Shown here: positions 1-46,488 of the stretch, piece after piece
Layout of the letters: each line of letters opens with the position of its first letter
Position numbering within the stretch: position 1 is the stretch's first letter
Virus record (IMG/VR): IMGVR_UViG_3300037493_003695
Span: 1 to 46,488 of that record
DNA length: 46,488 nucleotides
Reading direction: 5' to 3' (one strand)
DNA from: a virus
The notes under the pieces: generated by a model
Database searches by the model: none
Told to the model about the DNA's origin: nothing
What the model saw: only the letters and a program-made list of their open reading frames with translations
Translations under genes and position numbers: made by a program

Positions 1-464
1 ATTCTTTCATCAAATTTGTCATAAAAATCAGGGTCATCAACACTATACTTACTCTTCCAATCTTTAACATCATTTTCATATTCAGAATCTAAATCTCCGT
101 ATTCAGCGTTAAGAGCGTCAGCATCAAAATCTGCGGTTCTGTTTTTAACTAAATTAGAATATCTTTCATCGTCTTCGCGGTTTCTAATAGATTTTTTTAC
201 ACCTAATCTAGAATTCAATTTATCTAAATGGTCATTATACCCACTACTTTTTCTCCAATCTTCAATATCTTTCATAAAACTTTCATTATCATCATAATCA
301 GCCAAATTTGGTCTGTTTTTATCTTTATGAAACTCTTTTGTTTTAGCATCCAAAGAGTATAACTCATCTTCTTTATCTGAGTTCCAATCTTCTTCTTGTT
401 CTCTAATAACACGCTTAACTAAACGTATTAAATCTGATTCAGTTAATCTTACAATTTTTTTCAT
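1..464 (-). CDS. Putative virion-associated protein with RLTESDL N-terminus (3' end outside window)
   Basis: The reading frame opens with ATG at 464 and runs off the left edge, so only the first ~154 residues are visible. The start is MKKIVRLTESDLIRLVKRVI, an amphipathic leader shared with the protein at 43321-43686. The rest is very acidic and basic (many D, E, K, W, Y) with no recognisable domain, no signal peptide and no membrane segment. A TATTTATA late-type motif lies 24 nt upstream. The LTE triplet fits the (I/L)xE rule of T4-type prohead protease sites, so a head-packaged protein is possible. Function unknown. Confidence 0.75.
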   Translation of the reverse strand, partial: MKKIVRLTESDLIRLVKRVIREQEEDWNSDKEDELYSLDAKTKEFHKDKNRPNLADYDDNESFMKDIEDWRKSSGYNDHLDKLNSRLGVKKSIRNREDDERYSNLVKNRTADFDADALNAEYGDLDSEYENDVKDWKSKYSVDDPDFYDKFDER

Positions 465-488
465 ATCTTTTTAGTTTTTTAATTTATA

Positions 489-496
489 TATAAATA
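489..496 (-). promoter_or_regulatory. Late-type promoter motif TATTTATA
   Basis: TATTTATA on the coding strand, 24 nt before the ATG at 464. Assigned because the same octamer precedes many other genes here. Confidence 0.5.
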
Positions 497-530
497 TATC
501 ATACAAAAAAAAACAACTTTTTTTAAATAA

Positions 531-557
531 AAAAACCCCATCTTTATGGACGGGGCT
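531..557 (-). terminator. Rho-independent terminator after the paralogue array
   Basis: CCCC/GGGG hairpin followed by seven T on the minus strand. It would end transcripts coming from the genes at 619-1677. Confidence 0.7.
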
Positions 558-604
558 TAATGAAGTCTTGTTATTTATTGTTAGAAATGACTTGGTTCCG
601 ACTT

Positions 605-706
605 GGTGTTTGTGACCTTCATTTGGAGGGTATTCTCAACCGAGGGGGATTGCGGAGTCTGTTGCTTTGGGTGTTTGTAACCCTCATTTGGAGGGTATTC
701 TCAACC
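605..706. repeat. Two ~37-bp near-identical direct repeats, 65 bp apart
   Basis: Copies at about 605-641 and 670-706 share the stretch CATTTGGAGGGTATTCTCAA and flanks, differing at two or three bases. The 65-bp spacing is not a multiple of three. The upstream copy encodes VENTLQMRV at the end of the 619-951 protein and the second is read in another frame and gives its final residues and stop, so the duplication has rewritten the C-terminus. Confidence 0.85.
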
Positions 707-951
707 CACTTACCAATAATTTTTTCAGAATCAGAGCGTTGTAAAGAAAAGAAAGAAGAAATTTCTTTAATTAAATCAATATTAATATAACACCATTCAT
801 CTGATTTGGCATATGTAATCTTAGCATATTCATCACCTTCTGAATTAATAAAATATATTCTATTAACTTTTTCAATCTGAATAAAGTCCTGATTATTAAG
901 ATACTTAAAGATTGCTTTATCAAATTGTGATTCTGTGATTAGGTATTTCAT
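619..951 (-). CDS. LITESQ-family paralogue 1
   Basis: 110 residues. First of three adjacent paralogues that start MKYLITESQ, continue with an amphipathic stretch (DKAIFKYLNNQDFIQIE) and share a C-terminal EISSFFSL...KWVE block. A short beta-rich middle (IYFINSEGDEYAKI) is conserved with the neighbour at 956-1273. No signal peptide or membrane segment. The last ~20 residues come from a tandem DNA duplication read in a different frame, so the natural end was probably near KWVE. Only 4 nt separate it from the next gene, implying one transcript. ITE matches a prohead-protease-type site. Function unknown. Confidence 0.75.
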   Translation of the reverse strand: MKYLITESQFDKAIFKYLNNQDFIQIEKVNRIYFINSEGDEYAKITYAKSDEWCYINIDLIKEISSFFSLQRSDSEKIIGKWVENTLQMRVTNTQSNRLRNPPRLRIPSK

Positions 952-955
952 ATTG

Positions 956-1273
956 TTAAAAGTAATATATAACTATTCGGTTAGCAACATCAACGGTTCT
1001 GTAAGGTAACCCAAGTTTACTTTCAACCCATTTGGCAATTACTGAAATGGAATCGTTATTATCCAAAGAGAAGAAAGAAGAAATTTCTTTCATTAGGTCT
1101 CTTTCAATTGTACACCAACGACTTATTTCATCATATCTAATCTGAGCATACTCATCATTCTCAGAGTTAACAAAATAAATGTTAATACCATATTCTACCT
1201 TAATAAAATCCTGATTATCAAGATAACGAAAGATTGCTTTGTCTAATTGTGATTCTGTTATAAGGTATTTCAT
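956..1273 (-). CDS. LITESQ-family paralogue 2
   Basis: 105 residues, starting MKYLITESQLDKAIFRYLDN. It is closely similar to paralogue 1 across its whole length (NIYFVNSENDEYAQIRY, LMKEISSFFSLDNNDS, KWVESKL) and weakly to paralogue 3. Recent duplication is likely because even the DNA of the first ~60 bp is nearly identical in the three genes. No enzymatic motif is visible. Cotranscribed with 619-951 and probably with 1318-1677. Function unknown. Confidence 0.75.
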   Translation of the reverse strand: MKYLITESQLDKAIFRYLDNQDFIKVEYGINIYFVNSENDEYAQIRYDEISRWCTIERDLMKEISSFFSLDNNDSISVIAKWVESKLGLPYRTVDVANRIVIYYF

Positions 1274-1315
1274 TTATTTATTAATCTGAATTAAGTACTG
1301 ATTATCAAGATATTG
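1274..1315 (-). pseudogene. Remnant of a fourth LITESQ-family copy
   Basis: The short gap between paralogues 2 and 3 encodes QYLDNQYLIQINK and a stop, matching the YLDNQDFIQI segment at residues 17-26 of the family. It has no start or downstream sequence, so it looks like a leftover from unequal recombination in the tandem array. Confidence 0.6.
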
Positions 1316-1317
1316 TG

Positions 1318-1677
1318 TTATCTCGTTCTGAGTCTGTGGCGAGTACCAGTATTATCAGGGTTTTCTATTTTACCAACTTCAATATTAAGAGAATTAGTGA
1401 CCCATTTTTTTATAGTTTCCAAACACTCATCTTCATCAATAGAAAAGAAACCAGATAACTCCTCAATTAACTCACCATTTACATACACCCAATTCCTGAC
1501 TTCACCAAAAGCGTTGGTAACATAAACACTAATCTGAGCAGTGTTATCCGTAATATTGTTTAATAAATGTATATAATTGTTAAATTTCTTTTTATTATCA
1601 TGTAACACAAAATCCTGATTATCAAGATACTTAAAAATTACTTTATCTAATTGTGATTCTGTTATCAGGTATTTCAT
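1318..1677 (-). CDS. LITESQ-family paralogue 3
   Basis: 119 residues, starting MKYLITESQLDKVIFKYLDN. The middle diverges from copies 1 and 2 and is richer in N and V (NNYIHLLNNITDNTAQISVY), but the ELSGFFSIDEDE and KKWV blocks remain. The end is basic (RHRLRTR). A perfect TATTTATA motif lies only 5 nt before the ATG, so the message is probably leaderless, and this is the likely promoter of the three-gene array. Function unknown. Confidence 0.75.
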   Translation of the reverse strand: MKYLITESQLDKVIFKYLDNQDFVLHDNKKKFNNYIHLLNNITDNTAQISVYVTNAFGEVRNWVYVNGELIEELSGFFSIDEDECLETIKKWVTNSLNIEVGKIENPDNTGTRHRLRTR

Positions 1678-1682
1678 ATTAT

Positions 1683-1690
1683 TATAAATA
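1683..1690 (-). promoter_or_regulatory. Late-type promoter motif TATTTATA
   Basis: On the minus strand the octamer is followed by five bases and then the ATG at 1677. A start ~6 nt downstream would give a leaderless mRNA. Confidence 0.55.
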
Positions 1691-1714
1691 CAGATAAAAA
1701 CAACTTTTTTTAAA

Positions 1715-1741
1715 CAAAAACCCCACCTGTTCAGATGGGGT
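1715..1741 (-). terminator. Terminator after the lipoprotein gene
   Basis: CCCCA...TGGGG stem with an inner CTG/CAG stem, followed by five T on the minus strand. Nearly the same sequence recurs at 2476-2504. Confidence 0.75.
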
Positions 1742-1753
1742 GTTTAACAATCT

Positions 1754-2440
1754 TTATTTTTTTTGAAGTTCTTTACTATACTCAATAATAGGCACAGGTG
1801 TTCCCACAGGATAAGGAAACCCAATCTTAGCTGCCGTGATTGATGTCATACCTGTTTTAACAGTAATTGCTTTACGTAGTGGAACGGCCGCCTCGTTAAG
1901 TGGACCATATACTTTTGCTAACACAATACCTGTAGATGTTGTATCAAAGATAATCCCTGGCATTGCGAACATATTACTTTCACTTGTACTTGGTTCATCT
2001 GTATTTACAACAAAAGCTCTATTCACAGGTGTCATCATTTCCCATTCTTTAGTTGAAGGGTTAAATTGAGGAATAGTCGTAGTTGAATCATAATACCAAA
2101 ATAACGACCACACAGTATTACTGGTTCCATCAGGACTTTGGAAGTATTCATTAACATTAAACTTTCCGTAGGTTTCACTAAAACCTTCCATCGCTAAATT
2201 GGAAATAGATGGTCCTGATAATACAGGACATATCGCACAACCCTCATCATATTCTACTCCTTGTACAATAATCTTTCCTCCGGTTGGAATTGCTCCCGAT
2301 GCTCCACAAAAAGCAAAAGACCCATCATGTATCTTAACAATTTTATCAGATTTAATGTCTTCAGCATTTTCGGTTTTTGTACTTATATCACAACTAAATA
2401 ACATAGTTGACATAATAATACTTAAAATAATTTTTTTCAT
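1754..2440 (-). CDS. Exported lipoprotein, unknown function
   Basis: 228 residues. The N-terminus MKKIILSIIMSTMLFSCD is a lipoprotein signal peptide with lipobox LFSC, so cleavage before Cys17 and lipid anchoring in the host envelope are expected. The mature part has four further Cys in the first ~80 residues (FCGASG, GCAICP), a W/Y-rich centre and a C-terminal PVGTPVPIIEYSKE. It sits alone between two near-identical terminators and has a TATTTATA motif 19 nt upstream, so it is a monocistronic, probably late gene. A surface role such as superinfection immunity or lysis timing is possible but unsupported. Confidence 0.75.
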   Translation of the reverse strand: MKKIILSIIMSTMLFSCDISTKTENAEDIKSDKIVKIHDGSFAFCGASGAIPTGGKIIVQGVEYDEGCAICPVLSGPSISNLAMEGFSETYGKFNVNEYFQSPDGTSNTVWSLFWYYDSTTTIPQFNPSTKEWEMMTPVNRAFVVNTDEPSTSESNMFAMPGIIFDTTSTGIVLAKVYGPLNEAAVPLRKAITVKTGMTSITAAKIGFPYPVGTPVPIIEYSKELQKK

Positions 2441-2459
2441 AATTTTTTAGTTTTTTATT

Positions 2460-2467
2460 TATAAATA
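2460..2467 (-). promoter_or_regulatory. Late-type promoter motif TATTTATA
   Basis: Octamer on the coding strand 19 nt before the lipoprotein ATG at 2440. Confidence 0.5.
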
Positions 2468-2475
2468 TCCCGTTA

Positions 2476-2504
2476 AACAAAAACCCCACCTTTTCAGATG
2501 GGGT
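2476..2504 (-). terminator. Terminator after tRNA-Met
   Basis: CCCCA/TGGGG hairpin plus five T on the minus strand, ending the transcript that carries the tRNA at 2567-2641. A second small GGCTC-AGC-GAGCC hairpin lies at about 2519-2531. Confidence 0.7.
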
Positions 2505-2566
2505 TAAAATGAACTCGGGCTCAGCGAGCCAATATTTCAGGAAGGGCCCTTTTTAAAGTTTATTTG

Positions 2567-2641
2567 TTGCGGAAAAGGGATTCGAACCCTTGACCTTGAC
2601 CTTATGAGAGTCACGAGATAGACCATCTTCTCCATTCCGCT
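2567..2641 (-). tRNA. tRNA-Met (CAT)
   Basis: Cloverleaf readable on the minus strand: D-stem GAGA/TCTC, anticodon stem TGACT/GGTCA with loop CTCATAA (anticodon CAT), T-stem AAGGG/CCCTT with loop TTCGAAT. Position 1:72 is an A-A mismatch, which resembles initiator tRNAs, but the three G:C pairs of the initiator anticodon stem are missing. It could also be a tRNA-Ile2 read by lysidine modification. CCA is not encoded. Confidence 0.85.
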
Positions 2642-2687
2642 ATTTTAATATTCTGTTTTTCAACTCAGTCGTTTCCGAATTGTTTGA

Positions 2688-2718
2688 CAAATGTAAGTTA
2701 TAAATACTTCCATGTCAA
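2688..2718 (-). promoter_or_regulatory. Bacteroidetes-type promoter for tRNA-Met
   Basis: TTG(ACA) at -33, 20-nt spacer, TACATTTG at -7 on the minus strand, about 45 nt before the tRNA. Confidence 0.6.
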
Positions 2719-2726
2719 GAAAAATC

Positions 2727-3209
2727 TTATTTAACTTTAAATGCTGAAACAATAACTCTTTTTTTCATTTTAGCATCTTCTTCATTTCCAACAACTTCAC
2801 CATTGATGATTGAAAATGCATGTCCATTAACAACCACAAGATATCTACCTACAGGATACTTCTTGATGAAGGTTCCTGTTGTCATTTTTCTTTTAACAAC
2901 CTGACCTTTTACTTTAACGTCGTAAGTCATACGTCCGTGTTGGTCACCCATACTTTCAAATGACTTTAAGTTGATGTCTTGTCCGTCATTTTCCATACGT
3001 CTCATTCCACAAATAAAGAACTTTGTTCCTTTACGGTTTTGACGACCAAACTTCACTCTAAGAAATTCGTGAGCTCTGTCATAATGCATTTGAAATGCTG
3101 ATGATATCGCGTTCACCGCACAATCGTTAGTTTCATTCTTAGCGATTACAGAATCACTATATCCAATAATCGCATCTTTTTTAGGTATGTATTTTATTTC
3201 GTTATCCAT
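2727..3209 (-). CDS. Papain-fold (C39-like) cysteine peptidase-like protein
   Basis: 160 residues. The pattern NDCAVNAISSAF (Cys30) followed by a helix that continues DRAHEFL, and near the end GRYLVVVNGHAFSIINGEVV (His130), is the Cys-His layout of small papain-like or C39-like proteins found in many phages. The third catalytic residue may be Asn136 or the following acidic group. There is no signal peptide, so it acts in the cytoplasm. A host-type promoter ends 5 nt before the ATG, which predicts a leaderless early message. Substrate unknown; some relatives may be non-catalytic. Confidence 0.65.
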   Translation of the reverse strand: MDNEIKYIPKKDAIIGYSDSVIAKNETNDCAVNAISSAFQMHYDRAHEFLRVKFGRQNRKGTKFFICGMRRMENDGQDINLKSFESMGDQHGRMTYDVKVKGQVVKRKMTTGTFIKKYPVGRYLVVVNGHAFSIINGEVVGNEEDAKMKKRVIVSAFKVK

Positions 3210-3213
3210 ACCA

Positions 3214-3245
3214 CAAATATACGACGAAATAGTTTACCCCACAAA
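3214..3245 (-). promoter_or_regulatory. Bacteroidetes-type promoter, leaderless
   Basis: TTTG, 20-nt spacer, TATATTTG on the minus strand. The -7 element ends 4 nt before the start codon of the 2727-3209 gene. Confidence 0.65.
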
Positions 3246-3254
3246 TTTTTTTTG

Positions 3255-3359
3255 TACTCAGAGAAGGACTTGAACCTTCATGTCATTTTTGACTTGGGTA
3301 GGTTACCCTAGCGTCTATCCATCGGATTATCGCAATAATCTCGCTTCCGCCACCTGAGC
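3255..3359 (-). tRNA. tRNA-Leu-like gene with D-loop insertion and 3-nt anticodon loop
   Basis: Acceptor GCTCAGG pairs with TCTGAGT, the T-arm is GAAGG-TTCAAGT-CCTTC and there is a long variable arm GTCA-AAAA-TGAC, so it is class II. The GCG/CGC D-stem and GATAGAC part look like tRNA-Leu. Two features are wrong for a working tRNA. A ~21-nt hairpin (GATTAT-TGCG-ATAATC) sits in the D-loop, and the anticodon position holds a perfect GGGTA-ACC-TACCC hairpin with only three loop bases. No normal anticodon with U33 can be assigned. It lies just behind clpP. Either a decayed tRNA or a tRNA-like RNA with another job. Confidence 0.55.
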
Positions 3360-3372
3360 TAGTTTTTATTTA

Positions 3373-4095
3373 TCAGATTGACAACACACTCTTTTTGTAG
3401 TAGTCGTCAAACCCATCAAGCATTTCAGTGATTGATTTGGTTCCATCAGTTTTGATAACCTCGTCAATCAATCCAAATTCTTTTGCTTCGTCCGAATTAT
3501 ACCATCTGTCACGTGCAGAGAATTCCAATACCTCATCAATAGTTTTTCCACAATTCTCAGCCAACATCTTAAACAAGATATAGTTATACTTCTCAGCTTC
3601 CAACTGATTGATACGAGTATCTTGGATGTTACCACTTGTTCCGTGACTAACTTGGTGGGTCATAACCTTTGAATACACAAGTGACGAGCGTTTACCTTTG
3701 GTCCCTGAAGATAACAATACTGAACCCATTGATGCACACATACCAATATTTGTGGTGACAACATCTGATTTAATGTAATTCATCAAATCAACAATACCAA
3801 GACCACACAATACCGAACCACCAGGTGAGTTGATATATAAGGTAATATCTTTTTTCTCAACAGAATCCAAGAATAACATTTGAGCCTGAACAATGTCAGA
3901 CATATGTTGATTTACCACACCTGATACCCACAGGATACGTTCTCTCATCAATCTTGAGAATATATCAATTTGTGTTGCTCTCATCTCTCTTTCCTCTAAC
4001 ACATAAGGTGTTAATGAGTTCTCAAACGCATCAAGGTTCATTGATGAAATCCCTTCACTTAACGCAAACTTTCTAAATTCTTTTCCGTAATCCAT
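3373..4095 (-). CDS. clpP: ATP-dependent Clp protease proteolytic subunit
   Basis: 240 residues, slightly longer than bacterial ClpP because of an N-terminal extension of ~40 residues. Core motifs are intact: YINSPGGSV oxyanion strand, CASMGS with nucleophile Ser122, MTHQ with His147, and ARDRW with Asp196, giving a complete catalytic triad. It degrades proteins when paired with a Clp ATPase; no ClpX or ClpA is encoded here, so a host ATPase must be used. In some phages ClpP-fold proteins are head-maturation proteases, so that role is an alternative. The TGA is close to the tRNA-like gene at 3255-3359. No clear promoter motif was seen upstream. Confidence 0.93.
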   Translation of the reverse strand: MDYGKEFRKFALSEGISSMNLDAFENSLTPYVLEEREMRATQIDIFSRLMRERILWVSGVVNQHMSDIVQAQMLFLDSVEKKDITLYINSPGGSVLCGLGIVDLMNYIKSDVVTTNIGMCASMGSVLLSSGTKGKRSSLVYSKVMTHQVSHGTSGNIQDTRINQLEAEKYNYILFKMLAENCGKTIDEVLEFSARDRWYNSDEAKEFGLIDEVIKTDGTKSITEMLDGFDDYYKKSVLSI

Positions 4096-4101
4096 ATTAT
4101 A

Positions 4102-4260
4102 TTATTTTATTCCTTTACAAATTTGTTTATCGTCCGATGTGTCCCAAAGATTAGAGTTTACCATATGACAGGTATGTTTTCTACCTGTTTTTTCAACAAA
4201 CTCTCTTAACTTTTGATTGTGGTTGTTATCAACTTTCCAAGGACATTCTTTACAACACAT
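4102..4260 (-). CDS. Small Cys-rich protein, DUF6283-like
   Basis: 52 residues, ATG at 4260. It begins MCCKECPWKVDNNHNQKLRE, then EKTGRKHTCHMV, NLWDTSDDK and QICKG. The CxxCPW start, central TCHM and final Cys resemble the small phage and actinobacterial DUF6283 family, in which these residues probably bind a metal. It lies 5 nt behind the gene at 4266 and 6 nt before clpP, so it belongs to the same transcript. Function unknown. Confidence 0.7.
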   Translation of the reverse strand: MCCKECPWKVDNNHNQKLREFVEKTGRKHTCHMVNSNLWDTSDDKQICKGIK

Positions 4261-4265
4261 AGTTA

Positions 4266-4487
4266 TTATTTTTTTCGTCCAACACTAATCCAAAACTTAA
4301 CCCATCCAAGTTGGATACCAAAGGTATATGACACTAATAACTTATGTTGTGAATTATCTTTTCTATAAAAAATACCAAATACTTTCTTTTCAAATTCGTT
4401 ATTGTTTGTCCATCTAATTTTTTTCTCCCAATAGTGACGAAACACTAAAGTTATTCTGATTTTTTTTGTGTTAATAAACTTTACCAT
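4266..4487 (-). CDS. Small basic protein, unknown function
   Basis: 73 residues, rich in K, R, W and F (KKIRWTNNNEFEKKVFGIFY, LGWVKFWISVGRKK). No signal peptide, membrane span or recognised motif. It overlaps the preceding gene by 17 nt and is followed after 5 nt by the Cys-rich gene, which supports translation as part of the operon 4985-4102. Confidence 0.6.
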   Translation of the reverse strand: MVKFINTKKIRITLVFRHYWEKKIRWTNNNEFEKKVFGIFYRKDNSQHKLLVSYTFGIQLGWVKFWISVGRKK

Positions 4488-4794
4488 CTTCTTGTAATTC
4501 TTTTTCTACCCTGTCTATTAAGTAAGACAAAATATTTTCTTTATTCATTTCATTCCAACAGTCAACTTTATAACCAAATTTATTATCAAACCAACGAAAC
4601 GCTTGTTGCCACAAAATAGCCGAACAAGTACTCCCATTCATTTTATTACTATTCCTTGTATGGTAGAATTCAATTTCAACATGTTCAAATTTATGTTCAC
4701 CAAAACAAAACTCGGTAAATCCTATTTGTTTCATTCGGTGAGCAAAACGATAAGGAATGAATTCAACGTCTAATTTTCTAAAAGAATTTATCAT
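4471..4794 (-). CDS. Conserved-type phage protein, unknown function
   Basis: 107 residues. Mixed alpha/beta composition with many aromatic residues and His (FCFGEHKFEHVEIEFYHTR) and a W-rich centre (SAILWQQAFRWFDNKFGYK), ending in a charged helix. No known motif. It overlaps the upstream membrane gene by 4 nt (ATGA type) and the downstream gene by 17 nt. Probably cytoplasmic. Confidence 0.65.
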   Translation of the reverse strand: MINSFRKLDVEFIPYRFAHRMKQIGFTEFCFGEHKFEHVEIEFYHTRNSNKMNGSTCSAILWQQAFRWFDNKFGYKVDCWNEMNKENILSYLIDRVEKELQEDGKVY

Positions 4795-4985
4795 TGTTTA
4801 CTCTTTTTTTGTTCTTCCTTTAGTTTATCCATCTCATTAAACATCCAAGACATATCTTGTTTTTTTTCATCAAATTCTTTATTAATTTTATTAAATTCTT
4901 TTTGGGTCTGCCAAATAATAAACCCAAAATACATTAAAAGAGTTACTGTAATACCAATTACAATTAAAAGGGCTAAAGTAGTCAT
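4791..4985 (-). CDS. Small single-pass membrane protein with coiled coil
   Basis: 64 residues. Residues ~3-26 form one hydrophobic helix (LALLIVIGITVTLLMYFGFII), followed by a charged heptad-like tail (EFNKINKEFDEKKQDM...KLKEEQKKSKQ). The layout suggests an inner-membrane anchor with a cytoplasmic coiled coil, seen in phage spanins, holin regulators and many unknown proteins. First gene of the 4985-4102 operon, preceded by a host-type promoter. Confidence 0.65.
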   Translation of the reverse strand: MTTLALLIVIGITVTLLMYFGFIIWQTQKEFNKINKEFDEKKQDMSWMFNEMDKLKEEQKKSKQ

Positions 4986-5000
4986 AATTTATATTTTTTG

Positions 5001-5032
5001 TAAAGATACTAAATAAACAAATGGAAATCAAA
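5001..5032 (-). promoter_or_regulatory. Bacteroidetes-type promoter
   Basis: TTTG, 20-nt spacer, TATCTTTA on the minus strand, 15 nt before the ATG at 4985. The last base of the -7 element deviates from TAnnTTTG. Confidence 0.5.
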
Positions 5033-6601
5033 TTATCTAACCAAACTTACAAAACCTTTTTCAACATGACCAACACCTTTATCATCACGATAATATATTC
5101 TCCAACTATAAACACCTATCTCACAATAATATCCACTATTGAAGTATCCGCCAGTCCATACTTGATTTAATGATGTCAATCTACAGACAACCGCACCCCA
5201 TCTATTATAAATCTCCATTTCAGGTTCATAGATATTAAATCCTTTGATACTGAAAACATCATTTAACCCATCACCATTAGGTGTGAAAGAATTGGGAACA
5301 TAGATTCTATAACAAGAAGTTGTTTCAATATTAATTGAATAATCATCACTTAAACATCCCCTATCATCAACCCCAAATACTGAAATAGTATGAACAGTTG
5401 TTGAGTCAGGCCAAAATAAAGATATTTGATTTGAATTATCTGATTGTACGATACCGTCAACCGACCAATAATATGTTACTCCAACAGAATCCTCAACCGT
5501 ATAATAATGATTACTAAAATCAGTACATAGGTCAATCAATAAACCATCATTTGTTATTGGGAAAGGTGGAAAATATCCTCTAACGTTAACATCAATAGAA
5601 TCAGTTATCGTACAATTATATTGTGAAACAGTATATTGTGGATAGAAAACACCAGAACCAAGAGGCTCAAATAAATTACCCGTAACATAAGGTGAATCCC
5701 ACGTACCATTAGGTGGTTGAGCGTTTAATAATACAGTTTCTGATGGACATAAATAATACGAACTATCAAAAACAATCGTTGGGTCATCCAAAGTAATGTC
5801 AACACTAACAGGGTCACCAATACATCCTTGTGAATTAGTTTCAGTTACAGATAATGTATAAGTACCAACAACATCACCCCATAATACTTCAGTGAAAGGT
5901 TGACCATCAACAGTAGTTACTCCACCACCAGTTAATTCCCAATCATATGTTGAACCAAGAGTCGGTATTACAAAATAATCGTCAGATGTGGAAACACATA
6001 ACGTATCATTGGAAAATGAAATAGGTGGGGTCACAACGTTATTTCCATCAACAACACCATTAAATACCACATAAGGAGCATCAAAACAAGATTCTGTACC
6101 CCAACTACCCATAGTACCATCTGCAAATGTTGAAACTTCAATTAATAAAGATAACGGGTCACATTGGTCGGTAACAACAAGGTTAACAGAAAAAGTCCAA
6201 TCACATATAGTTCCAAAATCACCCCAGTCATTTCCTGGGTTACCATCAGTAGGTCCTTGTGGTCCCTCGTAGAAATAACCCGGACCCTCAATCATTCCTG
6301 TTGAATTTGATGTAACACTTTCAACCCAAATCCACGTCCCATTTAAAGAACAGTTACCCGGTTCAGAAACAGGTGAATAAGAAACCCAACCATTTCCTAA
6401 ATTAAGTGAAAACCCCTCAACCCAATTAGACCCAAACTGAGTTCCATTCCAACCATTCATAGTAAAAGTCATAGTAACAACAGTACCAGGAGAATAACCA
6501 CCACCAACAGGCGCCGGACTTAAAACTGCCGACTGTATTCCTACACATTGGGAAAATACAAATGATGGGACAAGTAATAATAAAAATAAAAGTTTTTTCA
6601 T
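5033..6601 (-). CDS. Secreted surface protein with type IX secretion (CHU_C, type B) C-terminal domain
   Basis: 522 residues. Residues 1-18 (MKKLLFLLLLVPSFVFSQ) are a Sec signal peptide. The middle is a series of Ig/PKD-like beta modules rich in G, T, S, D and paired Cys. The last ~90 residues carry the type B sorting signature: NSFTPNGDGLNDVFSIKGF, then MEIYNRWGAVVCR and a final VEKGFVSLVR strand. This domain sends proteins through the T9SS in Bacteroidetes and is removed on export; the host would have to supply the machinery. The centre could bind sugar or protein. A TTGACT-N17-TATAAT promoter ends 9 nt upstream. A cargo gene taken from a host is the likely origin. Could mask receptors or alter adhesion; not shown. 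Confidence 0.85.
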   Translation of the reverse strand: MKKLLFLLLLVPSFVFSQCVGIQSAVLSPAPVGGGYSPGTVVTMTFTMNGWNGTQFGSNWVEGFSLNLGNGWVSYSPVSEPGNCSLNGTWIWVESVTSNSTGMIEGPGYFYEGPQGPTDGNPGNDWGDFGTICDWTFSVNLVVTDQCDPLSLLIEVSTFADGTMGSWGTESCFDAPYVVFNGVVDGNNVVTPPISFSNDTLCVSTSDDYFVIPTLGSTYDWELTGGGVTTVDGQPFTEVLWGDVVGTYTLSVTETNSQGCIGDPVSVDITLDDPTIVFDSSYYLCPSETVLLNAQPPNGTWDSPYVTGNLFEPLGSGVFYPQYTVSQYNCTITDSIDVNVRGYFPPFPITNDGLLIDLCTDFSNHYYTVEDSVGVTYYWSVDGIVQSDNSNQISLFWPDSTTVHTISVFGVDDRGCLSDDYSINIETTSCYRIYVPNSFTPNGDGLNDVFSIKGFNIYEPEMEIYNRWGAVVCRLTSLNQVWTGGYFNSGYYCEIGVYSWRIYYRDDKGVGHVEKGFVSLVR

Positions 6602-6610
6602 AAGAAATTA

Positions 6611-6639
6611 ATTATATACATTAGACTTTGTAAAGTCAA
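6611..6639 (-). promoter_or_regulatory. TTGACT-N17-TATAAT promoter
   Basis: Classical -35/-10 hexamers on the minus strand with a 17-nt spacer. The -10 ends 9 nt before the ATG at 6601, giving a 0-3 nt leader. The same two hexamers and spacing precede dnaK. Confidence 0.65.
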
Positions 6640-6648
6640 AAAAAGTTG

Positions 6649-6736
6649 AGGTTAGGGTCAGATTCGAACTGACGTGTGACGTTTTTCGTCAACCGGTTTT
6701 GCAGACCGCTCTTTTCAACCACTCAAGCACCTAACC
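6649..6736 (-). tRNA. tRNA-Cys (GCA) with class II long variable arm
   Basis: Acceptor GGTTAGG/CCTAACC, D-arm GAGTGGTTGAA loop, anticodon loop CTGCAAA (GCA), variable arm TGACG-AAAAA-CGTCA, T-arm GTCAG-TTCGAAT-CTGAC, discriminator U73. Anticodon GCA and U73 are cysteine identity elements, but the long variable arm and the D-arm look like tRNA-Ser. The lowest pair of the anticodon stem is G-G. CCA is not encoded. Confidence 0.8.
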
Positions 6737-6745
6737 TTATTATAT

Positions 6746-6778
6746 AAAAACACCCTTATCTATCCAACTTACAGGTGT
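6746..6778 (-). terminator. Terminator of the 7393-6745 RNA region
   Basis: ACACC/GGTGT stem with a ~20-nt loop and five T on the minus strand, placed just upstream of tRNA-Cys. Confidence 0.5.
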
Positions 6779-6958
6779 TATGGCTGTTCTCATTGCTGAG
6801 TTAGGAATAAACTGTCTTGCTCCCCTTCGTGATGGGTCTTACCGACCTTAGTAGTCAACTAGAAGGTAATATATATACAAACCTTCAACTCTTCCCTATG
6901 GTTATCACACCATTTCTCATCGTATGGGACGTACTATCTGATGATTAGTCAGAACGTG
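6779..6958 (-). ncRNA. Structured non-coding stretch between tRNA-like gene and terminator
   Basis: No open frame of useful length on either strand. Several hairpins are visible: GAAGGT/ACCTTC (6862-6867 with 6881-6886), GGTC/GACC (6835-6838 with 6844-6847) and TGGT/ACCA (6899-6902 with 6909-6912). It runs from the tRNA-like gene at 6959-7030 to the terminator at 6746-6778 and is less AT-rich than the coding DNA around it. Probably the 3' part of the RNA started from the promoter at 7422-7453. Function unknown. Confidence 0.45.
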
Positions 6959-7030
6959 TAGCCAGGACAGGATTCGAACCTATAATCTCCCTCGTTTTCC
7001 ATGGGGTGTTTCCAATTACACCACCTGACT
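6959..7030 (-). tRNA. tRNA-like gene with non-standard anticodon arm
   Basis: Acceptor AGTCAGG/CCTGGCT with A73, D-stem GTGT/ACAC, T-arm ATAGG-TTCGAAT-CCTGT, variable loop AGATT: all normal for a 72-nt class I tRNA. The anticodon arm reads CCCAT-GGAAAAC-GAGGG, with an A-A mismatch, a T-G pair and G at position 33 where U is universal. By position the anticodon would be AAA, but I would not trust this. Its 5' end is nearly the same as that of 7279-7393, so the two may be related. Confidence 0.5.
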
Positions 7031-7278
7031 ATGTTACTATCAGCTCTTCGGCATTCTACTCCCCGCAACACGGAACTGTATCTTACTTAGCCCATCGTCA
7101 GCGGTATGGGTACCGAAGTTCACTAATAGTTTGAGGATGAGAAGTCCTCTGTGTTGTAAGCATATTGTTACTTTTAACAACTTCCTTTTTTATCAATACC
7201 TCCTTTCTCAAGGGAACAACACGGTAAAAGACCTACCCTGGGACGCTGTTCTTATGGGTAGCGTAGTAGGTACTTTAG
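7031..7278 (-). ncRNA. Structured RNA with long paired domain, unknown class
   Basis: No convincing gene. A closed domain is formed by 7123-7130 with 7036-7043 (8 pairs, one G-U), continuing after a small internal loop with CTTCGG/CCGAAG (7113-7118 with 7046-7051), and enclosing CCCAT/ATGGG (7091-7095 with 7106-7110). Other hairpins: GAGGA/TCCTC (7133-7149), TTGTTA/TAACAA with a 4-nt loop (7165-7180) and CTACCC/GGGTAG (7233-7261). It is flanked on both sides by tRNA-like genes with the same acceptor sequence and is served by the promoter at 7422-7453. Confidence 0.55.
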
Positions 7279-7393
7279 TAGTCAGGGCCGGACTCGAACC
7301 GGATAAGTAACCTTACTTCTAATGGAATCTCCAAGTGTCGAGAACCACTAACTCTCAGGACTCGGGACCGTCCCTCATTACACCCACCTGACT
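7279..7393 (-). tRNA. tRNA-like gene with ~40-nt D-loop and 3-nt anticodon loop
   Basis: 115 nt. Acceptor AGTCAGG/CCTGACT with A73 and T-arm TCCGG-TTCGAGT-CCGGC are good. A GTGT/ACAC D-stem encloses about 41 nt (including GGGAC/GTCCC) instead of ~8. At the anticodon position is TGGA-GAT-TCCA, a perfect hairpin with three loop bases, followed by a variable arm AAGTAA/TTACTT. The same plan (D-loop hairpin plus 3-nt anticodon loop plus long variable arm) is seen at 3255-3359. First element after a host-type promoter. Confidence 0.5.
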
Positions 7394-7421
7394 ATTTTTT
7401 TAATCTCTCAAAGAACTTCAA

Positions 7422-7453
7422 CAAATATACAACAACTTTCTTATTCCGCCAAA
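7422..7453 (-). promoter_or_regulatory. Bacteroidetes-type promoter for the tRNA-like/ncRNA region
   Basis: TTTG, 20-nt spacer, TATATTTG on the minus strand. The -33 element lies inside the last codons of the 7441-7746 gene. The predicted start is ~22 nt before the tRNA-like gene at 7279-7393. Confidence 0.65.
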
Positions 7454-7746
7454 TCTTTTTCCACATCTTCATACCATTCTTCAACCGCAAACATTAATTG
7501 AATAAATTCACCACCATCTTCACTTGATTCGTACATCACGTGGAATCCACCTGTTGATGTGTTTGTTTTTTCTTCTAACGACATTTTTAACAATCGTCTT
7601 ACCTGTTGTCTCAATTCAGGTACAGTAGGAATACCTTCTTCAGCATCCTTCCACTCCCATTCCAATAGTTCCATTACTTTTAGGACTTTTTCAAAATTGA
7701 AGTAATCCATTACACCGTCAATCGCATCTTGTTGTTTCTGTGTCAT
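7441..7746 (-). CDS. Conserved-type phage protein, unknown function
   Basis: 101 residues, acidic, mostly helical. Contains MELLEWEWKDAEEGIPTVPE followed by LRQQVRRLLKMSLEE and a C-terminal GGFHVMYESSEDGGEFIQLM. This combination, a short helical acidic protein with an IPTVPELR segment, is familiar from uncharacterised phage proteins, but I cannot name a family. Own host-type promoter upstream; its own end contains the promoter of the RNA region below. Confidence 0.7.
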   Translation of the reverse strand: MTQKQQDAIDGVMDYFNFEKVLKVMELLEWEWKDAEEGIPTVPELRQQVRRLLKMSLEEKTNTSTGGFHVMYESSEDGGEFIQLMFAVEEWYEDVEKDLAE

Positions 7747-7767
7747 ATCCTTATCGTTTTGTAATTA

Positions 7768-7799
7768 CAAATATATGGCGATGTTCCTGTTAGTCCAAA
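7768..7799 (-). promoter_or_regulatory. Bacteroidetes-type promoter
   Basis: TTTG, 20-nt spacer, TATATTTG on the minus strand, 22 nt before the ATG at 7746. The -33 lies within the end of the 7790-7969 gene. Confidence 0.65.
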
Positions 7800-7969
7800 T
7801 TTTCTTTTGACTTTTCACTGAAATCTACATCGTACATCCCAGCTTCCTCGTCGTGTTTCATTAGTTCAATAAGTCCCCTCTTTGAAACAATCTTTCCAGC
7901 ATCGTTATCAAAGATACTATCCCATATCATCTGAAATGGATAGATTAATGTTTTCCAAAGTGTTTTCAT
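7790..7969 (-). CDS. Small protein, unknown function
   Basis: 59 residues, from the ATG at 7969 (MKTLWKTLIYPFQMIWDSIF). I prefer this start because the frame further upstream runs into tRNA-Gln. Amphipathic aromatic N-terminus that could touch a membrane, acidic C-terminus (DVDFSEKSKENLD). Lies 32 nt behind tRNA-Gln and is probably on the tRNA transcript. Confidence 0.6.
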   Translation of the reverse strand: MKTLWKTLIYPFQMIWDSIFDNDAGKIVSKRGLIELMKHDEEAGMYDVDFSEKSKENLD

Positions 7970-8001
7970 TTTGTTTAAGTTCTTTATGAAGTTTATAATA
8001 G

Positions 8002-8073
8002 TTGCCCCTGATGGATTCAAACCACCATTTTCTGAATCAAAATCAGATATCCTGTCCTTAGATGAAGGGGCAA
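8002..8073 (-). tRNA. tRNA-Gln (TTG)
   Basis: Acceptor TGCCCCT/AGGGGCA, anticodon stem TCTGA/TCAGA with loop TTTTGAT (anticodon TTG), T-loop TTTGAAT, A73. 72 nt, no CCA. Confidence 0.9.
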
Positions 8074-8080
8074 TATGGAG

Positions 8081-8115
8081 TGTAGTGGGGCTGCAGTCCC
8101 CTGAGGCTCCTACAC
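8081..8115 (-). other. Stem-loop spacer between tRNA-Asp and tRNA-Gln
   Basis: GTGTAG/CTACAC closes the spacer, with an inner GGG/CCC stem around CTGCAGT. It may be a processing signal or a short structured RNA. Confidence 0.5.
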
Positions 8116-8133
8116 AAAGTTATTCCTCTTTAG

Positions 8134-8206
8134 CGGCTCTACTGGAATTCGAATCCAGACCACACGGTGTGACAAACCGGCATTGTAACCATTCAACCAT
8201 AGAGCC
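8134..8206 (-). tRNA. tRNA-Asp (GTC)
   Basis: Acceptor GGCTCTA/TAGAGCC, anticodon loop TTGTCAC (GTC), T-arm CTGGA-TTCGAAT-TCCAG, discriminator G73 as expected for Asp. Confidence 0.9.
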
Positions 8207-8212
8207 AAAAAA

Positions 8213-8283
8213 AGCGGGTACCCGGATTCGAACCGAGACCAAAGACTTGGAAGGACCCTATACTACCATTATACTATACCCGC
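8213..8283 (-). tRNA. tRNA-Gly (TCC)
   Basis: Acceptor GCGGGTA/TACCCGC, D-loop AATGGTAG, anticodon loop CTTCCAA (TCC), T-arm TTCGAAT. One T-T mismatch in the anticodon stem. Confidence 0.87.
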
Positions 8284-8287
8284 TTAT

Positions 8288-8338
8288 AAAAAACCCACTT
8301 CGTCAGATTAACGGACTGACTGCCATATCGGAGGTGGG
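8288..8338 (-). terminator. Branched terminator-like hairpin
   Basis: On the minus strand CCCAC (8338-8334) pairs with GTGGG (8298-8294) and is followed by six T. Inside it GTCAG/CTGAC (8316-8320 with 8302-8306) forms a second stem. It separates tRNA-Phe from tRNA-Gly, so it may reduce rather than stop read-through. Confidence 0.5.
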
Positions 8339-8341
8339 GTT

Positions 8342-8359
8342 GTCCTGTTAATTCAGGAC
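8342..8359. other. Perfect inter-tRNA hairpin
   Basis: GTCCTG-TTAATT-CAGGAC, 6 pairs with a 6-nt loop, five bases beyond the 3' end of tRNA-Phe. Possible processing signal. Confidence 0.5.
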
Positions 8360-8363
8360 CTCG

Positions 8364-8439
8364 TGAGGTGAGTGGGAATCGAACCACACATCTTCGGTTT
8401 TTCAGACCGACGCGAACTGACCGCCTGCGCTATCACCCC
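8364..8439 (-). tRNA. tRNA-Phe (GAA)
   Basis: Acceptor GGGGTGA/TCACCTC with A73, anticodon stem TCGGT/ACCGA, loop CTGAAAA (GAA), T-loop TTCGATT. Confidence 0.9.
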
Positions 8440-8444
8440 ATTTG

Positions 8445-8516
8445 TCGAAAATGTACGAATCGAACGTCTCCTGAATGCCCCAAACATCCCATGCATACCA
8501 TTACACTTCATTCTCG
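8445..8516 (-). tRNA. tRNA-Pro (TGG)
   Basis: Acceptor CGAGAAT/ATTTTCG, anticodon stem GGATG/CATTC, loop TTTGGGG (TGG), T-loop TTCGATT. The T-stem has only three good pairs and position 8 is G, so it is somewhat degenerate. Confidence 0.75.
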
Positions 8517-8524
8517 AATTTTAG

Positions 8525-8596
8525 TAGTCATGTTGAGACTCGAACTCAAAATACAACAGTATCAGTGTTGCGTGATTACCATTTCACCACACGACT
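8525..8596 (-). tRNA. tRNA-Ile (GAT)
   Basis: Acceptor AGTCGTG/CATGACT with A73, anticodon stem CAACA/TGTTG, loop CTGATAC (GAT), T-arm TTGAG-TTCGAGT-CTCAA. Its first two bases overlap the TAG stop of the HNH gene. Confidence 0.88.
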
Positions 8597-9164
8597 ATTT
8601 ATTTAACTCTTCATGTATTTCTCTGTGACAATTAGCACAAACCATAATACATTTATCTAATTCATTTTTTAACTTATCCCAAGATAAAACTTTATAAGTA
8701 CCTATTCCAAAATCTTTTTCATTCGGATTTAAGTGGTGAAACTCTAACGCCGAATTACACCTATCATATCCACATCTCTCGCAACACCCACCCTTATAAG
8801 TTATGGCAGATTGTTTTAATTTTTGTCTATGGTACTTTAAATGATTATAGTTTCGTTTTTTTAATTCTTCGTCAGTCAATTTACGATATTTATTTATGGT
8901 ATGTTTAACAACCGTTGTTTTTGAAATGTTAAACTTATCCATACACTCTTTAATTGTATGTTCTTTATAATATTCATTCAACTCATTAATTGTATCTTGA
9001 GTTAATTTTTCTCTGTTTTCACTTACAAAGTTTCCCCCAACGTCATTATTATTACAATGATATGATATTGTACTTTTTGAACAATTCAAAATTTTAGATA
9101 TCTCATTATAATTTTTCCCTTCCTTTCTTAATTTTAATATTCCCTGTTTCAAACTCGTGTCCAT
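8595..9164 (-). CDS. HNH homing endonuclease with helix-turn-helix modules
   Basis: 189 residues, started at the ATG at 9164 because the late-type promoter motif lies at 9181-9188. Residues ~1-85 contain two helix-turn-helix-like segments (NYNEISKILNCSKSTISYH and ECMDKFNISKTTVVKH) that probably bind DNA. Residues ~120-189 form the HNH nuclease with zinc-knuckle Cys pairs: CERCG, LEFHHLNPNEKDF, MVCANCHREIHEE. It sits inside the tRNA cluster and ends on the first bases of tRNA-Ile, which is typical of a free-standing mobile endonuclease gene that spares its neighbours. Likely target: tRNA-cluster DNA of related phages. Confidence 0.88.
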   Translation of the reverse strand: MDTSLKQGILKLRKEGKNYNEISKILNCSKSTISYHCNNNDVGGNFVSENREKLTQDTINELNEYYKEHTIKECMDKFNISKTTVVKHTINKYRKLTDEELKKRNYNHLKYHRQKLKQSAITYKGGCCERCGYDRCNSALEFHHLNPNEKDFGIGTYKVLSWDKLKNELDKCIMVCANCHREIHEELNK

Positions 9165-9180
9165 TTTATTTCTTTTTTTA

Positions 9181-9188
9181 TATAAATA
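9181..9188 (-). promoter_or_regulatory. Late-type promoter motif TATTTATA
   Basis: Octamer 16 nt before the HNH ATG at 9164. It places the endonuclease under late control within an otherwise early tRNA region. Confidence 0.5.
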
Positions 9189-9232
9189 CATCACGGGTTC
9201 GAAAAATATTTAAAACTTATAAATAATGTTTG

Positions 9233-9305
9233 AGCCTCCTGTCGGATTCGAACCAACGACATCTTGTTTACAAAACAAGTGCTCTACCAACTGAGCTAAA
9301 GAGGC
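9233..9305 (-). tRNA. tRNA-Thr (TGT)
   Basis: Acceptor GCCTCTT/AGGAGGC, D-arm GCTCAGTTGGTAGAGC, anticodon stem CTTGT/ACAAG, loop TTTGTAA (TGT), T-arm TTCGAAT. Fully canonical. Confidence 0.93.
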
Positions 9306-9311
9306 TTGTTG

Positions 9312-9382
9312 CACGACAGCAGGGACTTGAACCCCGAACAACGGTTTTGGAGACCGGTATGATACCATTTCACCACTGACGT
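9312..9382 (-). tRNA. tRNA-Trp (CCA)
   Basis: Acceptor ACGTCAG/CTGTCGT (one T-T mismatch), anticodon loop CTCCAAA (CCA), T-arm CGGGG-TTCAAGT-CCCTG, discriminator G73 as expected for Trp. Confidence 0.87.
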
Positions 9383-9420
9383 GTATTTTCCCAATATGTC
9401 AAAGAACCTTGTTATAACAT

Positions 9421-9452
9421 CAAAAAAAAACCCCGAACTTTGTAGTTCAGGG
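9421..9452 (-). terminator. Terminator after the 37-codon gene
   Basis: CCCTGAACT/AGTTCGGGG hairpin with a 4-5 nt loop, then nine T on the minus strand. Confidence 0.85.
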
Positions 9453-9479
9453 TCCTTCTTTATATATTTGATGATACGA

Positions 9480-9593
9480 TTACATCTTATTAAGAACCCT
9501 AAACTTACGGCAATCCTGCCCCTTAATCGTAAACCAAGATTGGCCCACGTTTGTCGGGAGATTACTTACATTATGTGTTGAGTTCTGTTTCAT
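9480..9593 (-). CDS. Very small protein (37 aa), unknown function
   Basis: ATG at 9593, TAA at 9480. Sequence begins MKQNSTHNVSNLPTNVGQSW and ends KFRVLNKM; basic, one Cys, one Trp. I accept it as a gene because it fills exactly the space between a good host-type promoter (9622-9652) and a strong terminator (9421-9452), with AATAAGAAAC just before the ATG. A non-coding small RNA from the same unit is the alternative. Confidence 0.6.
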   Translation of the reverse strand: MKQNSTHNVSNLPTNVGQSWFTIKGQDCRKFRVLNKM

Positions 9594-9621
9594 TGTTTCT
9601 TATTAAATATCAATTGTTTTA

Positions 9622-9652
9622 CAAAAGTAGTATAAATTTCTTGTTATGTCAA
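9622..9652 (-). promoter_or_regulatory. Bacteroidetes-type promoter
   Basis: TTG(ACA), 20-nt spacer, TACTTTTG on the minus strand, 28 nt before the ATG at 9593. Confidence 0.65.
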
Positions 9653-9659
9653 GTTTTTT

Positions 9660-11129
9660 TTAAAATTTTAAAGATTGTTTACTTCTAAGAAATACCATCC
9701 TACCTGTTGTAAATTTTGAAACTTTAGATTTAATTTTACCTGGTAAAATATTATTCACCGGAGTATCTTTGTCAGCCCATATATATCGTTCACTTAATCC
9801 CCCACCTAATGATTGTTTTATTATTTTACCACTATTATATAGTTCATTATATTTTGCAATAACATCTAGTGTTTGTTTACTTTCAAACACATCAATTATA
9901 GTTGGTTTTAATTCAATAACATCACCTTTGTTGATAGTTTGTGATGGGTACTGTGAATTTTTTGAAGATATTGTTGTTACCGTATTTCCAATCCATTTAT
10001 ATTTTTTAGTTGCTTCGTCTAACGCAATTAATTTAGCGTTAATGATTTCATCTAAACTATTTTGATTATACGTTTTTCCGTTTTTTGAGTAAATGTATAT
10101 AGTTTTACCTGTCTGGGTTGTCTGAGTTGTTTTATTTGCGGTAGATTTAGTTGCCAAAGTACTAGAAGGGTCCAACACACCCGCATTTGCAGGGTTATTT
10201 TTATTAGTTATAATATTACCACATAAATCTAACACTAATACAGTTGTTTCTCTACTATCATTTCTAGCCATTAATGAAGTACAAGTGTGAATAATTACTA
10301 CACCATCTTTAGAAATTCTGATTTCAGGTGTTGCCGAGTGACAGGTACTGGTGTTACATTGTAACGATAATGTTAATAAACCATCTTTACTATTCTTAGC
10401 GATTTGTTCAGATTGTTCAGGAGTAACTCTAATTATAGGTGCCTTTACGTCACCTCCTCTACTACCGTTATTCAAATTCGCCGAACCAATAATAATACCA
10501 TTTAATTTAACATTAAACAAAGCTTCATTACATCTATGATTACCTCTACATGGAAATTTAGGGTCAGGATAGTCTGTATACATAACCTCAACCCCAAGTC
10601 CAACTAAACAAGCATCAGCTGGTTTAACTTCCATTTCAACTTTAACCCAAATATCTGTTTTAAATCTTGGGTCTTTCTTATTATCACCTTCAGTGTACTT
10701 CTGAGTTGGTTCAGAAAATATGAACGGTTCAAATGGGGGGATTGTTTTTAAATCTGTCCACCCCTCTAAAACCGATGAAATATATTTTTTCATAGTCTCA
10801 GCTCTTCGTTGTCTCAACCATCCTTTTGCAACTTCAGGTTTTCCCTGAGTTTCATTATCATGATTAGGTACCGCAGATTCACTTGAGGTTATTTTAATAA
10901 AGACAATTTTACCCTCACCCTCTTTTTGTTTTATAAATTGTTTAGCCGATTCAAGTTGTTTTTTAATTGAAGACTTAACACTTGAATGTAGTCCAGAGTG
11001 GTAACCTGACGCAAAATAATTTTGAGCAGAAATTTCAAATCTATCTTCCGAAGCAACTTCGTTGATTAAACCGTACAAAGATAATATTTCTTTTCTTTCC
11101 GATTCTGAAATTATAAATTTTTTAGACAT
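9660..11129 (-). CDS. Putative virion protein, partly OmpA-like
   Basis: 489 residues. The start MSKKFIISESERKEILSLYG, followed by LINE, holds two (I/L)xE triplets of the kind cut by T4-type prohead proteases. Residues ~60-120 (IVFIKITSSESAVPN...GWLRQRRAETMKKYISSVLEG) recall the peptidoglycan-binding OmpA fold in order and spacing (RAxxxxxY helix). The middle is beta-rich with paired Cys (PCRGNHRC, LQCNTSTCH); the C-terminal third is T/K-rich (TIYIYSKNGKTYNQNSLDEI). No signal peptide or membrane span. A perfect TATTTATA motif is 7 nt upstream. Structural role inferred, not proven. Confidence 0.65.
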   Translation of the reverse strand: MSKKFIISESERKEILSLYGLINEVASEDRFEISAQNYFASGYHSGLHSSVKSSIKKQLESAKQFIKQKEGEGKIVFIKITSSESAVPNHDNETQGKPEVAKGWLRQRRAETMKKYISSVLEGWTDLKTIPPFEPFIFSEPTQKYTEGDNKKDPRFKTDIWVKVEMEVKPADACLVGLGVEVMYTDYPDPKFPCRGNHRCNEALFNVKLNGIIIGSANLNNGSRGGDVKAPIIRVTPEQSEQIAKNSKDGLLTLSLQCNTSTCHSATPEIRISKDGVVIIHTCTSLMARNDSRETTVLVLDLCGNIITNKNNPANAGVLDPSSTLATKSTANKTTQTTQTGKTIYIYSKNGKTYNQNSLDEIINAKLIALDEATKKYKWIGNTVTTISSKNSQYPSQTINKGDVIELKPTIIDVFESKQTLDVIAKYNELYNSGKIIKQSLGGGLSERYIWADKDTPVNNILPGKIKSKVSKFTTGRMVFLRSKQSLKF

Positions 11130-11136
11130 AATAAAC

Positions 11137-11144
11137 TATAAATA
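11137..11144 (-). promoter_or_regulatory. Late-type promoter motif TATTTATA
   Basis: Octamer 7 nt before the ATG at 11129, overlapping the foot of the large hairpin at 11143-11190. Confidence 0.55.
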
Positions 11145-11190
11145 TCTATCAAGTTAGTTAATTGTGGATTATTAACTAACCTGATAGATA
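11143..11190. repeat. Large inverted repeat (20-nt arms, one mismatch)
   Basis: Arms 11143-11162 and 11171-11190 pair along 19 of 20 positions around the loop TGTGGATT. It lies between the end of the DUF932 gene and the late promoter of the next gene. It could be a terminator of the upstream transcript or an insulator. On the minus strand it is followed by only a short T run (ATTTATAG). Confidence 0.8.
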
Positions 11191-11209
11191 ATTTTTAAAT
11201 CTTGTCTAA

Positions 11210-11956
11210 TTAAACATAGGTCTCAGCAAGTTCCCAAAGTTTGGTGTTAATCATGTTGTCCATATTCAGAGATTGAATCCCCTTTACAGTACGAACATTA
11301 CGACCTTGTTGTTTGATGAATCCACCACGAATCAACTTCTCTTGAACGATATTGAAGGTATTCCATAGGTTATCGTCCTCATCACCATCACGAAGTGGGT
11401 TGATGATTGTCTCCAAAGTTAAAGTTGAGATGTCTTCGGTGTTTTTCCAACGGATACCCACCGCTTTAGATACGAAGTCGGCCTTTCTTTCTGTATCCAT
11501 TCTCACTTCCATCATACGGTCAACTGACTTCTGAATTTTCGGAGTGTTCAATACGAACTGCTCGGTAATCATCTCAACATCGTTCATACTCAAGTTCAAG
11601 TGAGATTGTCTCATATCCCCAAAGGTTGATACAGGAACTGTTAAACCATTTGAACATACTAAACGATACAATCCTGCTCCGATTTGAAGGGTTGATGTCC
11701 CGTTGTGTGAGTTAGTAATCACCGCCTCAAGTAATGAATCTCCAACTTGTGGTAATTCTGAATTACGAAGACGTACTTGGTGTTTACCGAATAAACCCTT
11801 ACCCACTTGTTTTGCTCCGCTAACTTCCCATCCATTTTGAATGAATTTGTCAACTACTTCAATGGTTGGAACCATGGTGTAACGGTCAGATAATTTTGAA
11901 AGCTTTTCTGTTTGGAAAAGTGCTGGGACTGTTGTTTTTAAATCTTGTATGTTCAT
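11210..11956 (-). CDS. DUF932 family protein
   Basis: 248 residues from the ATG at 11956 (MNIQDLKTTVPALF); the longer frame begins with TTG inside the promoter. It matches the DUF932 / phage-plasmid-like protein pattern: an N-terminal VPTIEVVDKFIQNGWEVSGA segment, SLLEAVITNSHNGTSTLQIG, then YRLVCSNGLTV and a helical C-terminal half. Members are frequent on phages and plasmids; their biochemical role is unknown. A host-type promoter 23 nt upstream suggests early expression. Confidence 0.85.
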   Translation of the reverse strand: MNIQDLKTTVPALFQTEKLSKLSDRYTMVPTIEVVDKFIQNGWEVSGAKQVGKGLFGKHQVRLRNSELPQVGDSLLEAVITNSHNGTSTLQIGAGLYRLVCSNGLTVPVSTFGDMRQSHLNLSMNDVEMITEQFVLNTPKIQKSVDRMMEVRMDTERKADFVSKAVGIRWKNTEDISTLTLETIINPLRDGDEDDNLWNTFNIVQEKLIRGGFIKQQGRNVRTVKGIQSLNMDNMINTKLWELAETYV

Positions 11957-11978
11957 AGTGTTTATTGTTTTGTGATTA

Positions 11979-12009
11979 CAAAGATACAAATAATATTTGG
12001 ATTGTCAAA
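11979..12009 (-). promoter_or_regulatory. Bacteroidetes-type promoter for the DUF932 gene
   Basis: TTTG, 19-nt spacer, TATCTTTG on the minus strand. Confidence 0.65.
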
Positions 12010-12071
12010 AAACAATTTAGAACTATTGATATGTTATATAAAAAATATTACATTTATTTAAAATAAATATT

Positions 12072-12695
12072 ATGCACAAAACTGCCGAACAAAACGCACA
12101 AAGATTTTTTGAAAAGTATGTTTACACTAATACTGAGGAATTAACCATTTTAGAAATTGGTTCGTACATTGGGGGGTTTAACATACGTTCACTTAACCCT
12201 AAAAACTCAAAGTACGTTGGTGTTGATTTATCCGAAGGACCAGGAGTTGATGTTGTATTAACAGACCCATATGTTTTACCATTTGACGATAACACCTTTG
12301 ATTATGTAGTAAGTTCTTCCTGCTTTGAACATATTGATTTCTTTTGGTTGTCATATTTAGAAATTATGAGAGTGTTAAAACCTTCAGGAGTTTTTTACTT
12401 GAACGCGCCTTCTAATGGAGATTTTCACCAATACCCTGTGGATAGTTGGAGGTTTTTCCCTGATAGTGGTCATTCATTAGTTAAATGGAGTAGTAGAAAC
12501 GGGTTTAACTCGGTCTTGTTAGAACAATACACAAGTAATAAAGACTCTGATATATGGTCAGACTATGTGGGTATCTTTTTAAAAGATTCAGATTATTTAA
12601 ATAAACATTCAAATAGGATTATTACAAATTTCCATAATTACACTAACGGTTCTGTATATCCTCATAACACATTATTAAAACAAAAAAAATGGTAG
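12072..12695 (+). CDS. Class I SAM-dependent methyltransferase (Methyltransf_11 type)
   Basis: 207 residues. Motif I LEIGSYIGGF binds SAM, the following acidic residue is in YVGVDLSEG, DPYVLPFDDNTFDYVVSSS forms motifs II-III, and SYLEIMRVLKPSGVFYLNAP is the post-I helix and strand typical of UbiE-like enzymes. First of three co-directional genes, overlapping the next by 7 nt. With a second methyltransferase and a glycosyltransferase behind it, a role in making or modifying a glycan (host surface or virion) is likely; the acceptor is unknown. Upstream DNA has only a weak ATTTATTT match to the late motif. Confidence 0.85.
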   Translation: MHKTAEQNAQRFFEKYVYTNTEELTILEIGSYIGGFNIRSLNPKNSKYVGVDLSEGPGVDVVLTDPYVLPFDDNTFDYVVSSSCFEHIDFFWLSYLEIMRVLKPSGVFYLNAPSNGDFHQYPVDSWRFFPDSGHSLVKWSSRNGFNSVLLEQYTSNKDSDIWSDYVGIFLKDSDYLNKHSNRIITNFHNYTNGSVYPHNTLLKQKKW

Positions 12696-13249
12696 AAAAT
12701 TTAAACAAAGATAAATTATATGTAATGAGAGACGAAAAGTATCGTCAAGGGTTAGAAGACCTAATTAACTATGTTAATACTTTTTCAAACACTAAAGAAA
12801 TGGTTATGGTTGAAATTGGCTCATACGCAGGAGAATCGACAGAACAATTCGCAAATAAATTTAAGAAAGTTATTGCTATTGACCCATTCTTAAACGATTA
12901 TGATGAGAATGACGTTACTTGTGACTATATGGATTTAACTGAGGTATTTAATGAATTTAATTCAAGAATATCAAAATACGATAACGTAACACATATTCGT
13001 AAGATATCTGATGATGCAATTAACGAATTAAAAGATTTAAAAGTCGACTTAGTATACATTGATGGGTTACACACTTATGACCAAGTAAAAACCGATATTG
13101 GAAACTACCTACCAATCATTAATGAGTCAGGTTTTATTTGTGGCCACGATTATCATATGGTATGGCAAGGTGTTGTAAACGCAATTCACGAGAAGTTAGG
13201 AAAACCTGACAAAATATTCCAAGATACTAGTTGGATTAAAAAAATTTAA
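12689..13249 (+). CDS. Class I methyltransferase (Methyltransf_24/CmcI type)
   Basis: 186 residues. VMVEIGSYAGESTEQFA is the SAM loop, KVIAIDPF carries the acidic ribose contact, and LVYIDGLHTYDQVKTDI with FICGHDYHM is the pattern of Methyltransf_24 proteins, which often methylate sugars or small molecules and use metal-binding D/H residues. Translationally coupled to the preceding methyltransferase and followed after 9 nt by the glycosyltransferase gene. Probably acts on the same glycan. Confidence 0.85.
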   Translation: MVENLNKDKLYVMRDEKYRQGLEDLINYVNTFSNTKEMVMVEIGSYAGESTEQFANKFKKVIAIDPFLNDYDENDVTCDYMDLTEVFNEFNSRISKYDNVTHIRKISDDAINELKDLKVDLVYIDGLHTYDQVKTDIGNYLPIINESGFICGHDYHMVWQGVVNAIHEKLGKPDKIFQDTSWIKKI

Positions 13250-13258
13250 TAATTTAAA

Positions 13259-13801
13259 ATGATATTAAACATAATTACCCCTTGTAGTCGTCCTGAAAAT
13301 CTACATCTAATATCTAAAAGTATAAACATACCTAAGGAAAATTATCGATGGATAGTTGTTTTTGATTTTGACGAACTACCTGATAAGGAATTAATTCCCA
13401 ATAATTGCGAAGTTTATTTACACAGGGATTCTGGCAGTACTGCGGGTCACGCTCAAAGAAACTACGCAATAGACCTAATAGAGGATGGGTATGTCTATTC
13501 AAACGATGATGATACATTATTACATCCTGAATTATGGGAGAATATTAAAGATATTTACTCAGATTTTATAAGTTTTGGTCAATCTAATAAAGATAATTCA
13601 CTAAGATTAGTCGGTAACAATATTAGGGTTGGGCATATTGATAGTCATAATTTTATGGTATCAAGAAATACGATAGGGGATATTAGATTTGAAATTGATA
13701 AGTATGGTGCCGACGGTTATTTTGCTGAAGATTGTTTTAAAGCTTCAAACACAAAAGTGTTTATTAATAAATTTTTATCAGTATATAACCAATTAAGATA
13801 A
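13259..13801 (+). CDS. GT-A fold glycosyltransferase-like protein
   Basis: 180 residues, short. Starts with the Rossmann-type strand MILNIITPCSRPENL, then NYRWIVVFDFDELPDKE, STAGHAQRNYAIDLI and YVYSNDDDTLLHPEL. The NDDDT tract fits the metal- and nucleotide-sugar-binding DxD motif of GT-A enzymes and the layout is reminiscent of GT43-like folds. GADGYFAEDCF may supply the catalytic acid. No membrane segment. Third gene of the glycan-modification operon; convergent with tRNA-Ser. Confidence 0.75.
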   Translation: MILNIITPCSRPENLHLISKSINIPKENYRWIVVFDFDELPDKELIPNNCEVYLHRDSGSTAGHAQRNYAIDLIEDGYVYSNDDDTLLHPELWENIKDIYSDFISFGQSNKDNSLRLVGNNIRVGHIDSHNFMVSRNTIGDIRFEIDKYGADGYFAEDCFKASNTKVFINKFLSVYNQLR

Positions 13802-13807
13802 TTTTTG

Positions 13808-13893
13808 CGGAAGATGAGGGGCTCGAACCCTCGCGACTTTAACATCCTACTTGTTTAGCAAACAAGCCCCTTCACCAACTTGGGTAATCTTCC
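13808..13893 (-). tRNA. tRNA-Ser (GCT)
   Basis: Acceptor GGAAGAT/ATCTTCC with G73, anticodon stem CTTGT/ACAAG, loop TTGCTAA (GCT), long variable arm, T-arm GAGGG-TTCGAGC-CCCTC. Canonical class II tRNA, 86 nt. Confidence 0.92.
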
Positions 13894-13898
13894 AATAG

Positions 13899-13972
13899 TA
13901 GTCCCTGAGGGATTCGAACCACGTGGCACAAGGTGTTTCAAACCTATGCTCTACCTTCTGAGCTACTTCTTC
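13899..13972 (-). tRNA. Degenerate tRNA-like gene, Phe-type anticodon (GAA)
   Basis: The 5' half is tRNA-like: T8 A9, D-stem GCTC/GAGC, anticodon stem AGGT/ACCT with loop TTGAAAC (GAA). The 3' half has a T-loop TTCGAAT but its stem (CGTGG/CCCTC) pairs at only two or three positions, and the acceptor ends GAAGAAG and AGGGACT do not pair. A functional tRNA-Phe is already present at 8364-8439. It lies at the 3' end of the structured RNA at 13973-14445, so it is either a pseudogene or that RNA's tRNA-like tail. Confidence 0.45.
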
Positions 13973-14445
13973 ATATAAGTTAAAGGTCGCCTTCCCTGTC
14001 CGTGTGGTAATTCACGAGACGACCTTTGGTTTTAGTATTTACCATCAATAGTATTTCTTCGGATATGCCCCAAGAGAGTGGGACCGTAGTAACCATCCAC
14101 CGAAGACCTGTACTCTCACACTCCGTCCATATTTACTAAGTTAATCAGATTAGTCATAACCTTTCAGATATATCGTTTAGTGATACCCTCAGGACATCTT
14201 CTCCATACCCCCAAAGTTACGTGGGTGGTCTCACTAAGAAGATAACAGTGTATATTGTAAGATTGTTCAGTATTCTTACAACTTGTGGATTGTATTACAA
14301 CCATTTAAGGTTCCTAACCCCTTCCATCCATAATTGGGGTATCTGATTCAAGTTTGTATAGCCTCCCCCATAGCCTTGGAGCCTTCCCGCCAGGTTCACA
14401 CTGTCCAACCTCAGATAAACGGTATTGTGGGGTCTTCTTTGCAAA
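13973..14445 (-). ncRNA. ~470-nt structured RNA with two predicted pseudoknots, unknown class
   Basis: No open frame worth calling. Pairings found by eye: 14340-14346 with 14411-14417 (TATCTGA/TCAGATA) closing a multibranch loop; 14317-14321 with 14336-14340; 14255-14262 with 14274-14281 (8 pairs). Crossing pair 1: 14177-14183 with 14231-14237 and 14196-14202 with 14237-14243. Crossing pair 2: 14056-14062 with 14100-14106 and 14074-14079 with 14112-14117. Also 14135-14139 with 14150-14154 and an 8-pair hairpin 13982-13989 with 14020-14027. It follows the 14446-14811 gene, whose promoter may transcribe it, and ends in a tRNA-like sequence. Its position beside tRNAs recalls GOLLD and ROOL RNAs, but I see no sequence that identifies either. 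Confidence 0.65.
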
Positions 14446-14811
14446 TTAGATTACTTCGGAGATTGCTTCGTCAGCAAAATCCATCATCACATCGGTTTCA
14501 ACATTGTAGGTTGCTTCATTGAAAGCATCTTTTAACAAATCTTCATCAATGGTTGGTGTAATTCTATTACCTTCTACGTCAAATGTAACAAGATTTTCGT
14601 GGTCAAGTGAATTATACATTTCTTCAAAGATATGTTCATTGATTTTGGTGGTATATTCAACCAAGAAGTTTTCAAGTTGTTCTCGTGTGAAAACGATATC
14701 ACCCTCTTCATTTTCAATACCTGCATCAGATTTAACTTCATTTAATTGTGATTGGATTTCATTCAATTTCTCAATCAACTCAGCGTTTTGTTTTTTGTCT
14801 TTTTTACTCAT
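14446..14811 (-). CDS. Small acidic coiled-coil protein, unknown function
   Basis: 121 residues from the ATG at 14811 (MSKKDKKQNAELIEKLNEIQ); another in-frame ATG three codons upstream at 14820 is also possible. Residues ~8-32 are a likely coiled coil, the rest is very acidic and helical (FLVEYTTKINEHIFEEMYNS, DFADEAISEVI). No signal peptide, membrane span or catalytic motif. A host-type promoter lies ~30 nt upstream and the structured RNA follows directly, so both may share one transcript. Confidence 0.65.
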   Translation of the reverse strand: MSKKDKKQNAELIEKLNEIQSQLNEVKSDAGIENEEGDIVFTREQLENFLVEYTTKINEHIFEEMYNSLDHENLVTFDVEGNRITPTIDEDLLKDAFNEATYNVETDVMMDFADEAISEVI

Positions 14812-14843
14812 AATATTCATTTTTTGGGTTTTTATTTCTTTTA

Positions 14844-14875
14844 CAAAGATACAATATATTTTTTAAACTATCAAA
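14844..14875 (-). promoter_or_regulatory. Bacteroidetes-type promoter
   Basis: TTTG, 20-nt spacer, TATCTTTG on the minus strand, upstream of the 14446-14811 gene and probably of the structured RNA behind it. Confidence 0.65.
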
Positions 14876-14890
14876 TAAATTGTCGGGTTT

Positions 14891-15517
14891 TTAGTGTTGG
14901 GTTTTTAATTGATTCTTACATTTTGAACAAAACTGTCCTGTATCCTCAGCGTCATTATTAATCGCCATGATACATTGTGGATTATCACAGTGACCCAATC
15001 CCAAAGTGTGACCAAGCTCGTGAATAACAGTTTCTTGTAAGTGTTCACCACCTTTAACTACCACAGTATTTCCTCTCATATGTGTCATACCTCTCAACAT
15101 ACCCCATTGTTTTGAGTAAAGTGGTTCTTTTGTCACATAGATTGTTTTTTGACCCTGTACGCTAAGCTCGGCAAGACAGTTTGTAACATTTAAAGTATTT
15201 GAGTTTTCAACATACATTGAAGTTTTAGTTGGTACACTACCATCAACAACACAACTATATCCGTAGAACTCCTCAACGTATTTTTTAGCGTTTACCAAAT
15301 CTGATTTAGTATAGTCACCCAAACCAACAATGTGGATAGTAACAGTTCCATCTTTTTTAGTGGGAGATGACTCCTCATTTGCACTTAATAAACCTTCAAT
15401 TTTATCTTTAACATCTTTGGAATTGATGTTAGTTAATCCACCTAAAAAATCCGAACCTTTGTTTACAATGAAGATTAAACCACAGATGATTAAAGCGTAT
15501 TTGATAAGTGTTTTCAT
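14891..15517 (-). CDS. Archaemetzincin-like zinc metalloprotease (M54), membrane-anchored or secreted
   Basis: 208 residues. Residues ~4-18 form a hydrophobic N-terminal segment (LIKYALIICGLIFIV), either an uncleaved signal anchor or a signal peptide. The C-terminal part matches the archaemetzincin signature: HELGHTLGLGH (166-176) binds zinc, Cys177 and Cys182 surround DNPQ, Met184 is the Met-turn, and Cys197/Cys200 (FCSKC) complete a structural zinc site. The catalytic Glu is present. Substrate unknown; a location outside the cytoplasm suggests cleavage of an envelope or external protein. Own host-type promoter upstream. Confidence 0.85.
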   Translation of the reverse strand: MKTLIKYALIICGLIFIVNKGSDFLGGLTNINSKDVKDKIEGLLSANEESSPTKKDGTVTIHIVGLGDYTKSDLVNAKKYVEEFYGYSCVVDGSVPTKTSMYVENSNTLNVTNCLAELSVQGQKTIYVTKEPLYSKQWGMLRGMTHMRGNTVVVKGGEHLQETVIHELGHTLGLGHCDNPQCIMAINNDAEDTGQFCSKCKNQLKTQH

Positions 15518-15543
15518 AGTTTATTTGTTTATTGGGTGGATTA

Positions 15544-15574
15544 CAAATATACAACTTTTTCTTAATCTACCAAA
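15544..15574 (-). promoter_or_regulatory. Bacteroidetes-type promoter for the metzincin gene
   Basis: TTTG, 19-nt spacer, TATATTTG on the minus strand, 26 nt before the ATG at 15517. Confidence 0.65.
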
Positions 15575-15608
15575 AAAAAAGAGAAAAATTAATTTCTCTT
15601 TTTATAAG

Positions 15609-15680
15609 TAGTTCCGCTTGGACTCGAACCAAGAATAGAAGATTAGAAATCTACTGTGATATCCCTTTCACCACGGAACC
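15609..15680 (-). tRNA. tRNA-Arg (TCT)
   Basis: Acceptor GGTTCCG/CGGAACT with A73, D-stem GTG/CAC, anticodon loop TTTCTAA (TCT), T-arm CTTGG-TTCGAGT-CCAAG. One T-T mismatch in the anticodon stem. Confidence 0.9.
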
Positions 15681-15685
15681 ATATG

Positions 15686-15862
15686 TCAAAGTTTCTTTAC
15701 CGAATATCTGTGACCTGAATCAGAATTTTTCACAAATAACTCTTTTGTTATTTCCGCTTCTTCATAAGTATCAAATTCAAATATTTCATCATGAATATTC
15801 AAAATGATAACAGGCATCTCAACCCCCTGTAAATTTTTAATGTGTTTAATAATTACAAACAT
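15686..15862 (-). CDS. Small protein (58 aa), unknown function
   Basis: ATG at 15862, TGA at 15686. MFVIIKHIKNLQGVEMPVII, then LNIHDEIFEFDTYEEAEITK, ending HRYSVKKL. The beta-beta-alpha pattern around a DTYEEAEI helix resembles short phage proteins of unknown function. Ends 5 nt before tRNA-Arg, so the tRNA is probably on its transcript. Confidence 0.6.
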   Translation of the reverse strand: MFVIIKHIKNLQGVEMPVIILNIHDEIFEFDTYEEAEITKELFVKNSDSGHRYSVKKL

Positions 15863-15874
15863 AACTTTTTTTTA

Positions 15875-15906
15875 TAAGTATAAAATGATTAACACATAAA
15901 ATCAAA
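15875..15906 (-). promoter_or_regulatory. Possible Bacteroidetes-type promoter
   Basis: TTTG, 20-nt spacer, TATACTTA on the minus strand, 12 nt before the ATG at 15862. The -7 element is a weaker match. Confidence 0.4.
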
Positions 15907-15943
15907 TTTGTTTTTAAAGTTTTTTATTATTATTATTTTCATA

Positions 15944-16435
15944 ATGGACAAAGTTTTAGTTTTAAATGCTGACTATACCCCACTTAATGTTACCTCTGTT
16001 TATAGGGGGTTTAATTTAGTGGTTAAAGGAAAGGCAGAAATATTAAAGTCAGGTGAGAAACCTATCGTTACTGAAACGAAAGAATATTCTCGTCCATTAA
16101 TAATACGCCTTCTAAATTACGTAAAATACCGTATTCACAAACTTAAAATAAATAGACATCGTATTTTTAGAAGAGACGATTATAAATGTGTTTACTGTGG
16201 TAGTAGTAAAACACTGACTATTGACCATGTGATTCCTAAATCAAGAGGTGGGGAAAATACATGGATAAATTTAGTTACTTGTTGTTCTCACTGTAATAAA
16301 GTTAAGGGAGATAAAACACCATCTGAAGTTGGAATGAAAATGATTCAAAAACCATTTGAACCATCTTTTTTTTCGGACGCAATTCACCCTAATATTGAAT
16401 CTGTTTGGACGGAGTTTCAGAAAAAATTCCTGTAA
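15944..16435 (+). CDS. HNH endonuclease family protein
   Basis: 163 residues from the ATG at 15944. MDKVLVLNADYTPLNVTSVY and the following KGKAEIL segment match the N-terminal domain of a widespread bacterial HNH family. The nuclease core is CVYCG, TIDHVIPKSRGGENTWINLV and CCSHCNKVKGDKTPSEVGM: two zinc-binding CxxC pairs, the DH catalytic pair and the closing N. Full length for the family. Unlike the three homing-type genes it has no NUMOD or extra HTH modules, so it may have a host-like DNA-processing role. Confidence 0.85.
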   Translation: MDKVLVLNADYTPLNVTSVYRGFNLVVKGKAEILKSGEKPIVTETKEYSRPLIIRLLNYVKYRIHKLKINRHRIFRRDDYKCVYCGSSKTLTIDHVIPKSRGGENTWINLVTCCSHCNKVKGDKTPSEVGMKMIQKPFEPSFFSDAIHPNIESVWTEFQKKFL

Positions 16436-16440
16436 ACAAA

Positions 16441-16460
16441 AAGATGTCTTGCGACATCCT
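16441..16460 (-). terminator. Terminator of the 20401-16535 operon
   Basis: GATGTC-GCAA-GACATC hairpin and five T on the minus strand. A second hairpin TTTGGA/TCCAAA at 16505-16522 lies between it and the stop codon at 16535. Confidence 0.65.
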
Positions 16461-16534
16461 CCTGTAGATTTAAATACCCCCTTTCTTTTAGTTGGTTTAT
16501 TCCAATTTGGATACTACTCCAAACGGTATCGTTA

Positions 16535-17674
16535 TTAGATTAACCCTTTACGGATACTTAATTTAATTAAGTTTTCTCTAATAATATTTTTTAATCTTGT
16601 TTGTGATTCAGTTTGTGTTAATCTGAAATTTTTAGTACAACTCATGTCCATATGTTTACCCTTAATTGGGTTATTGATAATTTTAACCTCATCAGGAAAC
16701 TTATCTCTCTGTGTATTAATACAAGCTTGTACGGCTGGTTTCATCATATTTATTTCAGTTTGTGATTGACCTTGACCACAAGTTCTAATTAAGTCAACAT
16801 ACTCTCTGAATGTTTTTTTACAATCTCTTTTACCATAAGAACCTTGGGTTTCTTTTCTAATTGTTTTAAGTTTTGTTCTAGCTTCTTCAGCGTTTGTTGC
16901 GTTGTAGTGGTAATATTTTGGTCCTTGGAATTCACCAGGATACATTTCATTTAAATCAATATCAAAACAAGTTCCTCTTTCTCTTTCAAGAGTTGAACAC
17001 TGTCCAGCGGTAGCTCCAATAGTTTCCATGTCTGAAACAATTGATGCTGATATATCTTTTTTAAAATCCTGTGGTACTCCTTTCATCCAAAAGTAAAAAG
17101 GTTTATTAGCAATTTTAAATTGCCAATTAACATCTGAAGCGATACTATCTAAAGCTTGTTTGTAATCTGTGTAAATTTTATCTAAAGATTGTAAATAAAA
17201 ACCTTGTTGTAATGCTTGTGTTTTAGTTAACTCAGTATAATCTTTTATATTTTCAGGTTTAAAAACCGTTTTTAACGCATCATATATATTTTGTAAGTCA
17301 GGGCTAGAATATGCGTTTTTATATTGTGTAAGAACCGAACAAGACCATTTAGTTTCTTTAGCTGGAGCTGATGTAATTCCCTTAGCCTTTTTATCATCTT
17401 CAGCCTGACTTAAATAAACTAATTTACCACCATTTGAGTCACAAAGATACCCAATAGGATTTGAAGAGTTTGCAGGATTTTGTGATTTAAACTTAATACA
17501 GTTTACTCCATTATTGTTTGGATATCCTCCAGGTCCGAATGAATTTATATCTAAATTAGGAAAACATTCTTTTGCGAATTGTATAGCTAATTGAATATCT
17601 GGTGGTGAATTTTTGAATCTATCTAAAAGAGCTCTTGTATCAATGTTGTTTTCTTCTGTAATGTATTTTTTCAT
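16535..17674 (-). CDS. Putative virion-associated protein
   Basis: 379 residues. Start MKKYITEENNIDTRALLDRF contains an ITE triplet. The centre has many Cys (at least nine), often in pairs far apart (CFPNLDINSFGPGGYPNNNG...CIKF, QCSTLERERGTCFDIDLNEM), and a W/F patch (KPFYFWMKGVPQDF). The C-terminus is basic and helical (TRLKNIIRENLIKLSIRKGL). No signal peptide or membrane span. Last of at least three genes read from 20401, 4 nt behind the previous stop. Structural role inferred from the N-terminus and late promoter. Unknown fold. Confidence 0.6.
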   Translation of the reverse strand: MKKYITEENNIDTRALLDRFKNSPPDIQLAIQFAKECFPNLDINSFGPGGYPNNNGVNCIKFKSQNPANSSNPIGYLCDSNGGKLVYLSQAEDDKKAKGITSAPAKETKWSCSVLTQYKNAYSSPDLQNIYDALKTVFKPENIKDYTELTKTQALQQGFYLQSLDKIYTDYKQALDSIASDVNWQFKIANKPFYFWMKGVPQDFKKDISASIVSDMETIGATAGQCSTLERERGTCFDIDLNEMYPGEFQGPKYYHYNATNAEEARTKLKTIRKETQGSYGKRDCKKTFREYVDLIRTCGQGQSQTEINMMKPAVQACINTQRDKFPDEVKIINNPIKGKHMDMSCTKNFRLTQTESQTRLKNIIRENLIKLSIRKGLI

Positions 17675-17678
17675 AATT

Positions 17679-19088
17679 TTAAATATCTTTAGTTGAGTAT
17701 GTGTTAAATCTCATATCATAAATACCTTGTTTACCACATTTTTTCATTATTTTATTATAAATATCTGTGGTCACAGTAATGTCATAACCTTGAGATAATA
17801 ATTTTCTTTCCAAAAGACTGGTGAAATGGTTACCTTTTAATCCTAAACATTCTCTGATGTTTCTTACATATTCACCAGTACAACCTTTAGATAATGGGAG
17901 GCTATCACACGGTCCAAAAGTAACGTCAGAATCTTCCAATAATTCCTCTTCTTCTGTCATATCATTATCGTCGTTAGGATTTGGAGCTTCACCATTACAT
18001 GGTATTGCGTAATTATCTGTACCCACTTTTATTGTAATATTTCCACCCTCATCACTCCAAGTACCTTGTTGTGAATCATCACCTGATTTAAACTTTCCGT
18101 CTTCATAAAATTTACCACCTCCGATTGAATCTATTTGTTCGTTTCCTGTTACATTAATTATTAAACATTGTCCGTTTTTAATAGTTTCATCCCAATCGTC
18201 TTTACTAACTTTATTTTTTAAACAATCAGGAAATGTTACATTTTCATCATCATTCATGAACCAGTCATATAGAAGATAAGCCGCTAATCCAATACCTCCT
18301 AAAACAAGTAATGATTTAACAAATCCAGCATCTGCTATACTTTTTTGGAATCTTTTCCAAAAACCAGCTTTATCTTTAGGTACGTTATATTTTTCAATCA
18401 TTTTTTCGTACTCAGCTTGTTTTTTTCTGTCTTTTAACTTTTCAAGTTCTTTTTGTCTTTCAAAATCATTTTTTTTGTTTTTGTCTTTTAACTTATCAAG
18501 TTCTTTCTGTCTTTCAAGGTCTTTAGCCGCTTCCGCATCTTTAGCCGCTTCCGCATCTCTAGCATTATTAGCGGTTTTAGAGTCCTTAAACATTCCACCT
18601 TTACCTTCATAAGCTTTAAGAATCATCTCAGCTTCTTCAGGTGAATAATTTTTTTGTTTAACTAAAGCGTCCTTCATATCTGTACGAGTAGCACCTGCGT
18701 AGTCGGCTTTTTTAGTGTACATAAATTCACCAATATCCTTAGCAACCGCTTCTTTAACTTCTCTACTAACACTTGTACTACTCAAAAGGCCTCTATTAAC
18801 CTTTCCTAATGCGGCAGGTGCCAATTTATCCGTTTTTATTGCAGTAAATAACTCATCAGCAGTTTTAAGACTATTACCGTTAATATCTTTTAAACCCCCA
18901 ACTGATTTTGATAGAATGTTTTCAAGTTCAGCTCTATTAGCATTTAAAAATTCTCTATCAACTTTAGCTAAATCTCTTAAGGCCCCTAATTGTTCTTTAA
19001 TATTAATGTTTTCAGTTAGAGTTTTTTTATTATCATAACTGAACATCATTTTCATTTTATTAATTTCTTCTAATAAATTTTGTTTCAT
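17679..19088 (-). CDS. Putative virion protein: charged coiled coil, membrane-type helix, PG-binding-like end
   Basis: 469 residues. N-terminus MKQNLLEEINKMKMMFSYDN then TLTEN, the same pattern as the upstream gene. Residues ~175-250 are an A/E/K/D/R-rich coiled coil with tandem DAEAAKD and RQKELxKLKD repeats. About residue 262-283 is one hydrophobic helix (VKSLLVLGGIGLAAYLLYDWF). The C-terminal ~70 residues (SKGCTGEYVRNIRECLGLKG) resemble the peptidoglycan-binding type 1 fold. Overlaps the upstream gene by 4 nt (ATGA). A tape-measure-like or injected protein is possible; not proven. Confidence 0.65.
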   Translation of the reverse strand: MKQNLLEEINKMKMMFSYDNKKTLTENINIKEQLGALRDLAKVDREFLNANRAELENILSKSVGGLKDINGNSLKTADELFTAIKTDKLAPAALGKVNRGLLSSTSVSREVKEAVAKDIGEFMYTKKADYAGATRTDMKDALVKQKNYSPEEAEMILKAYEGKGGMFKDSKTANNARDAEAAKDAEAAKDLERQKELDKLKDKNKKNDFERQKELEKLKDRKKQAEYEKMIEKYNVPKDKAGFWKRFQKSIADAGFVKSLLVLGGIGLAAYLLYDWFMNDDENVTFPDCLKNKVSKDDWDETIKNGQCLIINVTGNEQIDSIGGGKFYEDGKFKSGDDSQQGTWSDEGGNITIKVGTDNYAIPCNGEAPNPNDDNDMTEEEELLEDSDVTFGPCDSLPLSKGCTGEYVRNIRECLGLKGNHFTSLLERKLLSQGYDITVTTDIYNKIMKKCGKQGIYDMRFNTYSTKDI

Positions 19089-20401
19089 GGTATTGGTAAT
19101 GGTATGTCATCAGAATAGTCGGCTTGACCACCTGTTAGTTTATCTATATCTTTTTCTACATTTTTGTCAAATTCTTTTTGGTCTTTTTCCGCTTGTTTTT
19201 CTTGGTATGCATGTATTACTTTTTCAACACCGAAATATGTACCTAAACTTTTACCAGCTGCTGACGCCCCTTTTACAACGTCTTTACCTGCTGGTAAGAT
19301 ACTTTTAATCCCATCAACAATAAATGTTATAAATTTTTCAATACTTCCTAAAGTAAATTCAATAAATTTGGCTCCAGCAGGAAAGGTTTCTTTTAAGTAG
19401 TTAACCCCATCTCTTAAAAACCCTGTTGCTTTTCCAGCGTTTTTACCCATACTTTCCACAGTACTTCTTAGTTCAGGATTTTTTGATAAAAATTCAGCCA
19501 TTTGAGCTTCAGTTTTTATACCTGCGGTAGCGGCTTCAACACCAACTCTTCCCGCCTTTGCCGCTGCCCCAGCTAAAACTAATCCTAATATATCAAGACC
19601 GTAAAATAGTACTCTCAACCATGTTGGTAACTCAGGGTCTTCGTAATCACCTGTAATTACCTCATATGCGTCAAGTGAAACAACAATAGCCCAAGGTATC
19701 CATTGTACCGCCTTACCAATACCTGTTGCGATTAATATAGCGTCAATTGCAATACCTATTGGATGATACAACGCCGCTCTTAATTTTCTAGCAACATATA
19801 ATGCTCCTTTACCAATTAAGTTCATTAATTCACCCCAATCACCTTTTGAAATTGCAATACCCGCCTTTTTAAGACCTTCCCATGATGTAGATAAAAAATC
19901 TGTTGTACCTTCATAAGCGTCTTTAGCTTGTTTTACTGTCCAATCGGCAACTTCTGTACCAAGTTGACCAATATTATCCATACTATAAAAATCTTTATTG
20001 AAAATATTCCATGTCCCTTCTAACATTAATTGTCTAATGAAAGGTTTCAATTTAGTCATGTCTTGAGTTGATTCAGTTAAAATTAACTTACTCAAAGATT
20101 TATTTATAGATTCTTTCACTACTTGTGGGACATTGGTTGCAACTTCAAATGAATGTCTGATGAAATTCTTAAACAAGTCAAAATTTTCCCAAATATTACC
20201 TAATCTAACTTTGTTTTCCAAGTCATAAACTTCGTCTAAAAAGATTATATATTTTTCATCAGGTGATAACCAATCGGTAAAAACAATATCCATATCAGAA
20301 CGAGATGAAATAATGTTTTGATTTTCAGATAAGGTATTTTTTGGGTTATAGCCCATTAAAACCTTACTTTTTTCTATTTCTTCTAATAAATTTTTTTTCA
20401 T
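19085..20401 (-). CDS. Putative virion protein with central hydrophobic region
   Basis: 438 residues. Starts MKKNLLEEIEKSKVLMGYNP then TLSEN. Residues ~195-290 contain several hydrophobic stretches (IGIAIDAILIATGIGKAVQW, WLRVLFYGLDILGLVLAGAA) that could cross or insert into a membrane, as in injected or pore-forming phage proteins. The end is charged (EKQAEKDQKEFDKNVEKDID). TATTTATA lies 6 nt before the ATG, so this gene starts the 20401-16535 operon. Confidence 0.65.
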   Translation of the reverse strand: MKKNLLEEIEKSKVLMGYNPKNTLSENQNIISSRSDMDIVFTDWLSPDEKYIIFLDEVYDLENKVRLGNIWENFDLFKNFIRHSFEVATNVPQVVKESINKSLSKLILTESTQDMTKLKPFIRQLMLEGTWNIFNKDFYSMDNIGQLGTEVADWTVKQAKDAYEGTTDFLSTSWEGLKKAGIAISKGDWGELMNLIGKGALYVARKLRAALYHPIGIAIDAILIATGIGKAVQWIPWAIVVSLDAYEVITGDYEDPELPTWLRVLFYGLDILGLVLAGAAAKAGRVGVEAATAGIKTEAQMAEFLSKNPELRSTVESMGKNAGKATGFLRDGVNYLKETFPAGAKFIEFTLGSIEKFITFIVDGIKSILPAGKDVVKGASAAGKSLGTYFGVEKVIHAYQEKQAEKDQKEFDKNVEKDIDKLTGGQADYSDDIPLPIP

Positions 20402-20407
20402 ATCTAA

Positions 20408-20415
20408 TATAAATA
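20408..20415 (-). promoter_or_regulatory. Late-type promoter motif TATTTATA
   Basis: Octamer 6 nt before the ATG at 20401; head of a three-gene operon. Confidence 0.55.
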
Positions 20416-20420
20416 TCTAA

Positions 20421-20666
20421 TTATAATAAAGTATTTGCCTTACCTCTTGTAATTTTAACAATGTCTCTCCATTTAGTTAACCCTATTTGATTTGCGGGTC
20501 CTGTTCTAGCAACACCTGTCTCCCATTTGGTAACAGTTGGATATGCTGGTTTTGCTCCTGAACTTGATGATGCTGCCTCATCTTCACCTAATTCTTCAGG
20601 TGTTTCACTATCACTTGTTGAATATTTTTTTAAAATATTAATAATATAATCAACATCATTTCTCAT
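20421..20666 (-). CDS. Small putative structural protein
   Basis: 81 residues: helical start (VDYIINILKKYS), an acidic and Ser-rich linker (EELGEDEAASSSSGAKPA), then TVTKWETGVARTGPANQIGL and a basic end. The WETGVxRxGPANQI wording looks like a conserved virion peptide but I cannot name a family. Gene spacing fits cotranscription with 20688-21014. Confidence 0.6.
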   Translation of the reverse strand: MRNDVDYIINILKKYSTSDSETPEELGEDEAASSSSGAKPAYPTVTKWETGVARTGPANQIGLTKWRDIVKITRGKANTLL

Positions 20667-20687
20667 ATACTATATATAGTTTTTTAT

Positions 20688-21014
20688 TTAAAAAAGTTCT
20701 GATTTTGGTAGTTTTTTGGGGTTAACCAAATAATATTCATTTAGAAAAGAAATGAATTCTTGTTCATCAAATTCATCATCAAACAAATCACCAAATTCTC
20801 CATAATCATCATCATCAAAAAGGCCATCTTCTTCCAATGTTTTGAAAGAATTTGTAATGTCATCTAAAAAATCGTAACCAAAATTTTTAATTTCGTCAAA
20901 TTCAATAGACCCTGTCCTAATTTCATCTTCAGAATCATCAATAGTTCTAAATGTGTATTCTAAAGTTTGGGATGATTCATTTATATAAAATGAAACCAAT
21001 TCATTAATTTCCAT
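20688..21014 (-). CDS. Acidic protein, unknown function
   Basis: 108 residues, strongly acidic (DDDDYGEFGDLFDDEFDEQE), with a beta-rich first half (LVSFYINESSQTLEYTFRTI). No motifs of known enzymes. The composition suggests a DNA-mimic or chaperone-like partner, but this is only composition. Confidence 0.6.
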   Translation of the reverse strand: MEINELVSFYINESSQTLEYTFRTIDDSEDEIRTGSIEFDEIKNFGYDFLDDITNSFKTLEEDGLFDDDDYGEFGDLFDDEFDEQEFISFLNEYYLVNPKKLPKSELF

Positions 21015-21062
21015 TATCTTATCTTTAGTTAAGAAATATCACAAAAATTTAAAAAATACAGA

Positions 21063-21623
21063 TTAAATGTTATTAAACCTTCTAAACATATCAAGTGATT
21101 TATTCACTTGTTCTTGTAATGGTTCAATCATCTCATCATCCAACTCATCTTCTAAGTCCAAAACTTTAATATCACTAAACTCAGGCTCAACTTCAATATC
21201 ATAATGATGTGAACTATTATCTTTAAATCCTGTTCCCACACACCATTCACATTCTTCATCATTAAATTCATCTCTACCTACACCATTACAAAACTGACAA
21301 TCTTCTAATTCAGACTGACCAAATGTTCCGTATTCCAAATCATCAGGACCGTCACCAATCATATCTAAAGATTCAAATGTCTCCTCAGGGTCATAAGCCA
21401 TCCCACTGTAAACATCTTCATTAATATACATGTTCTTATATGTGGTAACATTATTTTTGTTACTCACAGTAATTCCACCTTTATCGTTTGCATAATCTTG
21501 AACATATAAAGGTTGTTGATTTGGTTGTGCGTAGTTTGTAGCGAATCCATCATAAACTGTTTTGTGTTTATCTAATATATTTGCTTTCTCTTCGGGTGTT
21601 ATATTTGTAAAATATGCATTCAT
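21063..21623 (-). CDS. Protein with DnaJ-type zinc finger pair
   Basis: 186 residues. Two CxxCxGxG repeats, CQFCNGVG and CEWCVGTG, about 15 residues apart, form one DnaJ-type zinc-binding unit. The N-terminus (MNAYFTNITPEEKANILDKH) resembles the short late leaders seen in neighbours and the rest is acidic. There is no J domain, so it is not a DnaJ. In phage and plastid proteins such fingers bind unfolded proteins or partners. TATTTATA lies 14 nt upstream. Possibly a late assembly factor. Confidence 0.65.
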   Translation of the reverse strand: MNAYFTNITPEEKANILDKHKTVYDGFATNYAQPNQQPLYVQDYANDKGGITVSNKNNVTTYKNMYINEDVYSGMAYDPEETFESLDMIGDGPDDLEYGTFGQSELEDCQFCNGVGRDEFNDEECEWCVGTGFKDNSSHHYDIEVEPEFSDIKVLDLEDELDDEMIEPLQEQVNKSLDMFRRFNNI

Positions 21624-21637
21624 AATGTTGTTTTAAA

Positions 21638-21645
21638 TATAAATA
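21638..21645 (-). promoter_or_regulatory. Late-type promoter motif TATTTATA
   Basis: Octamer 14 nt before the ATG at 21623. Confidence 0.5.
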
Positions 21646-21682
21646 TGTTGATTAAGAAGAATAATTTAATTACAATTATAAT

Positions 21683-21979
21683 ATGAAAGTTGATATTGAT
21701 GAGTATGCCGAAGGGGCAGTCCTTTTGGATGGTTTAGAATCGGCAATAATTGGTATTGTTGAAGAATTTGGTAATGGTAGAAGAATCTTATATTCAAAAC
21801 CAAAGATTCTATCAATACTTTGTGAAAGAGATTCAATGACTATGGGAGAGGCTGAAGAATTTTATGATTATAACATACTTGGTCTTTATGCTGGTGAGCA
21901 AAACGCAGTATTTTTAGACATACCCATCAAACCTGTTTTTACAAATGATTCTTGGTATTTTGAATTTTTAGAAAGTTAA
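21683..21979 (+). CDS. Small protein, unknown function
   Basis: 98 residues. YAEGAVLLDGLESAIIGIVE, FGNGRRILYSKPKILSILCE and a helical DSMTMGEAEEFYDYN, ending FTNDSWYFEFLES. The pattern DGLxxAIIGxxxE...GEAEEFYxYN is common in uncharacterised phage proteins with an alpha/beta fold. Divergent from 21063-21623 and convergent with 21968-22558, overlapping its end by 12 nt. Confidence 0.7.
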   Translation: MKVDIDEYAEGAVLLDGLESAIIGIVEEFGNGRRILYSKPKILSILCERDSMTMGEAEEFYDYNILGLYAGEQNAVFLDIPIKPVFTNDSWYFEFLES

Positions 21980-22558
21980 AATATATACCGATAAAACTTT
22001 ACTTGATAAACTTTGTATATATCTATTAACATTTTCCAAACTAATTTCCTTGTTGTTTTTTTCTAAGAATCTCATTACCCCTGAAATCATCAATGATTGT
22101 GATTGATTTGCCATTTCTAAAACTTCATCACAATATTCATTTTTATGATTTTTAAGGAAAATATCCGCTTTAATTCTATCCCTACCCATATACAGGTATG
22201 GTGCAGCACCAGCCATATTTACCAAACTACATTCTCTGAGTTTTTTTAAGTAATCTCTTAAAAATTTACTATCAAAATATTTAAAAACATCAATGTTTTT
22301 AATTAACTCTTCGGTTCTTTTCCACTCGGCATTATTAAAAGATTCTTTCAAACCATCATTCTTTTTTTTCCACACATCAGTTGTAGAAATTAGATTTAAA
22401 GATGAACCATTATCCCATTTAACTGAATAAATTGTCTCACCCATCACATCATTAACCATAGTAACAACACCTTCAGTTGTTGGTGGGACATTACTATATT
22501 CGTCCTCCATATGTAGAAGAATTACTTTGTCACCAACTTTAAGTTTAGGATTTATCAT
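21968..22558 (-). CDS. Protein with N-terminal SH3-like barrel, unknown function
   Basis: 196 residues. Residues ~5-60 (LKVGDKVILLHMEDEYSNVP, TTEGVVTMVNDVMGETIYSV, KWDNGSSLNLI) have the V-G-D-x-V and VxWxxGSxxxL pattern of small SH3/KOW-like barrels. The remaining two thirds are helical and charged. Shares a palindromic late promoter region with the divergent gene at 22602. Function unknown. Confidence 0.65.
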   Translation of the reverse strand: MINPKLKVGDKVILLHMEDEYSNVPPTTEGVVTMVNDVMGETIYSVKWDNGSSLNLISTTDVWKKKNDGLKESFNNAEWKRTEELIKNIDVFKYFDSKFLRDYLKKLRECSLVNMAGAAPYLYMGRDRIKADIFLKNHKNEYCDEVLEMANQSQSLMISGVMRFLEKNNKEISLENVNRYIQSLSSKVLSVYILTF

Positions 22559-22588
22559 TTTATACCTTTATAATTAAATATTAACTAA

Positions 22589-22602
22589 TATTTATATAAA
22601 TA
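22589..22602. promoter_or_regulatory. Palindromic divergent late-type promoter
   Basis: TATTTATA (22589-22596, plus) and TATTTATA read on the minus strand (22595-22602) overlap to form ATATTTATATAAATAT. One faces the gene at 22602 (5 nt away), the other the gene at 22558 (36 nt away). Confidence 0.6.
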
Positions 22603-23231
22603 TGAATTCTAACTTTATTATTACTGAAGAACAAAAAAAATTAATAATTAATGAATCAATTGGTTCAGAATTAGGTGGGATAGTCAAAGAAAACTACGAA
22701 TTTGTGAAAGATATTTTAAAAAAAGCGTCAGAACAAATAGGTGTTAATTTAGAATTTGCCATCACTTGGGGAGCAACGATTGGCGGTTTAGTAGGTCCGC
22801 TTAATGATTTTGTATTAGGTATTGAACCCAATATAAATGATGTTGAATTATCTTTATTATTGACCGGAGTCATTGCCGTTATTTATTTTGACAATAAAAA
22901 ATTGATAACAACTATATTAGAGAAAATAAAAGAAAAAGGATTAGAGGATATTTTCAAAACCACTCTAAAAAAAGGGGAAGAATTAAAGAATGTTTTTGTT
23001 ACATTTATCCAATCTTTAAATTTAACCACACATAAGATAATCAATATAGTAAGTTATACTTTCATAGTACCTTTAATCCCTCAATTTTTTGAATTGGCTC
23101 ATAACGGAACATTCACCGACTCTGATATATCACAAATATCTGTTAGATTAGCTTCTTTTGGAATTTTAACAGTTTCTAGTTTGATTATTAGAGAGTTAGT
23201 TAATAAAATGTTAGAAAGATTCAAAAATTAA
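22602..23231 (+). CDS. Putative membrane protein with ITE leader
   Basis: 209 residues. Start MNSNFIITEEQKKLIINESI carries an ITE triplet. Hydrophobic segments at ~residues 50-68 (FAITWGATIGGLVGPLNDFV), 80-95 (LSLLLTGVIAVIYF), 145-165 and 180-198 suggest three or four membrane helices around a charged KEKGLEDIFKTTLKKGEELK stretch. Late promoter 5 nt upstream, so leaderless. Could be a virion membrane or ejection protein. Converges with 23228-24235 with a 4-nt overlap. Confidence 0.65.
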   Translation: MNSNFIITEEQKKLIINESIGSELGGIVKENYEFVKDILKKASEQIGVNLEFAITWGATIGGLVGPLNDFVLGIEPNINDVELSLLLTGVIAVIYFDNKKLITTILEKIKEKGLEDIFKTTLKKGEELKNVFVTFIQSLNLTTHKIINIVSYTFIVPLIPQFFELAHNGTFTDSDISQISVRLASFGILTVSSLIIRELVNKMLERFKN

Positions 23232-24235
23232 TTTTTTGAATTGTAATCAATTAAAGTATCTATTACAATATTTTCTTCATCATTTGTTAAACCGTGAATA
23301 TCTTTATGTGTGTTAAACCAATGTTTAACAACATCTACGAATGGTACTTTCTTTAATTTTGACAATCTTTTAAAACCTTTTACTTGGGCTTGTATTTCGT
23401 GAGGTTGTAAGTAATATTCTAAATTATTCTCAGTATCTAAACTAACGTCATCTAAATCTCCCCTATACTCTTGTCTACCATGTTCTAATTCGTGAGTAAT
23501 TATTTCATTCAGTTCACCAATTATATTATAAAAATCACGTCTTAATGTTTTAGGATTACATATAATTAATAATTCAATAATCTCTTCTTCAGGAACATAA
23601 CTACCGTTAATCTTAAACCCTTCCATTTTTTTATTGTGACGTATATCTAACTCAACTATAAATTCTAAAGGATAATTTTTAAAAGTATAAAAATCTTCAT
23701 CACCAGGTAAAAAAAAATCTCCCTTTTTGTTAGTTTTCAAAATATTAACAATATCTCTAACAACATCTCTTGTTGCTTTACGACTCATTCTTTGTTCTGT
23801 TAAATAATCTTTTTTAGGAAGATTAAAATTTATTTTATTTATTTTTACATGCTCAATATTGGCAAATCTTAATAAAGATTCAATTTCGTGTTCCAACCCC
23901 CATGTGATAAGATTGGTTTTTGTTAATTTTTCCGAAATTTTATTAAAATCTAAATCATTAGGTTCTATATCCCCACTTTTAATTTTTGAGATATCTAAAT
24001 CTTCAATAGAAGATGGTCCGGTAAGATATAGATAAGTTAACAAAGGTTTATTTATTTTAACAATTTCAACATCAACTAAATAAAACTTAACCCAATCACC
24101 AATATTTATCAAATTTTTAGTTCCAACAATATTAAATTTAAAACTAATCTTATTTTTATCTTCTATTGTAAAAACAGGACCGTTGTATTCAAAAACTTGT
24201 TCGTCGAAGACATGATTTAATTTTTCATAATTCAT
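23228..24235 (-). CDS. Putative zinc metallopeptidase (HExxH)
   Basis: 335 residues. EIITHELEHGRQEYRG contains HExxH with the catalytic Glu; a third zinc ligand may be the H or E of YLQPHEIQAQ ~30 residues later. This HExxH...PHEIxA pairing is seen in phage proteins assumed to be peptidases. An internal DYLTEQRMSRKATRDVVRDI segment resembles the N-terminal leaders of other proteins here, as if a leader had been joined to another domain. TATTTATT lies 3 nt upstream. Could process virion proteins. Confidence 0.65.
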   Translation of the reverse strand: MNYEKLNHVFDEQVFEYNGPVFTIEDKNKISFKFNIVGTKNLINIGDWVKFYLVDVEIVKINKPLLTYLYLTGPSSIEDLDISKIKSGDIEPNDLDFNKISEKLTKTNLITWGLEHEIESLLRFANIEHVKINKINFNLPKKDYLTEQRMSRKATRDVVRDIVNILKTNKKGDFFLPGDEDFYTFKNYPLEFIVELDIRHNKKMEGFKINGSYVPEEEIIELLIICNPKTLRRDFYNIIGELNEIITHELEHGRQEYRGDLDDVSLDTENNLEYYLQPHEIQAQVKGFKRLSKLKKVPFVDVVKHWFNTHKDIHGLTNDEENIVIDTLIDYNSKN

Positions 24236-24238
24236 ATT

Positions 24239-24246
24239 AATAAATA
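24239..24246 (-). promoter_or_regulatory. Late-type promoter motif TATTTATT
   Basis: Octamer 3 nt before the ATG at 24235. Confidence 0.45.
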
Positions 24247-24355
24247 CTATTTCAAATTAGTTTATTTTTAATTATAATTCCATTTATGGAACTATTAAAT
24301 ACACATCCCGTCAAGTTTATTTTTGGTGGTAAGTTACTTTTTGGTGGTAGATAGA

Positions 24356-24363
24356 TATTTATT
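24356..24363 (+). promoter_or_regulatory. Late-type promoter motif TATTTATT
   Basis: Octamer 4 nt before the HNH ATG at 24368; it decides that start over the upstream in-frame GTG/ATG-like codons. Confidence 0.5.
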
Positions 24364-24367
24364 ATAT

Positions 24368-25036
24368 ATGAATTATAGAAAATTATGGGAAAGTGTATAC
24401 GGACCAATTCCTAAAGATTCTTTAGGGAGAACTTTTGATATTCATCATATTGATGGTAATCGTAAAAATAATAAAATTGAAAATTTAATTTGTTTATCTT
24501 TAGAGGACCATTATAAAATACACCTAAAACAATTTGAAGAAATTAAATCCGAGAAAGAGTTTAGGTCTTTAGTTTTTCTTTCAAAAAGAATTAACAAATC
24601 AATAGATGATTTAACAGGGTGGACAATGTCTCAAGAAACTAAAGATAAAATAAGTAAAACTTTAACAGGAACTAAAAGACCTGAAGAAGTTATTAAAAAA
24701 TTTAAAGAAAAGTTAAAAGGGTACAAATGGACTCAGGAACAAATAAACAATAGAGTTAAGGGACTTAAAAATTTTTATAAAGAAAATGATAGGGAATCAA
24801 GGTCAGAATGGAGAAAAAATATTTCAGAATCACATAAGGGTAAAATTTTAAGTGATGAAACCAAATTAAAATTATCAAAATATAATTCCAAATTAACGGA
24901 TAATGAGGTTTTAGAAATTATTGACTTGATTAACTCGGGAAAACCTTATAAATTTATTTCTGAAAAATATAACATAAGTCAATCACAAATAACCTCTATA
25001 AAACAAAAGAAAACTTATAAATGGATATGGAATTAA
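24368..25036 (+). CDS. HNH homing endonuclease with NUMOD3 repeats
   Basis: 222 residues from the ATG at 24368. HNH core: TFDIHHIDGNRKNNKIENLI then CLSLEDHYKIH. Next come NUMOD3-type modules (MSQETKDKISKTLTGTKRP, LSDETKLKLSKY), which contact DNA, and a C-terminal helix-turn-helix (LINSGKPYKFISEKYNISQSQ). This is the standard plan of free-standing phage homing endonucleases. Its 3' end overlaps the start of the thioesterase gene by 16 nt, so it may have inserted just upstream and supplies that gene's ribosome context. Confidence 0.9.
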   Translation: MNYRKLWESVYGPIPKDSLGRTFDIHHIDGNRKNNKIENLICLSLEDHYKIHLKQFEEIKSEKEFRSLVFLSKRINKSIDDLTGWTMSQETKDKISKTLTGTKRPEEVIKKFKEKLKGYKWTQEQINNRVKGLKNFYKENDRESRSEWRKNISESHKGKILSDETKLKLSKYNSKLTDNEVLEIIDLINSGKPYKFISEKYNISQSQITSIKQKKTYKWIWN

Positions 25037-25443
25037 TTATGACACACCCAATTAAAAAATCCGATTTAGGTTTTCACGGTAACCTATTTGGGGGAAAATT
25101 ATTATCTCTTTTAGACGCCGCGGCAGCAGGGTATTCTATGCAAATTTGTGATACCCCAAGAATGGTAACGGTATCTATTGATAAATGTTTTTTTGAAAAA
25201 CCTGCCAAGGAAGGTCAACTTTTAAAGATTTACGGGTACCCATCAAAATTAGGAATAACGTCAGTAACATTATATATGGAAGCGAGAGCTCATAATGTTT
25301 ACACTGGTAATCAAGTTATAGTTTTAAGAACAAATATTAAATTTGTGAGTATTGATGAAGACGGTAATCCAATTCCTTTAGGTGAAAAGGCGAGAAGAAG
25401 GATTACAAATTTAATTGACAAAAGTTCTAAACCTGAATCTTAA
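25021..25443 (+). CDS. Acyl-CoA thioesterase (hotdog fold, YciA-like)
   Basis: 140 residues. THPIKKSDLGFHGNLFGGKL and LLSLLDAAAAGYSMQ are the hotdog helix region of cytosolic acyl-CoA thioesterases; the N-x-x-G-x-x-x-G-G-x-x-L-x-x-x-D pattern includes the catalytic Asp. VTVSIDKCFFEKPAKEGQLL and the later strands complete one hotdog domain. It hydrolyses fatty acyl-CoA in the cytoplasm. Rare in phages: it might change lipid supply or membrane composition during infection. Overlaps the HNH gene; convergent with the cupin gene, overlapping it by 17 nt. Confidence 0.85.
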   Translation: MDMELIMTHPIKKSDLGFHGNLFGGKLLSLLDAAAAGYSMQICDTPRMVTVSIDKCFFEKPAKEGQLLKIYGYPSKLGITSVTLYMEARAHNVYTGNQVIVLRTNIKFVSIDEDGNPIPLGEKARRRITNLIDKSSKPES

Positions 25444-25702
25444 TTCTTAATTTACCATCACCTTTAATTGCTCTGTGGTAAACCCCTGCCGGTATAAAGT
25501 ATTTTTGATTTTTTTCTAATATAACAGGTAATTCGTCGTCTAATTGTAGTTTCCAATTATTACCTTCAATAACTTCAATAGTTCTATCTTCTCTGTCACG
25601 ATGCCATAATAATTCAACGTCAGTAATATTCTCTTCAAATGTCCTTTCTTTAACATTTGAACTTAATATAACGTCTTCGTATGGTTTAATATCGTCACTC
25701 AT
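25427..25702 (-). CDS. Small cupin-like protein
   Basis: 91 residues from the ATG at 25702 (MSDDIKPYEDVILSS). LLWHRDREDRTIEVIEGNNW, WKLQLDDELPVILEKNQKYF and IPAGVYHRAIKG follow the cupin order: H/D-E cluster, beta strands, then PxGxxH. Only part of the metal-binding set is present (WHRDREDR, GVYH). Function unknown. Starts 5 nt behind the stop of 25708-26268, in the operon from 27549. Confidence 0.7.
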   Translation of the reverse strand: MSDDIKPYEDVILSSNVKERTFEENITDVELLWHRDREDRTIEVIEGNNWKLQLDDELPVILEKNQKYFIPAGVYHRAIKGDGKLRIKIQV

Positions 25703-25707
25703 TTCTA

Positions 25708-26268
25708 TTACCAATAACCTGGATATGTCTTACCACCCCAAAGGTGTCCAAATCTATTGATTCTACAAGCCCAATAACCAGCCTTTGTTCTATCTTTTTT
25801 CTTATCACATTGGTGTCTTGCTGCAAATGATTTACGTGCTTTAGGGTTAGATACCTTAGCAGTTAATCCACCATGGACATCACCAAATGAAATCTTTTTA
25901 ACATTACCTGAAGAAGGGTTTTTAACATAAACAACATATTTCTTACCCCCACCAGAGTTTCTCATTGGTCTACCCAACTGTACTTTCTTACCCTTGTATT
26001 CGGCTTCATTCAAGTCTTCCTCAATAAATGGAACATCAAGATGAACAACTTTCCCATTAGATAAGGTTGCGGTTTTTCCCATGTCTGATTTAACAATTTC
26101 AACATCATCCTCATTTAAATCAATCATCCCTTGATTATATAAATCTCTAACCTCATTAATTAATTTAAAGAAGTTTTGTGATAATGGTCTGTAAACATTT
26201 TCAGTTAATGGAATCTCATAATCCAAGTGATATTGTAATCCTTCTGAAATTATTTTATCGTTTTTCAT
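25708..26268 (-). CDS. Putative virion protein with RHxC...AGYWxCR domain
   Basis: 186 residues. N-terminus MKNDKIISEGLQYHLDYEIP and PLTEN hold ISE and LTE triplets. The C-terminal ~90 residues (KVQLGRPMRNSGGGKKYVVY, KARKSFAARHQCDKKKDRTK, AGYWACRINRF) match a short Cys-containing domain that recurs in phage and giant-virus structural or packaging-related proteins. Overlaps the PPK2 gene by 14 nt. Virion role inferred. Confidence 0.65.
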   Translation of the reverse strand: MKNDKIISEGLQYHLDYEIPLTENVYRPLSQNFFKLINEVRDLYNQGMIDLNEDDVEIVKSDMGKTATLSNGKVVHLDVPFIEEDLNEAEYKGKKVQLGRPMRNSGGGKKYVVYVKNPSSGNVKKISFGDVHGGLTAKVSNPKARKSFAARHQCDKKKDRTKAGYWACRINRFGHLWGGKTYPGYW

Positions 26269-27334
26269 CTGTTGGTGGTTTTAATACGGTTAATGCTTCA
26301 GGGAAACTTTTATCTAAAACTTCCTCATTTTTATCGTTATATGGTATATTTTGTAAAACATATCTAATTGCATTTAAACCTGAAATTCTTTTATCGTTTG
26401 AATCTACAATTACCCAAGGATGATTAACTGTTGATGTCTTATCAAATAGTTTTTCTTTAAATTCTGTGAATCTATCCCACAAATCTTGCATCTTTTCATC
26501 ATTAGGTGAATACTTCCAATATTTTAAAGGTGATTGTTGTCTCATTTCAAATCGGTTCGCCTGTGTTATCTTGTCTATTGAAAACCACAATTTAAATAGG
26601 TAATCTCCGTCTTTTACTAAACCTTGTTCAAAATCTTCAACATTATCCATAAAATCTTCATACTCCTCAGTAGAACCATAACCCATGACAGGTTCAATTA
26701 ACCCCCTATTATACCAACTTCTATCAAATAAATTAACTTTACCTGGTTGAATTTGACCTCTATATCTATCCCACCAATTTTTTCTTTCTTCAGGTGTTGG
26801 TATACCAAGAGCAATTATATTATAAAATCTTGGATTCATATTCTCAACAAATTTTTTAATTACTGAACCTTTACCTGCAGAATCTCTACCTTCAAAAACA
26901 ATAATCACAGTTTTACCTGTATTATGTAACCATTCTTGTAATTTTAATAATTCAATCTGTAAATAATAAAGTTCTTCTCTATAAACTTTTTTTGGAATGA
27001 TAGAAGGTTCTTGTGGTTCTAACTGTGGTAAATCATCTTTTTCAGGTTCCTGTAAAATAATGTTTATTTCACGTTTTTTAAGTGACTTTAGTAACTTTTT
27101 GAAGAAATCCAAAATGTTTCTATTTTTATCACCTTTCATTTTAAGGACTTTCAAAACACCTCTTTCTAATAAATTAAAATCAACAATTTGATTTTTTGAA
27201 TAATCAACAACTTGATTTAAATCTTTCTGTAGTTGAGCACTATATACATCACTATATTTTAAGATATCAATAATCCTTTTAATTTGGGATTCTGATTTTT
27301 CCTCATTTATTAAATGTTTATTTAAATTTCTCAT
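26255..27334 (-). CDS. ppk2: Polyphosphate kinase 2 family protein with N-terminal extension
   Basis: 359 residues. The PPK2 domain spans ~115-345: Walker A FEGRDSAGKGS (147-157), the second motif FDRSWYNR (203-210) and a lid region with EMRQQSPLKYWKYS. These enzymes move phosphate between polyphosphate and nucleotides, most often making NDP/NTP from polyP. Residues 1-115 are not part of the family; they begin MRNLNKHLINEEKSESQIKR (INE triplet) and are helical and charged, like the virion-associated proteins nearby. Chance to be packaged in the head and act at the start of infection is therefore real but unproven. Overlaps both neighbours. Confidence 0.88.
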   Translation of the reverse strand: MRNLNKHLINEEKSESQIKRIIDILKYSDVYSAQLQKDLNQVVDYSKNQIVDFNLLERGVLKVLKMKGDKNRNILDFFKKLLKSLKKREINIILQEPEKDDLPQLEPQEPSIIPKKVYREELYYLQIELLKLQEWLHNTGKTVIIVFEGRDSAGKGSVIKKFVENMNPRFYNIIALGIPTPEERKNWWDRYRGQIQPGKVNLFDRSWYNRGLIEPVMGYGSTEEYEDFMDNVEDFEQGLVKDGDYLFKLWFSIDKITQANRFEMRQQSPLKYWKYSPNDEKMQDLWDRFTEFKEKLFDKTSTVNHPWVIVDSNDKRISGLNAIRYVLQNIPYNDKNEEVLDKSFPEALTVLKPPTDEKR

Positions 27335-27549
27335 TTAGAATATTTTTTGAACAATAAAGACAAACCAAAGAAAAACCCCGAAATAAAATACAAAGTTAGA
27401 TTTGCGTACCACAAACTCCCTGTTAGTGAAATAAGCCAATATTGAACGGCATCGAATCCAAGTGGGTTGAAAAACATTCCTAATATTAAAAGCTTTACGG
27501 AAATATTTTCTAAAAATATTTTTTTCCAAGTTCTGTGTACTATCTCCAT
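27331..27549 (-). CDS. Small membrane protein
   Basis: 72 residues with two hydrophobic helices (ISVKLLILGMFFNPLGFDAV and LTLYFISGFFFGLSLLF) separated by a turn with W and Y; the end is basic (KKYSK). Overlaps the PPK2 gene by 4 nt (ATGA type), so it is translated first in that operon. An alternative frame at 27335-27556 is less plausible because it breaks this coupling. Function unknown. Confidence 0.65.
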   Translation of the reverse strand: MEIVHRTWKKIFLENISVKLLILGMFFNPLGFDAVQYWLISLTGSLWYANLTLYFISGFFFGLSLLFKKYSK

Positions 27550-27643
27550 CTTCCATACTAACGGATTTACTATTTATGATTCATTCAAACGGGATTATCA
27601 TTTGATAAATATTTGAAATACTGAATAATTTAACATCTATAAG

Positions 27644-27651
27644 TATTTATA
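27644..27651 (+). promoter_or_regulatory. Late-type promoter motif TATTTATA
   Basis: Octamer 19 nt before the ATG at 27671. Confidence 0.5.
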
Positions 27652-27670
27652 TAAGAAAAATAGTCAATTT

Positions 27671-28201
27671 ATGAAAAAAAGAAGTATTAACTCTAATTTA
27701 ATTCGCAACACACTTAGACAATATATCTCAGAACAAGATATACCTGTAAAAGACGAAATGGTGGAAAAGAAACCAAGATGTTTAACAACTAATTCTTTAC
27801 CATTAACGGAACTCACTGGAGAAGCTGAAAATTTTATGGAATACACTCCAAGTATCACAAAAAGAAAAAATGGTGTTAACTCTTTAGTAGATACATTAGG
27901 TATTTTAAATAACTTAAGATTATTTAAAGACGTTAATGATGGTGGAGAACATCTATCTTACGAAATGCTACAAAATTTAAACAATTATAGAAATAGAAAT
28001 TATTTTGATGAAACTTCAGGCCAATGTAACAAAGCAATGGACAAAGTAATTGAACTTTACAAGGAAAATGAACATGGTACTGAGTTAGTTAAAGACATTG
28101 AAAAAGTATTATCATTACAGACCAAAGATGATGAATTAACACCATCGCCAAGAGCTAAAGAATATCTAAAAAGATGTATGGAATTAGTTAAAGGAAAATA
28201 A
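27671..28201 (+). CDS. Putative virion-associated protein with ISE leader
   Basis: 176 residues. Leader MKKRSINSNLIRNTLRQYIS, then EQD, and PLTELTGEAENFMEYTP: ISE and LTE triplets. The rest is helical and charged with one KEYLKRCMELVKGK end; no known domain. Monocistronic unit between a late promoter and a strong terminator at 28225-28245. Function unknown. Confidence 0.65.
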   Translation: MKKRSINSNLIRNTLRQYISEQDIPVKDEMVEKKPRCLTTNSLPLTELTGEAENFMEYTPSITKRKNGVNSLVDTLGILNNLRLFKDVNDGGEHLSYEMLQNLNNYRNRNYFDETSGQCNKAMDKVIELYKENEHGTELVKDIEKVLSLQTKDDELTPSPRAKEYLKRCMELVKGK

Positions 28202-28224
28202 TCAATTTAACGATAAATGAAGAA

Positions 28225-28245
28225 GGGACATGTGTCCCTTTTTTT
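28225..28245 (+). terminator. Terminator after 27671-28201
   Basis: GGGACA-TG-TGTCCC hairpin followed by seven T on the plus strand. Confidence 0.85.
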
Positions 28246-28256
28246 ATTTTAAAAAC

Positions 28257-28264
28257 TATTTATA
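28257..28264 (+). promoter_or_regulatory. Late-type promoter motif TATTTATA
   Basis: Octamer 33 nt before the ATG at 28298. Confidence 0.45.
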
Positions 28265-28297
28265 ATAATAAACCAAATTAAAAAGTAAATAGTTAAA

Positions 28298-28426
28298 ATG
28301 GCAAAAGGAAAACTTTCAACTAATGGGTCAAAAGAAACTTTCGGAAAAAGAAGAGAAGGTGTATCAAAGAAAAAATACGGACCAAAAGAACAAAAACCAA
28401 AAAACTACAAAGGACAAGGTAGATAA
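28298..28426 (+). CDS. Very basic small protein (42 aa)
   Basis: ATG at 28298, TAA at 28424-28426. Begins MAKGKLSTNGSKETFGKRRE and ends KPKNYKGQGR; almost a third is K or R and there are no hydrophobic clusters. Such peptides bind nucleic acid or are small head proteins. Lies between a late promoter and the membrane-protein gene 20 nt downstream, with which it is probably cotranscribed. Confidence 0.6.
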   Translation: MAKGKLSTNGSKETFGKRREGVSKKKYGPKEQKPKNYKGQGR

Positions 28427-28445
28427 ACCAAAAAAAAATAAAATT

Positions 28446-28757
28446 ATGAAAAACAAGAAATTTTTCTTTGGATGGGAAAATATTAAATGGGTTATTTCTG
28501 AATTAGGTAAAATGTATTCAAGTAAACCTTCGTTTTTTTCTAAAAAAAGAATTGAATCAGGTATTGCATTTGTTATCGCACAATGGGGTATGATTTTCTT
28601 TCTATTGGAAAAACATTCTGAGATGTCAATAACTGATTTAGTAATGTGGACCGGTGTTGAATTTGCCGTTTCAGGATATATAATTCACCAAATTCAAAAA
28701 GAAAAGAAAGAAGAAGATTTACCACCAACTGATGAGGACCAACCTGAAATAAATTAA
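28446..28757 (+). CDS. Small membrane protein, two helices
   Basis: 103 residues from the ATG at 28446 (MKNKKFFFGWENIKWVISEL); the longer frame overlaps the small basic gene and is only K/Q-rich. Hydrophobic helices at ~38-57 (ESGIAFVIAQWGMIFFLLEK) and ~64-82 (SITDLVMWTGVEFAVSGYII), with an acidic tail (DLPPTDEDQPEIN). Such short two-helix proteins include holins, and a lysis role is possible although the endolysin is 11 kb away. Confidence 0.65.
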   Translation: MKNKKFFFGWENIKWVISELGKMYSSKPSFFSKKRIESGIAFVIAQWGMIFFLLEKHSEMSITDLVMWTGVEFAVSGYIIHQIQKEKKEEDLPPTDEDQPEIN

Positions 28758-28781
28758 AAAACCCCTTTTGGGGTTTTTTTT
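28755..28781. terminator. Bidirectional terminator
   Basis: ACCCC-TTTT-GGGGT with A run before and T run after; serves the plus gene ending at 28757 and the minus gene ending at 28780. Confidence 0.85.
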
Positions 28782-29202
28782 ATCTTCTAACACCTGGTTT
28801 ACCAGTTCCTCTTTGTGGTTCATTACCTCTATGATAATGAGTTACATTTGGTTTAGGTGTGTTAATAGTCGGTGAAGGGTTGTTGTGTTGTGGTGGAGGT
28901 GGTGGTAACGGTAGTGTCGTCTGTTGGTAGTTATAGTTTGGATAATAATTATTGTTTCTATTATAGTAGTTATAATCAGAATAGTTGTTGTAGTACGTAG
29001 GGGGTAATACAGTTCTGTTCCCATAATAATCCTCACTTGATACAGGTCTTTCCTTTGGTTCGTGATGTGTTACCCAAAACTCTTCAGTCCTATTCCAATA
29101 CATCTCATCATCTTCAGGTCTTGTTCTGTCGTCAGTTAGATTTTCAAAACTAGCACAAGATGTGAATAGTAAGATAAAAAACAACACATTAATATTTTTC
29201 AT
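28780..29202 (-). CDS. Asn/Tyr/Pro-rich lipoprotein
   Basis: 140 residues. Signal peptide MKNINVLFFILLFTSCASFE with lipobox FTSC, so lipid-anchored at Cys16. The mature part is of low complexity: YYGNRTVLPPTYYNNYSDYN, an N/Y tract, a run of Pro (LPLPPPPPQH) and a basic C-terminus (GTGKPGVRR). Disordered surface protein; it may be a spanin-like or exclusion protein, but there is no direct sign. Stop codon lies in the bidirectional terminator. Confidence 0.7.
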   Translation of the reverse strand: MKNINVLFFILLFTSCASFENLTDDRTRPEDDEMYWNRTEEFWVTHHEPKERPVSSEDYYGNRTVLPPTYYNNYSDYNYYNRNNNYYPNYNYQQTTLPLPPPPPQHNNPSPTINTPKPNVTHYHRGNEPQRGTGKPGVRR

Positions 29203-29218
29203 ATATAATTTAATTTAA

Positions 29219-29566
29219 TTACCAATCAATACCAGGACCAAATTTCCTGTTGTCTACGATGTCTTCAATATACAATTCTATATTTGGAATCCAATCTTCC
29301 ATTCTAGCCTCAATTTCAGTTATTAAATTATCAAAATCTTCTCTTTTTGAGTTTTTGTGTACGGTAACTGAAACCATTATAGAAACTGTCTTATCAACAT
29401 AATTAACAACTATTTTATCCACTGAACTAACTTCATCAAGTTCATCCATTTCACCCATTCCCCACTCTTCAGATTCTTTTCTTATACTATCTAATGTTGA
29501 GTCAATTAACCCTTGGATTTGGTCCTGTAATATTTTAACTTGAGATTCTGTAACAATATACTTCAT
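29219..29566 (-). CDS. Putative virion-associated protein, IVTESQ leader
   Basis: 115 residues. MKYIVTESQVKILQDQIQGL is related to the MKYLITESQ paralogues at the left end, but the rest differs: an acidic helix (MGEMDELDEVSSVDKIVVNY), strands (KTVSIMVSVTVHKN) and FDNLITEIEARMEDW. The late-type motif TATTTATT is 4 nt upstream. Function unknown. Confidence 0.65.
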   Translation of the reverse strand: MKYIVTESQVKILQDQIQGLIDSTLDSIRKESEEWGMGEMDELDEVSSVDKIVVNYVDKTVSIMVSVTVHKNSKREDFDNLITEIEARMEDWIPNIELYIEDIVDNRKFGPGIDW

Positions 29567-29570
29567 ATAG

Positions 29571-29578
29571 AATAAATA
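29571..29578 (-). promoter_or_regulatory. Late-type promoter motif TATTTATT
   Basis: Octamer 4 nt before the ATG at 29566, next to the stop codon of the HAD gene. Confidence 0.45.
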
Positions 29579-30151
29579 TTATCCTTCCAAGAAAGATAAT
29601 ACCATTTCTTTAACACCAAGTTGTTTGATACCCTCATTGCTCAAAGGTGTTAAGACAAAGTTGTCCAATCCCCATTCGTGTTCAAACTCCATTCCATAAC
29701 GTAGTACGGTCTTTGCCATATTCAAATCGTCAATTGCCACCCAATGTGTAACTTCGGGATGGTTTGCCAACCAATCTTGGATTTCCATACTTCTTGTTCC
29801 TTCTAAATCCCAATTTCGGTGCCATGTAACTCTTGTTAAATCAAGTACATTACCTGTAAAGTCAATTGGTCGTTTGATGATACCCTGTTTTTCGTAGTAG
29901 TCACCCATTTCTTCAACATTAACCCAACGTTTCCAATCAGAAGATACAACGATTTCAGCACCGGTCTTTTCCAAGATTTCATTTAATACCTTGATTGCCT
30001 TTTTGTCAAAGTTATCAAAACGAGCATCAACAGGCATTGACATAACATCTTGACTTAACTTCTTTCTTGCTTTTTGTTGTTTTTTAAATCGTGACCCCCA
30101 GTTACCTGATAAACAGATAACTCCATCGTGGTCTAACATTATTACGCGCAT
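29579..30151 (-). CDS. HAD superfamily phosphatase-like protein
   Basis: 190 residues. Motif I MLDHDGV (Asp7 nucleophile, Asp9), motif II IVVSSDWKRW (Ser/Asp) and AIDDLNMAKT as the acidic motif IV. The VSSDWK form is typical of the HAD group fused to RNA-repair and unknown phage proteins. Probably a phosphatase for a nucleotide or nucleic acid end. Short operon with the 47- and 59-residue genes upstream, separated by 1 nt. Confidence 0.8.
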   Translation of the reverse strand: MRVIMLDHDGVICLSGNWGSRFKKQQKARKKLSQDVMSMPVDARFDNFDKKAIKVLNEILEKTGAEIVVSSDWKRWVNVEEMGDYYEKQGIIKRPIDFTGNVLDLTRVTWHRNWDLEGTRSMEIQDWLANHPEVTHWVAIDDLNMAKTVLRYGMEFEHEWGLDNFVLTPLSNEGIKQLGVKEMVLSFLEG

Positions 30152-30152
30152 A

Positions 30153-30296
30153 TTATTTCTTTTTTAAAGGTTTTTTAACAGGTTCGTATTTGTATTTGAT
30201 ATCAACGGAAATAGGTCCGTTCTTGAACTTATCTAAATCGTAAGTCCATGTTGACACTGTTTCTTCATCTTCGTAAACTCTTGTAAATTTTTTCAT
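30153..30296 (-). CDS. Small protein (47 aa), unknown function
   Basis: ATG at 30296, TAA at 30153. MKKFTRVYEDEETVSTWTYD, then LDKFKNGPISVDIKYKYEPV and a lysine end. Strand-rich and charged. Gaps of 1 nt on both sides place it firmly in the operon 30477-29579. Confidence 0.7.
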   Translation of the reverse strand: MKKFTRVYEDEETVSTWTYDLDKFKNGPISVDIKYKYEPVKKPLKKK

Positions 30297-30297
30297 A

Positions 30298-30477
30298 TTA
30301 AAGTATTAAAAATAAAATTAAATAAAAAAAACCAATTACCAATAATCCAACTAAAAACGTACCAATTAGGTTTGCAATTTCTTCTTGTACACCCTCAAAT
30401 TTAGCTCCCCTTTTATAGTAATCCATAAATCGGCTAAAACACGTGAATATTAAACAGTTGATAAAAAATCCAATCAT
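30298..30477 (-). CDS. Small membrane protein, two helices
   Basis: 59 residues from the ATG at 30477 (MIGFFINCLIFTCFSRFMDY); an earlier TTG at 30510 is less likely since it lies in the dnaK terminator. Helices at ~1-16 and ~38-57 (IGTFLVGLLVIGFFYLILFL) flank a charged loop (YYKRGAKFEGVQEEIANL). Start of a short operon with the HAD gene. Confidence 0.6.
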   Translation of the reverse strand: MIGFFINCLIFTCFSRFMDYYKRGAKFEGVQEEIANLIGTFLVGLLVIGFFYLILFLIL

Positions 30478-30501
30478 ACACAAATATACTACAAAAAATA
30501 A

Positions 30502-30531
30502 AACCCCCAAAATTTTGAGGGTCTTATTTTA
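30502..30531 (-). terminator. Terminator after dnaK
   Basis: CCCTCAAAATTTTGGGGG hairpin followed by TTTTATTTTTT on the minus strand. Confidence 0.75.
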
Positions 30532-30543
30532 TAAAATTTTAAG

Positions 30544-32406
30544 TTATTTTTTAACTTCTTCAAAATCAACATCAGATACTTCAGAATCTTGTTCGGTCAT
30601 GTTCTCTTCACCTTGACCATAAAGTGTTGAACTTATCTCTTGGAATGTTGAATTCAATTTATCCATGTTAACCTTAATATCTTCAACATTTCTTTCTAAA
30701 TGTGACTTTTTCAATTCATCAAGTGCGGTATTGATATCTGATTTTTGAGTTTCAGTTAGTTTATCATCTAAATCTTTTAATGTTTTTTCAATTGAAAAGA
30801 TTAGTGAATCCGCCTGATTTATTGTTTCAGCATCTTCTTTCGCCTTTTTATCAGATTCAGCGTTCATCTCAGCTTCTTTTCTCATGTTTTCAATTTCTTC
30901 TTTTGAAAGTCCTGAAGATGCCTCAATTCTAATGGTTTGTTTCTTATCCGTTCCTTTATCAACTGCCGATACATTAATGATACCATTTGCATCAATATCA
31001 AATATCACTTCAATTTGTGGAACCCCTCTCATTGATGGTGGAATACCGTCCAAGTGGAATCGTCCAATGGTTCGGTTATCTTTAGCCATTGCTCTTTCAC
31101 CTTGTAATACGTGGATTTCAACTGTTGGTTGGTTATCAACTGCGGTTGAGAATACTTGTGATTTCTTGGTTGGGATTGTGGTGTTTGCCTCAATTAATTT
31201 TGTGAATACTCCACCCATAGTTTCAATACCTAATGAAAGTGGGGTTACGTCTAACAACAATACATCTTTAACATCACCCGCTAATACTCCCGCTTGGATA
31301 GCAGCTCCAAGAGCAACAACTTCATCAGGATTAACACCTTTTGACGGTTCTTTACCAAAAAACTTCTTAACCGATTCTTGGATTGCCGGAATACGTGTTG
31401 TTCCACCAACCAAAATGATTTCATCAATATCGGTTGTCTTAAGTCCTGCGTTCTTCAAAGCCGACTTACAAGGAGCAATAGTTCTTTCAACCAAACTATC
31501 AACAAGTTGTTCAAATTTGGCTTTAGACAATGTTCTTACCAAGTGTTTCGGTATACCATCAACAGGCATAATGTATGGTAAGTTAATCTCAGTAGATGGT
31601 GAAGAAGATAATTCAATCTTCGCCTTCTCAGCTCCTTCACGAAGACGTTGAAGAGCCATAGCATCTTTTGTCAAGTCAATTCCGTTTTCGTCTTTGAATT
31701 CGGTTACTAACCAATCAATGATTGCTTGGTCAAAGTCATCACCACCAAGGTGTGTATCACCATCGGTAGATAATACCTCAAATACACCATCACCTAACTC
31801 CAAAACTGATACGTCATGAGTTCCACCACCACAGTCAAACACAACAATCTTCATCTCTTTAGATTGTTTGTCAAGACCATAAGCAAGTGCTGCCGCGGTT
31901 GGTTCATTAACAATTCTCATCACCTTCAACCCCGCAATCTCACCAGCCTCTTTTGTAGCCTGACGTTGAGCGTCGTTAAAGTAAGCCGGAACTGTGATAA
32001 CCGCCTCAGTTACCTCTGAACCCAAATAATCTTCAGCAGTTTGTTTCATCTTCTGAAGAACCATTGCTGAAATTTCTTGTGGAGAATACTCCTTACCGTC
32101 AATCTCAACACGAGGAGTTCCTTTACTGTTCACCACTTTATAGGGAACACGTTTAACCTCACCCTTACTTTCATCAAAGCTACTTCCCATGAAACGCTTG
32201 ATAGATGAAATAGTTTTATCAGGATTAGTAACCGCCTGACGTTTAGCCGGGTCACCAACCTTTCTCTCACCACCATTTAAGAATCCTACAATTGAAGGGG
32301 TGGTTCTTTTTCCTTCACTGTTTGTAATAACAACTGGTTCGTTACCTTCCATTACGGCAACACATGAATTAGTTGTTCCAAGGTCAATACCTATTATTTT
32401 TCCCAT
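30544..32406 (-). CDS. dnaK: Hsp70 chaperone DnaK
   Basis: 620 residues, full length. ATPase domain: [13 protein letters not shown] (phosphate 1), [28 protein letters not shown] (phosphate 2) and [13 protein letters not shown] (adenosine). Interdomain linker [12 protein letters not shown], then substrate-binding strands and a helical lid ending in an acidic tail ([17 protein letters not shown]). It folds new or stressed proteins with a J-protein and GrpE, neither of which is visible here, so host partners are implied. TTGACT-N17-TATAAT lies ~22 nt upstream of the ATG. One of several proteostasis genes (clpP, FKBP). Confidence 0.97.
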
Positions 32407-32427
32407 AGTTTAATTAATTTTTGTTTA

Positions 32428-32456
32428 ATTATATGAATTTTATTTTATGGAGTCAA
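32428..32456 (-). promoter_or_regulatory. TTGACT-N17-TATAAT promoter of dnaK
   Basis: Hexamers and spacing identical to those upstream of the T9SS-domain gene at 6601. Confidence 0.65.
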
Positions 32457-32498
32457 GTCCGACCCCGATTATTAAACAATGTGCCAAAATAAAAAAAC

Positions 32499-32511
32499 TG
32501 ACATTTTGTCA
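32499..32511. promoter_or_regulatory. Perfect inverted repeat TGACA-TTT-TGTCA
   Basis: Located between the SMR-like gene and the dnaK promoter. Could be a protein-binding operator; no repeat of it was noticed elsewhere. Confidence 0.35.
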
Positions 32512-32537
32512 TATAAATCAAACTGAGATAAGGGGAC

Positions 32538-32876
32538 TTATTTCCAAAACAACTGAACCATCAATATCATTAAACTCAATACTAAACATACACCAGTTTT
32601 AATTGTTATCGGTTCCCCAAATAATGTAGTTGACATAATTGTAAACATTATTGTTCCAATTACAAACCCTATTAATCTAGATGGCCACAACTGACCATTA
32701 AAATGTTGGACCATCAAACCAACTGATGTCATAAATAATATTGATATAGGAATCCCCATTAACACGACCAACCACTGATGATTTTTCATCCACTCAAACT
32801 TCCATCTTCCTTGTAGTTGTAAGAAAGTTAGTACTTGAGCGAGAGCTCCCACTAACATTGCTAATATTAATTTCAT
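32538..32876 (-). CDS. Small multidrug-resistance-like membrane protein
   Basis: 112 residues from the ATG at 32876 (MKLILAMLVGALAQVLTFLQ). Four hydrophobic helices: ~1-20, ~34-54 (WLVVLMGIPISILFMTSVGL), ~66-86 (SRLIGFVIGTIMFTIMSTTL) and ~92-110. Length, four helices and a FGEPITIKTGVCLVLSLMIL end resemble SMR/EamA-type carriers, although the conserved membrane Glu of helix 1 is not evident. May move small molecules or be a membrane scaffold. Confidence 0.6.
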   Translation of the reverse strand: MKLILAMLVGALAQVLTFLQLQGRWKFEWMKNHQWLVVLMGIPISILFMTSVGLMVQHFNGQLWPSRLIGFVIGTIMFTIMSTTLFGEPITIKTGVCLVLSLMILMVQLFWK

Positions 32877-32937
32877 ATTTCTTTTACAATATAATATAAA
32901 AATCATGTTAAATCATTTATTTTTCAAAAATATCACA

Positions 32938-33008
32938 TATTTATTTCAAAATGACAAACACCAATTTAGAAAATATATAAATAATCCTCCTTCGGGAGGA
33001 TTTTTTTT
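32938..33008 (+). other. Orphan late promoter, 9-codon frame and terminator
   Basis: TATTTATT (32938-32945), then after 5 nt the short frame MTNTNLENI (32951-32980), then an ATCCTCC-TTCG-GGAGGAT hairpin with eight T (32984-33008). Complete transcription unit of ~55 nt with no proper gene. Small RNA, leader peptide or remnant of a deleted gene. Confidence 0.45.
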
Positions 33009-33042
33009 GCCCTTTTAATAAATAAAATAAAAAAAACAAAAA

Positions 33043-33894
33043 ATGAAAAACACAGAAACTTACAACGAGTTAGTTCAAAAGATGAGAACATTCTTCCAAA
33101 ACAAAGGATTTAAAGAAGTTCCAACCCAATCAAGATTGTCAATCTTGGCAGCGTGTGAAAATCCACACTCAATAACAACGTTTAATTATCAGGGAGAGGT
33201 TTGGCCACTACCACAGACAGGTCAAATGTGGTTAGAATACGAACTTCTTAAGAATCCTGAATGGGACGGTGTATATTGTATTTCAACATCTTATAGACAA
33301 GAAAAAGACCCAATACCAGGTCGTCATGAAATGATTTTCCCAATGTTTGAGTTTGAATCAAAAGGTGGAATGAAAGAAATGTTAAAACTTGAATCAGAAC
33401 TTTTAGATTATCTTGGATTTAATAGTCCTGTAGAAGTAAACTATGATGATGTTTGTGATGAATATGGTGGAGTTCAAATTTTAGAGAACGAACACGAGAC
33501 AAGAATGTGGGAAGAGAAAGGTTCAGTAGTATCTCTACAGAACTTTCCATACAGAACAAATCCATTTTGGAATATGAGAGAAGGTAAAAACAAAATATTC
33601 AACAAAGTTGATGTAATTTTATTCGGTCAAGAAACAATTGGTTCGGCTGAAAGAAGTTCCAATGTTGAAGAGATGAGAAATAACTTCTACACAATTGAGA
33701 ATGGAAAATATTCTGAAAAACTTTTTGAATTATTTGGTAAAGAAAGAGTAGAAAAAGAATTGGAAGAGTTTTTATCACATGATTTCTTCCCACGATTTGG
33801 TGGTGGAATAGGGATGACTCGTTTAGCAAGAGCTTACGAATTAAATAAAAAACTTAACGAAGAGGTTTGGGAAACTGAATCAACAGGATATTAA
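33043..33894 (+). CDS. Class II aminoacyl-tRNA synthetase-like enzyme (Asp/Asn type catalytic core)
   Basis: 283 residues, much shorter than AsnRS or AspRS (~430+). Motif 2 ISTSYRQEKDPIPGRHEMIF (Arg85, Glu87) and motif 3 RFGGGIGMTRLARA near residues 250-266 are intact, so ATP and amino acid can be bound and activated. The N-terminal anticodon-binding barrel is absent. Such stand-alone cores act as asparagine synthetase (AsnA, archaeal AS-AR) or modify other molecules. Role in asparagine supply or tRNA/protein modification in infection is inferred. No clear promoter beyond the AT-rich leader; terminator at 33899-33930. Confidence 0.85.
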   Translation: MKNTETYNELVQKMRTFFQNKGFKEVPTQSRLSILAACENPHSITTFNYQGEVWPLPQTGQMWLEYELLKNPEWDGVYCISTSYRQEKDPIPGRHEMIFPMFEFESKGGMKEMLKLESELLDYLGFNSPVEVNYDDVCDEYGGVQILENEHETRMWEEKGSVVSLQNFPYRTNPFWNMREGKNKIFNKVDVILFGQETIGSAERSSNVEEMRNNFYTIENGKYSEKLFELFGKERVEKELEEFLSHDFFPRFGGGIGMTRLARAYELNKKLNEEVWETESTGY

Positions 33895-33898
33895 AAAT

Positions 33899-33930
33899 GA
33901 AAAACCCCACTTGAAAGAGTGGGGTTTTTA
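33899..33930. terminator. Bidirectional terminator
   Basis: AAAAACCCCACT-TGAA-AGTGGGG (with a bulge) and TTTTT; ends both the synthetase-like gene and the two-component operon. Confidence 0.85.
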
Positions 33931-33946
33931 ATACTATCTTAATTTA

Positions 33947-34471
33947 TTAGATATTTTCTTCACCTTCTTGTGTTGGTTCCTCAGTTGGGTATTCCTCAAC
34001 AATTGGTTCCTTATATACTTCAGGTTCAGTATAAACAATTGGTTCTTCAACAACCACAGGAGTTTCTTCTTTAACCTTTGTAACTATAACAACTGGTTCT
34101 TGTGGTGGTCTTGGTGTTGTTGGGTATTCCGCAACATTAGATAATACTGTTCCATCCTCTTCATCAACCTTTTGGATTAACATCTTATCTCTGTCCTCAG
34201 AGTTAAACCAGTAATCAACAACCTTGTTAAGATTACCAACGAATGCTCCAAACAATATCAATAACATTTCTTTCCAGTTCTCTTCAATTGATACACCGAA
34301 AAATACTGCGGAGTTTATACCAGCAATGATGAAAAAGAATAAGAACAATACAATCATTGTTATCTTCCATCTGTTTGCTTGCATTTGTTGAAGCATATAA
34401 TAAAAACGATTTTTATCTTCAACCTTTACATACGGAGTTTCACCGAAAATTAATCTTTTAAATCTACTCAT
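33947..34471 (-). CDS. Membrane protein with Pro/Glu-rich tail (kinase operon)
   Basis: 174 residues. Two helices at ~37-58 (ITMIVLFLFFFIIAGINSAV) and ~66-84 (EMLLILFGAFVGNLNKVVDY), then an extended tail of P, E, V, T (VVVEEPIVYTEPEVYKEPIV) that should be disordered. The two-helix part with FGAFVGNxNKVVDYWF resembles small phage proteins near holin and portal-type genes. Last gene of the late two-component operon; an effector or anchor is the simplest guess. Confidence 0.65.
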   Translation of the reverse strand: MSRFKRLIFGETPYVKVEDKNRFYYMLQQMQANRWKITMIVLFLFFFIIAGINSAVFFGVSIEENWKEMLLILFGAFVGNLNKVVDYWFNSEDRDKMLIQKVDEEDGTVLSNVAEYPTTPRPPQEPVVIVTKVKEETPVVVEEPIVYTEPEVYKEPIVEEYPTEEPTQEGEENI

Positions 34472-34488
34472 TTTTTTTATTTTTTTAT

Positions 34489-35172
34489 TTATTTATCTTT
34501 GTTAGGACTTGCCCCATACTTCACCCCAAGTATTGTTCCTACGATACTGAAACTATTTGTTAATAGAATACCGAACATATTACTCCAAGTGGAGCCAATA
34601 ATATCCGTATCCATTCCTATTGTCATAGAATAAACATATATTCCAGTCGTAATACATCCAACACCTATGATTACATAAAGAGCAACTCTAACAATATTGT
34701 TTATCAACTCAAACTGAGTTTTCTTTTGTATTAAATCTAAATTGTTTTCCGCCTCATTTTTAGCATTTTCAGCAGTTATTCTTGCTTGTTCTGACTTAAC
34801 CATTTCTGTTTGAAGTTCATCAGTCAACCTGATGTTTTCCAATTTCCATTCATTAAGTTCTCTGTTTTGAACTTCAAATGTTAGTTTTGACTCCTCAACA
34901 TTTTTTAATGTTTCTTGGAGTTCCTCCATCATTCTTTGATTTTCCTCATTGAGTGTGGTTAAATCTTTGTTCTGAATCTGAACCTGTTTAGTTATCTCTA
35001 AACGTTTACGTCTGGTTGTTGTATCCTTTTCAATACAAGTCTTAAGATACTCTTTAAACTCTTGGTCGTCTTCATCATCTATTAATTTAGTAATGTTACC
35101 CTCAAGACCAATGTTCTTGGTCTTAAAGGTTTCTATCAATATCTTCTTTGTATTTTTATCTAAAACAATCAT
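34489..35172 (-). CDS. Coiled-coil protein with two C-terminal membrane helices (kinase operon)
   Basis: 227 residues. Residues ~55-150 are a long coiled coil (ENQRMMEELQETLKNVEESK and further heptads). Two hydrophobic helices follow at ~160-183 (IVRVALYVIIGVGCITTGIY) and ~196-217 (WSNMFGILLTNSFSIVGTIL). Overlaps the receiver gene by 4 nt (ATGA), so translation is coupled. The order receiver, coiled-coil membrane protein, membrane protein suggests these carry the output of the signal. Mechanism unknown. Confidence 0.7.
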   Translation of the reverse strand: MIVLDKNTKKILIETFKTKNIGLEGNITKLIDDEDDQEFKEYLKTCIEKDTTTRRKRLEITKQVQIQNKDLTTLNEENQRMMEELQETLKNVEESKLTFEVQNRELNEWKLENIRLTDELQTEMVKSEQARITAENAKNEAENNLDLIQKKTQFELINNIVRVALYVIIGVGCITTGIYVYSMTIGMDTDIIGSTWSNMFGILLTNSFSIVGTILGVKYGASPNKDK

Positions 35173-35600
35173 TTATAAACTTTGAAAGGGTTTGTTCTAT
35201 TCTTATATCCTTCGTAATCTTTCTTAAACTCTTCCAGTCTTGGTTCAATATCATCCGACTTGATAATCCAAAACTGAGCACCAGCCTGAACGGCTTTAGC
35301 CTGTTCTTCAGGTTCGTTACTTGAAGATATGATACCAATAACTACGTTGTTACCATATTCAAAATTAATTTTACGGATAAGTTCAATACCATCAAAGGAT
35401 GAACCTATAATGTTTAAATCCACAAACACACATTCAGGTTTTCCGTCAGGTTTCTTTTGCCAATCAGCAAATAATTTAGCAGCTTCGTCTGAACTATTCA
35501 AACTCTTTAATGACAAAGTAATGTCCAATAAAGAACAGGAATCTTCAAAAACTAAATGAAAAAGATTTTCATCATCAACTAATAGAATTGAGTCTATCAT
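35169..35600 (-). CDS. Response regulator receiver domain, no output domain
   Basis: 143 residues. Acid pair Asp9-Asp10 (LLVDDE), phospho-acceptor Asp61 (FVDLN), switch Ser (IISSSN, ~92) and Lys114 (IIKSDD) are all present in the CheY-like order. No DNA-binding or enzymatic domain follows, so it must act by protein contact, as CheY or Spo0F do. Lies in the same operon as two histidine kinases, the presumed phosphodonors, with a GIY-YIG gene between them. Confidence 0.93.
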   Translation of the reverse strand: MIDSILLVDDENLFHLVFEDSCSLLDITLSLKSLNSSDEAAKLFADWQKKPDGKPECVFVDLNIIGSSFDGIELIRKINFEYGNNVVIGIISSSNEPEEQAKAVQAGAQFWIIKSDDIEPRLEEFKKDYEGYKNRTNPFKVYK

Positions 35601-35605
35601 TTTTT

Positions 35606-36328
35606 TTATACGTATTTAAAATTTATTTTGTTTTGTTTTATTTTTTGTTTGAAATTAGAATACCCCATTCCTATTGAATTTGCAGCGTCTTTTAATGTTT
35701 CGTAATAAATACCATTTAACATATTAATAACCATTTTAGAGTTGGGATTATCTCCCGATGTTTTTTTACCTTTTTTAGATATACTCATTTTTAATTTACT
35801 TTCCTCTGAAAAGGTAATTCCTTTATTCCAACTACTTCTTCCTTTTGAGTTTTTTGAAATTTTTAATTTACTTTCCTCACTCATTTTTTTACCAGTCCTA
35901 TATTGTCTTATTTTTTCACCGTGTTCTTTAGGTTTTTTAATACCCTTTACCGATTCACTTTGTCTTTTTTTAGATTCCTCAGTTCTTTTTTTTCCTCGGT
36001 TACCATTACCTAACAAATACCTAGTATCTTCATTAATTACTTTATTTAAAGTCCCTTCACCTCCATCAGTCATATTGGATAAAATACCAGTCTTATTATT
36101 TATTCTACCATATTTTTTAATTAATTCTATTTCAATCCTACAAGCCTCACCCCATTCAATATTTTTATGTAATATCTCAACTAAAATTTCAGTTTTATTT
36201 TTAATTCTTTCCCATATTTCATTTCTTTCAGAGAACTTATTTGCCCGATAAAAATTTAAATCACTACCAATACCAATATAGAAAACTTCATTTTTGTCTT
36301 TTCTAATATGTCTATATACGTAGGCCAT
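35606..36328 (-). CDS. GIY-YIG homing endonuclease with NUMOD modules
   Basis: 240 residues. GIY-YIG nuclease: YVYRHIRKDKNEVFYIGIG (with Y and FYIG), Arg in NFYRA and catalytic Glu in EACRIEIELIKKYG. Next come several NUMOD3 repeats (RTEESKKRQSESVKG, MSEESKLKISKNSKG, FSEESKLKMSISKKG) and a C-terminal NUMOD1-like HTH (YYETLKDAANSIGMGYSNFK). It fits exactly between the second kinase and the receiver gene (0 and 5 nt gaps), so it has invaded the operon without breaking a gene. Confidence 0.92.
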   Translation of the reverse strand: MAYVYRHIRKDKNEVFYIGIGSDLNFYRANKFSERNEIWERIKNKTEILVEILHKNIEWGEACRIEIELIKKYGRINNKTGILSNMTDGGEGTLNKVINEDTRYLLGNGNRGKKRTEESKKRQSESVKGIKKPKEHGEKIRQYRTGKKMSEESKLKISKNSKGRSSWNKGITFSEESKLKMSISKKGKKTSGDNPNSKMVINMLNGIYYETLKDAANSIGMGYSNFKQKIKQNKINFKYV

Positions 36329-37657
36329 TTATTTTATTTTTATTTTCATTTTGGTTCCACCTTCAATTTTTTCACAACTCAATTTAAAACCATGTTCTTC
36401 TAATATTGCAACACAGATATTCAATCCAAGACCCTTCTCGTCACCAGTGACATTAGCCTTCTTTGAATATTTTGTTAAATGTTTTTCAAGTTGTTTTTGT
36501 GAGAATCCTTTACCATTGTCCTCAACTATTAAATATTCTTCTTCGTTATATATTTTAACTTTTTTTACTTCACTATCGTTATATGACAACCCATTTTTAA
36601 TTAAATTTTCAACCGCATTACAGAATAAAGTTTCATTTACCTCCATATCACCCAAGTCAGATATCTCAACTTGTGAACTGTATGAATTTGGTGAAATGTA
36701 TTTCCATATCAAATCTTTAGTATTAACCACAGATTTATTTAATACAACATTTTGTTTAACAAGATTAGTGAATTCATATACACTCTTATATACTCTTTGT
36801 GTATGACTTAACCCTTCCTTAACCATCTTTAACGCTCCTTCAATCTTTAATCTTTGGATGTCTTCAGTGGTTAATCTCTTTTCTAACGAAGTAATACCTC
36901 TTGGTATATAAGTGTTAATACCTGAGTGCATATCGTGACGAATTATTCTTGCGGCGTGTTCCAAGTAACTATTCTTCTTAGCAATATCTGTAAGTTGTTG
37001 TTCAATCTCAACATCTTGTACATGTATTCTCTTTCTTTGAAGAACAATTGCTAATATTAAACCAAATAATGCCAATACACCCAAAGCAATATAAAGGTAT
37101 TTCTTTAAGGCCTCTCTTTGTTGTTCTAAATCTGTTTTTTGATTTATTAAGTTTCCATTTGCATCTGTTAAGTTACCGGTCTCCAAAGTCAAACCAATGA
37201 TATTCTTTTCTTTACCTAACGAACCGATTGTATTTTCTTTGGATTTAATAAGTTCTTCATTTCTAACAGCTTGAGCCAATAACGAATCTCGTTCTGCGGT
37301 AAGTTTATTAATCTTGTTATCAATTTGAACTAATACATTTTTTAAATCTTCTTTAGGTAAATCAGTATACGATTTTGGTAAGTCAGTTAAAAACTGTAAG
37401 TCTTCAGCAATACTTGCTAAATCACTTTCAGACAATTTAGTTTCATCAACTGGTTCAGGTTCAGGTGGAATCCAAGTTGTAACGATTTCTTGTATATCCA
37501 TAGCCGCAACTTGACTAGTATCACCATCAATCTGTAAATTATCGTTAGACCATGAAACGTCAATTCCGTCAACTAATGTATCGTTGTAATTCAAATTTTG
37601 TGAGTGTAAACCTGTCGATACGAGTGTTACTAAAATCAATAATATTATCTTTTTCAT
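36329..37657 (-). CDS. Sensor histidine kinase 2 (exported sensor domain)
   Basis: 442 residues. Signal peptide ~1-19, an external region ~20-185 containing a coiled coil (KINKLTAERDSLLAQAVRNE), membrane helix ~187-207 (YLYIALGVLALFGLILAIVL), then cytoplasmic DHp and ATPase domains. Phospho-His241 lies in IIRHDMHSGINTY; N-box NLIKNGLSYND, G1 VEDNGKGFS, G2 DEKGLGLNI. From the DHp domain on it is strongly similar to kinase 1, so one is a copy of the other with another sensor. It overlaps the exported-protein gene by 1 nt, suggesting that protein is a sensing partner. Confidence 0.93.
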   Translation of the reverse strand: MKKIILLILVTLVSTGLHSQNLNYNDTLVDGIDVSWSNDNLQIDGDTSQVAAMDIQEIVTTWIPPEPEPVDETKLSESDLASIAEDLQFLTDLPKSYTDLPKEDLKNVLVQIDNKINKLTAERDSLLAQAVRNEELIKSKENTIGSLGKEKNIIGLTLETGNLTDANGNLINQKTDLEQQREALKKYLYIALGVLALFGLILAIVLQRKRIHVQDVEIEQQLTDIAKKNSYLEHAARIIRHDMHSGINTYIPRGITSLEKRLTTEDIQRLKIEGALKMVKEGLSHTQRVYKSVYEFTNLVKQNVVLNKSVVNTKDLIWKYISPNSYSSQVEISDLGDMEVNETLFCNAVENLIKNGLSYNDSEVKKVKIYNEEEYLIVEDNGKGFSQKQLEKHLTKYSKKANVTGDEKGLGLNICVAILEEHGFKLSCEKIEGGTKMKIKIK

Positions 37658-38274
37658 TACTTTTTTAATTCTTCTTTTAATAAACTTTTATTTTTCCAAA
37701 TCCATGATTCATATCTTCGAGTTATACCATTAAAATCAAGAAACTTTAAATTGTGAAAATAATTTGTTGCTGGTGCGAACTGCATATCAAACTCTTCTCT
37801 GAATTTTTTATATTCTTCATACTCACTTTTAGTCATTTTTTCAAAAACAAGAATTTTTCCGTATTCATGAGTGTAAAGATTGTAATCATCTAAATTCACA
37901 AAATATAACTTGTTGTATGGGGGTATAGTGTATATGAACGCTCCATTTGTAGCGTATTCCCAAAGAGTCATATTCAATTCATCAGCCCATTTATATGTTG
38001 TATCTGCTACATATTTGATACTATCTAACATGTTAGGTATATTTTCAACAATGTTATTTAAACTATCTATCTTATTATTTAAGGATGTAATTTTTTTACC
38101 TTGTTCTCTAATAATCCTTCTTTGTGTTTCAATTGCTTTATTAATATCAACAGATTGTTTAACAGATAGGATAACAACAGAGTCACCTCTATAGATTGTT
38201 TGAATTGGGTATTTAATTTGACTAAACCCAAACAAAGAAATTGTTAAGAAAATAAAAGTTAGTAATGTTTTCAT
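37657..38274 (-). CDS. Exported protein with coiled coil (kinase operon)
   Basis: 205 residues. Sec signal peptide MKTLLTFIFLTISLFGFSQ, no lipobox and no later membrane helix, so it is periplasmic or secreted. Residues ~45-80 are a short coiled coil (IREQGKKITSLNNKIDSLNN), followed by an aromatic-rich globular part (WADELNMTLWEYATNGAFIY, YFHNLKFLDFNGITRRYESW). Overlaps kinase 1 by 4 nt and kinase 2 by 1 nt. Because both kinases face the periplasm, a ligand or sensor-modulator role is likely. Confidence 0.7.
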   Translation of the reverse strand: MKTLLTFIFLTISLFGFSQIKYPIQTIYRGDSVVILSVKQSVDINKAIETQRRIIREQGKKITSLNNKIDSLNNIVENIPNMLDSIKYVADTTYKWADELNMTLWEYATNGAFIYTIPPYNKLYFVNLDDYNLYTHEYGKILVFEKMTKSEYEEYKKFREEFDMQFAPATNYFHNLKFLDFNGITRRYESWIWKNKSLLKEELKK

Positions 38275-39857
38275 TTAAATTTGATTTTTATTTTAGTTCC
38301 TGTTTCATTTTTTTCACAGGTTATTTTAAATCCGTGTTCTTCTAAAATAGCGACACATATGTTAAGACCCAATCCAGTCCCCGATTCTTTTTGACCTTCT
38401 TTTCTCGTATATGGTTTAGACAAATAATTAAAATCTTCTTGGGTAATACCTCTTCCATTATCTTGGATATAAATGGAATCCTCATCAGAAGATATCTCAA
38501 CAAACTTGGTGTCTGAATCATTATACTTTAAACCATTTCTAATTAGATTATCAACCGCTGTACAAATTAATGCTTCATTAACTTCAATCGTTGGTAGGTT
38601 ATCATCCAACATAACCTGACTTATATAAGCCGTCGAGGACAAATAGTCCTTGAGTATGTCCTTGATATTACATTCAGTTTTATTTAATACCACATCCTTC
38701 TTAACAAGGTTGGTAAATTCATAAACACCTTTATAAACTTTCTGTGAATGTTTAAGTCCTTCCTTAATCATTTTAAGTGGAGCCTCAATTTTAAGTTTAA
38801 CAATATCTTCTTGAGTTAATCTTCTCTCCAACGAGTTAACACCCCTTGGCATATAGGTGTTAATACCTGAATGCATATCGTGTCTTAATATCTTGGCAGC
38901 ATGTTCCAAGTATGTATTCTTTCTTTCAATCTCTTGTGATTGTAAAACTTTATCGGTAATATCTATAGCAATTTTCATAACTCTAATCACCTGACCACTA
39001 TTATCTAAAATTGGATTATATGTTGCTTGTAACCAAATTTCCTCACCATTTTTTTTAATTCTATTAAATTGTTCAGATATAAAATCCCCATTTTTTAATT
39101 TAGTCCAGAATTCTTTATACTCATCTGATTGTGAATAGTCTTCTGTCAAGAATATACTGTGATGATTCCCCTTTAATTCTTTTAGAGTATAACCCATAGA
39201 GTTACAAAAGTTTTGGTTGGCATAAATTATATTCCCTGATAAATCAAATTCAATTACCGCATTAGATTGGTTAATAGCATTCATTCTATTTCTAATATCC
39301 AATTCCTTTTTCTTAAGCTCTGTGATATCTTGTCTGATAGATGAAAAACCATCTAATCTCCCATCAGTTCCAAATCTTGCCCTGATGTATGTATCAACAT
39401 AATATAAACTACCATCTTTAGCTTTATTAGTTACCACATCATTCCATATCTCACCCTTCATAACTGTCTCATACATTTTTCCCCAATATCCATCAGGTTG
39501 TGTACCTGAATTAACTATTGAATGGTCTTTACCAATTACTTCTTCAAGTTTCCATCCTGAAACCTTTTCAAACTTATCATTAACATAAGTTATCTTACCC
39601 TTTCTATCGGTAACCGATATGATGGCAGCTTTATCAATGAACTTGTCAGCATCATCAAGTTTTTTAGATTGTTCACCAGTTATTCCACGAACTATTAAAA
39701 TAAAAAGAGGAATAAATAATATAAAACAAATATATTCAACACCACGTGTAAATCTTGTAGATTCAATTGTCTCTAATAAAACTGATGTTTTAACAAAAAA
39801 GAAAACAAACATTATGATAACAGATAAAAGTAAATATATTTTCGTTTTTTTAGTCAT
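38271..39857 (-). CDS. Sensor histidine kinase 1 (two PAS domains)
   Basis: 528 residues. Two N-terminal membrane helices (~7-29, ~42-58), two PAS domains (~75-180 with SVTDRKGKITYVNDKFEKVS, and ~195-300), then DHp with phospho-His326 in KILRHDMHSGINTY and an ATPase domain: N-box NLIRNGLKYND, G1 IQDNGRGIT, G2 ESGTGLGLN. PAS domains usually sense redox, oxygen or small molecules at the membrane. First gene of the operon, started from a TATTTATA late promoter only 4 nt from the ATG, so signalling is switched on late. Phage-coded complete kinases are rare. Confidence 0.94.
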   Translation of the reverse strand: MTKKTKIYLLLSVIIMFVFFFVKTSVLLETIESTRFTRGVEYICFILFIPLFILIVRGITGEQSKKLDDADKFIDKAAIISVTDRKGKITYVNDKFEKVSGWKLEEVIGKDHSIVNSGTQPDGYWGKMYETVMKGEIWNDVVTNKAKDGSLYYVDTYIRARFGTDGRLDGFSSIRQDITELKKKELDIRNRMNAINQSNAVIEFDLSGNIIYANQNFCNSMGYTLKELKGNHHSIFLTEDYSQSDEYKEFWTKLKNGDFISEQFNRIKKNGEEIWLQATYNPILDNSGQVIRVMKIAIDITDKVLQSQEIERKNTYLEHAAKILRHDMHSGINTYMPRGVNSLERRLTQEDIVKLKIEAPLKMIKEGLKHSQKVYKGVYEFTNLVKKDVVLNKTECNIKDILKDYLSSTAYISQVMLDDNLPTIEVNEALICTAVDNLIRNGLKYNDSDTKFVEISSDEDSIYIQDNGRGITQEDFNYLSKPYTRKEGQKESGTGLGLNICVAILEEHGFKITCEKNETGTKIKIKFK

Positions 39858-39861
39858 ATTT

Positions 39862-39869
39862 TATAAATA
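39862..39869 (-). promoter_or_regulatory. Late-type promoter motif TATTTATA of the two-component operon
   Basis: Octamer 4 nt before the kinase 1 ATG at 39857; the endolysin promoter (39894-39901) points the other way 24 nt further on. Confidence 0.55.
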
Positions 39870-39893
39870 CTGCATTTTTAAATGACGGCTCAA

Positions 39894-39901
39894 TATTTAT
39901 T
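39894..39901 (+). promoter_or_regulatory. Late-type promoter motif TATTTATT of the endolysin gene
   Basis: Octamer 11 nt before the ATG at 39913. A lysis gene behind this motif is a main reason for calling it late. Confidence 0.55.
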
Positions 39902-39912
39902 TAAAAAAAACT

Positions 39913-40749
39913 ATGTTACTAAAAATTGGTTCACAAGGAGAAGAAGTAAAAAAACTCCAAGCAAAATTAGGATTAACTGCCGATGGAATATTCGGTAACG
40001 GAACTGCAGCCAAAGTAAAAGAATGGCAAGCGGCAAACGGATTAACCGCTGACGGTATCGTTGGTGATGGAACTTGGGGTAAAATGTTCGGAGCAACTGA
40101 ACAACCTTCTCAAGTGATAAAAGAAGATGTTGTAATTCCAACAAGTTCAGAATTTAAATTACAAAATTTGAAAGGTCATATTCCTGACGCTGTAATTGCT
40201 CAAATTCCTGACACTGCAAAAAAATTCAACATTACTAACCCATTAAGATTGGCTCATTTCTTGGCTCAGTGTGGTCACGAATCAGGTGGATTTAAGGCGG
40301 TTTCTGAAAACCTTAACTATTCAGCTGACGGACTTAAGAAAATCTTCGGTAAGTATTTTCCAGGTAACTTAAATGAGTCATACGCTCGTCAACCTGAAAA
40401 GATTGCTTCTCGTGTTTATGGAAGTAGAATGGGTAATGGTGATGAATCAACTGGAGAAGGGTTTAAATTCCGTGGTAGAGGTTATATCCAATTAACAGGT
40501 AAATCTAATTACACAAACTTCGCTAAGTTCATTGGTGAAGATACTGTATCAAACCCTGATTTAGTTGCAACCAAATATCCTTTAGCATCTGCAGCGTTTT
40601 TCTTTGATTCAAACAAACTTTGGTCAATCTGTGATAAAGGAGCGGACGAAGCAACTGTAACTGCGGTAACTAAAAGAGTTAACGGTGGAACAATAGGATT
40701 ACCTGACAGAATAAAACATTTTAACGAATATTACAATCTATTAAAATAA
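39913..40749 (+). CDS. Endolysin: peptidoglycan-binding domain plus GH19 glycosidase
   Basis: 278 residues. Residues 1-60 are a type 1 peptidoglycan-binding domain (IGSQGEEVKKLQAKLGLTAD, GNGTAAKVKEWQAANGLTAD). Residues ~85-278 are a GH19 chitinase-like lysozyme: HFLAQCGHESGGFKAVSENL with the catalytic Glu, YARQPEKIASRVYGSRMGNG, FRGRGYIQLTGKSNY and AAFFFDSNKLW. It cuts the sugar backbone of the host wall at lysis. No signal peptide, so a holin is needed. Divergent from the kinase operon, terminated at 40752-40779. Confidence 0.95.
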   Translation: MLLKIGSQGEEVKKLQAKLGLTADGIFGNGTAAKVKEWQAANGLTADGIVGDGTWGKMFGATEQPSQVIKEDVVIPTSSEFKLQNLKGHIPDAVIAQIPDTAKKFNITNPLRLAHFLAQCGHESGGFKAVSENLNYSADGLKKIFGKYFPGNLNESYARQPEKIASRVYGSRMGNGDESTGEGFKFRGRGYIQLTGKSNYTNFAKFIGEDTVSNPDLVATKYPLASAAFFFDSNKLWSICDKGADEATVTAVTKRVNGGTIGLPDRIKHFNEYYNLLK

Positions 40750-40751
40750 TA

Positions 40752-40779
40752 AAAAACCCCTCATATGAGGGGTTTTTTT
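40752..40779. terminator. Bidirectional terminator
   Basis: AAAAAACCCCTCATATGAGGGGTTTTTTT, a perfect palindrome with A and T flanks, shared by the endolysin and phosphoesterase genes. Confidence 0.9.
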
Positions 40780-41458
40780 ATAAGATATCCAATTGTTTTG
40801 TTTCCAAATCAATTGTGATGTCAAACGGTTTTTGAGTGTGACTATAACGCTCATCCAAGATAGATGCGTTGAAGAAATGGGTTCCATTCTTTTCAACATA
40901 CCCATATCCTGTATGGATATGTCCACAACTATGGATTAATGGATGTAATGTCTCCAATCGTTTGGTTAACATCTCACATCCCAAGTTCATATCACGACGA
41001 TTAACAACCGTATCCAAGATACCCCAAGCCGGCCCGTGTGTCAATAAGATATCGGTATCATCAGGGATGTTATTCCACTTCTCTTCCAACTCCTTTCCGT
41101 TACGTGGTAGGTTGAAAGCCCAATTGTAAAACTCAGGTTGCCAAGGACTTCCGTAAATCTTCAATCCTTTAAACTCAACGAAGTCATCAATCAAGCAACG
41201 AACACCTTTATCGTGGAACTCGTTAATCATCTTCCAAGCATCCACAGGGTTGTTCTCAATGAAACGGTCATGGTTACCAGGAATGAATACCTTCATCTTA
41301 TATGGTAATTCACTGAACCAATTTAAAAAGTCATACAAATCTTCCCAATCATAACCTGAGTTCATAACGTCTCCACTATGAAGAATCAAGTCACCGCCAT
41401 TCACAAGGACATTACGTTCCTTGGTGTGTGTGTCTGATATTAGAGTTACTTTCAACAT
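40778..41458 (-). CDS. Calcineurin-like metallophosphoesterase
   Basis: 226 residues from the ATG at 41458 (MLKVTLISDTHTKERNVLVN); upstream frame sequence is not homologous. Metal motifs in order: SDTH, DLILHSGDVMN, FIPGNHDRF, LLTHGPAWG and CGHIHTGYG. All two-metal ligands are present, so it is an active phosphodiesterase or phosphatase, perhaps on a cyclic or other nucleotide. A host-type promoter ends 5 nt before the ATG, which gives a leaderless early mRNA. Confidence 0.92.
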   Translation of the reverse strand: MLKVTLISDTHTKERNVLVNGGDLILHSGDVMNSGYDWEDLYDFLNWFSELPYKMKVFIPGNHDRFIENNPVDAWKMINEFHDKGVRCLIDDFVEFKGLKIYGSPWQPEFYNWAFNLPRNGKELEEKWNNIPDDTDILLTHGPAWGILDTVVNRRDMNLGCEMLTKRLETLHPLIHSCGHIHTGYGYVEKNGTHFFNASILDERYSHTQKPFDITIDLETKQLDIL

Positions 41459-41462
41459 ATTA

Positions 41463-41493
41463 CAAATATACAAATAATTTTTAATCCCACCAA
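41463..41493 (-). promoter_or_regulatory. Bacteroidetes-type promoter, leaderless
   Basis: GTTG, 20-nt spacer, TATATTTG on the minus strand; -7 element ends 4 nt before the ATG at 41458. Confidence 0.6.
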
Positions 41494-42089
41494 CCACGAA
41501 TGTCAGTTCCATCAAGTTTTTCATAAAAATCTTCACCTGACTCTCGGATTGCATCATAATCAGGTCCTTTGATGATATAACAAAGTTCTTCCCAATATTC
41601 TTTTTGAATCTCGTGAGCCCTTTTAATGATTTTGTCATTATTCTCCTTTTCTTCAGGAGTATCTTTATCCAACAATTCATAAGAATCCTCGTATCCTTCC
41701 GCAGGTACAAACTCCCAATCGTGATAAATCATTTCAATACCCAACTCCTTTTCAGCTTCCTCAAAAAATGAGTCATTCACACAAACCTCAATCAGGTATG
41801 AAAGTCGTTTCATCTTTGCAACTTTCTTCATACGACTCTCCTCAACTTCGTTTCCACGTGTCTCAATTCTCCACGTCATATCATCAACCGCAGTTTTCAC
41901 CCAAGGCAAGATAGAATTAGTTCCATTATACCAAGTGTGGTTCCATAAATTCTTACGGAACAACCAAAGATTACGGAAAAAGTTTGGGATGTCGTAACGA
42001 AATAAGTCCCAAGTTTTCCAATACCATTTTTGTCGGTTTATCATTTTTTTCATACTTTCAAAGAAAGTGTCTCTAAATTTTGTTTCCAT
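41481..42089 (-). CDS. Conserved-type phage protein, unknown function
   Basis: 202 residues, rich in W, Y and charges. RQKWYWKTWDLFRYDIPNFF, LWLFRKNLWNHTWYNGTNSI and ERxGNEVEESRMKK-like segments, then a helical acidic end (KEYWEELCYIIKGPDYDAIR, GTDIRGWWD). Such W-rich proteins recur in large phages; I know no function. Own host-type promoter at 42094-42124. Confidence 0.7.
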   Translation of the reverse strand: METKFRDTFFESMKKMINRQKWYWKTWDLFRYDIPNFFRNLWLFRKNLWNHTWYNGTNSILPWVKTAVDDMTWRIETRGNEVEESRMKKVAKMKRLSYLIEVCVNDSFFEEAEKELGIEMIYHDWEFVPAEGYEDSYELLDKDTPEEKENNDKIIKRAHEIQKEYWEELCYIIKGPDYDAIRESGEDFYEKLDGTDIRGWWD

Positions 42090-42093
42090 ACTA

Positions 42094-42124
42094 CAAAGAT
42101 AATCAAAAAAAAAGACCTGTCAAA
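42094..42124 (-). promoter_or_regulatory. Bacteroidetes-type promoter
   Basis: TTTG, 19-nt spacer, TATCTTTG on the minus strand. The TTTG lies in the loop of the terminator hairpin at 42109-42141, so the two signals overlap. Confidence 0.6.
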
Positions 42125-42191
42125 TTTAACAGGCCTTTTTTTTGGTTATATATAGAGTCTCTCGTGATGAGAGTGATAGTGTTTATAAATA
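42109..42191 (-). ncRNA. Possible small RNA unit (late motif to terminator)
   Basis: A TATTTATA motif (42184-42191, minus strand) is followed by CTCTC-ATCAC-GAGAG (42163-42177) and after ~40 nt by a terminator hairpin GGCCTGT/ACAGGTC with nine T (to 42109). No codons of use. Either a ~70-nt small RNA or the leaderless tail of the 42459 transcript. Confidence 0.35.
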
Positions 42192-42240
42192 TATTGTTTT
42201 TAAAAAAATTACGTTCTTGGTAATATTAGATAAACTTTTT

Positions 42241-42459
42241 TCAATTTTCAAGTTCTAATATGTTATTAATTGTAAGTCCCTTTTCGTAATTGAACTTTCG
42301 GTTGTAGTTCATCATTTCAATATCAGAAATATAATACGACCATTTCTTAAAAAAAACATTAAGCAAATCTATTGAAACCGATACTTGTGAAGTTTTTTCA
42401 CATGATTTCAAAACTTTTAATACCCAGTCAAAATCTTTTTTAATTTTCAATGTATCCAT
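42241..42459 (-). CDS. Small protein, unknown function
   Basis: 72 residues: MDTLKIKKDFDWVLKVLKSC, SQVSVSIDLLNVFFKKWSYY, then a charged end. Alpha-helical, W/Y-rich. Divergent from 42486-42761 with a 26-nt gap. No clear promoter was found. The terminator at 42109-42141 lies downstream. Confidence 0.55.
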   Translation of the reverse strand: MDTLKIKKDFDWVLKVLKSCEKTSQVSVSIDLLNVFFKKWSYYISDIEMMNYNRKFNYEKGLTINNILELEN

Positions 42460-42485
42460 TTTGTTTTTTTGTTATATTTCTAATT

Positions 42486-42761
42486 ATGAAGGAATGTCTA
42501 AATGTCTTATTGAATAAAGTTTTTAAAAGAGATTTAGAATTACTATACGGTAAAGATAGTAAGATAATTTTCAATAATGTAAAATATTGTACAAATAATC
42601 ATAACTTCATTATAGATTGTAAGTTAATGTTATCAAACATTTCTTTATTTGAAGAAATACAATATGATGGTTTAGAAGTTTTAATTTCTGAAAGTTGGAA
42701 ATTCACAGGGTTTGATACTCACACATTCGTATTAATCAGTACTTGTGATATCACCGCTTAA
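42486..42761 (+). CDS. Small protein, unknown function
   Basis: 91 residues from the ATG at 42486 (MKECLNVLLNKVFKRDLELL); the frame upstream overlaps the divergent gene. Strand-rich centre (KIIFNNVKYCTNNHNFIIDC) and GFDTHTFVLISTCDITA end with four Cys. Converges with 42732-42914, overlapping it by 30 nt. Confidence 0.55.
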   Translation: MKECLNVLLNKVFKRDLELLYGKDSKIIFNNVKYCTNNHNFIIDCKLMLSNISLFEEIQYDGLEVLISESWKFTGFDTHTFVLISTCDITA

Positions 42762-42914
42762 TACAAAGTCATAATACACTTCCTCTATCAAATTATGATA
42801 ATGTAAATTTGGGTTTGTTTTTTTTCTTTTTTCTAACTCAACATGAAACTCATTTAAAACACCTGAATAGTGAGCTGAATGGAAAATTTCTTCAATAAAC
42901 TTTTCGTTTGACAT
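42732..42914 (-). CDS. Small protein, unknown function
   Basis: 60 residues, helical (KFIEEIFHSAHYSGVLNEFH, HNLIEEVYYDFVLSGDITST). The start fits the TTGACT-N16-TATAAT promoter 22 nt upstream. 3' end overlaps the plus-strand gene. Confidence 0.55.
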   Translation of the reverse strand: MSNEKFIEEIFHSAHYSGVLNEFHVELEKRKKTNPNLHYHNLIEEVYYDFVLSGDITSTD

Positions 42915-42935
42915 TTTGTAGGGGGATTTTCTATA

Positions 42936-42963
42936 ATTATACAGTTTTTTTTGTTTGAGTCAA
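42936..42963 (-). promoter_or_regulatory. TTGACT-N16-TATAAT promoter
   Basis: Minus-strand hexamers with a 16-nt spacer upstream of 42732-42914. The TTTGACTCAAA core is shared with the divergent plus-strand promoter at 42950-42980. Confidence 0.5.
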
Positions 42964-42980
42964 AAAAATTTGTATATTAG
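42950..42980 (+). promoter_or_regulatory. Bacteroidetes-like promoter overlapping the divergent one
   Basis: TTTG, 19-nt spacer, TATATTAG on the plus strand, 24 nt before the ATG at 43005. The -7 element departs from consensus at one base. Confidence 0.45.
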
Positions 42981-43004
42981 TAGAACAAATAAAAACATAA
43001 CAAA

Positions 43005-43289
43005 ATGAAAACTATTGATATCAGATTACAAGAGACAAAACAGTCAATCAATAAATTTGAATCTCGTTTGAAATTCAGTTTTATTAATCTTCTATTCTTT
43101 TTGTTAGTTGATATGTTTTTAATCTACAACACAAGTCAAATTTATTTGTTGGTTGTTAGTTTAGTAGTATCAGTTATCTTTGTACAACAAACAATCTACT
43201 CACACAATTACCTTAAGTTTTACATCAACAAAAAAAATGTGTTGAGTTTATTCAAAAAAGAGTTAGAAAACGTAAAAGGGGGTAAATAA
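43005..43289 (+). CDS. Small membrane protein, two helices
   Basis: 94 residues. Amphipathic start (DIRLQETKQSINKFESRLKF), two adjacent helices (INLLFFLLVDMFLIYN and YLLVVSLVVSVIFVQQTIY), and a basic cytoplasmic tail (KKNVLSLFKKELENVKGGK). Typical of phage proteins that anchor at the inner membrane; a holin-like role cannot be excluded. The terminator hairpin overlaps its stop codon. Confidence 0.65.
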   Translation: MKTIDIRLQETKQSINKFESRLKFSFINLLFFLLVDMFLIYNTSQIYLLVVSLVVSVIFVQQTIYSHNYLKFYINKKNVLSLFKKELENVKGGK

Positions 43290-43300
43290 CCCCCCTTTTA
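43278..43300 (+). terminator. Terminator overlapping a stop codon
   Basis: GGGGG-TAAATAA-CCCCC then TTTT on the plus strand; the loop holds the TAA of the 43005-43289 gene. Confidence 0.7.
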
Positions 43301-43320
43301 AATTTTTTACTTTTTAAATA

Positions 43321-43686
43321 TTACATTCCGTAAGTTTGATTTCTAGTACCTGATGCAAATTTTTGTAATTTAGTCAATTCAGGTACAAATTTTAAAAATG
43401 GAACATCTTCACCATCTCTTTCAGTGTATCTTAAAATTACTTTTCCTTTGTAATTAGAATCTTCAGCTTTTTTTAAGATTCCTTGAAACGAATTAAACAA
43501 ATCGTTTTCAGTTAAACCTTCTTCTTGAACTAATTCTTCCATTTGTCTGATAAGTTCATTTTTTGACTCTTCTTTTTCAGATTTACTTGGTCCGAATAAT
43601 CCTTCTTCCATTTCTTGTTCAGCGATTACTCTTTTAATGATTCTTTCCAAATCAGACTCTGTTAAACGTATTACTTTGTTTGCCAT
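43321..43686 (-). CDS. Putative virion-associated protein with RLTESDL N-terminus
   Basis: 121 residues. MANKVIRLTESDLERIIKRV, then IAEQEMEEG, matches the leader of the partial protein at 1-464 (RLTESDL, R/IVKRVI, EQ). The rest is acidic and helical (KNELIRQMEELVQEEGLTEN) with a short strand (KVILRYTERDGEDVPFLKFV). TATTTATA lies 12 nt upstream. LTE and IAE fit prohead-protease sites, so the leader may be cut or may direct the protein into the head. Confidence 0.65.
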   Translation of the reverse strand: MANKVIRLTESDLERIIKRVIAEQEMEEGLFGPSKSEKEESKNELIRQMEELVQEEGLTENDLFNSFQGILKKAEDSNYKGKVILRYTERDGEDVPFLKFVPELTKLQKFASGTRNQTYGM

Positions 43687-43698
43687 AACTTTTTTTAT

Positions 43699-43706
43699 TA
43701 TAAATA
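43699..43706 (-). promoter_or_regulatory. Late-type promoter motif TATTTATA
   Basis: Octamer 12 nt before the ATG at 43686. Confidence 0.5.
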
Positions 43707-43771
43707 CATTAATTTTTGAAAAAAAATTGATTTTACCTGTTTTTGACCATATATTTTAAAAAAAAAATATT

Positions 43772-44200
43772 ATGAAAAAAGTTAAAATTGGTGACACTGT
43801 AACAGTAAACTACACAGGAAAATTATCTGATGGTTCAATCTTTGATTCATCTTTAAATGAAGGTCGTGAACCATTGACCGCAAAATTAGGTGAAGGACAA
43901 CTTATCAAAGGTTTTGAAAACGGATTGGTTGATATGTCTGAAGGAGAAAAGAAAATAGTTGAAATCCCTTGTGCAGACGCTTACGGTGAAAAAATTGAGG
44001 GTATGACTAATGAAGTTCCAAAGGCCAACATACCAGAAGGAGTTAAATTAGGAGATTCTTTACAAGGATTTGGTCCTAACGGTCCAATCTTGGTTACAGT
44101 TGTTGAAATTAATGATGAAACAGTTACTATTGATGCAAATCATCCATTGGCTGGTAAAGATTTAGTTTTTGAATTAGAACTTCTTGGTATTGCCGAATAA
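43772..44200 (+). CDS. FKBP-type (SlyD-like) peptidyl-prolyl isomerase
   Basis: 142 residues. GDTVTVNYTGKLSDGSIFDS and GREPLTAKLGEGQLIKGFEN, GLVDMSEGEKKIVEIPCADAY and LVFELELLGIAE are the FKBP signature blocks in order, with a SlyD-type insert-in-flap region (YGEKIEGMTNEVPKANIPEG). No His-rich metal tail. It speeds proline isomerisation and helps folding, and joins DnaK and ClpP in a proteostasis set. Alone on the plus strand in this stretch. Confidence 0.92.
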   Translation: MKKVKIGDTVTVNYTGKLSDGSIFDSSLNEGREPLTAKLGEGQLIKGFENGLVDMSEGEKKIVEIPCADAYGEKIEGMTNEVPKANIPEGVKLGDSLQGFGPNGPILVTVVEINDETVTIDANHPLAGKDLVFELELLGIAE

Positions 44201-44204
44201 TCTT

Positions 44205-44594
44205 TTATTCGTATAACCATTCTTCAAAATCAGGGTGTGTTTGTTCAAATAATTTGACTAACCGCCCTGATTCACTATTTGCTTTATTCTCATTTTCACC
44301 ACCAACATCGCCAGTTCTTGGTTTTTTTAAGATGGTTGTATCATACTCATGAACCCATTCATGTGCAATAGTTCTTAAGATATCTCTGTTTAATCTTCCT
44401 TTTGATAATATTTTTAAATCACTCTCAGGTGTTCTAGCACCTGTAGTCATGTGACCCATTCTGTCACCCAAAAAATAAATTTTTAAGTTGTGTTTTAAAG
44501 GAAATTCTTTTTGTAAGAATCTTATGAAAGTATCGTATAATTTTGTATACTTTTGGTCAATACCAGATTTGATATGTATTATTGATATTTTCAT
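44205..44594 (-). CDS. Putative zinc metallopeptidase (AHEWVHEYD)
   Basis: 129 residues. LRTIAHEWVHEYDTTIL holds HExxH with Glu, and an acidic third ligand may come from ENENKANSESGRL 25-30 residues later. Small, without a signal peptide, so it acts in the cytoplasm or virion. TATTTATT lies 3 nt upstream, so it is probably late and leaderless. Resembles short phage minigluzincin-like proteins; substrate unknown. Confidence 0.75.
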   Translation of the reverse strand: MKISIIHIKSGIDQKYTKLYDTFIRFLQKEFPLKHNLKIYFLGDRMGHMTTGARTPESDLKILSKGRLNRDILRTIAHEWVHEYDTTILKKPRTGDVGGENENKANSESGRLVKLFEQTHPDFEEWLYE

Positions 44595-44597
44595 ACC

Positions 44598-44605
44598 AAT
44601 AAATA
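44598..44605 (-). promoter_or_regulatory. Late-type promoter motif TATTTATT
   Basis: Octamer 3 nt before the ATG at 44594. Confidence 0.45.
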
Positions 44606-44700
44606 CATATGAAGAATAGATTATAACTTATCTTTTGAAAAATTTATCCATAAGATATACGAGATAACATAAAAAATGATAACCATAGAAAAGTATTTTA

Positions 44701-44895
44701 TCAAATATCTTCATCTTCAGTTATGATAATTTTAATTTTTCGGTTATTCAAAATAACAGGTATCTCAGTTTCTTTAATTTCACCGATTTTTACCTTTTGT
44801 TTTTCAAACGAAGTTGAATTTTTATTTTCCCAATATTTCAGAGAACTTACAATCTCTGAAGTTAACCATTTAACTTCCCAATTATTATTTTCCAT
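44701..44895 (-). CDS. Small protein behind thyA, unknown function
   Basis: 64 residues: MENNNWEVKWLTSEIVSSLK, then EIKETEIPVILNNRKIKIII. W/N-rich start, beta end. Starts 11 nt after the stop of 44907-45101; likely last gene of the thyA transcript. Confidence 0.55.
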   Translation of the reverse strand: MENNNWEVKWLTSEIVSSLKYWENKNSTSFEKQKVKIGEIKETEIPVILNNRKIKIIITEDEDI

Positions 44896-44906
44896 TTAAT
44901 TAATTT

Positions 44907-45101
44907 TTAATGTGTTCCATTTGTTAACGATATCCCATGTCTTATTCCGTGTATGAAATCTTGTAATTCACTTTCGGTAGTAATAAACTCTCCAAGAACT
45001 ACACCAATTTCATTACCAATATCAGACATGTCACCATTGTCATAATTGACATCTTCCAACTGGGTCTTAATACGATTTAATATGTGTGTGAAGTTATCCA
45101 T
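44907..45101 (-). CDS. Small acidic protein behind thyA, unknown function
   Basis: 64 residues: MDNFTHILNRIKTQLEDVNY, then VLGEFITTESELQDFIHGIR. Helical, acidic. Its start codon follows the duplicated ThyA tail (45104-45145) by 2 nt, the same kind of junction as at the end of thyA. Confidence 0.6.
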   Translation of the reverse strand: MDNFTHILNRIKTQLEDVNYDNGDMSDIGNEIGVVLGEFITTESELQDFIHGIRHGISLTNGTH

Positions 45102-45103
45102 AA

Positions 45104-45145
45104 TTAATTTGATAATGGTGCTTTAATTGATGGGTGTGATTGGTT
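45104..45145 (-). pseudogene. Duplicated 3' end of thyA (C-terminal codons)
   Basis: 42 bp encode NQSHPSIKAPLSN and a stop in a frame different from the overlapping small gene, matching the true ThyA end YQSHPAIKAPLSN at 45310-45348 with two changes. Only the last 13 codons and the stop are repeated, plus the following start-codon context. Confidence 0.85.
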
Positions 45146-45296
45146 TGTTAATCTCTTCCAATAAAGTATCCACTTGTAAATCTAACAAACTAACCCCGTG
45201 AAGATTTTTCATATTTAGATAATCATTTACACCAATTGTGGTTTTTGCTTCTTTTTCACCATCGGTGATTGTAATTTTGATTTGTAAATTTTCCAT
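45123..45296 (-). CDS. Small protein inserted between thyA and its duplicated tail
   Basis: 57 residues, ATG at 45296, TAA at 45123: MENLQIKITITDGEKEAKTT, IGVNDYLNMKNLHGVSLLDL, QVDTLLEEINKPITPIN. A small alpha/beta fold is plausible. It starts 13 nt behind thyA. Its last ~7 codons are read from the duplicated ThyA tail in another frame, so its C-terminus was created or replaced by the duplication. Confidence 0.65.
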   Translation of the reverse strand: MENLQIKITITDGEKEAKTTIGVNDYLNMKNLHGVSLLDLQVDTLLEEINKPITPIN

Positions 45297-45309
45297 AATT
45301 TATATTTTT

Positions 45310-46488
45310 TTAATTAGATAAAGGTGCTTTAATTGCTGGGTGTGATTGGTAGTTCTCCAAGATAACATCACTAACCGATGAACAATAAATTCCATCTCTA
45401 ACCGATACTTTTGGTAGTGGGAATGGTTCTCTTGTTCTCTTTGGTGTTGGTTTATAATATGGGTCATCAAAGTTTGGAAGTTTGTTTGGGTCAAAATATC
45501 TTTCCATTCCTGTTTCATAATTGTTATCAAACCAAATGTTATATCTTTCCTCATCAGTTAAATCTCTACCAATCTGTTCTTTAGCTTGTTCAATGTGATT
45601 AAGATAAATGTGAGCATCACCCAAGTTACCAATCAATTCATCAGGAACCATATTCATTTCATCAGCAATCATTGTAAGTAGTAATCCGTAACTAGCAATG
45701 TTAAATGGTAAACCTAGAAAAATGTCGCAACTTCTCATATTGAACATTAAAGAGATTGCTCTGGTTGGAACTCCATAAGGTTCAAAAAATTCATCCATAG
45801 AGAAGTCAGGCCCTAATCTTTGTGGTAGAATTATTTCCCGACTTGATGAGTTATTCTTCATCCATACAACTCGTTCTTCAAAACTCAACTCTCTTGTATA
45901 AACTTGAAAACTATAATGACAGGGTGGAAGAACCATTGAATCGAGTTCACCTACATTCCAGCTGTTCACCATCATTCGTCTTGAGTCTGGATTTGTTTTA
46001 AGGTCGTTGATTAGGTTTGCGATTTGGTCTATTGAATTATTTTGGTATGTTACTTTAACATCATATTTACTATAATCACCACCATCACGAATTAAGTCCA
46101 TAACCTTAGCTTGGTCAGAACTTTTTACATTTTCTAAATCATAATTTACCACATTCTTTCTACCCCAACTTCTCCATTGCTTACCATACACAGGTCCTAA
46201 TTCACCCCACTTCTTAGCAAACTCATCATCTGTTTTAATTTTGTTGATGAACTCTTCTTGTGAATACAATTCAATAGTTGGAACGTCATTTTCATCTCGT
46301 GAATATGATTTAAGATATTGGATTATGTCTTTATCACGAATGACTTTTTTACAATAGTTCTTATACGCATCACCATCCCAGATATGACAATTGTTATCAA
46401 CAAGGTATTTGATATTGGTATCACCTCTTAAAAACCATAGTAATTCAGTTACCATTGTCTTCCAAGCCATCTTCTTGGTTGTAAGAAG
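45310..46488 (-). CDS. thyA: Thymidylate synthase (N-terminus outside window)
   Basis: At least 393 residues; the frame continues past the right edge (first visible codons LLTTKK). ELLWFLRGDTNIKYL, GELGPVYGKQWRSWG, PPCHYSFQVYT with the catalytic Cys, LPFNIASYGLLLTMIAD, GDAHIYLNHIEQ and the end SHPAIKAPLSN are all classical ThyA blocks. It makes dTMP from dUMP with methylene-tetrahydrofolate. Larger than E. coli ThyA (264 residues) because of insertions near DGDAYKNYCKKVIRDKD, after QVYT (ELSFEERVVWMKNNS) and near the end. Probably heads an early nucleotide gene cluster. Confidence 0.97.
   Translation of the reverse strand, partial: LLTTKKMAWKTMVTELLWFLRGDTNIKYLVDNNCHIWDGDAYKNYCKKVIRDKDIIQYLKSYSRDENDVPTIELYSQEEFINKIKTDDEFAKKWGELGPVYGKQWRSWGRKNVVNYDLENVKSSDQAKVMDLIRDGGDYSKYDVKVTYQNNSIDQIANLINDLKTNPDSRRMMVNSWNVGELDSMVLPPCHYSFQVYTRELSFEERVVWMKNNSSSREIILPQRLGPDFSMDEFFEPYGVPTRAISLMFNMRSCDIFLGLPFNIASYGLLLTMIADEMNMVPDELIGNLGDAHIYLNHIEQAKEQIGRDLTDEERYNIWFDNNYETGMERYFDPNKLPNFDDPYYKPTPKRTREPFPLPKVSVRDGIYCSSVSDVILENYQSHPAIKAPLSN

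Follow-up and report, generated by a model that had tools for sequence, protein, structure and literature searches.

A conserved tRNA-Leu-like phage RNA with a closed anticodon arm

Do phages put tRNA bodies to uses other than decoding? The common explanations for phage tRNAs are codon usage and the replacement of cleaved host tRNAs, and a tRNA-Leu mimic that combines charging identity with a sealed anticodon is hard to fit to either account. A concrete handle on this question comes from a 46.5-kb virus record (the window, 46,488 nt in full), in which a preliminary description had reported a tRNA-Leu-like gene with a hairpin in the D-loop and a 3-nt anticodon loop.

The gene was confirmed at positions 3255–3359 on the minus strand of the window (RNA position i is window position 3360 − i). 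It specifies a class II tRNA-Leu-like RNA of 105 nt, which reads 5′ to 3′ GCTCAGG TG GCG GAAGCGA [GATTAT TGCG ATAATC] CGATGGATAGA CGC TAGGGTAACCTACCCAA GTCAAAAATGAC AT GAAGG TTCAAGT CCTTC TCTGAGT A, with all of its parts on the minus strand. As first described, the acceptor, T- and variable arms are intact. The acceptor strands GCTCAGG (3353–3359) and TCTGAGT (3256–3262) form seven of seven pairs, two of them G·U, and A73 lies at 3255. The D-stem has 3 bp, its 5′ strand GCG (3348–3350) pairing with 3311–3313, and is followed by A14 (3346) and A15 (3345) of the leucine identity set. Between A15 and the elbow nucleotides G18 and G19 (3319–3320) stands the extra D-loop hairpin GATTAT-TGCG-ATAATC (3325–3340), in which six of six pairs form. 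The anticodon arm, TA-GGGTA-ACC-TACCC-AA (17 nt, 3294–3310), is zipped up to a triloop, ACC, at 3301–3303. The class II variable arm GTCA-AAAA-TGAC (3282–3293, 4 bp) has the loop AAAA in place of the GAAA of most relatives, and T48 (3280), the partner of A15, precedes the T-arm GAAGG-TTCAAGT-CCTTC (3263–3279, 5 bp). Just past the 3′ end the DNA encodes one C in place of CCA, which also holds for most of the phage's tRNA genes, so that CCA would need completion by a CCA-adding enzyme.

Acceptor, D-, T- and variable arms thus make up a cloverleaf. ARAGORN gave no call for this RNA among its 12 tRNAs in the window, and the Rfam tRNA model RF00005 scored it at 23.5 bits, below the gathering cut-off of 29. 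The tmRNA model (RF00023) had no match in it, nor did ARAGORN call a tmRNA there. Like this RNA, tmRNA joins a tRNA acceptor/T-arm body to a replaced anticodon region, but it is of the alanine type with a coding tag and pseudoknots.

Relatives were sourced from loci around the ClpP-like gene, from DNA pattern scans over IMG/VR and from a model search, and the last two pattern scans gained no further contig. The zipped RNA was found in 25 viral contigs (the window and 24 others) on three acceptor/T-stem scaffolds. Scaffold A, with the acceptor RCTCAGG/TCTGAGT, comprises the window, L102–L104, L117, L143, L144, L149, L150, L157, L158, L352 and L353; scaffold B, with ATAAGAG/CTCTTRT, comprises L110, L121, L148, L153, L336, L340 and L342; and scaffold D, with AGTCAGG, comprises L337, L339, L341, L343 and L344. 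With model R1, family members scored 74–123 bits, compared to at most about 51 bits for ordinary tRNA-Leu. The described huge phages LR745206, LR756502/3/4/8 and Lak-A2 gave hits at the ordinary tRNA-Leu level only, and an origin of the zipped RNA in these phages was rejected on that ground. No zipped arm with other stem bases at positions 29–31 but a TAACCTA loop was found by pattern scan.

The D-loop hairpin, perfect in the window, is imperfect in several relatives and absent from the five scaffold D contigs, whose RNAs nonetheless share the zipped anticodon arm. The hairpin is therefore an optional rather than a defining feature, less constant than the zipped arm. A similar hairpin, GTAGTT-GTAC-AGCTGC between GCGA and CGATGG, was seen in an AGTCGGG tRNA-like element of two other contigs (L296 2982–3087, L299 4406–4511), where the anticodon arm is different and the 3′ acceptor strand is unpaired.

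The preliminary description had held that a neutral pseudogene would not keep both extra hairpins, and had proposed covariance in homologues as a check. Across 16 distinct sequences (alignment A2), 96.8% of the cells of the stated structure were standard pairs, a count that overstates independent events since many rows are close relatives, and 15 pairs showed two-sided changes. These fell in five of the seven acceptor pairs, three of the four variable-arm pairs and three of the five T-arm pairs, while the D-stem was invariant. The covariation score was 0.499, compared to 0.210 ± 0.017 in shuffles (0 of 500 as high), and it fell to 0.115 or less when partners were slid by 1–3 columns. In the D-loop insert, three of the six pairs changed on both sides (U-A/C-G, C-G/U-A and U-A/A-U exchanges), and in 13 homologous inserts 66 of the 75 possible pairs form, against 32 ± 4 in shuffled sequences (maximum 46 in 5000). 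Instead of uncompensated stem changes, or random changes in the insert and the anticodon hairpin, both hairpins were thus kept by compensatory changes, and the claim stands. A neutral tRNA-Leu pseudogene, or a set of chance hairpins, would agree with the missing ARAGORN call, the sub-threshold Rfam score and the mismatches in several inserts, but it is highly improbable given the 15 two-sided pairs, the excess of insert pairs and the occurrence in 25 contigs on three scaffolds. The window RNA belongs to a family of phage RNAs whose structure is under selection.

The elbow changed in a coupled manner as well. In L336, L340 and L342 (scaffold B) and in L352 and L353 (scaffold A), the D-loop GATGG became GATAG together with a T-loop change from TTCAAG to TGCAAG, that is, G18 to A with U55 to G, the positions of the tRNA elbow pair. 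The recurrence of this coupled change on two scaffolds suggests that the L-shaped fold is important; the change could also have passed from one scaffold to the other by recombination. A mobile hairpin element was rejected as the source of the D-loop insert, which occupies one and the same site in both scaffold A and scaffold B, has drifted in a compensatory manner and so was inherited rather than scattered. A tRNA-Pro(UGG)-like sequence missed by ARAGORN (8445–8516, minus strand) has two T-stem mismatches, which are kept in L016 (96% identical); it was considered as an internal example of neutral decay and dropped, as the mismatches recur.

If the RNA is under selection, does it decode? In the zipped arm, positions 32–33 pair with 37–38, giving 5 bp and a triloop. 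The combinations at 32–33/37–38 in homologues were TA/TA, AA/TT, TG/TG and TA/TG: at pair 32-38, L337 and L339 have A-U and scaffold B has U·G in place of U-A, and pair 33-37 changed from A-U to G·U. This covariation means that the loop nucleotides are paired and only the triloop remains. An open 7-nt anticodon loop with U33 and a leucine anticodon (NAA or NAG) is not present: U33 is missing in the family, a U stands at position 37, and none of the central triplets (ACC, ATC, ATT, TCA, GCA) fits a leucine codon. In L149 and L352, the arm is only 16 nt long. Relatives also carry ordinary tRNA-Leu(UAA) and/or tRNA-Leu(UAG), and no ordinary tRNA-Leu was among the ARAGORN calls in the window fragment. 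Members with a 17-nt arm do retain a formal 7-nt loop, and ARAGORN labels one of them (L343) as tRNA-Gly(acc), so that the family may carry wrong labels in databases. A genuine but unusual decoding tRNA is nevertheless hardly credible, given the missing U33, the U at 37, the covariation across the loop, the triplet that varies among relatives, the two 16-nt arms and a body of the leucine type. Decoding as Gly(ACC) was rejected on the missing U33, the changing triplets and the 16-nt arms. A group I intron within a tRNA was rejected as well (no Rfam match, and the RNA is too short), as was restoration of a tRNA-Leu by intron removal, since the anticodon is still closed without the D-loop insert. 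The zipped RNA so appears to be neither a pseudogene nor a decoder. It shares with canonical bacterial tRNA-Leu (RF00005, class II) U8, A14, A15-U48, G18G19, A73, the 3-bp D-stem, the class II variable arm, the T-arm and a place in phage tRNA operons, but differs in the anticodon paired shut, the lack of U33 and a leucine anticodon, the 16-nt D-loop insert and the score under the Rfam cut-off. Failing what defines a decoding tRNA, it belongs with the pseudo-tRNAs and tRNA-like RNAs.

The leucine identity elements, in contrast to the decoding elements, were kept. U8, A14, A15, U48 and A73 occur in all 13 family members tallied, and A15 and U48 in 72 of 73 ordinary phage tRNA-Leu genes. Escherichia coli LeuRS needs A73, A15-U48 and G18G19, whereas the anticodon and variable arm are dispensable; it charges tRNA-Leu without an anticodon arm, which matters for editing (PMC9976931). 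Judged by sequence only, the window RNA holds the full set of a LeuRS substrate (A73, A15-U48, A14, U8, G18G19) under these E. coli rules, from which those of a Bacteroidota host may differ. With this set kept and the decoding features missing, the zipped RNA thus seems to have kept the elements that LeuRS reads and lost those that the ribosome reads. The G18/U55 change might weaken leucylation in two sublineages. The earlier interpretation is supported in part, and its suggestion of a tRNA-like structure with a new function holds in spirit, as a possibly charged RNA with a role outside decoding.

The zipped RNA is most likely a processed, possibly leucylated, translation-silent mimic of tRNA-Leu. 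It would likely be cut out of a polycistronic transcript by RNase P and RNase Z, with CCA likely supplied by a CCA-adding enzyme; its 3′ end has the same grammar as the phage's tRNAs, a point for tRNA-type processing. The processed RNA could then likely be leucylated yet not read codons on the ribosome. A more doubtful step is a role in trans, in which the RNA would be a bait or competitor for host factors able to recognise a tRNA body; by analogy, the most plausible of these are defence nucleases that target tRNAs, or else LeuRS. Its head would then be the zipped arm, resistant to cleavage or specific in sequence, with the D-loop hairpin as an accessory on the elbow's outer face. The bait is our first guess for two reasons: phage tRNAs that counter tRNA-cleaving defences are known (PMC13096335), and a wider tribe of such RNAs, described below, has many and varied members. 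It is equally possible that anticodon nucleases would bind a closed loop less tightly, which would speak against a bait. As a whole, a selected, sealed-anticodon RNA that is tRNA-processed, leucylatable and non-decoding and acts as bait or competitor in trans is the best explanation we can offer from sequence and analogy, with somewhat less than an even chance of being right.

The GGG/CCC core of the zipped arm is nearly invariant, while acceptor and T stems differ fully between scaffolds. Because it hardly varies, the core points to a sequence-specific use. It also favours a different reading, in which the tRNA body is a stable carrier processed by RNase P and RNase Z, charging is irrelevant and the zipped hairpin TAGGG...CCCGA is active, in the manner of a small regulatory RNA whose binding partner is a protein or a second RNA. 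Many AGTCAGG-scaffold RNAs of related phages hold unrelated interiors on the same body, as a carrier might, but A14, A15-U48 and A73 in every member are stricter than carrying requires. We regard this possibility as rather unlikely in itself, nearly as likely as the bait or competitor.

The genomic context bears on two further readings. The RNA starts 13 nt past the stop codon of a ClpP-like protease gene (3373–4095, minus strand; PF00574, 2.8e-54) that lies upstream, and for this reason probably shares a transcript with it. In all seven scaffold B contigs, the RNA lies downstream of tRNA-Leu(UAA) inside a tRNA operon, directly after a spacer of a few nucleotides in six of them; L121 has a 99-nt tRNA-like element in between. 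These positions, behind the clpP-like gene in the window and beside tRNA genes elsewhere, would suit a processing signal, a tRNA-like fold that serves only as punctuation, drawing RNase P and RNase Z to a polycistronic mRNA for trimming. Such a role is improbable, since it leaves the conserved zipped arm and the D-loop hairpin unexplained and ordinary tRNA genes would suffice. The RNA could also donate leucine to a non-ribosomal reaction, comparable to the peptidoglycan tRNA-Gly of Staphylococcus, with the closed anticodon barring it from translation. Leucine identity without decoding is the expected look of such a tRNA, but no Fem-, MprF- or leucyl-transferase-like gene was found among the 40 window ORFs scanned with Pfam and there is no other pointer to such a pathway, making a leucine donor unlikely too. 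Two proteins of the window are possible tRNA-related partners, a phage-borne class II aminoacyl-tRNA-synthetase-like protein (PF00152; 33043–33894, plus strand) and an RNA-repair-type HAD protein, HAD_SAK_2 (29579–30151, minus strand).

Nothing matching the zipped family, or phage tRNA-like RNAs with D-loop inserts, was found in the literature searched, which spans few subscription journals and preprints. The nearest published tRNA-like RNA outside translation is tRNA-Other of Bacillus cereus, for which a role beyond decoding has likewise been proposed. That chromosomal RNA lies within a longer RNA under Fur regulation, retains a Trp anticodon and is a poor substrate for aminoacylation (PMC3399842), whereas the window RNA is encoded by a phage, has its anticodon sealed and carries the leucine identity set. 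The tRNA-Tyr of T5 and T6, which counter the tRNA-targeting defences retron-Eco7 and Septu (PMC13096335), are also phage RNAs with the shape of a class II tRNA, including its long variable arm, and likewise map within or close to a tRNA array. They are working tRNAs that replace cleaved tRNAs or resist cleavage, whereas the window RNA, likened to them from sequence alone, cannot decode. The ornate phage RNAs GOLLD and ROOL are structured RNAs of unknown function in tRNA arrays, and GOLLD linkers sometimes hold tRNAs (PMC12286853), but both are far larger and have no tRNA-Leu body; their models had no match in the window or in nine related loci.

Relaxed tRNA finding and pattern scans recovered 170 unique AGTCAGG tRNA-Leu-scaffold RNAs of 80–200 nt (elements of at least 80 nt were counted) in 135 loci, which can overlap or share a contig. 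The body of this wider tribe is tRNA-Leu-like, AGTCAGGTGGCGGAA..GG.AGACGC ... ACAGGTTCGAATCCTGTCCTGACTA, and its anticodon/variable region or D-loop is replaced by other sequence. A14 was present in 90%, A15 in 95%, U48 in 80% and A73 in 85%. The 3′ signature matched 18 times in G001 (208 kb) and 11 times each in G008 and G009, and the tribe RNAs lie scattered among ordinary tRNA genes of the same strand. Some types recur across phages with compensatory changes (CATACAAC/GTTGTATG in L116 versus CATATAAT/GTTATATG in L245). The folding of tribe interiors is only a little better than that of shuffled controls (mean z −0.66, n = 92), which does not prove the structure of each. Annotated phages searched with two tribe representatives gave no full-length match.

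In several AGTCAGG-type RNAs of 166–198 nt, a second acceptor/T-arm minihelix, CCCCGT...GGTTMGAATCC...ACGGGG, is nested in the D-loop (L012/L324 at 5953–6150, L006, L259, L315, L364); it is conserved in five phages, and the other interior differs. The window itself has siblings on the minus strand. A 115-nt AGTCAGG-scaffold tRNA-like RNA at 7279–7393, with D-loop inserts GGGACGGTCCC and GAGAGTTAGTGGTTCTC and a short anticodon loop, has orthologues in at least six relatives (L002, L004, L006, L008, L016, L018). An AGTCAGG-scaffold element at 6959–7030, called tRNA-Phe(AAA) by ARAGORN, has an irregular anticodon arm and is probably a mislabelled sibling. The tRNA-Leu body might then be a general chassis, and each genome might encode as many as a dozen or more RNAs that can be leucylated but do not decode, as fast-evolving effectors or baits against host tRNA handling and defence, a reading we hold as tentative and below an even chance. 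Its domains would be the zipped hairpin, the D-loop hairpin, possible pseudoknots and the nested acceptor/T-arm minihelix, and the window RNA would be one conserved member. The tribe would mean that a whole class of phage RNAs is unannotated, as tRNA finders miss or mislabel them, for example as tRNA-Gly(ACC) or tRNA-Phe(AAA).

Other tRNA-scaffold RNAs were seen alongside the tribe. Those of L121 (99 nt) and L177/L327 (103 nt) share ...CTGATGACCGCAGG and have apparent crossing helices (CTATG/CATAG versus CTTGG/CCAAG, and a second pair), where an H-type pseudoknot possibly replaces the anticodon arm. L343, L181, L212 and L277 hold a separate recurring type, TGTCAGG-type tRNA-like RNAs of 156–168 nt with a conserved interior TATGGGTTGACCACAAAGCCGGC and a D-loop insert. 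Between the tRNA-like elements of the window, two structured-looking non-coding stretches without an Rfam match (7035–7277 and 6737–6957, minus strand) were observed, one of which contains AAGATACAGTTCC, reminiscent of group I introns.

The DnaK/Hsp70-like and ClpP-like proteins of the window are closest to those of huge metagenomic phages, namely LR745206 (634 kb, 66–68% identity) and LR756502 and LR756503 (735 kb). In a host search, the exact pattern was found in 0 of 296 genomes from the phylum of a Flavobacterium MAG. A window protein (5033–6601, minus strand) ends in a CHU_C type IX secretion domain (Pfam), and of eight bacterial contigs carrying the 3′ signature of the sibling family, five were assigned to Bacteroidota, with the reservation that MAG contigs can be misbinned. 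On these two grounds, the host is probably a Bacteroidota bacterium. The phage genome also encodes a polyphosphate kinase 2 (26255–27334, minus strand).

What the first reader, a model, noticed from the sequence alone, without database searches (positions are those of the whole stretch)
6746..7393. Promoter-to-terminator unit made only of tRNA-like and structured RNA
A host-type promoter (7422-7453) and a terminator (6746-6778) bracket ~650 nt that hold two tRNA-like elements starting with AGTCAGGTGG and two stretches rich in long-range helices, without a gene. The two tRNA-like elements share the 5' end and acceptor, so they may be repeated modules of one RNA.
Basis: partly seen in the sequence, partly recalled or inferred. 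Interest (0 to 1): 0.75.

Follow-up and report, generated by a model that had tools for sequence, protein, structure and literature searches.

The report
Phage array of anticodon-less tRNA-like RNAs
A stretch of phage DNA without genes turns out to encode a string of folded RNAs, some built on a tRNA frame whose decoding arm has been replaced, and relatives of these RNAs occur in many large uncultured phages, where standard tRNA and RNA-family searches mostly miss them.

Summary
The unit is real, but larger and stranger than described. On the minus strand, a Bacteroidota-type promoter precedes tRNA-like A (7393-7279), module K (7222-7133), pseudoknotted module S1 (7130-7036), tRNA-like B (7030-6959), module S2 (6957-6748) and a normal tRNA-Cys. 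The proposed terminator is not supported. Only B and tRNA-Cys match an Rfam family.

Related uncultured phages show what it is. S1 covaries strongly (58 sequences; 15 of 24 pairs changed on both sides), as does family A. A and B belong to a diverse class: 484 distinct elements with acceptor AGTCAGG or a near variant, a tRNA T-arm, often a tRNA-Leu-type D-arm, and a variable insert instead of an anticodon arm. Occupants are exchanged at fixed positions (17 different inserts directly behind S1). The elements end like the phages' own tRNAs.

Best reading: a stable-RNA operon whose tRNA-like parts are cut out by host tRNA-processing enzymes and carry RNA cargo instead of an anticodon. Processing and cargo function are inferred; there are no transcript data. 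The library searched held no description of it.

The parts
7422..7453 (-). Bacteroidota-type promoter: TTTG (7453-7450), 20 nt, TATATTTG (7429-7422)
   Evidence: Sequence; same layout upstream of the first element in L084, L093, L088, L086, L091, L096. The consensus is recalled, not from a call.
7408..7416 (-). GTTCTTTGA leader element, boxA-like (inference)
   Evidence: 2 in the window, 0.94 expected by shuffles, so not significant alone. Over all loci 65 of 259 distinct copies have TAnnTTTG within 55 nt upstream, against 15 within about 50 nt downstream; several stand before tRNA or tmRNA genes (by eye).
7279..7393 (-). tRNA-like element A: 7-bp acceptor, second helix enclosing two hairpins, T-arm; no D-arm and no anticodon arm
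   Evidence: 62 distinct members; covariation.
7223..7277 (-). optional module X between A and K
   Evidence: Present in L084, L093, L088, L091; absent from L086, L082, L096.
7133..7222 (-). module K: helix GTGTTG/CAACAC, hairpin with TGAG in its loop, variable insert, second hairpin with CTCA in its loop (possible loop-loop contact)
   Evidence: 132 distinct copies; 656 of 690 helix pairs formed in the 115 copies that could be classed; hairpin variants.
7036..7130 (-). module S1: two outer helices, two hairpins, loop-loop pseudoknot (7104-7101 with 7066-7063)
   Evidence: 58-sequence alignment with covariation, pseudoknot included.
6959..7030 (-). tRNA-like element B: acceptor, D-arm, T-arm, abnormal anticodon arm (3-bp stem and no U33, by eye)
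   Evidence: the same slot holds other inserts in relatives.
   Evidence: 23 viral stretches; 14 distinct copies aligned, 12 of them nearly invariant.
6649..6736 (-). canonical tRNA-Cys(GCA), probably the end of the same transcript
3256..3359 (-). third tRNA-like element of the window (acceptor GCTCAGG/TCTGAGT, insert in the D-loop), not called by ARAGORN
   Evidence: same element in relatives.

Best explanation
This is a stable-RNA operon in the tRNA island of a large phage, probably of Bacteroidota. One promoter with a boxA-like leader drives a non-coding transcript made of modules. The tRNA-like elements keep what RNase P, the tRNA 3'-end enzymes and the CCA enzyme recognise (acceptor, T-arm, elbow, N73 followed by C) but have no working decoding arm. 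I propose that they are excised like tRNAs and serve as a protective chassis for exchangeable RNA cargo, while K and S1 are independent structured RNAs released between them or acting on the tRNA or tRNA-like element that follows. Shown here: anatomy, covariation, wide distribution, a 3' end shared with real tRNAs, exchange of occupants at fixed slots. Inferred: transcription as one unit, excision, CCA addition. Unknown: what the cargo does.
For: S1: 94.9% of 1325 cells paired (slid 31.7-50.0%), 15 of 24 pairs changed on both sides, 0 of 500 shuffles reach the covariation score. A: 98.8% of 680 cells paired, helix 2 100% paired with GC/AU and CG/UA exchanges; 61 of 62 members form helix 2. Among tRNA-like elements that ARAGORN misses, 26 of 37 in 78 protease-selected loci plus the window have acceptor AGTCAGG, and 58 of 118 in 109 loci selected by K alone, against 1 such element of any acceptor in the shuffled loci. 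One insert family covaries: 11 of 11 insert pairs formed in all 5 members, 4 of the 11 with changes on both sides. The base after the discriminator is C in 474 of 484 elements and in 1124 of 1131 ARAGORN tRNAs of the same loci. Slot behind S1: 27 of 97 hold a tRNA-like element with 17 insert clusters, 18 a canonical tRNA. The elements lie in tRNA islands, on one strand within each record.
Against: No RNA data. Overall folding energy is ordinary. The inserts as a group are only slightly more stable than random stretches (mean z -0.63 against -0.30, 186 each), and a common closing helix is barely detectable (mean stem score 10.13 against 9.62, sd 0.17, 140 inserts), so many inserts may be filler. 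Class members were collected with sequence patterns, which inflates conservation inside the patterns. ARAGORN may itself favour C after N73. 52 of 97 S1 copies are followed by neither a tRNA nor a tRNA-like element. S2 could not be tested for covariation.
Confidence: 0.6

Rival explanations
1. Punctuation only: the tRNA-like elements are just cutting signals that separate K, S1, S2 and other RNAs (as tRNAs do in mitochondrial transcripts), and their inserts are neutral filler.
For: The constant parts are those needed for tRNA end processing; inserts are hugely diverse (288 clusters from 484, 223 of them singletons) and weakly structured as a group.
Against: Some insert families recur in different phages and covary; family A has a covarying interior; the acceptor is kept in sequence, not only in pairing.
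Confidence: 0.2
2. One very large ornate RNA, in the manner of GOLLD or ROOL, in which the tRNA-like elements are domains that stay in the final molecule.
For: Pseudoknot in S1 and possible loop-loop contact in K; GOLLD linkers sometimes hold phage tRNAs (PMC12286853, passages); K also occurs in another conserved RNA context on contigs with GOLLD or tmRNA.
Against: Modules occur singly and in many orders, also next to canonical tRNAs; no GOLLD match to the window.
Confidence: 0.1
3. Small recombining or mobile cassettes, with the acceptor strands acting as terminal repeats that let occupants swap; any tRNA shape is secondary.
For: Different occupants between the same flanks; the constant acceptor could be a recombination handle.
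Against: No shared interior was seen, and the T-arm, D-arm and C after N73 are not explained. Target duplications and linked transposases were not searched for systematically.
Confidence: 0.06
4. Decaying tRNA pseudogenes in a relaxed tRNA island.
For: Loss of the anticodon arm; low Rfam score of B.
Against: Decay would not give one shared acceptor, covarying interiors, inserts of over 100 nt or the same A element in many phages.
Confidence: 0.04

Closest known systems
tRNA (RF00005)
   Same: Acceptor, T-arm and, in most elements, a D-arm; 3' end followed by C; located in tRNA islands.
   Different: No standard anticodon arm; A lacks a D-arm; one acceptor sequence dominates; 66-197 nt in the 204 elements measured.
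tmRNA and permuted tmRNA (RF00023, RF04321)
   Same: A tRNA-like domain with an insert in place of the anticodon arm; tmRNAs occur in some phages that carry K.
   Different: No match of the window to either model; far shorter; hundreds of unrelated inserts.
GOLLD (RF02032) and ROOL (RF03087)
   Same: Large structured phage RNAs near tRNA islands, with loop-loop contacts; GOLLD can hold tRNAs in its linker (PMC12286853, passages).
   Different: No match of the window region; here many separable modules in variable order.
tRNA punctuation of mitochondrial transcripts (recalled)
   Same: tRNA-shaped elements between other RNAs on one transcript.
   Different: Here the elements do not look able to decode, carry inserts, and their processing is not shown.

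Membership tests
canonical tRNA | Covariance-model score above the Rfam cut-off | tested here: met
   Met for B only (40.8 bits, cut-off 29); A has no match.
canonical tRNA | 5-bp anticodon stem with 7-nt loop and U33 | tested here: not met
   B: 3-bp outer stem and G at position 33, by reading the sequence and fold; A: no such arm.
tmRNA | Match to RF00023 or RF04321 | tested here: not met
   No match, nor (E up to 10).
GOLLD | Match to RF02032 | tested here: not met
   None; the model does find GOLLD in L449.
ROOL | Match to RF03087 | tested here: inconclusive
   None, but the control genomes rang nowhere.
RNA matured by tRNA-processing enzymes | Mature ends at position 1 and at N73(CCA) | not testable with these tools
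   Only the encoded C after N73 was seen.
structured RNA under selection | Covariation in relatives beyond controls | tested here: met
   S1 and A; S2 nearly invariant and not testable.

The most novel reading that the evidence does not exclude
Large Bacteroidota phages carry a cassette system of RNA cargoes on an anticodon-less tRNA chassis with one dominant acceptor sequence, read by a single host or phage factor. The tRNA-Leu-type D-arm and A73 make charging by LeuRS, which as recalled does not need the anticodon in bacteria, conceivable. Cargoes are exchanged between phages at fixed slots, for example as decoys against RNA-targeting defences or to recruit translation factors.
Probability: 0.25. 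Interest if true: 0.92.

Novelty: categorically new. Interest (0 to 1): 0.8.

Why it matters
It would add several structured RNA classes (S1, K, family A) and a large class of apparently non-decoding tRNA-like RNAs to phage biology, in places that annotation reports as a tRNA cluster plus intergenic space. It makes a direct question testable: do phages use host tRNA maturation to make and protect RNAs that never decode? It also suggests that tRNA counts of large phages are mixed with non-tRNAs, since ARAGORN of 204 such elements as tRNAs.

Tried and rejected
Folding energy of the whole unit and of single elements, insert z-scores and a common closing helix gave weak or no signal. Blastn against cultured phages found none of the unit, S1 or A; two other array queries gave only short matches. 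One of these, in a 735-kb uncultured phage, led to an element of the same design with acceptor AGTTAAG. A first pattern scan with the 5' part of B found nothing. A gapped K pattern matched 1 of 278 loci then in hand. The class II synthetase-like protein of the window was looked at as a possible charging enzyme but is only a weak, partial relative of AsnRS and EpmA; not pursued. GOLLD, ROOL and tmRNA were considered and not supported. Literature: the searches listed no description of such arrays, and none of a Bacteroidota boxA; the library holds only open-licence PMC papers. I saw search listings with the starts of abstracts, and passages of PMC12286853; no paper was read whole.

Full report
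What was checked. The window is a 46,488-base IMG/VR virus record. It encodes a protein with a type IX secretion signal domain, a Clp protease and a thymidylate synthase, and ARAGORN lists 12 tRNA genes, element B among them. On the minus strand the region reads: end of a 101-aa ORF, TTTG-N20-TATATTTG, GTTCTTTGA, element A, a spacer, element B, a spacer, tRNA-Cys. Rfam at gathering thresholds finds only tRNA; a permissive scan of 6600-7500 adds two matches far below their cut-offs.

Relatives. Blastn in 50,697 phage records finds nothing. A search with the Clp protease encoded 2.6 kb downstream gave 78 viral loci, and BLAST of the unit against all loci then fetched matched several. Of 14 stretches taken, 8 were aligned; the other 6 were identical to one of these or partial. 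Promoter, K, S1 and S2 keep their order, while module X is present or absent, the insert of K changes, and occupants of the A and B slots change: L091 has another element directly before X, and the B slot holds a 66-nt element with a 4-nt loop in most relatives and yet another in L096.

The tRNA-like class. A scan for T-arm plus 7-bp acceptor, free in acceptor sequence, over the 78 protease-selected loci and the window found 37 distinct elements that ARAGORN misses; 26 have acceptor AGTCAGG and 8 more end in TCAGG. In 109 loci selected only by K (1.01 Mb) it found 118, 58 of them with AGTCAGG, against 1 in the mononucleotide-shuffled loci. Other acceptors there include AGTCAAG and AGTTAGG, changed on both strands (pairing was required by the scan). 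From it and earlier loci 239 elements were cut out, 205 distinct; 204 of up to 205 nt were analysed, and ARAGORN of them. After all scans 484 distinct elements with four related acceptors were in hand. A strict tRNA-Leu-type D-arm occurs in 142 of 484, in 47 of 145 tRNA-Leu, and in 3 of all other ARAGORN tRNAs. In one genome for each of 84,980 bacterial and archaeal species the 3' pattern occurs in only 6 stretches, all MAG contigs. Of 20 long viral records 12 have a match, always on one strand within a record.

Element A. 62 distinct members of 73-134 nt were read from the loci. Bases 10-13 pair with four bases just before the T-arm in 61 of 62 (its regular expression limited the partner's letters), one hairpin is of the type GGNA...TNCC, and another is CC...GG. 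On a 34-sequence alignment (33 non-redundant members up to 82 nt, plus the window) 98.8% of 680 cells pair, against 19-55% when slid; 6 of 20 pairs change on both sides; no shuffle reached the covariation score. The acceptor was part of the search and extraction patterns, so its constancy there proves nothing.

Module S1. 85 distinct copies were read, 61 non-redundant; 58 were aligned, and L375, L452 and L550 were left out. With a structure set by hand from these sequences, 94.9% of 1325 cells pair, 15 of 24 pairs change on both sides, and the score is 0.400 against 0.138 (sd 0.008) in shuffles. The outer helix varies freely, with up to five pair types. Four loop bases (7104-7101) pair with 7066-7063; the pair at columns 27/70 is A-U 43, C-G 10, U-A 4, G-U 1. 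These columns lie outside the search pattern, so the pseudoknot signal is not made by the search. The structure was derived from the same alignment, which favours it over the slid versions.

Module K. 132 distinct copies: 71 class I, 44 class II, 17 unclassed. The closing helix forms 656 of 690 pairs, mostly without variation. Class I copies are followed by an AGTCAGG-like element (26), S1 (12) or something else (33, several of them tRNAs by eye). Hairpin 1 varies in a few copies with its stem and TGAG kept, facing CTCA in hairpin 2: suggestive of a loop-loop contact, not proof. Class II sits in another conserved RNA, once about 160 nt before a tmRNA and once on a contig with GOLLD.

Cargo. 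Inserts fall in 288 clusters, 223 of them single. One family of 5 has an insert helix with 11 of 11 pairs formed in all five, 4 with changes on both sides. Another, of 11 members of which 10 were aligned (the longer L426 copy was left out), shows C-G/U-A exchange at two column pairs. As a group, inserts are only slightly more stable than random stretches. So some cargo is structured and selected; for most this is unknown.

3' ends and slots. The base after the discriminator is C in 474 of 484 elements and in 1124 of 1131 ARAGORN tRNAs, while C makes up 18% of the window. Behind S1, 27 of 97 contexts hold a tRNA-like element (17 insert clusters), 18 a canonical tRNA, 52 neither.

Mechanism. The constant parts are those that RNase P, RNase Z and the CCA enzyme read in tRNAs (established knowledge, recalled); the lost part is the one needed for decoding. 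The leader GTTCTTTGA recurs behind TAnnTTTG and, by eye, before tRNA and tmRNA genes, as expected for stable-RNA operons; that it is a boxA is inference. I therefore commit to excision by the tRNA-processing pathway, with the tRNA frame as chassis for RNA cargo (about 0.6). A role for LeuRS or in counter-defence is speculation.

Limits. Everything is comparative sequence analysis of uncultured phages. S2 is nearly invariant in 12 of 14 copies and remains untested. That the phage infects Bacteroidota rests on the promoter type, the secretion-signal domain and MAG contigs mostly labelled Bacteroidota.

Noticed in passing
window 3256-3359 (-): A third tRNA-like element (GCTCAGG/TCTGAGT) with a hairpin inserted in the D-loop, conserved in relatives and missed by ARAGORN.
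   Followed up: partly
window about 8518-8442 (-): Between tRNA-Ile and tRNA-Phe lies a further tRNA-like sequence by eye (acceptor CGAGAAT/ATTTTCG, loop TTCGATT), not called by ARAGORN.
   Followed up: no
L141 17416-17588, L144 16777-16949: A tRNA with anticodon CAT carries behind its anticodon an insert that is itself tRNA-like (own T-arm and acceptor).
   Followed up: no
L409, L412, L422, L426, L432, L457, L477: A recurrent tRNA-like element of about 150 nt with varying acceptors and a shared core around CTCCTTAATACTAGGATCGGAG, missed by ARAGORN.
   Followed up: no
L390 9882-10047, L401 10545-10620, L422 1525-1600: 76-nt tRNA-like elements with an unusual D-side (TATCCCCTC or TATACCCTC), missed by ARAGORN.
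   Followed up: no
L092 13870-14066, L086 6676-6863, L235 4212-4391: tRNA-like elements whose D-loop holds a smaller nested hairpin with its own T-loop-like sequence.
   Followed up: no
L442 180-720 (-), L449 3961-6200 (-): Class II K lies in a larger conserved RNA (CCCTACTCTT...AAGAAAGAGGG) near a tmRNA in L442 and on a contig with GOLLD in L449; that RNA had no Rfam match.
   Followed up: partly
L172, L522, L528, L541: Some S1 copies sit shortly before an ATG instead of a tRNA, so S1 might also act in cis on a gene.
   Followed up: no
window 7210-7201 (-): Module K holds AGAAAGGA, which would pair with the 3' end of Bacteroidota 16S rRNA as recalled (TCCTTTCT); possibly coincidence.
   Followed up: no
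window 33043-33894 (+): 283-aa protein with a class II synthetase core, weakly like AsnRS and EpmA.
   Followed up: partly
window 26255-27334 (-): A polyphosphate kinase 2-like protein encoded by the phage.
   Followed up: no

Follow-up and report, generated by a model that had tools for sequence, protein, structure and literature searches.

The window analyzed here, a stretch of 46,488 nucleotides from an IMG/VR virus record of about 46 kb, carries a structured RNA of about 467 nt on its minus strand (14439 to 13973), without any overlapping gene. All features of the locus described below lie on this strand, and positions within the RNA are given in RNA numbering (RNA position p corresponds to window position 14440 - p). 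Read along the minus strand, a gene for a 124-amino acid protein (14446 to 14820, with the stop codon at 14446) is followed after 6 nt by the RNA, then by a tRNA-Phe-like sequence and a tRNA-Ser gene. An earlier note, made from the sequence alone, had located an RNA of about 470 nt at 13899 to 14445, between a small protein gene and tRNA genes; position and length agree with our results, but the RNA does not run to 13899. The 124-amino acid protein has no match in Pfam or PHROG. Upstream of its gene, the motif TAnnTTTG (TATCTTTG, 14844 to 14851) can be read directly from the sequence, and we take it to be a Bacteroidota-type -7 box. This box probably drives the 124-amino acid gene and the RNA jointly.

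Relatives were reached through the 124-amino acid neighbor protein. Its 17 relatives define 17 loci, most of which have the same RNA downstream, and pattern scans of conserved stretches, followed by nhmmer profiles, then identified 36 distinct full-length relatives of the RNA in IMG/VR contigs of up to 299 kb. Family members range in length from about 410 to 545 nt. Gene and RNA occur together at one locus only in close relatives of the window, and the record of one member (L023) has no match to the 124-amino acid protein at all. No relative of the RNA was found in 84,980 prokaryote genomes or in 50,697 phage records, and additional scans gave no further member. Among isolated phages, blastn with the window query produced weak matches only, mostly to the tRNA part, and blastn with four other members produced none. 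Rfam 15 reported only tRNAs for the whole window at gathering thresholds, and only tRNAs and chance-level matches for the RNA region at E-values up to 10. We found no published description of the RNA in the literature searched, which covered little of the preprints and subscription papers, where one may exist. Together, these observations identify the RNA as a real, previously uncatalogued class of large structured phage RNA.

Some loci have kept only part of the RNA. In L039 (1791 to 1926, minus strand), an internal deletion has fused GACCCC (5' end) to GAGGTC (3' domain), so that the 3' domain alone is left. In L097 (3468 to 3525), the 3' hairpin with its conserved loop stands alone beside a tRNA-Arg gene, and the remainder of the RNA was not detected. 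With most of the RNA gone from L039 and all but the 3' hairpin gone from L097, the RNA is not strictly needed at every locus. Two further loci (L010 and L011) have only a hairpin and a tRNA where the RNA is found in their relatives.

The carriers are best explained as large tailed phages of Bacteroidota. Terminase genes were present in eight of nine large records, and one terminase has its closest isolated relatives among Flavobacterium phages (30% identity). Bacteroidota hosts are also indicated by the TAnnTTTG boxes and by a minus-strand protein (window 5033 to 6601) in which a CHU_C type IX secretion signal was found, along with a weak PKD-like match. The window also encodes, on the minus strand, a complete Hsp70 (DnaK) protein (30544 to 32406) and two histidine-kinase-type HATPase proteins, one with PAS domains (36329 to 39857).

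The RNA does not code for protein. Comparison of the members' reading frames revealed none common to the family, and the lengths of the members are spread over all three residues modulo 3; a protein-coding reading was dropped for lack of a common frame, in keeping with the earlier note, which had seen no gene here. The note had also judged the helices to be more numerous than expected by chance, and they are: the region contains 13 perfect helices of at least 7 bp, versus 5.9 ± 2.4 in dinucleotide shuffles, of which 1 in 200 reaches 13. The minimum free energy of the region is ordinary (z = -0.08), and thermodynamic stability was set aside as an uninformative criterion. We accept the structure because covariation supports it, which the folding energy does not.

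Covariation was evaluated in the alignment of the 36 sequences with our own R-scape-like script, which uses a tree-permutation null, followed by a helix scan. For 14 helices, 97.9% of 2501 cells are paired, versus 36-44% when the partners are slid by one to three columns, and the covariation score is 0.494 versus 0.08-0.10. The structure was derived from the same sequences, which makes the slid control somewhat favorable; the counts of two-sided changes do not depend on that alone. Such compensatory changes affect 47 of the 70 pairs, with 444 two-sided cells observed versus 146 after shuffling. These helix counts come from independent counting on a second alignment (A1). Six pairs with E < 0.05 are Watson-Crick or G-U in all 36 sequences (19-30, 104-119, 164-180, 165-179, 259-320 and 336-382), and the few significant combinations that do not pair come from neighbors of these pairs or from close columns. 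The existence of the RNA and its secondary structure are very likely to be correct as described here.

Beginning at the 5' end, a hairpin at 17-19/30-32 (family 16-21/29-34; window 14408 to 14423) is 95% paired, with two-sided changes in two of three tested pairs, and contains the strongest covarying pair (E < 0.03 under the tree-permutation null); the window copy has one mismatch (G20/A29). The CCCC/GGGG hairpin at 101-104/119-122 (14318 to 14339) is 100% paired, with a change from CG to TA in 11 of 36 sequences; ATTATGG is conserved in its loop, and an optional domain of about 35-80 nt directly precedes it in other members. It is followed by a hairpin at 128-131/138-141 (14299 to 14312; 100% paired, three of four pairs compensated) and by one at 158-166/178-186 (14254 to 14282; 99.7% paired, four of nine compensated). 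The helix 257-261/318-322 (14118 to 14183; 96.5% paired, four of five compensated) closes a variable domain that several members lack. Further downstream, the helix 334-340/378-384 (14056 to 14106; 100% paired, six of seven compensated) encloses both a hairpin at 356-361/368-373 (100% paired, six of six compensated) and the invariant GGTTACTA. The 3' terminal stem at 413-420/451-458 (13982 to 14027) comprises 7-12 bp of differing letters in nearly every member; in divergent members it resembles a terminator and has a T run, which the window copy lacks.

Three of these helices match elements proposed in the earlier note. Both of its 8-pair hairpins are real, one at 159-166/178-185 (99% paired in the 36 sequences) and the other being the 3' stem, which is re-paired with other letters in nearly every divergent member; the 7-pair helix is that at 334-340/378-384. 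Its two crossing helix sets came without coordinates, so that perfect crossing helices in the window fitting the description were tested instead, and most of these were not upheld in relatives. GAGAGT/ACTCTC (323-328/361-366) is 72% paired and TTAGTGA/TCACTAA (203-209/257-263) 54% paired, neither being conserved; jointly with two others, they show covariation no better than slid controls, and the actual partner of the ACTCTC loop is 443-447. The exception is ATCTTCT/AGAAGAT (197-203/238-244), which proved real with a shorter core, as the fifth of the pseudoknots described below.

Comparison of the sequences supports at least five pseudoknots. In the first (14360 to 14392), 48-50/61-63 crosses 57-60/77-80; the two helices are 99% and 97% paired, both have two-sided changes, and the variants include GTCT/AGAT and GGCT/GGCT. 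The second (14192 to 14268) pairs loop 172-176 of hairpin 158-166/178-186 with 244-248 and occurs in the family as GGACA/TGTCC (17 times), GAACA/TGTTC (8 times) and AGACA/TGTCT (4 times), with one mismatch in the window itself (GAACA/TGTCC). In the third (13993 to 14077), hairpin loop 363-367 pairs with 443-447 in 100% of sequences with all five pairs compensated (TCTCT/AGAGA, GAATC/GATTC, GAATT/AATTC, GTATC/GATAC and ACTTC/GAAGT). The fourth (14005 to 14044) joins 396-400 to loop 431-435 of the 3' hairpin 423-427/436-440 (89% paired, five of five compensated; TGGTA/TACCA, CGCCA/TGGCG and CACTA/TAGTG). The fifth (14198 to 14250) consists of a hairpin at 190-194/204-208, 100% paired, whose loop 199-202 pairs with 239-242 and varies among members (TCTTC/GAAGA, CTTA/TAAG, CCTTT/AAAGG and ATTCC/GGAAT). 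Loop pairings remade with new letters, such as 363-367/443-447, are the strongest case for the structure. These loop pairings could form within one molecule or between molecules, two arrangements that covariation cannot separate.

The RNA commonly adjoins tRNA genes, which are distinct from it. The sequence beyond its 3' end in the window (13899 to 13972) is a broken tRNA-Phe(GAA) gene outside the RNA; it scores 25.7 bits with the Rfam tRNA model, below gathering, is negative with ARAGORN, and has a foreign 3' end unlike its relatives. Intact copies of this gene are found in L003, L010, L011, L019 and L028, where CGTCTTCTTCA pairs with GAAGAAG. Elsewhere in the family, the neighboring tRNA gene is one for Glu, Met, Asp, Ile or Ser, or is found about 600-750 nt off. 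The suggestion of the earlier note that the tRNA-like end may be part of the RNA was dropped, since the tRNA is intact in relatives and the neighboring tRNA varies. In L003, L004, L009 and L013, a segment of about 540-750 nt that contains an open reading frame separates the RNA from tRNA-Phe; in L004 this frame looks ClpP-like by eye. The tRNA array of one member (L094) also contains a freshwater-1 RNA (RF02979, above gathering score; 6397 to 6459, minus strand).

The tRNA start lies 0-3 nt from the aligned 3' end of the RNA in 15 of 36 members, and in L076 and L204 a tRNA ends at most 1 nt from the 5' end. An extra conserved 5' domain of about 66 nt, GAGAACCGTGAGTCCGCGGATGGAAACAAC...GGACGAGCATACGTC inside a variable outer stem whose letters vary in compensation, is present in nine members (L061, L070, L117, L137, L149, L153, L163, L185 and L211). 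It was found nowhere but before the RNA in the loci examined and gave no Rfam match that we saw. In three of the nine (L137, L149 and L163), a tRNA-Ser ends at most 1 nt from it, and in two others (L070 and L211) a promoter box precedes it. Given the flanking tRNAs and the RNA's own promoter boxes, we regard the RNA as an independent unit. It may be excised by tRNA maturation, in which case a discrete RNA would be expected, with AAGACCCC at one end and the 3' stem at the other.

None of the known large RNAs considered here matches it. An Rfam check for GOLLD, ROOL, tmRNA and introns, as the earlier note had proposed, returned no match to the RNA. The GOLLD model (RF02032) found nothing at the RNA at E-values up to 10 or, for some member sequences, up to 3; the test works, as the same records give genuine GOLLD at E-values of about 1e-88 to 1e-100. 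GOLLD is present in 17 of the 34 records with the RNA (6/9 from a first search of ten records, one of them not a member, and 11/25), always at another place, and in 0 of 30 unrelated virus records. Several GOLLD-bearing records are near-copies, which leaves about 13 independent cases. Where both positions were read (ten records), GOLLD and the RNA lie on the same strand, 4.5-29 kb apart. L010 and L011, both fragments, contain GOLLD sequence and lack the RNA at its locus. Common phage ancestry is a sufficient explanation for the co-occurrence, which may only mark lineage. The profile of the RNA did not match GOLLD loci, and no tRNA was found within 1.5 kb of the GOLLD copies with scanned surroundings. 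A comparison of RNA and GOLLD in 12 genomes yielded, as its top entries, one Watson-Crick-type pair and one impossible TT/AA pair, and no long complementary stretch; we judged pairing between the two to be noise or lineage signal.

The likenesses to such RNAs are nevertheless considerable. Like GOLLD, the RNA is large, pseudoknotted, non-coding and phage-borne, in many of the same phages, and it shares the GOLLD trait of being phage- or prophage-encoded, often near tRNA islands; it differs in sequence, size and helices. It also has the traits of 'ornate' phage RNAs, being long, conserved, multi-pseudoknotted, non-coding and covarying. ROOL is likewise a phage RNA near tRNA islands, of about 580 nt and with several pseudoknots. 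Rfam scans of member sequences gave no ROOL match, nor did the ROOL model (RF03087) in ten large records, nine with the RNA, a search in which no positive control responded and which is weak by itself. OLE RNA, which is also large, elaborately folded and well conserved, has no Rfam match at the RNA; it is described as self-assembling (PMC12286853) and as mostly found in Gram-positive extremophiles and anaerobes (PMC12054373). tmRNA (RF00023) similarly combines pseudoknots with a tRNA-like sequence, but the tRNA-like neighbor here is a separate gene, of varying identity or distant; there was no Rfam match to tmRNA at the RNA and no family-wide tag reading frame. The earlier reading, a large RNA that is non-coding, has several pseudoknots and sits in a GOLLD/ROOL-like place, is thus supported.

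We favor an excised structural RNA that acts in trans, perhaps as a multimer, along the lines of GOLLD and ROOL, with a probability of roughly 0.55. We infer that the RNA would be transcribed together with the tRNAs or from a promoter of its own or, in close relatives of the window, downstream of the 124-amino acid gene, and that 5' and 3' maturation of the tRNAs would release it. It may then fold into a compact particle held by the five loop pairings and act in trans during infection as a structural or scaffolding RNA, probably multimeric. The comparison with GOLLD and ROOL is drawn because Kretsch and colleagues (PMC12286853) describe both as nanocages near tRNA islands, of unknown function: GOLLD as a 14-subunit RNA-only nanocage, and ROOL as a symmetric, RNA-only nanocage by cryo-EM. 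By analogy, the RNA might self-assemble as well.

A possible but less probable alternative is an RNA that acts in trans as a decoy or regulator by binding a host protein, the ribosome or a defense component. The RNA is encoded by phages, in surroundings with many genes for translation, and ribosomes are mentioned in GOLLD pull-downs (PMC12286853), but no partner was identified. The words ATTAGATACCC and CTGCGGTTGGA of some members resemble universal 16S words but change freely from member to member and are not conserved in the family, which leaves rRNA mimicry unsupported and led us to reject an rRNA origin.

We consider a catalytic RNA (ribozyme or intron-like) in a tRNA region unlikely. Catalytic cores typically show features seen here, namely pseudoknots and stretches that are invariant and unpaired (such as GGTTACTA), and L010 and L011 lack the RNA yet keep its 3' stem; but no Rfam intron or ribozyme model matches, the RNA ends show no interrupted gene or exon pair, and no homing endonuclease was seen adjoining it. 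Least probable is a cis-regulatory leader or 3' UTR element, as the conserved gene closely preceding the RNA in the window and its close relatives might suggest, given that the neighbors change fully (tRNA arrays, a ClpP-like gene, unknown genes), that the copies in L023 and L139 stand alone with their own Bacteroidota-type promoter box 8-13 nt upstream, that the RNA is far larger than known leaders, and that many members end in a terminator-like hairpin followed by T.

A more specific version of the structural, trans-acting reading is doubtful, namely that closed or ring-like particles of this RNA self-assemble alongside GOLLD during a single infection, giving two RNA compartments or one mixed compartment. 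Only a few known natural RNAs are of comparable size and complexity. The presence of this RNA in GOLLD phages, often a few kb away, provides a comparative handle on the roles of such RNAs in large phages, and the tested structural model of 14 helices and five pseudoknots is ready for probing and cryo-EM.
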